Source: an uncultured Verrucomicrobiales bacterium (GTDB taxonomy: Bacteria; Verrucomicrobiota; Verrucomicrobiia; Verrucomicrobiales; Akkermansiaceae). Taken from it: 37,841 bases of DNA. The notes below the pieces were generated by a model. It saw only the letters and a list, made by a program, of their open reading frames with translations, searched no databases and was not told the DNA's origin. The position numbers and the translations under genes were made by a program. Location: assembly GCA_937928425.1 (NCBI GenBank), contig CALFVL010000134.1:1-37841 (forward strand). Direction: 5' to 3'. Position 1 is the stretch's first letter. Each line of letters begins with the position of its first letter. Below are positions 1-37,841 of the stretch, in pieces.

Positions 1-68
1 GCTATGAGATCGACGAAGCCGAAGTCATCTACTGGGGAACCTGCCCAAGGTGCCTAAAGGCCACATAA
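1..68 (+). CDS. C-terminal fragment of a Fur-family (PerR-like) regulator
   Basis: Frame starting at nt 3 reads YEIDEAEVIYWGTCPRCLKAT*; the CPxC zinc-type tail and EIDEAEVIYWG resemble Fur/PerR C-termini; it lies directly upstream of katG. Confidence 0.72.
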   Translation, partial: YEIDEAEVIYWGTCPRCLKAT

Positions 69-94
69 TTCAATTTTTTAGAGAACAACCATAA

Positions 95-2308
<2,214 letters not shown>

Positions 2309-2334
2309 GACCCTTCTGAGACCACCCTACCTCA

Positions 2335-2366
2335 CCTCAGCCAGACCTCTGGCTGAGGTTTTTTTT
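2335..2366 (+). terminator. Rho-independent terminator after katG
   Basis: Perfect 11-bp inverted repeat CCTCAGCCAGA-cc-TCTGGCTGAGG followed by eight T residues. Confidence 0.93.
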
Positions 2367-2399
2367 ACCTTGATCCCCCAAAAAACACCTCTCCAGCTC

Positions 2400-3626
2400 C
2401 TACCTCACCGGTAAACTCGGATCACCCAGTAAATTAAGCTCACAAATCCCCTGATGATAAGTCGCCGACTTCTCAGAATCCTTCGCGAACCCTGCTTTAG
2501 ACAGCGCTAGAGCATGCCCTGCCCTCGCCCTCTGCTCCCCTAGCGCAGCAGTCCAGAACGCAGTCATCGTCATCGTCGTACCATCTAATTTCCCCTCCAC
2601 CACCATCAAGCGGAAGTCTTTCTCCGGGCGATGAAAATGCGGCTTCCCCTCCCGAGCAGGCGCGATAATTAACACAGCGCCCCCTCCAGGCTGGCGTAAC
2701 ATCGCCTCCGTGATACTAGGATCCTCTTCAGCATCAAAATGCCCCGTAAAGCAAGACACCGTAGTCAGCACAAGAGGGCGTTCGTTACGCAGTTCAGCCA
2801 CATCCTCATAGCTAAAAAACTCCCCTTTCTCCAGAATCCAGCGATCGATCAGGCCATGGCCATGAATATGCCATTTATCAATGACACCCTCAGAAAACTT
2901 CACTCTAAGATTCTCAGGACTCAGGTCAAAGTCACCCTCTTCCCCCTCGGCATCCCAAGTCGTAAAATCATTAAAAAAGAAGGACACCTTCCCCTCTGGC
3001 CAAGCCTTAGGAATAAGCTCTCTCCCGCTTCTCAAAACCTTAGCATAAGCCCCTCTCACCTCACAAGCCATCGCTAATTCACTTATGGTCTCCCCTTCTA
3101 AATAGGCCTTCACCTTCTCGGCGTAGGCTTGCACATCATCCGCGGTTCTCACTGGAATTCTCCCGATCGACAAAGAACCATCCGGGTAAGAAATCGCCCC
3201 ACGATCATCCTCAAATTCACCATAAATCCCATCACCATCCAGATCCCAACTCGTAGCACTCAAGTAATAAATATCGGTGGGAATATCAGTGTCATTCCCC
3301 CACATATTCAGGTGATAAGTATCACGATCAGGAATGAGGCCCCCTTCTGGAGAACTATCTCCTCCTAAAATCACCGTATGAAAACCCTCTTTTGTAATAT
3401 GTTCCTGCACGCAAAGACGGATCTTATTTTGTAAATCTCCGTGAGCATACTGCTTCGCTATATCATCTGTCGGAATCACCTTCATCGAGGTTCCTTGTTC
3501 CCCACGCATCTCAGCATACTCAGACCAAGCCTCCTTCAACTCCGGTGGACTGATTAACAAGACCTTCACCTCAGCTGCTGAGACCGCTAAAGTAGAAAAG
3601 ACAAAATAAGTAATCCCTCTCATCAT
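2400..3626 (-). CDS. Peptidase C25 (gingipain-like) family protein, secreted
   Basis: N-terminal signal-like segment; IHGHG and LTTVSCFTGHFD segments resemble the catalytic His and Cys regions of C25 peptidases; ILGGDSSPEGGLIPDRD and SIGRIPVRTADDVQAYAEKV are typical of the fold. Confidence 0.75.
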   Translation of the reverse strand: MMRGITYFVFSTLAVSAAEVKVLLISPPELKEAWSEYAEMRGEQGTSMKVIPTDDIAKQYAHGDLQNKIRLCVQEHITKEGFHTVILGGDSSPEGGLIPDRDTYHLNMWGNDTDIPTDIYYLSATSWDLDGDGIYGEFEDDRGAISYPDGSLSIGRIPVRTADDVQAYAEKVKAYLEGETISELAMACEVRGAYAKVLRSGRELIPKAWPEGKVSFFFNDFTTWDAEGEEGDFDLSPENLRVKFSEGVIDKWHIHGHGLIDRWILEKGEFFSYEDVAELRNERPLVLTTVSCFTGHFDAEEDPSITEAMLRQPGGGAVLIIAPAREGKPHFHRPEKDFRLMVVEGKLDGTTMTMTAFWTAALGEQRARAGHALALSKAGFAKDSEKSATYHQGICELNLLGDPSLPVR

Positions 3627-3922
3627 AAATACGATAAGCGGGAACTAAATCCTCGGTCCTACGAAAAAACCACCCGCCCTAAGAAGACGACCCTATCTCA
3701 GTAGATTCCCAAAATCCACGACAAATTTCATAAGTAAATGAACTCTTTACAGAGAGCGCCTCCCTAACTCCCTAATCGGGTCAAGAGCAGCTCAGCTCCC
3801 ATCTTCTCCAAGAAGTCCTCTCCTCTATTTCAGAGACGGGAGCTACTCTGAATTAGGCTAAAAATTCGTAGAAATTGCAGAATGACTGGACGTATCCCCC
3901 CCGATCCTAAAAACTCGGGTCC

Positions 3923-5350
3923 ATGAAAAGTCTCGCCCTTCTCCTCCTCTTCATTCCCACCCTTCTTGCAGGGACTCAGCCTAATGTCATCTACATCCTC
4001 GCTGACGATCTGGGCATAGGTGACCTCTCCCACCACGGTCAGAAAAAATTTAAAACCCCTAATATCGACCGCATCGGCACCGAAGGCATCACCTTCACCG
4101 CTCACTATTCTGGCAACACCGTCTGCAGCCCATCACGCGCCGTCCTCATGACAGGCCAGCATCCTGGGAAAGTTGCCATCCGAGGCAACCGTTCTGAGAA
4201 AGCCGGCGCCCTTCTTGAGCCAGAACTCACCGTACTCCCTGAGATCTTTAAAGCTGCTGGCTACGCTACGGGAGCCTTTGGAAAATGGGGCTTAGGTCAC
4301 ACGAATGAAGAAGGAGCTGCTAATCCCCTGAGTCACGGCTTCGATGAGTTTTGTGGCTGGAAAAGCCAAAGCATCGCTCACACCTATTATCCCACCACCT
4401 ACGTCCACAACGGAAAAGAAATCCCCTTAGAAAAAGGGAAATACCTCCACGATCTCATCATGGACCAGTCCATGGAATTCATCGAACGACACGCCAAGGA
4501 CCAGCGCCCCTTCTTCTGTTACATCCCCACCGCAGTCCCACATGCCGCCATGCACGCCCCCAAGCACCTCCACGAAAAATGGCGAAAAATCTTCCCGCAA
4601 TTTGACCACCTGATCGGAGAATACCTCGTCCACGGTGGCGATGGAACTGAAACCTGCGAAGATGTCATTAACCCCATCGCTGGCTTCGCCGCTATGATGG
4701 AGAACCTAGATAACCAGATCGGCCAGATCCTCGCCCTCCTGAAAAAACTCAATATTGATGATAACACCCTCGTCATCTTCACCAGTGATAACGGAGCTCA
4801 CCGAGAAGGCGGACATGATCCAGACTTCTGGAACTCCACCGGCTCACTCCGTGGCATGAAGCGTGACATGCACGAAGGTGGGATCCGCACCCCCATGCTC
4901 GCCCGCTGGCCATCCACCATCAGCCCTGGAACTACCAGTGATCACATCAGCGCCTTCTGGGACATCCTGCCCACCATGTGTGATCTCACTAAACAGCCTA
5001 TCCCTGAGCAAAATGATGGCATCTCCCTCCTCCCTACCCTCAGTGGGCTTTCCTCCTCGCAAAAGAAACACCCCTTTCTCTACTTCGAATTTTGCTTAGG
5101 AACCAATCAGTACATCTTCTCGCAAGCAGTCCGTAAAGGGAAGTGGAAGGCCTATCGCGAGTTTCAAAAAGCTCGCAAAGGGAAAAAATCCACCATGTCT
5201 CCGCTCGAAATTTACAATCTCGAGGAAGACCCTTACGAAAAGAATAACCTCGCACAGCAAAAACCCGAGATTGTGGAAGATATGTTAAAAATCATCAAAA
5301 AAGCCCACACCCCTCTCCCTCAGCAGCCTAAAGCTGGAGACACTAAGTAG
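3923..5350 (+). CDS. Sulfatase (arylsulfatase-type, formylglycine-dependent)
   Basis: Signal peptide; NVIYILADDLGIGDL; CSPSRAVLMTGQHP containing C-x-P-S-R; GKWGLGH; FTSDNGAH. Confidence 0.96.
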   Translation: MKSLALLLLFIPTLLAGTQPNVIYILADDLGIGDLSHHGQKKFKTPNIDRIGTEGITFTAHYSGNTVCSPSRAVLMTGQHPGKVAIRGNRSEKAGALLEPELTVLPEIFKAAGYATGAFGKWGLGHTNEEGAANPLSHGFDEFCGWKSQSIAHTYYPTTYVHNGKEIPLEKGKYLHDLIMDQSMEFIERHAKDQRPFFCYIPTAVPHAAMHAPKHLHEKWRKIFPQFDHLIGEYLVHGGDGTETCEDVINPIAGFAAMMENLDNQIGQILALLKKLNIDDNTLVIFTSDNGAHREGGHDPDFWNSTGSLRGMKRDMHEGGIRTPMLARWPSTISPGTTSDHISAFWDILPTMCDLTKQPIPEQNDGISLLPTLSGLSSSQKKHPFLYFEFCLGTNQYIFSQAVRKGKWKAYREFQKARKGKKSTMSPLEIYNLEEDPYEKNNLAQQKPEIVEDMLKIIKKAHTPLPQQPKAGDTK

Positions 5351-5374
5351 TCCTCCCCAGAGCCTCTCTTTCTG

Positions 5375-5587
5375 CTAAAATAAAGCCCCTAACTCCCCAG
5401 GCTTTGGGAAGTGGCCGCTGTACTCTTTTTTCCAGATCACGTCCCCGTCTTTCCGCACCTCAAAGATCCCACCGCCACCACAAACTAAAGTCACCTCTTG
5501 GCCCGTAAGTTGCTCTATCTCAACTGACACCCGGTCAGCCTCAGGGCGGTAATTTCACTGCTCGCAGTACTCAATTTCAATGTCCAT
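5375..5587 (-). CDS. Putative selenoprotein of the SelW/SelT/SelH (Rdx) family, UGA read as selenocysteine at codon 11
   Basis: Manual translation: MDIEIEYCEQ(U)NYRPEADRVSVEIEQLTGQEVTLVCGGGGIFEVRKDGDVIWKKEYSGHFPKPGELGALF*. In-frame TGA at 5557-5555 is at the second redox position of a CxxC/CxxU motif. Reading frame is otherwise open to TAG at 5377-5375. An in-frame TAG sits 5 codons upstream of the ATG. Absent from the ORF track. Confidence 0.82.
5522..5541 (-). promoter_or_regulatory. Candidate bacterial SECIS hairpin
   Basis: Starting about 15 nt after the UGA: GGCUGAC-CGGGU-GUCAGUU, 7 pairs including two terminal G-U wobbles, with a 5-nt G-containing apical loop about 22 nt from UGA. Confidence 0.58.
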
Positions 5588-5703
5588 ACCCTGATCATCC
5601 TATCTAATCGTATTCCCTCAACGGTAATTTTAAATTTTCCTCCTCAAATCTCTGAATTTGATAAGCGGTTGCAGAGTCTCACTACTGCACCTATTGTAAC
5701 GAC

Positions 5704-6186
5704 ATGAAAAAGCTTCTTCTTCTCCCCCTCCTCGCCGTCTTTGCGGTGAGCTGCTCCTCCAGTAGAACCCCCGCCAAACGAATTGAAAAAAATGCTGAAG
5801 CTTATAACAAACTCAGCGCTCGCCATCAAGAACTCGTAGAAAATGGGCGAATCGAGGAAGGAATGAGTCGAGAAGCTGTCCTCCTTGCTTGGGGAGAACC
5901 AGGCACTAAGACTGAAGGACAACTTAAAGGGAGATCCTTTGAAAAGTGGTCCTACACCGGGCTCGCACCAGTCTATCGTCAATCATTTGGAGGTGGATTC
6001 GGCTACGGCCATGGCTTTAGACGCTTCGGGCATGGGCGATTTGGGCGCCGAGGATTCGGCCACAGAGGTGGTTTCGGCTCTTTCGGGAGTTTCGGCACCA
6101 GTGTGAGCTATGTCCCCTTCCGCACCGCATGGGTGAAATTTGAAGGAGGCCGGGTCGAAAGCTGGCAGCGCGGAAAATCAAGATAA
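5704..6186 (+). CDS. Lipoprotein with SmpA/OmlA (BamE)-like core and Gly/Phe/Arg/His-rich insertion
   Basis: Lipobox-like signal LLAVFAVSC; EEGMSREAVLLAWGEPGTK...EKWSYTG...AWVKFEGGRVESW resembles SmpA/OmlA-type repeats; a GGGFGYGHGFRRFGHGRFGRRGFGHRGGFGSFG segment lies between. Confidence 0.6.
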   Translation: MKKLLLLPLLAVFAVSCSSSRTPAKRIEKNAEAYNKLSARHQELVENGRIEEGMSREAVLLAWGEPGTKTEGQLKGRSFEKWSYTGLAPVYRQSFGGGFGYGHGFRRFGHGRFGRRGFGHRGGFGSFGSFGTSVSYVPFRTAWVKFEGGRVESWQRGKSR

Positions 6187-6202
6187 CTTTACCGCTGCTG
6201 AG

Positions 6203-6808
6203 TTAGCCCTGCACTCTCTCGTAAACCTCTTCCGGGGAACCCATGCCGTTCACGATTCGTGCCCGTCCTTGGTCACAGTAATAAGTGATCGTAGGGATAA
6301 CCAACTTTCGGAAGGCCAGCAGACGTTTTTCGAAGTTTTCTGCCACATCATCTGCACGTGCTGTGAGGAGACCAGCACATCGGGGACAGTTCTCACCCTC
6401 CCCCTCAGTTGCCACACGATGACAGTTTTCACACTCTAAGCGGCAGCTCACTCGGCGGCGAAGCTCGTCATCCGGGACATGAAGGACAATCGCCCGAACC
6501 TCCTCACCTAGAGTCTCATCAAGAGCCTTAGCCTGCTCCACAGTGCGTGGGAAGCCATCCAGTAAACACCCATGTGCTTGCGAGTTAGTCCACTCTAAAA
6601 CCATCGGCACCATAATCTCATCGGGGACGAACTCCCCGCGATCCAAGTATGGCCGGGCCTGCTCGCCCAGTGGAGACTGATCACGTAAGGCGGATCGTAA
6701 TAAAGCTCCCGTGGAGAGATAAGATAAGCCCCTCTCTTCTGCCAACCGGCGCCCCTGCGTCCCCTTCCCCGAAGCTGGTGGTCCGAGGAAAACGATATGT
6801 GCAGCCAT
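6203..6808 (-). CDS. adk: Adenylate kinase
   Basis: FLGPPASGKGTQ P-loop, STGALLR, LLDGFPRTVEQA, and four-Cys LID CENCHR...CPRC; next to secY. Confidence 0.97.
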   Translation of the reverse strand: MAAHIVFLGPPASGKGTQGRRLAEERGLSYLSTGALLRSALRDQSPLGEQARPYLDRGEFVPDEIMVPMVLEWTNSQAHGCLLDGFPRTVEQAKALDETLGEEVRAIVLHVPDDELRRRVSCRLECENCHRVATEGEGENCPRCAGLLTARADDVAENFEKRLLAFRKLVIPTITYYCDQGRARIVNGMGSPEEVYERVQG

Positions 6809-6816
6809 GCCCTCGC

Positions 6817-8331
6817 CTACTGGCTAATAATCGCCACTACCGCGACAAGAACAATCACAGCCAAAGTCACCCAGAGATAGACGATCGAGGCACTAGAAGC
6901 CTGCGCTCCAGAAATCTGGCGCTGCTGACGGCCCTTGATTTTCCCCTTTCTCAGGAACCCATCATACTGTCTTTGCAGGAGATGAGTCTCAATTTGGCGC
7001 ATCATATCGAGGAGAACTCCCACTAAAATCAGGAGACTCGTCCCCCCGAAGAACGAGGTGACCAGATTATTGGCTCCTAGACCGAGCATGATACCGATGA
7101 AGAAAGGCATCATAAAAATTAAAGTCAGGAAGAGTGCCCCAGCAAAAGTCAGGCGGGTCATGGTGTAATCTAAGAAATCAGAAGTGGGCTTCCCTGGGCG
7201 AACACCCGGGATATACCCCCCTCCACGCTTCAAATTTTCTGCGACTTCTGAAGGCTGGAACATCGTCGCCACCCAGAAAAAGCTGAAAAAGAAGATCATG
7301 AATCCAGAAATTAGATAGAACCAAGGACCATTCGCAGAGAGGATCTCACTCATCGTTCCCACCCACTTACTCGTCGGCATCATCTGCCCTAGAAGTTGAG
7401 TCGGTAACTGGAGAATCGCAGTCGCGAAAATCACGGGCATCACCCCTGCATAGTTCACCTTAAGTGGAAGATACTGAGTGCCACCGGACATCTCACGGCG
7501 CCCCGCCACCCTGCGAGCATACTGCACGGCGATTCTACGCTGACCCTGCGTCACCGCAATCACAGCCGCGATCACAAAGAGGAAAAGCACCACCATGAAG
7601 ACGATTAAAAGAGGACTAAAAGGGCTAGAACGCTCCACCACGAAGTTATCCCAAATCTGCACGATCACCCCTGGAAGGGCTGAGATAATGTTCACCGAGA
7701 TAATGAGCGAAACTCCATTACCAATCCCCCGCTCGGTAATCTGATCACCGATCCACATCAGGAATAAAGTGCCCGCAATGATAATTAAAACTGTCTGGGC
7801 GACGAAACCTGCTCCACCTCCAGAAGCGAAGGCGGGGACTAAGTCCTGCCCCGTATTCGCAATCGCACGGCCAATACCAGTCAGAAGCGGATTACTCTCA
7901 GGATTCTCTAATGACTTCGCTAGGAAAAAGCCCTGAACCGCCGCGATCGCGATCGTCACGAAGCGGGTCCACTGATTAATCTTCTGCTGTCCCCCATCCT
8001 CTTTCTTCAGGCGGGCCAGCTTAGGAACCACCGCACTAAGAAGCTGCATCATAATCGAGGCAGAAATATAAGGCATGATCCCTAGCGCAAAGAGTCCCAT
8101 GCTGGTGAGTCCACCACCAGAAAACACGTTCAAGATCGCTCCCACTCCTCCTCCGGTCCCCTCCTCGTTATCTTTTTTAAGAATGTCGAGATATTCACGG
8201 ATCACGTCCATGTTCACTCCTGGAATAGGTAAGTGAACACCAAGACGAACGATCACGATCATAGCCATGGTGAAGAGAATGCGATCGCGCAATTCGGGGA
8301 TCTTCCAAGTGTTGGTAAATGCGGAAATCAT
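6817..8331 (-). CDS. secY: Preprotein translocase subunit SecY
   Basis: 504 aa polytopic protein; RILFTMAMIVIVRLGVHLPIPGV, ERGIGNGVSLII, PLKVNYAGVMPVIFA; location in spc operon. Confidence 0.98.
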   Translation of the reverse strand: MISAFTNTWKIPELRDRILFTMAMIVIVRLGVHLPIPGVNMDVIREYLDILKKDNEEGTGGGVGAILNVFSGGGLTSMGLFALGIMPYISASIMMQLLSAVVPKLARLKKEDGGQQKINQWTRFVTIAIAAVQGFFLAKSLENPESNPLLTGIGRAIANTGQDLVPAFASGGGAGFVAQTVLIIIAGTLFLMWIGDQITERGIGNGVSLIISVNIISALPGVIVQIWDNFVVERSSPFSPLLIVFMVVLFLFVIAAVIAVTQGQRRIAVQYARRVAGRREMSGGTQYLPLKVNYAGVMPVIFATAILQLPTQLLGQMMPTSKWVGTMSEILSANGPWFYLISGFMIFFFSFFWVATMFQPSEVAENLKRGGGYIPGVRPGKPTSDFLDYTMTRLTFAGALFLTLIFMMPFFIGIMLGLGANNLVTSFFGGTSLLILVGVLLDMMRQIETHLLQRQYDGFLRKGKIKGRQQRQISGAQASSASIVYLWVTLAVIVLVAVVAIISQ

Positions 8332-8350
8332 AGTGATTTATGGTCTGAAG

Positions 8351-8800
8351 TTATTGAGAAAAACCTTCCCCACTCATCGGGATAGGGTCGTGCAGGCCTT
8401 GAATCAGAGAAATAAGTTGCGCCGTCTCTGGTGCGTTTGAATCAAGGCGGTGGAGAAGGTTCATGAGTTTATCGTTAGCCTGAGAGAATGACTGATGGTT
8501 TACAAGGGCGGCGAGTTCCTTTTCGGAGGGCGCTTTGAGCTCGGAGGCCTCCCGTTTGAGATTCTTGAACTGCTCAATAAGCCCAGCAAGTGTGTCTGCA
8601 GCTTGGTGGGCTTCTAGAGAAGTGTCTAAGATGACATCGTGAAGCTCATTGATAACTGAAGCCTGCTCATCGAGAAGTTTAAGATGGGTTTTCTTCTGCT
8701 CTCCGCAAGAAGCGAGAGTGAGGAAGCCCAAAAACGCAAAAAACGCTGTAGCCCGGCGGACCGGACTCAACGTGGAAATTGCGTGAGATATATTCTGCAC
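8351..8800 (-). CDS. Putative lipoprotein, unknown function, between secY and rplO
   Basis: Signal peptide with lipobox-like FLTLASC; helical remainder; no family recognised; same strand as flanking genes. Confidence 0.65.
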   Translation of the reverse strand: MQNISHAISTLSPVRRATAFFAFLGFLTLASCGEQKKTHLKLLDEQASVINELHDVILDTSLEAHQAADTLAGLIEQFKNLKREASELKAPSEKELAALVNHQSFSQANDKLMNLLHRLDSNAPETAQLISLIQGLHDPIPMSGEGFSQ

Positions 8801-8851
8801 CAGAGTGAGGAAGAAGCTTAGTGCTCGGGGGGGTAAAAGCTCCGTATAGTC

Positions 8852-9628
8852 CTAGCCTTTAGCGGCAAGTTCCTTAGCCTGCTCGATCCAGTTATCGCGA
8901 TCAATGCGACCTTTGAACGAGAGGAGCTCATCAAAAGTGGCAACATTAGAGGCATCCCACTCGGCAATCTGTGCATAAGTGTAGACACCGAAGCCGTTTA
9001 ACTTTTCTTCAATGCCAGGTCCGACACCTGAGATCACCTTAAGGTCATCCACCTGGTCAGGAGCTGACTCGAAGACACGACCTCGATTAGACGTGGCTGC
9101 GGTAGTTCCAGAGTCGGTCACAGCTGTTTCCTTCTTGGCCGAAGTCTCAGTTTTCACCTCAGTAGGAGCAGATGCCGAGCAGGCCTTAAGCTCTAGGGAG
9201 CCACCAGCTTTCTCGATCTTTCCCTTAGCAGAAGCACTGGCTTGACACACGGTAACTTTAAGGGACTTTGTGATTTCTCCCTGCCCCAGGACCTTGATCT
9301 TGTCGCACTGGCCTTTGACCAGCTTGACCTGACGGAGGCTTTCCTCGTTCACCTCAGCACCAGCCTCAAAATACTGTTCCAGCTGAGAAACATTGACGAT
9401 GGCGATCGTATCACGGAATTGAAGATTGGAAAAACCACGCTTAGGAAGACGACGAGCGAGAGGCATTTGACCACCCTCGAAGCCAGGGCGCACACCACCA
9501 CCAGAGCGGGATTTTTGCCCCTTATGACCCCGGCCGGAGGTCTTACCAAGACCAGAGCTTTCTCCGCAACCGAGACGTTTTTTACGGTGCTTAGCTCCTG
9601 GATTAGGCTTAAGATTATGAAGATTCAT
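8852..9628 (-). CDS. rplO: 50S ribosomal protein L15 with C-terminal helix-hairpin-helix-type domain extension
   Basis: MNLHNLKPNPGAKHRKKRLGCGESSGLGKTSGRGHKGQKSRSGGGVRPGFEGGQMPLARRLPKRGF is canonical L15; the last ~78 aa (DDLKVISGVGPGIEEKLNGFGVYTYAQIAEWD...) are an added domain. Confidence 0.96.
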   Translation of the reverse strand: MNLHNLKPNPGAKHRKKRLGCGESSGLGKTSGRGHKGQKSRSGGGVRPGFEGGQMPLARRLPKRGFSNLQFRDTIAIVNVSQLEQYFEAGAEVNEESLRQVKLVKGQCDKIKVLGQGEITKSLKVTVCQASASAKGKIEKAGGSLELKACSASAPTEVKTETSAKKETAVTDSGTTAATSNRGRVFESAPDQVDDLKVISGVGPGIEEKLNGFGVYTYAQIAEWDASNVATFDELLSFKGRIDRDNWIEQAKELAAKG

Positions 9629-9664
9629 TGTTTTGAAATATGGTTCGGGATGAGTAGAGAACCC

Positions 9665-10378
9665 TTAAACGGATTTCTCTTTCTTGAGTCCACGGAGTGA
9701 GAACACCTCCTCCTTATTACGGAGCATGGTGAGGGCTTTAATCGTAGCCTTCACGACGTTCGCGTGGTTATTAGACCCGATTGACTTAGCAAGGATGTCA
9801 TGGATGCCGACTGCTTCACAAACGGCACGCACTCCACCACCGGCGATTACCCCAGTTCCAGGGGAGGCTGGCTTGAGGAGGACCTTGCCACCACCATACT
9901 CGGCATAAACCTCGTGTGGGATCGTAGGCCCATTCAATTTGACTTTTTCTAGGCTCTTATTGGCGATCCCTGAGGCCTTCTTGATGCATTCTGCAACCTC
10001 ATTCGCTTTACCAAATCCTACTCCGACTGATCCCTTCTCATTACCAGAAACGACGAGAGCAGAGAAACTGAAGCGGCGTCCACCCTTAACCACCTTAGAA
10101 CAGCGATTGATGAACACGACCTTTTCGGTCAACTCGTTTCCCTCGGAATCTGTAGGGGCAGCTTCACGCTGTCGGCCACCAAAGCCACCACGTTGGTTAC
10201 CACCACCGCCTCCGCGATTTTGACCCCCACCGCCACGATTATCACCACCGCGGTTATTAGAATTCGAATTTGAGTCAGCAGGTTTTGTGACACCTGCTGG
10301 GGCTGCTTCAGCGGCTTTTGCTTCCGCAGGCTTTGCTGCTGGAGTTTCAGCAGGCTTTGAGTCTTCGTTATTTGCCAT
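9665..10378 (-). CDS. rpsE: 30S ribosomal protein S5 with N-terminal Ala/Pro and RGG-rich extension
   Basis: Core [44 protein letters not shown] is canonical S5; ATG at 10378 (MANNEDSK) preferred over the TTG start at 10393 in the ORF track. Confidence 0.95.
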
Positions 10379-10396
10379 TTTAGTTCGGAGCAAGGA

Positions 10397-10753
10397 TTAG
10401 AATTTAAGGCCACCATCGCGGGCGGCATCGGCGAGGGCTTTGACCTTACCTGTGAAGAAGAAGCCACCACGATCGAAGACGACAGCCTCGATTTTGGCAT
10501 CAGCGGCACGCTGGGCGACAAGTTTACCGACCGCTTCAGCAGTTTCCTTACTCGCTCCAGTTTTCTCGATAGATGAATCAAGTGTGGATGCAGCGCATAA
10601 GGTCTTCCCAGCGATATCGTCAATGACTTGGGCGTAAACGTTTTTATTAGAGAAATGGACGGCGAGGCGTGGACGCTCAGCAGTGCCGGATATTTTCTTC
10701 CGGATACGGCGGTGAACCTTACGGCGAAGTTCCTTTCGATTAAGAGTGCTCAT
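10397..10753 (-). CDS. rplR: 50S ribosomal protein L18
   Basis: [37 protein letters not shown]...[26 protein letters not shown]. Confidence 0.97.
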
Positions 10754-10786
10754 TTTAAATATGAAGTTCTGGGTTTTCGTCAGGAT

Positions 10787-11323
10787 TTACTTAACGGACT
10801 TACCGGCTTTACGGCGGACGTATTCGCCAACGTAGCGGACTCCCTTCCCTTTATAGGGTTCAGGTGGATAGTAGTTACGCACTTCGGCAGAAAATTGACC
10901 GACGAGTTGCTTATCAATTCCCTCAACCTTAATTTTGGTGTTATCCGTCACAGTGACGGTAAGACCATCAGGGATGGGGTGGAGAATGGGGTGTGACTTC
11001 CCTAGGCTCAGGTCAAGGTTCTTACCCTTGACAGCGGAGCGGAAACCGACTCCTTGAATCTCTAATTCCTTCACAAACCCTTCACTCACCCCAACGATGA
11101 GGTTCTGGATGAGACTGCGGAAGGTTCCGTGTAGAGCACGCAGGTGGCGTAGCTCAGAGGCACGGACGATAGTCACTTCAGAGTCACTCACCTCGACGGT
11201 GATACCCTCTGGAAGTTCTAATGAAAGTTTACCCTTAGGGCCCTCTACCTTAACTTGATTTCCATCAACCTGAACGGTGACTTTATCAACGGCGGGGATA
11301 GGCTTAAGTCCTACTCTTGACAT
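10787..11323 (-). CDS. rplF: 50S ribosomal protein L6
   Basis: MSRVGLKPI...VEGPKGKLS...LHGTFRSLIQNLIVGVSEGF...PEPYKGKGVRYVGEYVRRKAGK. Confidence 0.98.
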   Translation of the reverse strand: MSRVGLKPIPAVDKVTVQVDGNQVKVEGPKGKLSLELPEGITVEVSDSEVTIVRASELRHLRALHGTFRSLIQNLIVGVSEGFVKELEIQGVGFRSAVKGKNLDLSLGKSHPILHPIPDGLTVTVTDNTKIKVEGIDKQLVGQFSAEVRNYYPPEPYKGKGVRYVGEYVRRKAGKSVK

Positions 11324-11350
11324 GGTTCTGTTTCTTGTAGGTGAATTGGT

Positions 11351-11749
11351 TTACCAGATGAAGGCGAGAATTTCTCCGCCTACTTTTTCTTTCTTAGCTG
11401 CGTGCCCAGTCATAAGTCCCTTCGAGGTCGAAAGGATGGAAATGCCCATGCCGTTTAATACGCGGGGTATTTCTTGAGAGCCTGAATACTTGCGGCGGCC
11501 ACACTTAGAGATCCGTTTAAGATCAGTAAGAGCCGGAACACCGTCGACATACTTCGTCTTTACGACGAGCTCAGGAAACTTCCCAGAGGTGTCGACCTCG
11601 TAGTTCCAGATGTAGCCTTCCTCTTTGAGGATACGGGAGATCTCAGCCTTCATTTTAGAATGCGGAGCGCGAAATGAGTCATTACCAGCGCGGGAGGCAT
11701 TCTTCAAGCGAATGAGAAAGTCAGCGATGGGGTCAGTGAGAGTTGCCAT
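11351..11749 (-). CDS. rpsH: 30S ribosomal protein S8
   Basis: DPIADFLIRLKNASRAG...RRKYSGSQEIPRVLNGMGISILSTSKGLMTGHAAKKEKVGGEILAFIW. Confidence 0.98.
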   Translation of the reverse strand: MATLTDPIADFLIRLKNASRAGNDSFRAPHSKMKAEISRILKEEGYIWNYEVDTSGKFPELVVKTKYVDGVPALTDLKRISKCGRRKYSGSQEIPRVLNGMGISILSTSKGLMTGHAAKKEKVGGEILAFIW

Positions 11750-11776
11750 GGTATAATTATGTTCCAGGTCGTGAGT

Positions 11777-12346
11777 TTAAGCGGCGTCTTCCTCCTTACG
11801 ATTATCGCGGAAGGGCATACCGAGGGCTTTAAGCATCGCCTTAGCGTGGGCGTCTTCTTTAGCGGAGGTGACGAAGATGAAATCGAAACCAATTTGACGC
11901 TTGATCTGATCAAGCTCGATTTCAGGGAAAATGGACTGATCCGGGAAACCAACTGCGTAGTTACCGCGGCCATCAAAGGACTTAAAAGGCAGTCCACGGA
12001 AGTCACGGATGTTCGGGCAGGTGATCGCGATGAAGCGTTCTAGGAATTCCCACATACGCTCACCACGGAGGGTGACGCGGGCGCCTACTGCTTCGCCCTC
12101 ACGGACTTTAAAATTCGCAACGGACTTTTTAGCGAAGACCACGGAAGGCTTCTGACCGGTGATTTTTGAAATCTCATCAACTGCATCTTCGACAGCGGCC
12201 TTACGCTCATTTGCGTAATGTCCGACGTGGGAGTTGACTGAGATTTTCTCGAGGCGAGGCACCTCATTGACATTTTTTAGGCCGAGTTCTTCTTGGAGAG
12301 CTTTTACAAGCTTATCCTCGTAGAGGCGCTGGAGTGTTGGTTTCAT
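11777..12346 (-). CDS. rplE: 50S ribosomal protein L5
   Basis: NEVPRLEKISVN...ITGQKPSVVFAKKSVANFKVREGEAVGARVTLRGERMWEFLERF...RDFRGL. Confidence 0.98.
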   Translation of the reverse strand: MKPTLQRLYEDKLVKALQEELGLKNVNEVPRLEKISVNSHVGHYANERKAAVEDAVDEISKITGQKPSVVFAKKSVANFKVREGEAVGARVTLRGERMWEFLERFIAITCPNIRDFRGLPFKSFDGRGNYAVGFPDQSIFPEIELDQIKRQIGFDFIFVTSAKEDAHAKAMLKALGMPFRDNRKEEDAA

Positions 12347-12438
12347 TGTATTTGTGGCGGGTCAGCGTGATGAGTTGTGCTTAAGCGCGCGGAGTGCTCC
12401 CCTTTCCGATTGATTCGAGTGGTTGGAGCGGGCCGAGT

Positions 12439-12455
12439 TCCTGACACAGTCAGGA
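12439..12455 (-). promoter_or_regulatory. Hairpin in the L24-L5 spacer (candidate autoregulatory element)
   Basis: TCCTGAC-tgt-GTCAGGA, perfect 7-bp stem, no following T-run; lies in a 117-nt spacer, whereas most neighbouring spacers are under about 55 nt. Confidence 0.4.
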
Positions 12456-12463
12456 GCTACGGG

Positions 12464-12691
12464 CTAGACTTTTTTTACATTGGAGATGTGAATTGGGCCA
12501 TCAACTTCCTCGATTCCCCCATCAGGGTTCTCTTCAGAACGGCGGATGCCTTTTTTCATTTTGCGGACACCCTCGACGATGACCTGCTCTTTAGCAGCAT
12601 TGACTGAGATGACGGCGCCCTTTTCACCTTTGTAGTTTCCAGAGATGACGACGACTTCGTCACCTGGCTTCACGTGGGTTTTGGTTTTCAT
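12464..12691 (-). CDS. rplX: 50S ribosomal protein L24
   Basis: [25 protein letters not shown]...DGPIHISNV. Confidence 0.97.
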
Positions 12692-12710
12692 GATCCGTAA
12701 GAATTAGTTT

Positions 12711-13076
12711 TTAGAGCACCTCAGGAGCGAGGGAGACAATTTTCATGAAGTTTTTTTCACGAAGTTCACGAGCAACAGGTCCAAAGATACGAGATCCTTT
12801 AGGGTTGTTGTCCTTGTCGATGATAACGATGGCGTTTTCATCGAAGCGAAGAACTGAACCATCGGCACGGCGGACGGGGTAAGCAGTGCGAACGACGACA
12901 GCCTTTACCACGGAACCCTTTTTCACAGAGGCAGTGGGAATAGACTCGCGAATGTGAGCGGTGATAATATCACCGACACGGGCGGATTTAGTCCGCTTGC
13001 CGATGACGCCGATCATCTTGGCTTGGCGCGCACCAGTATTGTCGGCTACGGCGACTTTTGATTCCATTTGGAGCAT
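12711..13076 (-). CDS. rplN: 50S ribosomal protein L14
   Basis: [26 protein letters not shown]...[31 protein letters not shown]. Confidence 0.98.
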
Positions 13077-13106
13077 GACGAGATAGGTATCGTTAGAGAG
13101 TTTATT

Positions 13107-13409
13107 TTAGTGAGTGAGAACCTTGACGAGCTTCCAGCGCTTAAGTTTAGACACTGGATTCGTTTCTTCGATGCGGACTTTGTCGCCCACGGCGGCTTCG
13201 CCTTTCTCGTCGTGCGCGTAGAATTTTTTCGACTGCTTAACGATTTTCTTGAACTTAGGGTGAGGCACGCGGTTGGTGTATTCAACGACGATGGTCTTCT
13301 CCATGCTCGTTGATTTGACAATCCCAACACGGGTTTTTTTGTTCTTAGCGCTTCCTTCGGACGGGACGAAATCCTTTTTCTTGGGAGCGGCTTCCTGATT
13401 TTCTGACAT
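13107..13409 (-). CDS. rpsQ: 30S ribosomal protein S17 with short N-terminal extension
   Basis: TRVGIVKSTSMEKTIVVEYTNRVPHPKFKKIVKQSKKFYAHDE...GDKVRIEETNPVSKLKRWKLVKVL. Confidence 0.97.
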   Translation of the reverse strand: MSENQEAAPKKKDFVPSEGSAKNKKTRVGIVKSTSMEKTIVVEYTNRVPHPKFKKIVKQSKKFYAHDEKGEAAVGDKVRIEETNPVSKLKRWKLVKVLTH

Positions 13410-13452
13410 CTGTTTAGAAATGGGTTATTTACTGAGTTACTTTCAGGATTCC

Positions 13453-13653
13453 TTAGGCGGACTTGCGCTGATTAATGGCGGTCATGACCTGAGCGATTTC
13501 GCGGCGGACAACACGACGGCGGGCGGTGTTTTCTAGCTGGCCAGTAGCCTGCTGGAGCCTGAGGTTCAAAGCCTCTTCCTTCAAGTCACGGAGACGAGTG
13601 GAGAGTTCTTCGATACTGAGCTCGGAGATTTCGGTGAATTTAACTTTGGGCAT
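13453..13653 (-). CDS. rpmC: 50S ribosomal protein L29
   Basis: Length and pattern ELSTRLRDLKEEALNLRLQQATGQLENTARRRVVRREIAQVMTAINQR. Confidence 0.96.
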   Translation of the reverse strand: MPKVKFTEISELSIEELSTRLRDLKEEALNLRLQQATGQLENTARRRVVRREIAQVMTAINQRKSA

Positions 13654-13704
13654 GACTTTGTTCCTTACGGACAGTTCAATGAAATTGTGATTTCCTAAGA
13701 GGGA

Positions 13705-14121
13705 TTAGAGAGCGGTACGAGTTACGAAGCGGGTTTCGAATCCGAGTTTGTAGGAAGCGAGGCGCATGGCCTCACGAGCTTGGGATTCAGGGACGCCACC
13801 AACCTCGAAGAGCATGGTGCCGGGACGGATCACGGCAACCCAAGTATCCACAGAGCCTTTACCCTTACCCATACGAGTTTCAGGTGGACGGCGAGTAATG
13901 GGCTTATGAGGAAAGACGCGAATCCAAGTCTTACCTTTACGCTTGAGAAAACGGTTAATAGAGACACGGCAAGCCTCGATCTGGCGGTTGGTCATCCATC
14001 CACGTCCGAGAGCTTGAAGTCCGAAGTCACCGAAGCTTACATCGGTGCCCCGCTGAGCATTACCACCCCGGTTACCACGGTGGGCTTTCCGGAACTTGGT
14101 TCTTTTTGGCATCAAAGGCAT
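13705..14121 (-). CDS. rplP: 50S ribosomal protein L16
   Basis: [12 protein letters not shown]...[66 protein letters not shown]. Confidence 0.98.
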
Positions 14122-14172
14122 AATTTTCTCCTCCTAAATATTAGTTTTAAAAATGGGGTGCTGGGGGCTGCC

Positions 14173-14973
14173 TTATGAGCTAGCTGGTGCTGGTGCACTT
14201 CCACCCTCGGCAGGTTTATTCTGATTATTGTCTGAGCGGTTATCACCTCCACGGCGATCTCCACCGCCTCCGCGATTATCTCCACCACGGCCACCACGAC
14301 CTCCACGACGAGGACGATCATGTCCTGGAGGACGGCCACCTTTATCGGCGTCTTCGTTCTTATTGATCCAGCATTTCACGCCAATGATTCCATAAACGGT
14401 CTTGGCTTCTGCGAATCCGTAGTCGATGGGAACACGAAGGGTCTGAAGAGGGACCTTCCCTTCACGATACCACTCTGCACGGGCGATGTCTGCACCGCCA
14501 AGGCGACCTCCGCAGCGAACTCGGATGCCATTCGCTCCGAATTCCATGGCGGTCTGGACAGCGCGCTTCATGGCACGACGGAAGGCGATCCGGCGTTCTA
14601 GCTGGATGACAATATTTTCACAGACACACTGGGCATCAAGTTCTGGTTTGCGAATCTCGATGATGTCGATCTTAACCTGAGAACCACCCGCAATCTTAGA
14701 GATGTCGTTAGTCATGGCCTCGATTTCAGATCCCTTACGGCCGATCACAAGGCCGGGACGGGAGGTATGGAGGGTCACTCGAACGCTATTCCATGCGCGC
14801 TCAATCACGACTTTAGCAAGAGCAGCACCTTGGAGACGGTCACCGATATACTTGCGGATTTTGAGGTCTTCGTGGAGTTTGTTGGTGAAGTCCTTGCCTT
14901 CAGCATACCACTTGGAGCGCCAGTCTTTGTTGACGGCGAGGCGGAAGCCGATTGGATTAACTTTTTGTCCCAT
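14173..14973 (-). CDS. rpsC: 30S ribosomal protein S3 with C-terminal RGG-rich extension
   Basis: [24 protein letters not shown]...[12 protein letters not shown]...[12 protein letters not shown]-like core; C-terminus [34 protein letters not shown]. Confidence 0.97.
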
Positions 14974-15006
14974 GATTCTTAAATTGTAAAAGTTTTGAGG
15001 TGAGGT

Positions 15007-15717
15007 TTAGCCCTTATTTGCAGCTAGTTCCTTGGCTTGCTCGATCCAATTATCGCGGTCAATCCGCCCTTTAAAGGAAAGAAGTGTATCAAAAGTGGCA
15101 ACGTTGGAGGCATCCCATTCAGCGATCTGAGCATAGGTGTAGACGCCGAAGCCATTGAGTTTTTCTTCAATTCCTGGCCCGACACCAGAGATCACCTTGA
15201 GATCATCGACGTCATCTGGAGCGGTCTCAAATACGCGGCCGCGATCTTCTGGAGCATCGTCAGCGGCTTCTTGAGTCTCAGCGGCTTCCCCCCCCTTTGG
15301 AGAAGTGGCAGCGGCGCCGAAGAGTGACTTGATACTATCACGCTTTTTAGGCTTCCCTGAGCGCTTCTTCTCTTCAGGCGCTTCAAACTCGTCGGTGAGG
15401 GTGATGAAAATATGGCTAGTCCGCTTACGGATGGCACCTGCAGATCCCCGAGCACGCGGCTTAAAACGCTTAAGTGTGGGGCCTTCACCTACGGTGGCTT
15501 CCTTGACGATGAGTTCGTCAGCAGAAAGTTCATGGTTGTTCTCCGCATTGGCTACGGCGCTCTTAAGCGTCTTACCGATGAGGTGAGCAGATTTTTTAGG
15601 AGTGTAGGTCAAGGTGTCGATGGCATCAGAGACGGAAAGTCCCTGAATTTCACGAGCAACGTGGCGAGCTTTTTTCGGAGAAATCCGAGCGTATTTTGTG
15701 GTCGAACGAACTAACAT
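15007..15717 (-). CDS. rplV: 50S ribosomal protein L22 with C-terminal helix-hairpin-helix-type domain extension
   Basis: YARISPKKARHVAREIQGLSVSDAIDTLTYTPKKSAHLIGKTLKSAVANAENNH...RFKPRARGSAGAIRKRTSHIFITLTD is canonical L22; the tail is nearly identical to the L15 tail. Confidence 0.96.
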   Translation of the reverse strand: MLVRSTTKYARISPKKARHVAREIQGLSVSDAIDTLTYTPKKSAHLIGKTLKSAVANAENNHELSADELIVKEATVGEGPTLKRFKPRARGSAGAIRKRTSHIFITLTDEFEAPEEKKRSGKPKKRDSIKSLFGAAATSPKGGEAAETQEAADDAPEDRGRVFETAPDDVDDLKVISGVGPGIEEKLNGFGVYTYAQIAEWDASNVATFDTLLSFKGRIDRDNWIEQAKELAANKG

Positions 15718-16442
15718 CAGTTTGTCGGGTCAGAATTGAGAGTAATAACTTTGGCGAGGTCTCCGGGTTCTACGGAGACATCAGGATTTGAGAGTGATTG
15801 CATGAGGAGGCCACTGACATTCGGACGGGTGGCGGCGACGACAGCGTTTCCAATGTGTGAGCCGGAGCGCTCAATGCGGAATCTTGTCCCTACGCTGAGT
15901 TCAGCGTCAGATCCAGCATTGATAACGACGGTGCCAGTATCGGAGTCAATGGTGACGATACGGGCCTCTTGGGCTGTGCCTTGCTGGATCTTGCGTTTGG
16001 GTAATTGGCGCTGACCGAGGACTACCTCGAGTTCCCGGATTTTAACTTCCACGGCTTTACGAGCTTCTGGATCGGAGCCGAGGGCTGTGCGGAGGTAGCT
16101 CTGCACGAGCGGGAGAAGGTTCCTAACTGCAGCCTCAAGTTGAGTGAGATTTTCACGGGCAATCTGGTAATCCGTGACGGCGTGGAGCAGCTTGGTATCT
16201 CCCCCTTCGAGAATGTCGATTCCCAGAAGGGCGTGATCTTCGCGGATTTTCTTAAGAACCTTAGTCTTAGTTTCCTCACGTTCTAGGGCCTCGGCGAGGC
16301 TCTTATTAAGATTGAGGTTCTGCAGCTTAAGTTGGCGGAGTTCGCGCTCAAGCTGATCAGTGCGCGATTCCTGAGCAGCAAGCAAGCCAGCACCGAGGAG
16401 AAGAACTCCGGTGAGGATGGCTGAGCTGAAGGGAATACGCAT
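15717..16442 (-). CDS. Exported coiled-coil protein of unknown function between rplV and rpsS
   Basis: N-terminal signal peptide-like segment ending AAQES; long heptad-rich region; C-terminal beta-rich VVINAGSDAELSVGTRFRIERSGSHIGNAVV; stop/start overlap TGATG with rplV. Confidence 0.75.
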   Translation of the reverse strand: MRIPFSSAILTGVLLLGAGLLAAQESRTDQLERELRQLKLQNLNLNKSLAEALEREETKTKVLKKIREDHALLGIDILEGGDTKLLHAVTDYQIARENLTQLEAAVRNLLPLVQSYLRTALGSDPEARKAVEVKIRELEVVLGQRQLPKRKIQQGTAQEARIVTIDSDTGTVVINAGSDAELSVGTRFRIERSGSHIGNAVVAATRPNVSGLLMQSLSNPDVSVEPGDLAKVITLNSDPTN

Positions 16443-16468
16443 GACGATGGGTTCTCTCAGGATAAAAT

Positions 16469-16738
16469 CTACTTCTTACCAATGCCTCCGTGGGCCTTGA
16501 AGATACGAGTGGGTGAAAATTCACCAAGTTTGTGGCCGACCATGTTTTCAGAAACGAAAACTGGGACGAAGGTTTTGCCGTTATGGACAGCAAAGTTGTG
16601 TCCAACAAAGTCAGGAGTGATCATGGAGCGACGGCTCCATGTTTTGATGGGCTTCTTGTTGCCGGACTCGACTGCGGCATCAATCTTAGCGAGGAGCTTT
16701 TGATCGACGTAAGGGCCTTTTTTCAATGAACGTGCCAT
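16469..16738 (-). CDS. rpsS: 30S ribosomal protein S19
   Basis: [16 protein letters not shown]...[47 protein letters not shown]. Confidence 0.98.
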
Positions 16739-16774
16739 AGGGAATAGATGAGTGAAAAGTTAATGATGGAGGAT

Positions 16775-17617
16775 TTACTTACGCTTATTCTTGCGACGAT
16801 CCTCGATAATGAAGGTGCTATTTTTATGCTTATTCCGGGTCTTCTGGCCTTTGGTGTGGCCCCAAGGCGATTTGAGGTGTTGGCGACCACCACCGGACTT
16901 GGACTTACCTTCACCACCACCGTTAGGGTGATCAACAGGGTTCATACACATTCCACGGACGGAGGGGCGCTTACCTTGCCAGCGAGTGCGGCCAGCTTTT
17001 CCAGAAATCTCGTTCATGTGATCGCGATTACCGACGGTGCCGATGGTAGCGTATGATTCCTCATGAAATTTGCGGAGCTCACCTGAGGGCATTTTGATAA
17101 AAGCGTAGCCATCATCACGGGAGGCGAGAATCGCTTGCTGACCGGCAGCACGAGCAACTTTACCTCCGGAGCCAGGCCGCATTTCGATATTATGAATGGC
17201 AGTTCCTAGAGGGACGTTCTTGAGCGGTAAGGCATTACCAACGGTCGGTTCTACATTCTCACCTGCTTGAACCTTGGCTCCATCAGTGAGGCCAGAGGGA
17301 GCGAGGATGTAAGACTTAGTGCCGTCAGCATATTCAAGGAGAGCGATGCGGCAGGTGCGGTTGGGATCATACTCGATACCGATCACAGTTGCCACCTCGT
17401 CACGCTTATTACGCTTAAAGTCGATGAGACGATACTTTTTCTTATGGCCACCGCCGATGTGGCGCATGGTGATACGGCCCTGATTATTACGTCCTCCGGA
17501 GCGTTTCTTAACTTCGAGGAGACTTTTTTCGGGCTTAGATTTGGTAATTTCGTCGAAGCCTGGAAGCATTTTATAGCGGTTCGCAGGTGTGACGGGTTTA
17601 AAACTTTTCAGAGGCAT
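16775..17617 (-). CDS. rplB: 50S ribosomal protein L2
   Basis: [25 protein letters not shown]...[20 protein letters not shown]-like core ([25 protein letters not shown]). Confidence 0.98.
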
Positions 17618-17659
17618 TGGAGTGGTCCTTTCTGAGTGAGGTTACGTGAAATTAAAAAT

Positions 17660-17944
17660 TTAGAGGAGGTCGAGGGAGTCACCATCTTTCAAGCGGACGA
17701 TGGCTTTTTTCCAAGAGGCGGTGCGTCCGGCATCTGCGCGGCGGCGGCGCTTTGCTTTCCCAGCATAGTTACAAGTGCGGACACCGAGAACCTTGACTTT
17801 GAAGAATTTCTCGACGGCATTCTTAATCTCGATCTTGTTGGCACGACGATCGACCTTAAAGGTGTAGGTATTTTCGTTCTCCTGAAGAAGGGCAGCCTTC
17901 TCAGACATGCGGACGGTATCGATGATGGTATAAATATCTCTCAT
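17660..17944 (-). CDS. rplW: 50S ribosomal protein L23
   Basis: EKAALLQENENTYTFKVDRRANKIEIKNAVEKFFKVKVLGVRTCNYAGK. Confidence 0.97.
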   Translation of the reverse strand: MRDIYTIIDTVRMSEKAALLQENENTYTFKVDRRANKIEIKNAVEKFFKVKVLGVRTCNYAGKAKRRRRADAGRTASWKKAIVRLKDGDSLDLL

Positions 17945-17958
17945 GGCTTGCTGAGGTT

Positions 17959-18564
17959 TTAGGCGGTGCGCTTTGCGAGGGTTTCAAGGGCGTCATCAAG
18001 GATAATTACTGTTCCCCAGAAGAGGAGTTCTTCGATGTTGACGTTCTCGGCAGTTTGAAGGAGGGCGAAGGTGAGGTTGCGCTCGGCGCGATAGGTTTCT
18101 TCCGAAAATTCCTTACCAATGATGATGACACGCTCAGCGTCAGTGAGGTCACGGACGGCCTTTACGAAGTCCTTCGTCTTTCCAGAGGGGATTTCAAAGG
18201 ACTTTGCGCTAAGAACGAGGCCTTCATTAATCTTCTCTCCAAGGACGCGTTGAAGGGCGAGGGTGCGCACTTTCTTAGGAACAGTCTTGGCGTAGGAGCG
18301 ATTGCGAGGTCCGAAGGCGACACCACCTCCGACGAAGATCGGGGCTTTGCGGTCTCCATGGCGAGCGCCACCGGTTCCTTTCTGGCGATACATCTTCTTA
18401 CCAGTACCGCGAACTTCTCCTCGGGTCTTAGTCTGTGCGGTTCCGGAGCGGCGATTCGCTTGGTAGGCGACGACTAGGTCGTGCACGGCCTGACTGCCTT
18501 TGGAGCCGTCAGCGATGAGCTGGATATTTGCCTTTTCGGCGTCTTGGATGGTGAATGCTGACAT
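17959..18564 (-). CDS. rplD: 50S ribosomal protein L4
   Basis: [60 protein letters not shown]. Confidence 0.98.
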
Positions 18565-18591
18565 GGATCAGGTTCTTTCTAAAACTAGAGT

Positions 18592-19245
18592 TTACTTAGC
18601 GGCTGATTTTTTAAGAGCCGGACGGACGGTGACATAGGCCCCATTATGTCCTGGGACGGCACCGGAGATGAGAAGCACGCCATCATCTGGACGAGCCTGA
18701 ACAACTTTGAGGTTCTGAGTGGTACGCTTTACGACGCCATCATGTCCGGGCATCTTCTGGCCTTTCCAAACGCGGGCGGGAGTAGATCCGGCACCAATCG
18801 CACCTGTGCGGCGGTGCATCATGTGGCCGTGTCCGTCTGGCTGGCCGTTATGGTTGTGACGTTTGACGTTACCTTGGAAGCCTTTTCCCTTAGTGGTACC
18901 GATCACATCAACCCACTGACCATTTTCAAAGAGAGCTGCTCCGGGATGTCCTTCTTCCTTGTTAGGTAGCTCCGCATCACTAGCAAAGCGAAATTCCTGA
19001 ATGCGTTTCTTAGGGCTGGAGGCACCTTGTTTAGCTTGGTGAGTGCGCTCTGGAAGATTAAGGCGGGACTCTTTCTGATCGTCGTAGGCGACTTGGATGG
19101 CAGAGTAGCCGTCTTTTTCTGAAGTTTTAACTTGGAGAAATTCATTTCCGTTCACGTCTACGACAGTGACGGGGATCATGCAGCCTGCTTCTGCGTCGAA
19201 GACGCGGGTCATGCCGATTTTTTTACCGAGGATTCCGAGTGACAT
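18592..19245 (-). CDS. rplC: 50S ribosomal protein L3
   Basis: LGILGKKIGMTRVFD...VIGTTKGKGFQGNVKRHNHNGQPDGHGHMMHRRTGAIGAGSTPARVWKGQKMPGHDG. Confidence 0.98.
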   Translation of the reverse strand: MSLGILGKKIGMTRVFDAEAGCMIPVTVVDVNGNEFLQVKTSEKDGYSAIQVAYDDQKESRLNLPERTHQAKQGASSPKKRIQEFRFASDAELPNKEEGHPGAALFENGQWVDVIGTTKGKGFQGNVKRHNHNGQPDGHGHMMHRRTGAIGAGSTPARVWKGQKMPGHDGVVKRTTQNLKVVQARPDDGVLLISGAVPGHNGAYVTVRPALKKSAAK

Positions 19246-19278
19246 TGGTCTGGAAAGGTTGAGTTAAGGGGAAGAAAA

Positions 19279-19584
19279 TTAGATATGGATCTGAATGTCG
19301 ACACCTGCAGGGAGATTGAGCTTTTTGAGCTCATCTACGGTGCGGGCAGTAGGGTCGACGATGTCAAGGAGACGCTTATGAGTGCGAACTTCAAATTGGT
19401 CAGCAGATTTTTTATTAACGTGAACCGAGCTGTTGACCGAGAATTTCTCAACCCGAGTCGGAAGAGGAACAGGGCCGGCGACTTTAGCTCCAGTGCGCTT
19501 AGCGGTCTCTACGATCTCTACGGTGGAGCGATCGATAGCCCGATGGTCAAATGCGCGAAGGCGAATGCGGATTTTCTGATTCAT
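19279..19584 (-). CDS. rpsJ: 30S ribosomal protein S10
   Basis: [44 protein letters not shown]...[11 protein letters not shown]. Confidence 0.98.
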
Positions 19585-19618
19585 GATGGAAAAGGTAACT
19601 TATGAGTGATGGGTGTTT

Positions 19619-21778
19619 CTAGTAGCCTCCGCCGCGCTCGGCGACGAGTTTTTCTACGACATTACGAGGAACTTCCTCGAAGCACTTTGGCTCCATGGAG
19701 TAGGAAGCACGACCGGAAGAAAGGGTGCGAACGTCAGTGGAGTATCCGAACATCTCGGACAGGGGAACGTTGGCAGAAATGTTAGCAAGTGGTCCCTTGG
19801 TCTCGATCTCTTGGATCTGGCCTCGGCGACGATTGAGGTCTCCCATGATATCACCTTGGAACTCATCTGGGGTGGCGATTTGCACATCCATGACTGGCTC
19901 CAGTAGGATAGCTGAGGCGTTTTTCATTGCCTCCTTGATCGCGAAGATGGCGGCTATTTTGAAGGAGTTGTCGTTAGAGTCGACCTCATGGAAAGAGCCG
20001 TCTTGCACCTGAATGTGGACGTCGACGACAGGGAAGCCTGCAACGAGGCCATTCGTTAAGGCCTCTTCGATGCCCTTGAGGACCGCCGGCATATATTCTT
20101 TAGGGAAGGCGGATGCCGAGACCTTGTCCTCGGTGCTTATCCCCTCCCCTTGTTTATTAGGGGAGAGCTCGAGGACGACGTGACCGTAGGCGGCCTTTCC
20201 AGCAGTGGCGGCGTCTCGAATGAACTTGCCGTCGCCCTTAGCGGTGGCTGTGACTGTTTCGCGGTAAGCGATCTGAGGCTTACCAACATTCGCCTGCACT
20301 CCAAACTCTCGCTTGAGGCGGTCAATGATCACCTCGAGGTGGAGCTCACCCATTCCGGCTATGATGGTCTGTCCGGTCTCTTCATCGGTCTTCACGACGA
20401 AGGTGGGGTCTTCATCCGAGAGGCGATCAAGACCAAGCGACATTTTATCAGAATCAGCTTGGGTGCGAGGCTCTACGGCCATTGAGATGACGGGCTCAGG
20501 GAAGCTGGGTGGCTCTAGGAGGACCCTAGTTTTTTGATGAGAGAGGGTGTCACCTGTCTGCACATTTTTTAGCCCTACGAGAGCCGCAATATCACCGGCA
20601 AAGCAGGTATCAATTTCCTCATGCTTATCGGCCTGGACCTGGATGAGGCGACCTACGCGCTCCTTTTGCTGGGTCCGTGGGTTATAGATCATGTCCCCCT
20701 TGGAGACAGTGCCACTGTAGACACGGAAGAAAATTAGTTTTCCAAAGTATTTGTCAGCCCAGAGCTTGAAGGCGAGGGCGCAGAACTTCTCATCATCAGA
20801 GGTCTTTACCTCTACGGCCTTCGCCTCGTCCTCAGGGTCTATCCCCTGAGCAGCTGGGATTTCGAGGGGGCTGGGAAGGTAGTCTACTACGGCATCGAGA
20901 AGGTATTGGACTCCCTTGTTCTTAAAGGCGGAGCCGCCAGCGATCGGGACGAGCTCATTTGCAATCGTGGCACGCCGAAGACCCGCCTTAAGATCGCTTA
21001 CGGTGATGGCTTCCTCCATTAGGAATTTTTCTCCAACCTGCTCATCAACATCAGCGACTGCTTCGAGTAGTTCAGCATAGGCCTCTTCAGCAAGTGCAAG
21101 CTGGGTCTCATCAAGTTCGGCGATGTCATAAGTCGAGCCGAGAATGTCATCGTCTTTGTAAAGGACCGCCTTCTTGTTAAGGACATCAATTTGTCCACGG
21201 AGTTGGTCTTCTGAGCCGATAGGAATGAGAATGCGGACTGTGCGGGCACCGAGCTTCTCCTGAACTTCCTTCACTGCGGCGTCAAAGTTAGCCCCCACTC
21301 GGTCCATCTTATTGACAAAGACGATGCGGGGAACTCGATAGGTCGTGGCCTGCCTCCAGACGGTCTCAGACTGAGGCTGAACGCCGGCGACTCCGCAAAA
21401 AACAACGATCGCCCCATCTAAAACACGGAGCGATCTCTCGACTTCAGCGGTAAAGTCCACATGGCCTGGGGTATCAATGATGTTGATACGCTGATTGTCA
21501 CTGGTGAAGAGCTTAGCGACACCTTCCTCCTTTTGCTGCATCCACTCACAGGTAACTGCCGCAGAAGTTATGGTGATGCCACGCTCACGCTCCTGCTCCA
21601 TGTGATCAGTGGTGGTGGCACCATCGTGCACCTCGCCGATGCGGTGGATCATCCCGGTGTAGAAGAGAATCCGCTCGGTGAGCGTGGTCTTACCTGCATC
21701 GATGTGCGCGGCAATCCCAATGTTCCGAGTCCTCTCAAGAGGAACGGGACGAGTGGGAGATGTCGCTACTTTGCTCAT
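19619..21778 (-). CDS. fusA: Elongation factor G
   Basis: 719 aa; [74 protein letters not shown]. Confidence 0.98.
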
Positions 21779-21824
21779 CGGTTTAGGAGGGGGTAAGAAA
21801 TCTTCTAATTAAGGGGGAAAAAGA

Positions 21825-22298
21825 TTAGAAACGGAAGTGCGCAAAGGCACGGTTCGCCTGTGCCATTTTATGAACGTCATCACGCTTGCGAACCGAGTTC
21901 CCGGTGTTATTGGCAGCGTCCTTGATCTCGTTCGCGAGGGCAATGTGCATAGGAGTGCCCTTCTTAGAGCGAGCGAAATTAATGATCCAGCGCATCCCCA
22001 GCGATTGAGAACGGCCCTCATCAACTTCCAAAGGAACCTGGTAGGTCGCGCCGCCAACACGGCGAGACTTCACCTCTACGCGAGGCTTCGCATTTTCGAT
22101 AGCCCGATTCACGATCTCAAGTGGATCAATCGTGTCAGTGCCTTCGTTCGCGCGGTCAATCGCAGCGTAAACGATCCGCTCAGCGAGAGAACGCTTACCG
22201 TCCTTCATCACCTTAGAAATGAGACGTCCGACAACTTGACTGTCAAACTTAGGGTCTTGGTAGACCTTCGCTGGGTAAACTTTTTTTCTGCGTGCCAT
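21825..22298 (-). CDS. rpsG: 30S ribosomal protein S7
   Basis: MARRKK...LISKVMKDGKRSLAERIVYAAID...RRVGGATYQVPLEVDEGRSQSLGMRWI...RKRDDVHKMAQANRAFAHFRF. Confidence 0.98.
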   Translation of the reverse strand: MARRKKVYPAKVYQDPKFDSQVVGRLISKVMKDGKRSLAERIVYAAIDRANEGTDTIDPLEIVNRAIENAKPRVEVKSRRVGGATYQVPLEVDEGRSQSLGMRWIINFARSKKGTPMHIALANEIKDAANNTGNSVRKRDDVHKMAQANRAFAHFRF

Positions 22299-22330
22299 GG
22301 AATTACTTGGTCAGAGATTGAATTGGAAAA

Positions 22331-22702
22331 TTACTTAGGCTTCTTGGCACCATATTTGGAGCGGCTTTGCTTACGGCCATCCACGCCGAGAGTATCGAGC
22401 GAGCCACGAACGATGTGGTAACGCACACCAGGAAGATCCTTCACTCGGCCACCACGGATCAGGACGATGGAGTGCTCCTGAAGATTATGACCTTCACCAC
22501 CAATGTAGGCGATCACTTCATAACCATTGGTGAGGCGAATCTTAGCGACTTTTCGGAGCGCCGAGTTCGGCTTCTTTGGCGTCCGAGTGTAAACTTGGAG
22601 ACAAACGCCGCGACGCTGCGGGCAGTTGTTCAGAGCCGGGGATTTCGACTTCGTGACTGCTTTCTTACGTCCTTTGCGGACGAGCTGGTTAATGGTGGGC
22701 AT
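22331..22702 (-). CDS. rpsL: 30S ribosomal protein S12
   Basis: [12 protein letters not shown]...[77 protein letters not shown]. Confidence 0.99.
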
Positions 22703-23112
22703 AATGCGATCGTTTTGGGATGGCGGTTAAGCGGGTTCGTTCAATGATGGTTTCTTGGAGAAATTGTGAATTCTATCGCTGATTCTCAACCGGAGGGTCG
22801 CCGGGAAACTCAGCGAGATTCCTCGCAAGAGCCATTTTTCCGGTGTGCACCCGATAGTGAATCGTTTGATAAAGGGGTTAAGCTTATAGACTCTCGAAGA
22901 CTCAAAAACATCAACCCCGATTTGGGGGCCGCGACTCTAGAAATAAAAAGCGATCTGGCAAGGCGTTTCTGAATTATTTTCAAAAAAAGAAGTCTCTTTT
23001 TTTTAATAGCCTCCCCAAGCCTAGATCTACCGTGACTTTCTGCCAAATATCCCGAGCATCGAGCACCCTTTGATAATTAGCATGAGTAGACTAAATCGCT
23101 GAGTGATGGAAA

Positions 23113-23134
23113 AGGCAGCCCGAGCGGGCTTCCT
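23113..23134 (-). terminator. Weak terminator-like hairpin upstream of rpsL
   Basis: Minus strand AGCCC-gctc-GGGCT with flanking pairs, followed by GCCTTTTCC. Confidence 0.3.
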
Positions 23135-23196
23135 AAGTGCAGAGTCATCAACCGCAGCAACTTCACTAAAAAAAGAATACGAAGAGGGCCAAGAGT

Positions 23197-23228
23197 AAAG
23201 ACCCCGTGGATTACTCCACGAGGTCTTT
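23197..23228 (-). terminator. Hairpin after the 23255-23944 ORF, probable terminator
   Basis: AAAGACC-c-CGTGGA-ttac-TCCACG-a-GGTCTTT; 13 pairs with one mismatch, positioned just after the minus-strand stop codon. Confidence 0.45.
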
Positions 23229-23254
23229 GATCACACATTCTAGCAAGGAAATAT

Positions 23255-23944
23255 TTATCGCGTTCTCGGGCTGATCACGCTCGAAGAGCGCGGGGACCTA
23301 CCCGAACTTGTTGATCCGCTTCTTCGGTAGTTTGTAGAAACAGGACGGATACTCGGCCTGCTGGATGAATGCGGAGTCGAAGAAAGACGCCGCGAGTAGG
23401 AATCCGAATGGAGAGATGGTCTGTTTCCCTGCGATTTATTACCGTAGGAGTTAGGGCGCGTGCGCCTATAAGATCTTCCTAGCTCATGACCACTCCGTGA
23501 GCGCTTAAGGTGTTGACTTGATCCAAGGCGATTCGATCCGTAGGTGCTTAATCTCCTCTGGGAAAGGGAACTTCTGCGAGATGAATAGCGCGGCAAGTGA
23601 CTGGGACAATGGAGCACAGAACCTCTGCGATAATGTCTGGGGTAGCGCGGAGAGTGGTAGCGCCGAGGAGCTTTTACATGATAACTGTGTGTCCCCAGAT
23701 TATAATACTTACCGATAGAGTGATCATAATAGGAACGGCGATAAGGGTCATAGCCCCAGCGATCATGGCTGGTATGAATCAGTCCCACCTCGACAGATTT
23801 TTTACCCTGCGAATGTCCGTAACTCGGCCCCACATATCCTCCGGACTGTCCTCCTGAATAGGCCCGAGGGGTATAATCAGAACAGGATGATAGAGAAAGC
23901 CACGCCAGCAAGCTGACAGTAAAAAGCAATCTCCTCTCGATCAT
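23255..23944 (-). CDS. Ser/Arg/Tyr/His-rich basic putative lipoprotein
   Basis: Signal segment with LSLSSC lipobox-like motif; remainder low-complexity and strongly basic, rich in S, R, Y and H. Confidence 0.55.
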   Translation of the reverse strand: MIERRLLFTVSLLAWLSLSSCSDYTPRAYSGGQSGGYVGPSYGHSQGKKSVEVGLIHTSHDRWGYDPYRRSYYDHSIGKYYNLGTHSYHVKAPRRYHSPRYPRHYRRGSVLHCPSHLPRYSSRRSSLSQRRLSTYGSNRLGSSQHLKRSRSGHELGRSYRRTRPNSYGNKSQGNRPSLHSDSYSRRLSSTPHSSSRPSIRPVSTNYRRSGSTSSGRSPRSSSVISPRTR

Positions 23945-24041
23945 ACTAATTCAACGTCTGCCTCTTAAATTAAATTCAAAGTAATAAGCTCCTGAGTTCC
24001 GAAAAAGAGCTCCTTGGTGCTGTGAATAGCACAATAAAAAA

Positions 24042-24067
24042 ACGGGTGCCCCAAATGAGGCACCCGT
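24042..24067 (-). terminator. Rho-independent terminator of the porin-like gene
   Basis: ACGGGTGCC-tcatttgg-GGCACCCGT on the minus strand followed by TTTTTTATTG. Confidence 0.9.
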
Positions 24068-24094
24068 AGAGAAAAAGAAATTTAGAATTTACTC

Positions 24095-25303
24095 TTAGAA
24101 GAAGAAGCGAGCTGCAGCCCACAGAGTGGTCGCCTCAGTGTCTCCGTTCGGGCCGTCCAGAGTTTCATACTCTACGCCAGTCAGGATTTTTAGATTATGT
24201 CCACACAGGAAGTAATTTAGACCTGCGTAGATACTATGGTGATCATCACCACGGATATCACTCAGCCCATCACCACTGAGAACATTCCGAGTATTACGGC
24301 TCTGGAGACGCAGCTCATCACCCGTAGAGTGAGCCCACTGATAACGGATCACTGCCTCCACTTTATCTTTAACTAATTCCACAGAAGGCATTACGATCAC
24401 TCCATAAACATCTCCATCATCATCACTTCCGTATGTTGAATTTAAGAAAAGGTCGACCGGTCCCAACTTTGTCTCATAGGTCACCGACGCTGCCCAATCG
24501 TAGTCTACAGTCTCATCTTGCTCTTCATTATTAGAATCACGATAGATTCCCTGAATCAGAAAATCTCCACCGAGAGCCTCAAAAGCCAGATCGAGCTGAT
24601 AGATCACTCCACCATCCCACTGACCGAAAGTTTCATCATTCCCGTCTGTGGTAAAAACACCCAAAAGGACATCCACCCCGCCTCGCGAAGCTTCGATCTT
24701 CGTTCCAGTCACACGGTCTCCTGCGAAGTAGTTATTTAAGAGAGAGCGTTCGATCGTCTTTAACTTCTTAGAAGAATAACTCTCCTCACCACCGAAGCCT
24801 AATTTATACCGTCCATAACCTACCGTGATGCCTTCTAGGCCAGCGTAATCATCAAAGGACTTCTCCAGATAGATCTCATCCCAACCATTATAACCGATGC
24901 TATTATCACGGAAGCCTCCCCTCTCAAAGTTCGCACGACCTACCGCCTTAAAACCGTTTAAGAACTTCACCGAAGCCCCCGCACGAAAACGACGTAACTC
25001 CCCTCCATCTCCACTAAAATCATCACCATCCACATCTCCATCAGTATATCCATATTGATAATGAGCCCGCCCGAAAACTTTGATCTCTTGGATCCAAGGG
25101 TTACTCTTATCCTTATAAAGAACGCCTATGTCTTGTAGCGTTTCACACCAATCTCCTGCGCCGTTATCATGATCAACAGGAGAGTGCCCCCCAGTTGAAA
25201 AGTCACCCGCAAGAGCGGTCGCTGTGGTGGCAGCCACACCCGCACCAAATACCTTGAATAGTTTACTAGTCATATGTGTCAGATTCTTTTTGGAATTCAT
25301 CAT
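24095..25303 (-). CDS. Porin-like outer membrane beta-barrel protein
   Basis: Signal peptide; alternating beta-strand pattern; IQEIKVFGRAHYQYGYTDGD..., KFLNGFKAVGRANF, ends ...WAAARFFF with C-terminal Phe. Confidence 0.75.
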   Translation of the reverse strand: MMNSKKNLTHMTSKLFKVFGAGVAATTATALAGDFSTGGHSPVDHDNGAGDWCETLQDIGVLYKDKSNPWIQEIKVFGRAHYQYGYTDGDVDGDDFSGDGGELRRFRAGASVKFLNGFKAVGRANFERGGFRDNSIGYNGWDEIYLEKSFDDYAGLEGITVGYGRYKLGFGGEESYSSKKLKTIERSLLNNYFAGDRVTGTKIEASRGGVDVLLGVFTTDGNDETFGQWDGGVIYQLDLAFEALGGDFLIQGIYRDSNNEEQDETVDYDWAASVTYETKLGPVDLFLNSTYGSDDDGDVYGVIVMPSVELVKDKVEAVIRYQWAHSTGDELRLQSRNTRNVLSGDGLSDIRGDDHHSIYAGLNYFLCGHNLKILTGVEYETLDGPNGDTEATTLWAAARFFF

Positions 25304-25450
25304 CTCCGAATTCTCTCGGAGAGTTCGATTAAGTCACATCCGGATAAAATCACCAAACTCATTTTGTGTCAGCTTTGTCACAGACCCTATCCCCTTTCCT
25401 CCTCATTTTCCCTCGCATTTCTCCTTTGACGCCCCTTATCCTCGACCAAG

Positions 25451-26272
25451 ATGATTTCGCCCCGCTTCCTTGCCCTTCTCATCTTTTTCCTCACTCACTC
25501 ACTTGTAGCAGCTAGCGCCATCATCGTCATAGACCCCGGCCACGGCGGTGAAAGAGAAAAGGACAGGAGCGACGGTAGCCAAAAAGGTCACGGAAGTTCC
25601 TGGAATAATGCCCACTCCGCCACTGGTGGATATTTGGAAAAAAAACTCACCCTAGAATACTCGCAGGAAATTGCTAAGGCCCTCGCTGCAAGTCCACGCG
25701 CCCAGAAACTCGGAGCTAAAGGCATCCTCACCCGCCACTCAGACCAGCAACTTAGCGCCATGGGGCGGGCTGCCATCGCCGTAGAACACCGCGCCCGTGT
25801 CTTCCTCAGCATCCACTTTAACGGCTCCTCCTCTCACCGCGCCGAGGGCACCCGTGGATACATCTGCTCAGAAGACCATCCTCACTGGGAATATATGCAC
25901 TTCATTAACCCCTACGCTGACCGCGACCGCGCCTTCAGTGACCTCGTAGTAAAAAAAGTTGCCAACGCCCTACAACCCTTCGGTGCAGACCCCACAAAAG
26001 CCAAAACCATCGGCGACAGTAAGCACGATGGCGGCCACCTGAAAGACGGCATCCGCACCCTCGGCTTCGCCCGGCAGGACACCCATCTCTACCAAGCCGT
26101 CGTCATGCTCCTCGAAGTCGAATTCATCGATAATCCAAAAATCTCCCAGTGGCTTCTCGGACCCGAGACTCGGGATAAAGCCCGCCAAGCCGTTGCTGCC
26201 GCCATCGTCACCGCCATCTGTGACCACCTTGAACACGACACCCCACCCACCCAGCCTCGTAAATCTCGCTAA
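25451..26272 (+). CDS. N-acetylmuramoyl-L-alanine amidase (Amidase_3 type)
   Basis: Signal peptide; [36 protein letters not shown] motifs. Confidence 0.92.
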
Positions 26273-26274
26273 AA

Positions 26275-26625
26275 ATGACCGACCTCCTAAAAACGACCGC
26301 ACAATCTCTCCACCTAAACCACTCCCAAAAACACATCTTCCTCTGCGCCACCTCAGAAAAGGCCAAATGCTGCCACCCCAGTGCAGGAGCTGACTCTTGG
26401 CAATTTCTCAAAAAACGCCTCAGTGATCTCCACCTAAGCAGCCCACAAACCCTCATCCACCGGACTAAAGCTGACTGCCTCCGCATCTGCACCCGTGGCC
26501 CCATTGCCGTCATCTACCCAGACGCCATCTGGTATCACTCCTGCACCCCTAAAAACCTCGAACGCATCATCCAAGAACACCTCATCGGCGGTCACATCGT
26601 CACCGAGCTCCAGATCCTCCCCTGA
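26275..26625 (+). CDS. (2Fe-2S) thioredoxin-like ferredoxin family protein
   Basis: [14 protein letters not shown]..., [44 protein letters not shown] pattern. Confidence 0.85.
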
Positions 26626-26663
26626 ATGCTTGCCGCCCGCACCCCTCCACGCTAAAAATAAGC

Positions 26664-27725
26664 ATGTCCATCTACGTCATCACCGGCACTGACGAAGGCC
26701 GCGTCGCAGAAGAAGCCACGGCTCTCTTCAATGACATCATCCCCCCCGACAGTGACGAATTTACCAATGAAATCATCGAGGGTGTCGCCGACAACGCAGA
26801 GGACGCCTTCCAAAAATGCTCCCTCACCATCGAGGCGCTCCAAACCCTCGGCTTCTTCGGCGCAGAAAAAGTCGTCTGGCTAAAAGGGGCTAACTTCTTC
26901 GGCACTGACCGCAGCAGCGAGGCTGAGCGTGCACTCAGCGGAGTAGAAAACCTCCTCCAAGTCCTCCAAGACGGCCTCCCCCCTGGCGTGAAATTCCTCC
27001 TCAGTGCCACCGCCATGAACGGCGTTCGCCGCTTTGGAAAATGGGCAAAAAAATCCACCGACTACCGCTCCTTTGATAAAATCGACACCTCAAAAGAAGG
27101 CTGGGAAGAACAAGTCGCCCTCAGTGTAAAACGCATCGCTCGGGAAAAAAAACTCACCTTCGATGAAGAAGCCCTCGCCCTCTTCGTCCAGCGTGCTGGA
27201 GCTGACTCCCGCCAAATTTCTAACGAGCTCGATAAACTCCACCTCTACCTCGGTGAACGGAGTGAGATCAACAGTGAAGACGTCACCCTCATGGTCTCCG
27301 TCAGCCATAAAGGAGTCATTTGGGAAATCTCCCGTGCCGTAGAACGACGTAACGCCAAACGCGCCATCGACCTCATCGACTCCCTCCTCGCTAAAAACGA
27401 AAACGCCGTCGGCATCATCAAAGCCTCCATCATCCCCACCGTTCGTAACCTCTTCTTCGCCAAACTCACCGACTCCTACGGCGGCCCAAACCGCGCCCCC
27501 GCCGGCATCAAAGCAGCCCTCCCCAAAAAGAAAGACGGCAGCATCAATACCTGGGGACTAAAAATGGCAGCCACGGGAGCACGGAACTACTCCCTCCCCC
27601 AGCTCCAACAAGCCATGTCTGACTGCCTTCACGCCGATAAAACCCTCGTCACCTCTGGCCAAGACCACCGCATGGTCCTCCATAAACTCATCATCAAGCT
27701 CTGTGATGGCCAGCGCGCCGCCTAA
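26664..27725 (+). CDS. holA: DNA polymerase III subunit delta
   Basis: 353 aa; VVWLKGANFF, LFVQRAGADSRQISNELDKLHLYLG, NAKRAIDLIDSLLAKNENAVGIIKASIIPTVRNLFFAK typical of HolA. Confidence 0.85.
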   Translation: MSIYVITGTDEGRVAEEATALFNDIIPPDSDEFTNEIIEGVADNAEDAFQKCSLTIEALQTLGFFGAEKVVWLKGANFFGTDRSSEAERALSGVENLLQVLQDGLPPGVKFLLSATAMNGVRRFGKWAKKSTDYRSFDKIDTSKEGWEEQVALSVKRIAREKKLTFDEEALALFVQRAGADSRQISNELDKLHLYLGERSEINSEDVTLMVSVSHKGVIWEISRAVERRNAKRAIDLIDSLLAKNENAVGIIKASIIPTVRNLFFAKLTDSYGGPNRAPAGIKAALPKKKDGSINTWGLKMAATGARNYSLPQLQQAMSDCLHADKTLVTSGQDHRMVLHKLIIKLCDGQRAA

Positions 27726-27814
27726 GCCTAAACGGGCATCCCCCTTGACCACATTTCTCCAAAAACTCACACTCCGTTCTTAAAACCACCTTAAAAAAAA
27801 GTCCACCCACTCCC

Positions 27815-30106
27815 ATGACTCTACGCCCGCTCACCCTCATTCTTCTATGCCTCCTCATCAGCAAGAGCATCTCCTCTGCAGAAATCAGCGGCTGGCTCAA
27901 CTGGCGCGGCCCTAACCAAAACGGCACCTCAGATGAGACCCACCTCCCAGACACTTGGAAACCCGGAGCCGCTAACCAACTCTGGAAATACGAGCTCAAC
28001 GGCGCGGGAGCCCCCGTCATCGCGAACGGGAAACTCTACATCTTCGGCTACGGTCAATTCGGCGATGACCCCGCCCAAGACGTCCAAGAAACCCTCCTCT
28101 GCCTAAACGCCCATACTGGAGAAAAAATCTGGGAAAAACACTTCCCTGACTACATCTCAGACGTCGTCTATAACCGCTACGGCATCGGCTCCCCCGTCAT
28201 CGACCCCCAGACCGGTAACATCTACCTCCAAACCTCAAACGGCCGCTGCGCCGCCTTCACCCCTGACGGCAAAGCCCTCTGGGAAACCTCCCTGATCGAA
28301 AAACTCGCCCGCCTCACCTTCCCAAACGGCCGCACCGGCTCACCTGCCGTCTTTGAAAACCTCGTCATCTTCCACTGCGTCACCGCCAACTGGGGAAGCA
28401 CCGGACCCGCTCGTGACCGCTTCTACGCCTTTGATAAAATCACCGGTGAACTCATCTGGTATTCCACTCCCGGCGTCCGCCCCGTGGACTCCTCCTTCTC
28501 CATGCCCGTCTTCGGAAACCTCGGTGATCAGGCCGTCTTCTACGCCGGCACCGGCTGCGGAAACATCGTCTGCGTGAACGCCCGCACTGGCGAGCCCGTC
28601 TGGCGTTTCCAGCTCTCACAAGGCGGCGTCAACTCCCAAGTCCTCCTCTACGGCCATGACAAACTCATCGCCCTCCACGGAAAAGAAAACACCGATGCTT
28701 CCTCAAAAGGGCGCCTCGTCTGCCTAAACATCCCCACCGAATACCCTAGCGAGCACCTCATCCTAGATAAAGAGGCCGAGCTCTGGCGTAATGACGACCA
28801 CATCGGCTTCACCAGCTCACCCATCCTCGTCACCGACCGCGTTTACACCACCAACTTCACCGGAGAACTCATCTGTGTAAACGCCACGAACGGAAAAACC
28901 CTCTGGCAAAAAAAACAAGCCCCAGACCAAATCCACGCCTCCCCCACCTACGGCGATGGTAAGATCTACGCCCCCTGGTTCGAGGGCTCCTTCCTCATCA
29001 CGAAGCCCAGTGACCAAAAAGCACAAATCCTCTCCCACACTGACATAAAATCCGCGGACGGCTCCGGCGTAAAATGCCTCGCCGCCCCCACCATCTGGGC
29101 TGGTAAAGTCTACCTCTCCACCCGTGACGGCCTCTACTGCTTCGGCAATAAAGACGGCAAATTTCAGACAAATAAAAAACCTCCCGTAGAAAATCCCCAC
29201 GGCCCTGTCAGCCAACTCCAGATCGTCCCCGCCGAGTTCGCCATCACCCCTGGCAGCACCCAAGAGTTCAAGGTCTGGGGCCTCAATCAATCTGGCCAGC
29301 GCATCAAACTCCTAAATGAAAACCTCAACTGGAAAAAATTCATCCCCCCCACTGCGAAAGTCAAAGCCACCCTAGATGCCACCCTAGACCCTAAAACCGG
29401 AAGCATCACCGCCGCTCCAAACGCCCAAATGTCTGCAGGCGCGCTCAAAGTCACCTTTGGAGAAATCTCCGCCACCACTCGCGGACGCATCCACGCCGGC
29501 CCCGGTTATCATGAAAACTTCGAGACCATCCCCCTGACCCAAGAATTCGCTGGAGAAAAAGTCAACTTCCCACCCCTCGCCTGGCTCGGCGCCCGTATCA
29601 AATGGCACGTCCTAGAAAAAGACGGCTCCCAAGTCATCGCAAATCGGCTCGATAACGTCCTCTTCCAACGGAGCATGAACTTCTTTGGAGATCCTGAATT
29701 GAAAAACTACACCCTCTCTGCCGAAGTCATGACAGATGGGAACCGCCGCATTAAATCCACCGTAGGCCTCGTAAACCAACGCTACCTCATCACCCTCGTC
29801 GGGAACCAAAACCTCCTCGAAGTCACCAGTAACCACGAGCGACTCAAAGACTCTGTTAAATTCCCCATCAAAGCCAACACCTGGTATCATCTCAAAACCT
29901 ACGTCCACAGCCATGAAGACGGCTCCGGTGAAGTCCGTGCCAAAGCATGGCCCAAAGGCAGTGCAGAGCCTAGCGAATGGACCCTCAAAACCCCCGTCAA
30001 ACGAGTCCACCCGAAGGGCGCTCCCGGCATCTTCGCCTTCTCTCCTCAATCTCAAAAACGCGTCTACCTAGACGAGCTCACCCTCAGCAAATCACCAAAC
30101 CCGTAA
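27815..30106 (+). CDS. Secreted PQQ-type beta-propeller repeat protein (763 aa)
   Basis: Signal peptide; WRGPNQNGTS; repeated blades such as LNAHTGEKIWEKHF, VNARTGEPVWRFQL and VNATNGKTLWQKKQ. Confidence 0.92.
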   Translation: MTLRPLTLILLCLLISKSISSAEISGWLNWRGPNQNGTSDETHLPDTWKPGAANQLWKYELNGAGAPVIANGKLYIFGYGQFGDDPAQDVQETLLCLNAHTGEKIWEKHFPDYISDVVYNRYGIGSPVIDPQTGNIYLQTSNGRCAAFTPDGKALWETSLIEKLARLTFPNGRTGSPAVFENLVIFHCVTANWGSTGPARDRFYAFDKITGELIWYSTPGVRPVDSSFSMPVFGNLGDQAVFYAGTGCGNIVCVNARTGEPVWRFQLSQGGVNSQVLLYGHDKLIALHGKENTDASSKGRLVCLNIPTEYPSEHLILDKEAELWRNDDHIGFTSSPILVTDRVYTTNFTGELICVNATNGKTLWQKKQAPDQIHASPTYGDGKIYAPWFEGSFLITKPSDQKAQILSHTDIKSADGSGVKCLAAPTIWAGKVYLSTRDGLYCFGNKDGKFQTNKKPPVENPHGPVSQLQIVPAEFAITPGSTQEFKVWGLNQSGQRIKLLNENLNWKKFIPPTAKVKATLDATLDPKTGSITAAPNAQMSAGALKVTFGEISATTRGRIHAGPGYHENFETIPLTQEFAGEKVNFPPLAWLGARIKWHVLEKDGSQVIANRLDNVLFQRSMNFFGDPELKNYTLSAEVMTDGNRRIKSTVGLVNQRYLITLVGNQNLLEVTSNHERLKDSVKFPIKANTWYHLKTYVHSHEDGSGEVRAKAWPKGSAEPSEWTLKTPVKRVHPKGAPGIFAFSPQSQKRVYLDELTLSKSPNP

Positions 30107-30214
30107 CAGAGGCTCTCAGCCTCTGACCTTCTTAAAATCCCACCAAAAATCTTCACCAAACTCGTAACAGAGGCTCTCAGCCTCTGACCTCTTTAACACC
30201 CCACCAAAAATCTT
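30093..30214. repeat. Two-copy ~61-bp tandem repeat, each with a 19-bp palindromic hairpin
   Basis: CACCAAACyCGTAACAGAGGCTCTCAGCCTCTGACCT...CCACCAAAAATCTT at 30093-30153 and 30154-30214; CAGAGGCT-ctc-AGCCTCTG at 30107-30125 and 30168-30186. Confidence 0.93.
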
Positions 30215-30240
30215 TCTTCTCTCACTCCCATAAAACTCTC

Positions 30241-31743
30241 ATGAAAACCACCATCGCCCTTTTCCTCTCCGCCTTCACCCTCACCCATGCCACCGCTCAA
30301 GACTGGCCCATGTGGGGACGCACTCCAGACCGGAACATGGTCGGCCCCGCTAAAAACCTCCCCACTGACATCCACCCCGGCGAGCTCGACGACGAGACCG
30401 AAGCCGCCCTCCTCAGCGAGGCCAAGCACATCAAGTGGGCGGCGAAACTCGGCTCCCAAGCCTATGGCAACACCGTAGTGGCTGATGGGAAAGTTTACGT
30501 CGGCACGAATAACGAAAGCCCCCGCGATAAAACACAGCAAGGAGACCGAGGCATCATGATGGCCTTTGACGAGAAAGACGGCTCCTTTCTCTGGCAACTC
30601 ATCATCCCTAAGCTTGGTGCCGGGAAAGTCAGTGACTGGGAATACGTCGGCCTCTGCTCCTCACCCGCCGTCGAGGGAAAGCGCATGTGGCTCGTCACGA
30701 ACCGAGGAGAAGTCATCTGCTTAGACACCGAGGGCATGGCGAATGGAAATGATGGCCCCTTTAAAGACGAAGCAAAATACATGGCCCTCAAGGACGAAGT
30801 CGTCGAAGTCACTGAGCAACACGCCGACATTCTCTGGATCTATGACATGCGCGAAGAACTCGGTATTTTCCCCCATAATGTCTCCTCCTGCTCACCAGTC
30901 ATCATTGGAGACCAACTCTACACCGCCACCTCTAACGGGGTCGACTGGTCCCACACCAACATTCCCGCGCCTAATTCTCCCGCCCTCATCAGCCTAAACA
31001 AGAACACAGGTGAACTCCTCGCCGAGGAAGCCTCCGGTGTTTCCACCCGTGTCCTCCACGCCAGTTGGTCCTCACCTGCCTACGGGAAAATTGGCGGGAA
31101 AGACGCCATCGTCTGGGGTGGTGGTGATGGATACGCCTACGCCTTTGACCCAGAGCCCATCAAAGACGAAGAAGACTACAACATCTTTAAAGAACTCTGG
31201 AAAATAGACTGTAACCCTAAGGAATATCGCGAAAAAGACGGGAAACCCATCAAATACGCCACCTACGCTGGTGCCAGTGAAATCATCGGCACCGCCGTCA
31301 TCGCAGACGGCCTCACCTATCTCCTCATCGGTCAGGACCCCGAGCACGGAGACGGCGTGGGGAACATCCTCTGCTTAGATGACAAAGGGGGCATCGTCTG
31401 GTCCTCCCAAGAAGTGGGCCGCTCCATCTCCACCCTCAGCATCTCAGACGGCCTGCTTTATGCAGCCGAGTATAAAGGAGACATCCACTGCTTCGACGCT
31501 CAGACCGGTAAACCACACTGGAAGCATGAAACGCAATCACGCATCTGGGGGTCTACCCTAGTCGCTGACCAGAAAGTCTGGATCGGCACCGAGGATGGAG
31601 AACTCCACATCCTAAAAGCAGGAAAAGAAAAAGAAGTCTTAGGCCTCATCGAATTCCCCGCCCCCATCTACAGCAGCGCGATCGTCGCTAATGACACCGT
31701 CTACATCGCCACTCAGACGCACCTCTACGCCATTGCTAAATGA
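30241..31743 (+). CDS. Secreted PQQ-type beta-propeller repeat protein (500 aa)
   Basis: Signal peptide; DWPMWGRTPDRNMV; blades such as LNKNTGELLAEE, FDAQTGKPHWKHET and WIGTEDGELHIL. Confidence 0.92.
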   Translation: MKTTIALFLSAFTLTHATAQDWPMWGRTPDRNMVGPAKNLPTDIHPGELDDETEAALLSEAKHIKWAAKLGSQAYGNTVVADGKVYVGTNNESPRDKTQQGDRGIMMAFDEKDGSFLWQLIIPKLGAGKVSDWEYVGLCSSPAVEGKRMWLVTNRGEVICLDTEGMANGNDGPFKDEAKYMALKDEVVEVTEQHADILWIYDMREELGIFPHNVSSCSPVIIGDQLYTATSNGVDWSHTNIPAPNSPALISLNKNTGELLAEEASGVSTRVLHASWSSPAYGKIGGKDAIVWGGGDGYAYAFDPEPIKDEEDYNIFKELWKIDCNPKEYREKDGKPIKYATYAGASEIIGTAVIADGLTYLLIGQDPEHGDGVGNILCLDDKGGIVWSSQEVGRSISTLSISDGLLYAAEYKGDIHCFDAQTGKPHWKHETQSRIWGSTLVADQKVWIGTEDGELHILKAGKEKEVLGLIEFPAPIYSSAIVANDTVYIATQTHLYAIAK

Positions 31744-31823
31744 CTGTGCTTACGCTCGCTAGGGCTGCTCACCGAAGAGTTTAAAGACGGCCTCTTATAA
31801 GTCGGAGAATGATCTGAGTGGGA

Positions 31824-32501
31824 TTATTTTTTAAGTAAATCGCGCACTCGATTAAGGACGACTGCTTCTCCCATGATGAAGCTGTGGTCAGCATCTACGA
31901 CTTCAAGGCGGGTCTGCCCTATGACATGACCACCTGCTACACTCACCACACCATCGTGCTCCCCTTGAAAGAGGAAATTAAAGAAGGGGACACTTTGCCT
32001 CCTGCCCATAATGACAGTGACGTCCTGACCACCTGAGAAGCTGGGAATTTCACGTCTCACTCGCTCCGTAGCCAGACTCATTCCAGCAGGGCCGAGGAGG
32101 TAGTGAGCGGGTGGAAAATCCTGAAGCCAGTCGATAATTTCACTCCCTTGGTTAGGAGGAGCGAGCATGATAATCTTTCCAGTGACAAGTTCAGGATGAC
32201 GCTGGGCGAGACAGCGAAGGACGATCCCACCCATGGAGTGAGTCACAAAGTGAGTGATTTTTTCTGATCCACGCAGCTCTTGCGCAAGGCTCTCCACCAG
32301 CTCGCTCATCGACTTACGAAAAGAAGGATAAGGGTGATTAAATATCTCGAACCCTTCCTGAGAGAGTGTGAGGGCGAGTTCATCCATAGACCAAGCGCTT
32401 CGCCAAAGGCCGTGAAGGAGAACGACTCGATCTCCAGCCCCCGCACGATGACGCAAGCGCTGCCAAGGAAGGGGTGGGATGAGGAGCTTAAGGCGATTCA
32501 T
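31824..32501 (-). CDS. Alpha/beta hydrolase (lipase/esterase-like)
   Basis: VVLLHGLWRSAWSMDELA; FVTHSMGGIVLRCLA (GHSMG-type elbow); C-terminal VVDADHSFIM catalytic His region. Confidence 0.88.
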   Translation of the reverse strand: MNRLKLLIPPLPWQRLRHRAGAGDRVVLLHGLWRSAWSMDELALTLSQEGFEIFNHPYPSFRKSMSELVESLAQELRGSEKITHFVTHSMGGIVLRCLAQRHPELVTGKIIMLAPPNQGSEIIDWLQDFPPAHYLLGPAGMSLATERVRREIPSFSGGQDVTVIMGRRQSVPFFNFLFQGEHDGVVSVAGGHVIGQTRLEVVDADHSFIMGEAVVLNRVRDLLKK

Positions 32502-32684
32502 GAGAAGAAATTAAACAGGAATGACACCATATTTTAAATTGATACTAATGATTCAAACATCAGTTAAATTTATGATGAATTTGACGATTCATTTCACAAT
32601 GATCAGTGATTTCTCTGAGACACCTCGGGGAAAGTTTCGTCTTTCCAAATACACCTCATTCTCAGGCGGGATCTCTCTCAATTT

Positions 32685-33107
32685 TTAAGTGTCTCCTTGA
32701 ATCATCAACACGATGCGGCGGCTATGTGGCTGATCGCGGTGCTCAAAAAGAAAAATACCCTGCCAAGTTCCGAGAGCGACTTGGCGCTCGATGATCGGGA
32801 TGACCTCACTGGTGCGCGTGAGTACCATCCGGATGTGAGAAGGCATGTCATCTGGTCCCTCATGAGTGTGGATGAAATATGGACTGTCTTCCGGGACAAG
32901 CTGATCGAAGAAGGCATGTAAGTCCGTGCGGGCGCTAGGATCTGCGTTTTCCATAATGACGAGACTCGCACTCGTGTGCTGGATAAAAACTGTGACGCTG
33001 CCCGTAATAATACCTACCTGAGCCACCGCTTCCTCGACCTGCTGGGTAATCTCGTAGGTTCCCTTCCCCGAGGTGCGAAGGGTAAAACTTGCTGCGTGAC
33101 TTGGCAT
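32685..33107 (-). CDS. YjbQ/UPF0047 family protein
   Basis: GIITGSVTVFIQHTSASLVIMENADPSARTDL...HTHEGPDDMPSHIRMVLT...LGTWQGIFLFEHRDQPHSRRIVL is diagnostic. Confidence 0.95.
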   Translation of the reverse strand: MPSHAASFTLRTSGKGTYEITQQVEEAVAQVGIITGSVTVFIQHTSASLVIMENADPSARTDLHAFFDQLVPEDSPYFIHTHEGPDDMPSHIRMVLTRTSEVIPIIERQVALGTWQGIFLFEHRDQPHSRRIVLMIQGDT

Positions 33108-33193
33108 GAGGGAATTTTGACAGAAGACTGAAAAAACGCGCAGCGAAAAATCTCGCAGCGCGTCTTAGAAAATCAGGTGAAGTCCCCGAGTGC

Positions 33194-33565
33194 CTAAAAT
33201 CTAAACTCAGTTTGGTCCTCAATCTGCTCATCTACTGGCATGGCAGGAGAGCCTTGCCCACCCTCGAAGGAAGCCGGTGCCCGATTCGAGTCTGGAACGG
33301 TTCCAGGACCAGCAGGCCAGATAAGAACTGCAAGCATGATGGCAGCATAGGCTGCTCCAGCACCTGCAACCCACTTGATGGAACCTAACTCGCGGAACCA
33401 AGTCGCGACACGCTCGAAGAAGAGGGTAGTGGATGACTTGTGTAAAAGCTCACTACGCTGACGCTGCTGAAACTCAAGGAGGAAGTCCTCAAAGTATCCA
33501 TCACGAGGAGTCTCGTAGCGTTTGAGGCTTACAATTTTTTGAATTTGTTCTTCGTAGTTGCTCAT
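33194..33565 (-). CDS. Single-pass membrane protein, candidate anti-sigma-type regulator
   Basis: Cytosolic-type N-terminus, one TM segment WVAGAGAAYAAIMLAVLIWPAG; immediately downstream of a sigma factor gene on the same strand. Confidence 0.5.
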   Translation of the reverse strand: MSNYEEQIQKIVSLKRYETPRDGYFEDFLLEFQQRQRSELLHKSSTTLFFERVATWFRELGSIKWVAGAGAAYAAIMLAVLIWPAGPGTVPDSNRAPASFEGGQGSPAMPVDEQIEDQTEFRF

Positions 33566-33619
33566 ATCTGAGTGTTTTTATAAAAAATACTAAAAGGTTA
33601 ACTTTTCCAAGTAAAAAAT

Positions 33620-34231
33620 TTAGTGAATGAATTCTTCTAAATGCCCCTGCAATTGCTTGTGCGCATAGAAGAGTCTAGAACGGACGGTTCCTTCTGATAT
33701 CTTAAGGATTTTACTGATTTCAGCATGGGGCATTCCTTGGATATCAAACATGGTCACAACTGCTCTGTGGTCCTCTGACAGCGTTTGCATGGCTTCGTTC
33801 AATTTTTTTTGAAGTTCGTTCACATCGCTTTGGTGGCGAGGGTTAGCGGCGTGCCCGATATCGACCATAGCTTCGTCGTTTTGAATCCCTGAATCGACAT
33901 CATCAAGACTCCACGCGACACGGCGCTTCCTCTTTTTCAGGAAGTTAAGCGTCATATTAGTCGCGATAGAATAAATCCAAGTGTAAAAACTGGATTTACC
34001 CCGGAAACGTTTAAGTGATCGGTAGGCCTTCGCGAAAATATCTTGGAGCAGATCGTGAGTGTCCTCTTTATTAGAAGTCATATGGTAAACCATGCCGTAA
34101 AGACGTGGGCTAAATTTCACCACCAAGTCATCGAAGGCCCGAGTGTCCCCTGCTTGAGCACGGCGGACAAGTTCACGGTCAAGATCGGCATCAGCTTTTA
34201 CAGCAGACTCAGAATGCGGTTCACTAGACAT
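33620..34231 (-). CDS. ECF-type RNA polymerase sigma factor
   Basis: FDDLVVKFSPRLYGMVYHMTSNKEDTHDLLQDIFAKAYRSLKRFRGKSSFYTWIYSIATNMTLNFLKKRKRR and C-terminal IQGMPHAEISKILKISEGTVRSRLFYAHKQL. Confidence 0.96.
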   Translation of the reverse strand: MSSEPHSESAVKADADLDRELVRRAQAGDTRAFDDLVVKFSPRLYGMVYHMTSNKEDTHDLLQDIFAKAYRSLKRFRGKSSFYTWIYSIATNMTLNFLKKRKRRVAWSLDDVDSGIQNDEAMVDIGHAANPRHQSDVNELQKKLNEAMQTLSEDHRAVVTMFDIQGMPHAEISKILKISEGTVRSRLFYAHKQLQGHLEEFIH

Positions 34232-34301
34232 TAGGAAAAAAAAGGTTCGGATAGGGTCTTCTCGAGTCCTAGTTTAAAAGCTTGGGAAGCATCCTGCACG
34301 T

Positions 34302-34658
34302 TCAATCTCTGTTCAAAGATGGCCGATTCACCACCACTCCGACCCAGTCTGTCTCAGGCAGGATGAACTTTTCTAATTCCACCCGCACCTGGCGCACCGG
34401 ATAGTGTTCTAAAATAAAGGCCGCGATCTCCTGAGCCAAGGTCTCAAGCAAATGCCTCTCCCCCGCTGCCGCAAGCTGGCGAACGGAGTCCGAAACCTCC
34501 TTATAATCAACAGTCCCATCAATTCGGTCATCCTTTGAAAAAGCCCCCACCTCTAGAGTCAGATGGGCACGGAGATTTTGGCGCTCGGCTCTCTCCTCCG
34601 CAGGCACACCGATCAAGCAAGAAAGCTGTAGGCCACGAATAAGGATCTGATCATTCAT
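34302..34658 (-). CDS. folB: Dihydroneopterin aldolase
   Basis: DQILIRGLQLSCLIGVPAEERAERQNLRAHLTLE...GTVDYKEVSDSVRQLAAAGERHLLETLAQEIAAFIL; ATGA overlap with upstream HAD gene. Confidence 0.9.
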   Translation of the reverse strand: MNDQILIRGLQLSCLIGVPAEERAERQNLRAHLTLEVGAFSKDDRIDGTVDYKEVSDSVRQLAAAGERHLLETLAQEIAAFILEHYPVRQVRVELEKFILPETDWVGVVVNRPSLNRD

Positions 34659-35296
34659 AGAGCCACCCTTTCTGATCGCTGAAAATATTCACACACCTCC
34701 CCTAAATGGGCGAAGATCTGAGTCGGTTCCGTTTTGACCAATCGCTCAAGTGGGTCATAGCCCGTGCTCAGAGCAAGCGAGTCAATGCCCCCATGCTTGG
34801 CGGTGGCGACATCATGAGCCATATCCCCTAAAAAAGCAGTCATAGGAACCTTGAGTTGGTGAACCTTAAGGAGCTCTCCAATGCGTTCCCGTTTATCAAT
34901 AACCCCCGCATAGACCTTCTCAAAATAAGTCAGCAGCCCAAATGCCTGCGCTTGCTCCATGAAAATCCCCTCATCCATACTCGAAAGGACGAAGCAACGC
35001 ACCCCCTCAGCCCGGCACCACTCAAGAATCTCCCTAGCATGTGGAAGCAGCGTAACGCCGACTGGAGACTGCCTAAATGCCCTACGAAAAGTCCCCTCCA
35101 GCTCCGCAATCGCAACCCCTGGGAGGACCTCTTCATAAAAATCAGGATACGGCAGGCGGAAACGCTCTCGGAACTCCTCTCGGCTCATAGCCGGTAGCCC
35201 ATAATCTGCTAAAACCGCATTCGTCGCATACAAAGTGGGCGGCAAGTCATCCACCAAAGTCCCTGACCAATCGAAAAGTAAGGAATGATACTTCAT
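34655..35296 (-). CDS. HAD-superfamily hydrolase (phosphoglycolate phosphatase-like)
   Basis: LLFDWSGTLVDDLPPT; CFVLSSMDEG; AFLGDMAHDVATAKHGGIDSLALSTGY. Confidence 0.9.
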   Translation of the reverse strand: MKYHSLLFDWSGTLVDDLPPTLYATNAVLADYGLPAMSREEFRERFRLPYPDFYEEVLPGVAIAELEGTFRRAFRQSPVGVTLLPHAREILEWCRAEGVRCFVLSSMDEGIFMEQAQAFGLLTYFEKVYAGVIDKRERIGELLKVHQLKVPMTAFLGDMAHDVATAKHGGIDSLALSTGYDPLERLVKTEPTQIFAHLGEVCEYFQRSERVAL

Positions 35297-35316
35297 AGAA
35301 CGTCCTTCATAAATTT

Positions 35317-35721
35317 TTACCCGATCGTGAGCCGTAGAGAAAGCACGTGTTCCTCACCTAAATCAGCTTGTAATTTACGTAAGAGGCCTGGTTTGAGCTG
35401 CTCAAGGTGATAGCGCATCGCAGGCTGGAGAACCTTCAGCGTGAGACAGCCCTTCCGGAGAGAGACTGGCTCAGTCTGCTTCGCCACCAACTCACCTGCG
35501 AGACTACTCCACGCCTCCTTCACGCGCTCCTCATTCAGCCCTCCTTGGAGGCCGATCGAGTCTAAAATCGCCTCAATATGGTCGACCGGTTTAGAAACAT
35601 TCTTATTTAAATCGAGCGGACGCCGTGCACCCACCCACTGGCCTACGATATCAGCCCGCATATTTCGCCGAGATATCTTCTTCCCTTTCTGAGAATGAGC
35701 ACTCGGCTGGCGAGACTTCAT
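35317..35721 (-). CDS. DUF721/DciA-like protein
   Basis: VKEAWSSLAGELVAKQTEPVSLRKGCLTLKVLQPAMRYHLEQLKPGLLRKLQADLG typical of DUF721. Confidence 0.75.
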   Translation of the reverse strand: MKSRQPSAHSQKGKKISRRNMRADIVGQWVGARRPLDLNKNVSKPVDHIEAILDSIGLQGGLNEERVKEAWSSLAGELVAKQTEPVSLRKGCLTLKVLQPAMRYHLEQLKPGLLRKLQADLGEEHVLSLRLTIG

Positions 35722-35727
35722 CAGCCC

Positions 35728-35967
35728 CTAAGATTCGGCTCCATCATCACCGATGGCCTCGACCGGGCAACCCTCTAAAGCCTCCATACATAGAGCGGTC
35801 TCCTCCTCGTTCTCAGGTTGCTTATACACATAAGAGTATCCCTCATCATCAGAACGCTGAAAGTTCTCAGGAGCAGTCTCACGGCACAGGTCGCAGTCAA
35901 TACACTGAGAATCGACATAAAACTTCCCTGTAACACTTTCCGGATTTTTATCTTCAAGATCAGCCAT
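35728..35967 (-). CDS. Ferredoxin (4Fe-4S type)
   Basis: YVDSQCIDCDLCRETAPENF...CMEALEGCPVEAIG; start at MADLEDKN preferred over the upstream start in the ORF track. Confidence 0.88.
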   Translation of the reverse strand: MADLEDKNPESVTGKFYVDSQCIDCDLCRETAPENFQRSDDEGYSYVYKQPENEEETALCMEALEGCPVEAIGDDGAES

Positions 35968-36079
35968 AGCTTCTGGGGAAACTCTTCTCCCCTCAGAGAA
36001 AAGATGCAATCTCTTTTTACCTCATTGATTCTCCTATTGCAAGTCCTCCCACCAATGACTATCTCTCCTCCCAGCATCC

Positions 36080-36976
36080 ATGAGTGAAAAGAAGCATCGT
36101 GATAAACCATCCGAACAGACCAAGGAAGCCTCAGAAGACTTCTGGGACCTTGGAGACAACGACTTAGAACTCAGTGAGCCCTTGGAACGATCCGCAAACA
36201 GCCAGACCGAAGCTAAGGAAACCGACCAAAGCCCCCCATCTGGAGAAACACCCAAGTCTAAGCCCACAGACAAGTCCGAAGATCAGCCCAGAGACAAGGC
36301 CGAAGATCAACCCGAAGAACTTGACCAAGATCACAGCTCAGATCACGCCAACAGCGAGCCTACTAAATCGGAGATCAAAAAAGACAAAAAAGAAGCCGAT
36401 GAGCCCTCTAGTCTAAAAGAAAGTATCCCCACCAGCCCAGTCGAAAAGATCAGCCTCAGCATCCTCATCATCACCCTCATCGCCGCCCTGATCTGGGGGC
36501 TCTCCACCTTCCTCAGCGAGGCTCCACAAGGGAAAGTCATCACATTTATCGAGGACTACCCTGCTAAAGGTGAGCACGCCACCATCTCCTCGGTAAAAAC
36601 ATGGTGGAAAAAACCCATTCGTAGTGGAGAAAATGCCGATACCGGCATCGTGCTAGAAGCCGCCCTAGTCCCCTGCGCCGAAATCACCCTCAGCGAAAGC
36701 AGCTCCACCACCCTACGGATCACCTTCCGCAATGGCGCGAAAGAACTCATCGGAGACACCATAAACCTAGACACCCAGAACGGGAAATTCACCCGGAACG
36801 ACTCACAAACCATCACCGTCTACGCCACCTCCGGCTTCTACTCCTCCTCTAATATCAACTCCTACGCAAACGGAGACATTGACCCCTGGTCACTCATCAT
36901 CACCGAAGGCCTTACCGGTAACGAGGATAATCCCCTCGTCAGAGCACGCATTTCCGCACACAGCAGCCCTCAATAA
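36080..36976 (+). CDS. Single-pass membrane protein with charged low-complexity N-terminus, unknown function
   Basis: Long K/E/D/S/P-rich N-terminal region, TM segment ISLSILIITLIAALIWGLSTFL, folded-looking C-terminal region. Confidence 0.65.
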   Translation: MSEKKHRDKPSEQTKEASEDFWDLGDNDLELSEPLERSANSQTEAKETDQSPPSGETPKSKPTDKSEDQPRDKAEDQPEELDQDHSSDHANSEPTKSEIKKDKKEADEPSSLKESIPTSPVEKISLSILIITLIAALIWGLSTFLSEAPQGKVITFIEDYPAKGEHATISSVKTWWKKPIRSGENADTGIVLEAALVPCAEITLSESSSTTLRITFRNGAKELIGDTINLDTQNGKFTRNDSQTITVYATSGFYSSSNINSYANGDIDPWSLIITEGLTGNEDNPLVRARISAHSSPQ

Positions 36977-36984
36977 ATCATCTC

Positions 36985-37815
36985 ATGTCAGACTCACCCA
37001 CCCCACTCATCCCGGCCGAAGGCTGGCACGTCATCCACCTCTTCTACTCCATTGACCACAGCCAATGGGCCCTCCTCTCTGAGAGTGAACAACGCCAAGC
37101 CAAGACCCAGCTAAGTGAACTGGTCCAGGAAATCCGCGCCCATAAAGACACCCAGCTCCTCACCTACGCCATCGCCACCCCTAAGGCAGACCTCGGCTTC
37201 ATGCTCCTCACCCCAGACCTCCTTGACGCCACCCACTTCGAGAAACGCCTCACCCTCGCCCTCGGGGTAGACGTCCTCACCCCCACCTACTCCTACCTCT
37301 CCCAGACCGAGCGCTCAGAATACACCACCACCAGCGAGCAATATGCCAAAGACACCCTCATCGCCGAAGAAGGCCTCAGTGAAGGCAGCCCCGAATATGA
37401 GGAAAAACTCAGAGAATTTGACGACCGCATGGTCCACTACCTAAAGCACCGCATGTATCCCGTCCTCCCGGACTGGCCCGCCATCTGCTTCTACCCCATG
37501 TCGAAGCGCCGCGCCGCTCATGACGACTACAACTGGTATTCCCTGGACCACCAAGCCCGGGCCCAGCTCATGAAAGGCCATGCTAAAACTGGCCGCACCT
37601 ACTCCGGAAAAATCCTCCAACTCATCACCGGATCCACCGGCTTAGACGAGCACGAATGGGGCGTCACCCTCCTCGCTAAAGACACCATGGAGATTAAAAA
37701 CATCGTCTACGAAATGCGCTTCGACGAAGTCTCCGCTCGCTACGGCGAATTCGGAGACTTCTACATCGGCATGCTCCTCCCCCTCAACGAACTCTTTAAG
37801 AAAATTTGCCTCTAA
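36985..37815 (+). CDS. hemQ: Chlorite dismutase-family / HemQ-like coproheme decarboxylase
   Basis: FYPMSKRRAAHDDYNWYSLDHQARAQLMKGHAKTGRTYSGKILQLITGSTGLDEHEWGVTLLAKDTMEIKNIVYEMRFDEVSARYGEFGDFYIG. Confidence 0.9.
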   Translation: MSDSPTPLIPAEGWHVIHLFYSIDHSQWALLSESEQRQAKTQLSELVQEIRAHKDTQLLTYAIATPKADLGFMLLTPDLLDATHFEKRLTLALGVDVLTPTYSYLSQTERSEYTTTSEQYAKDTLIAEEGLSEGSPEYEEKLREFDDRMVHYLKHRMYPVLPDWPAICFYPMSKRRAAHDDYNWYSLDHQARAQLMKGHAKTGRTYSGKILQLITGSTGLDEHEWGVTLLAKDTMEIKNIVYEMRFDEVSARYGEFGDFYIGMLLPLNELFKKICL

Positions 37816-37841
37816 GGAACAACATCTCCCCACACCACCCT

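What the first reader, a model, noticed from the sequence alone, without database searches (positions are those of the whole stretch)
5375..5587. Unannotated SelW/Rdx-like selenoprotein gene hidden by an in-frame UGA
Seen directly: minus-strand ATG at 5587 gives MDIEIEYCEQ-TGA-NYRPEADRVSVEIEQLTGQEVTLVCGGGGIFEVRKDGDVIWKKEYSGHFPKPGELGALF and then TAG. The TGA falls exactly at the second catalytic position of CxxU/CxxC, and a Rdx/SelW-like sequence (CxxU-NYRPEA, GGGGIFEV, DG..IW, FP.PGE) continues without break or frameshift. This is how selenoproteins are missed by standard gene callers; the supplied ORF track lacks it. If real, the host must encode SelA, SelB, SelD and tRNA-Sec, none of which are in this window.
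Basis: partly seen in the sequence, partly recalled or inferred. Interest (0 to 1): 0.88.

Follow-up and report, generated by a model that had tools for sequence, protein, structure and literature searches.

The report
SelW-like selenoprotein gene, overlooked
A tiny gene that gene-finders skip, because an internal TGA looks like a stop, very probably encodes a small selenium-containing redox protein of the known SelW family in an Akkermansiaceae bacterium; it is a genuine but ordinary member of a known family.

Summary
Minus-strand ATG 5587, TGA 5557-5555 and TAG 5377-5375 frame a 70-residue Rdx/SelW protein (Pfam Rdx 6.6e-17 with Cys for Sec). The genome encodes tRNA-Sec (anticodon tca), SelA, SelB, SelD (itself with an in-frame TGA) and MnmH. 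All 47 TGA-containing relatives read from the same order keep TGA at this codon. Within the genus, sequence on both sides of it is under purifying selection (pN/pS 0.09 before, 0.18 after). selA is present in 54 of the 55 Rdx genomes among 289. A hairpin 16-32 nt after the UGA has an invariant loop G and compensatory changes at three of its six pairs, as expected of a bacterial SECIS. The predicted fold matches solved SelW-related proteins (TM about 0.88). SelW-like CxxU selenoproteins have been known in marine bacteria since 2005, so this is a new member of a known kind. One twist lies outside the window: twelve relatives carry UxxU, with two in-frame TGAs nine bases apart ahead of one hairpin, while a 2026 catalogue lists only CxxU with one Sec for this family. 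Sec insertion, substrate and physiological role are untested by experiment.

The parts
5375..5587 (-). SelW-like selenoprotein gene, 70 codons plus TAG, Sec at codon 11
5555..5557 (-). In-frame TGA, read as selenocysteine (CEQU motif)
   Evidence: direct reading; TGA conserved in all 47 relatives read
5523..5539 (-). bSECIS-type hairpin within the coding sequence: stem 5539-5534 with 5528-5523, loop 5533-5529 with the invariant G at 5532
   Evidence: covariation, loop conservation, fold

Best explanation
This is a functional gene for a small SelW-like (Rdx family) selenoprotein. During translation SelB carrying Sec-tRNA(Sec) reads UGA codon 11 as selenocysteine, guided by a SECIS hairpin that lies in the coding sequence just after that codon. 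The product is a minimal thioredoxin-like fold with the CEQU motif at the first strand-helix turn, where Sec11 and Cys8 would form a reversible selenenylsulfide. It most likely acts as a cytosolic thiol oxidoreductase or peroxide/thiol-reactive partner. Shown: sequence, family, fold prediction, machinery, conservation, purifying selection, covarying hairpin. Inferred: actual Sec insertion, and the redox chemistry and substrate.
For: Rdx hits to Pfam and NCBIfam (TIGR02174 CXXU_selWTH over its cut-off). tRNA-Sec over the Rfam cut-off and called SeC(tca) by ARAGORN. SelA 487 bits. SelB over the cut-off with SelB-specific winged-helix domains, its first residues on an overlapping contig end. SelD 375 bits with its own in-frame TGA, SCGGUASK. 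TGA kept in every Sec-type relative read. pN/pS 0.089 before and 0.179 after the TGA within the genus. selA in 54 of 55 Rdx genomes against 42 of the other 234, Fisher p about 8e-31 without correction for relatedness. SECIS covariation. AlphaFold model pLDDT 91, TM 0.88 to the Agrobacterium SelW-related protein 2fa8.
Against: No experiment shows that Sec is incorporated. The window's own hairpin is not more stable than shuffles (z 0.16), and in a 54-nt stretch the minimum-energy fold differs, so the SECIS case rests on covariation. Rfam shows no SECIS family hit. One Rdx genome (G227, 53% complete) shows no selA match, which incompleteness can explain.
Confidence: 0.97

Rival explanations
1. 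Pseudogene or sequencing error: the TGA is a mutated or misread Cys codon and the frame is dead or artefactual.
For: TGA differs from TGC/TGT by one base; the assembly is fragmented (168 contigs).
Against: All 47 TGA-containing relatives read keep TGA at the same codon, as do the named relatives; purifying selection continues after the TGA.
Confidence: 0.01
2. TGA is decoded as another amino acid (reassigned code, such as Trp) or read through by a near-cognate tRNA.
For: The frame stays open and conserved past the TGA.
Against: TGA ends ordinary genes in this window (3 of 31 longer frames) and 14 of the 47 relatives end their own gene with it. Cys, not Trp, stands at this position in Cys-type relatives. 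The full Sec machinery is present.
Confidence: 0.01
3. Sec is inserted, but the protein is an adaptor or signalling partner rather than a catalytic oxidoreductase.
For: From general knowledge, mammalian SelW is known largely through binding partners such as 14-3-3, and its enzymatic role is unsettled; no substrate is known for bacterial forms.
Against: The strict conservation of the C/U-x-x-U motif with Sec argues for redox chemistry.
Confidence: 0.2

Closest known systems
Bacterial SelW-like (SELENOW-like) selenoproteins, Pfam PF10262 Rdx, CxxU
   Same: Same family, motif and downstream SECIS hairpin with a loop guanosine. [quoted passage not shown]).
   Different: Only the host differs: an Akkermansiaceae (Verrucomicrobiota) genome, a phylum that the passages I read do not name for SelW. 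Nothing mechanistic differs in the window copy.
NCBIfam TIGR02174 (CXXU_selWTH) and NF041051 (SelTWH_Campy)
   Same: Over the cut-off for TIGR02174 (47.4 against 34.2 bits).
   Different: Below the equivalog cut-off of NF041051 (76.3 against 88 bits), so it is not that campylobacterial equivalog.
SelW-related bacterial proteins with solved structures (2fa8, 2p0g, 2obk, 2ojl, 2oka, 3dex)
   Same: Fold and sequence family (TM 0.85-0.91, 28-40% identity).
   Different: The window protein is shorter (70 aa against 103-108) and its gene has an in-frame TGA.
Mammalian selenoprotein W (2npb) and MIEN1 (2ljk)
   Same: Same Rdx superfamily fold.
   Different: More distant (20-28% identity). From general knowledge, eukaryotic SECIS elements lie in the 3' UTR, whereas this one lies in the coding sequence.

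Membership tests
SelW-like selenoprotein (Rdx, PF10262) | Rdx domain over the curated cut-off | tested here: met
   61.9 bits against 22.6; TIGR02174 47.4 against 34.2
SelW-like selenoprotein (Rdx, PF10262) | CxxU motif, TGA at the second redox position, aligned with Cys in Cys homologues | tested here: met
   CEQU; Cys-type L022 and L023 have CTGC in the same columns
SelW-like selenoprotein (Rdx, PF10262) | Thioredoxin-like SelW fold | tested here: met
   model pLDDT 90.8; best PDB matches are SelW-related proteins
SelW-like selenoprotein (Rdx, PF10262) | redox activity with thiols | not testable with these tools
   inferred from motif and fold only
Bacterial selenoprotein gene | SelA, SelB, SelD and tRNA-Sec in the genome | tested here: met
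Bacterial selenoprotein gene | bSECIS hairpin just downstream of the UGA with a loop guanosine | tested here: met
   six-pair helix with covariation, G invariant in 44 of 44 distinct sequences; the single-sequence fold is not significant
Bacterial selenoprotein gene | Sec physically present in the protein | not testable with these tools
   needs 75Se labelling or mass spectrometry

The most novel reading that the evidence does not exclude
Within this SelW family of Verrucomicrobiales, the first cysteine of the motif has also become selenocysteine in some lineages, giving a UxxU protein made from two UGAs nine bases apart that share one SECIS hairpin; this arose perhaps three separate times. 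The window copy (CxxU) belongs to the other main branch of the tree.
Probability: 0.7. Interest if true: 0.45.

Novelty: new member of a known kind. Interest (0 to 1): 0.3.

Why it matters
It corrects an annotation gap: the gene is invisible to standard callers in this genome and probably in its relatives. It also places Sec decoding in this genus and several others of its family, while none of the g2 genomes listed from the same family has a selA or Rdx match. The CxxU-to-UxxU change in relatives gives a natural set for asking what a second selenocysteine buys and how one SECIS serves two close UGAs.

Tried and rejected
Rfam search of the region gave no SECIS family, only a chance hit. Single-sequence folding of the hairpin was not significant, so I relied on covariation. 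A phylum-wide DNA pattern for YC/UxxUNY gave mostly unrelated AT-rich matches outside the order and was not used. Neighbouring genes give no functional lead: the sulfatase is next to the gene in only a few relatives. Plasmid hits were distant homologues under 60% identity and were not pursued. Sequencing error, pseudogene and code reassignment were considered and rejected (see rivals).

Full report
Observation. The minus-strand frame 5587-5375 reads exactly as reported, with one in-frame TGA at codon 11 (5557-5555) and TAG at the end. Read with Cys at the TGA it matches Pfam Rdx at 6.6e-17 and NCBIfam CXXU_selWTH over its cut-off. A stop-blind scan of the whole genome finds this as its only Rdx gene.

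Host machinery. The genome (2.57 Mb, 168 contigs, 96.9% complete) holds a tRNA-Sec over the Rfam cut-off, which ARAGORN reads as SeC with anticodon tca. It has SelA. SelB is over its cut-off and has the SelB-specific beta-barrel and winged-helix domains. Its N-terminus lies at the end of contig C88, which overlaps the end of contig C79 in sequence. SelD is itself interrupted by a TGA in SCGGUASK, the usual Sec/Cys site of SelD (the site assignment is from general knowledge). MnmH/YbbB, for selenouridine in tRNA, is also present.

Conservation. In 289 genomes of the order, 55 have Rdx. I read 47 TGA-containing loci from 46 of these genomes, and all have TGA at the same codon. Three genomes also carry a separate Cys-type gene without internal stops. 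Relatives in named assemblies, labelled Akkermansiaceae or Verrucomicrobiales, keep CxxU at 63-81% identity, and more distant Gammaproteobacteria or Pseudomonadales MAGs keep it at about 44-57%. Within the genus pN/pS is 0.089 before and 0.179 after the TGA (synonymous sites are near saturation, so the ratios are rough), so the part beyond the TGA is under purifying selection as protein. selA is matched in 54 of 55 Rdx genomes and in 42 of 234 others. The p-value of 8e-31 ignores shared ancestry and should be read as strong association only. The single exception, G227, is 53% complete.

SECIS. Columns 22-27 and 33-38 of a 44-sequence ungapped alignment pair in 93.9% of cells (shuffles 77.6%; slid versions at most 58%). 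Three pairs show changes on both sides. The loop G is invariant in all 44 sequences. The loop starts 22 nt after the last base of the UGA. PMC1088965 describes a small apical loop with a guanosine as a common feature of bacterial SECIS elements. The window's own hairpin alone is no more stable than shuffled sequence, so the argument is comparative.

Fold and mechanism. AlphaFold2 with 27 aligned sequences gives pLDDT 90.8 and a strand-helix-strand-strand-strand order. The best solved matches are SelW-related bacterial proteins, then MIEN1, then mouse SelW. Cys8 and Sec11 sit where strand 1 turns into helix 1. A selenenylsulfide redox cycle is the natural inference. Substrate and reductant are unknown.

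Comparison with the literature. SelW-like CxxU selenoproteins were the largest selenoprotein family in the Sargasso Sea (48 genes, PMC1088965) and the GOS set (427 genes, PMC2398784). Reviews of 2022 and 2026 list the family as CxxU, and the 2026 one gives one Sec (PMC9312934, PMC13188914). Literature searches of the open-access library found no paper describing SelW selenoproteins in Verrucomicrobiota. That is a statement about that library and those search terms only.

A variant next door. Twelve genomes of the order have UxxU (mostly YUGMUNY), with two TGAs nine bases apart and the same single hairpin. A tree of 46 short proteins puts UxxU in three places: one ten-row clade and two singletons, each next to a CxxU sister. 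Support for the singletons is about 80/86. Repeated Cys-to-Sec change at the first position is therefore plausible but not proven. UxxU itself is known in other families such as Prx-like proteins.

Verdict. Real, correctly interpreted, and ordinary in kind. The window gene is a new member of the SelW-like selenoprotein family.

Noticed in passing
L026, L027, L028, L029, L030, L031, L032, L034, L035, L036, L050, L064: SelW-like genes with two in-frame TGAs (UxxU, mostly YUGMUNY) ahead of one hairpin; the 2026 review lists only CxxU with one Sec for this family.
   Followed up: partly
L019 1501-2430 (G000:C77:50160-51089, minus): The host's SelD is itself a predicted selenoprotein (MASCGGUASKL).
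   Followed up: partly
L011 and L013 (G000:C79 end, C88 end): selB is broken between two contigs whose ends overlap in sequence; it is complete when the two are read together.
   Followed up: yes
L022, L023, L024: Three Akkermansiaceae genomes carry a Cys-type Rdx protein (CTGCRW in L022 and L023) beside the Sec-type copy, so two Rdx subfamilies coexist.
   Followed up: no
window 5704-6186, plus strand: Divergently placed 160-aa putative lipoprotein (MKKLLLLPLLAVFAVSCSSS) with no Pfam or NCBIfam match; conserved near SelW in a few close relatives.
   Followed up: partly
window 2400-3626, minus strand: Peptidase C25 (gingipain/PorU-like) domain protein of 408 aa.
   Followed up: no
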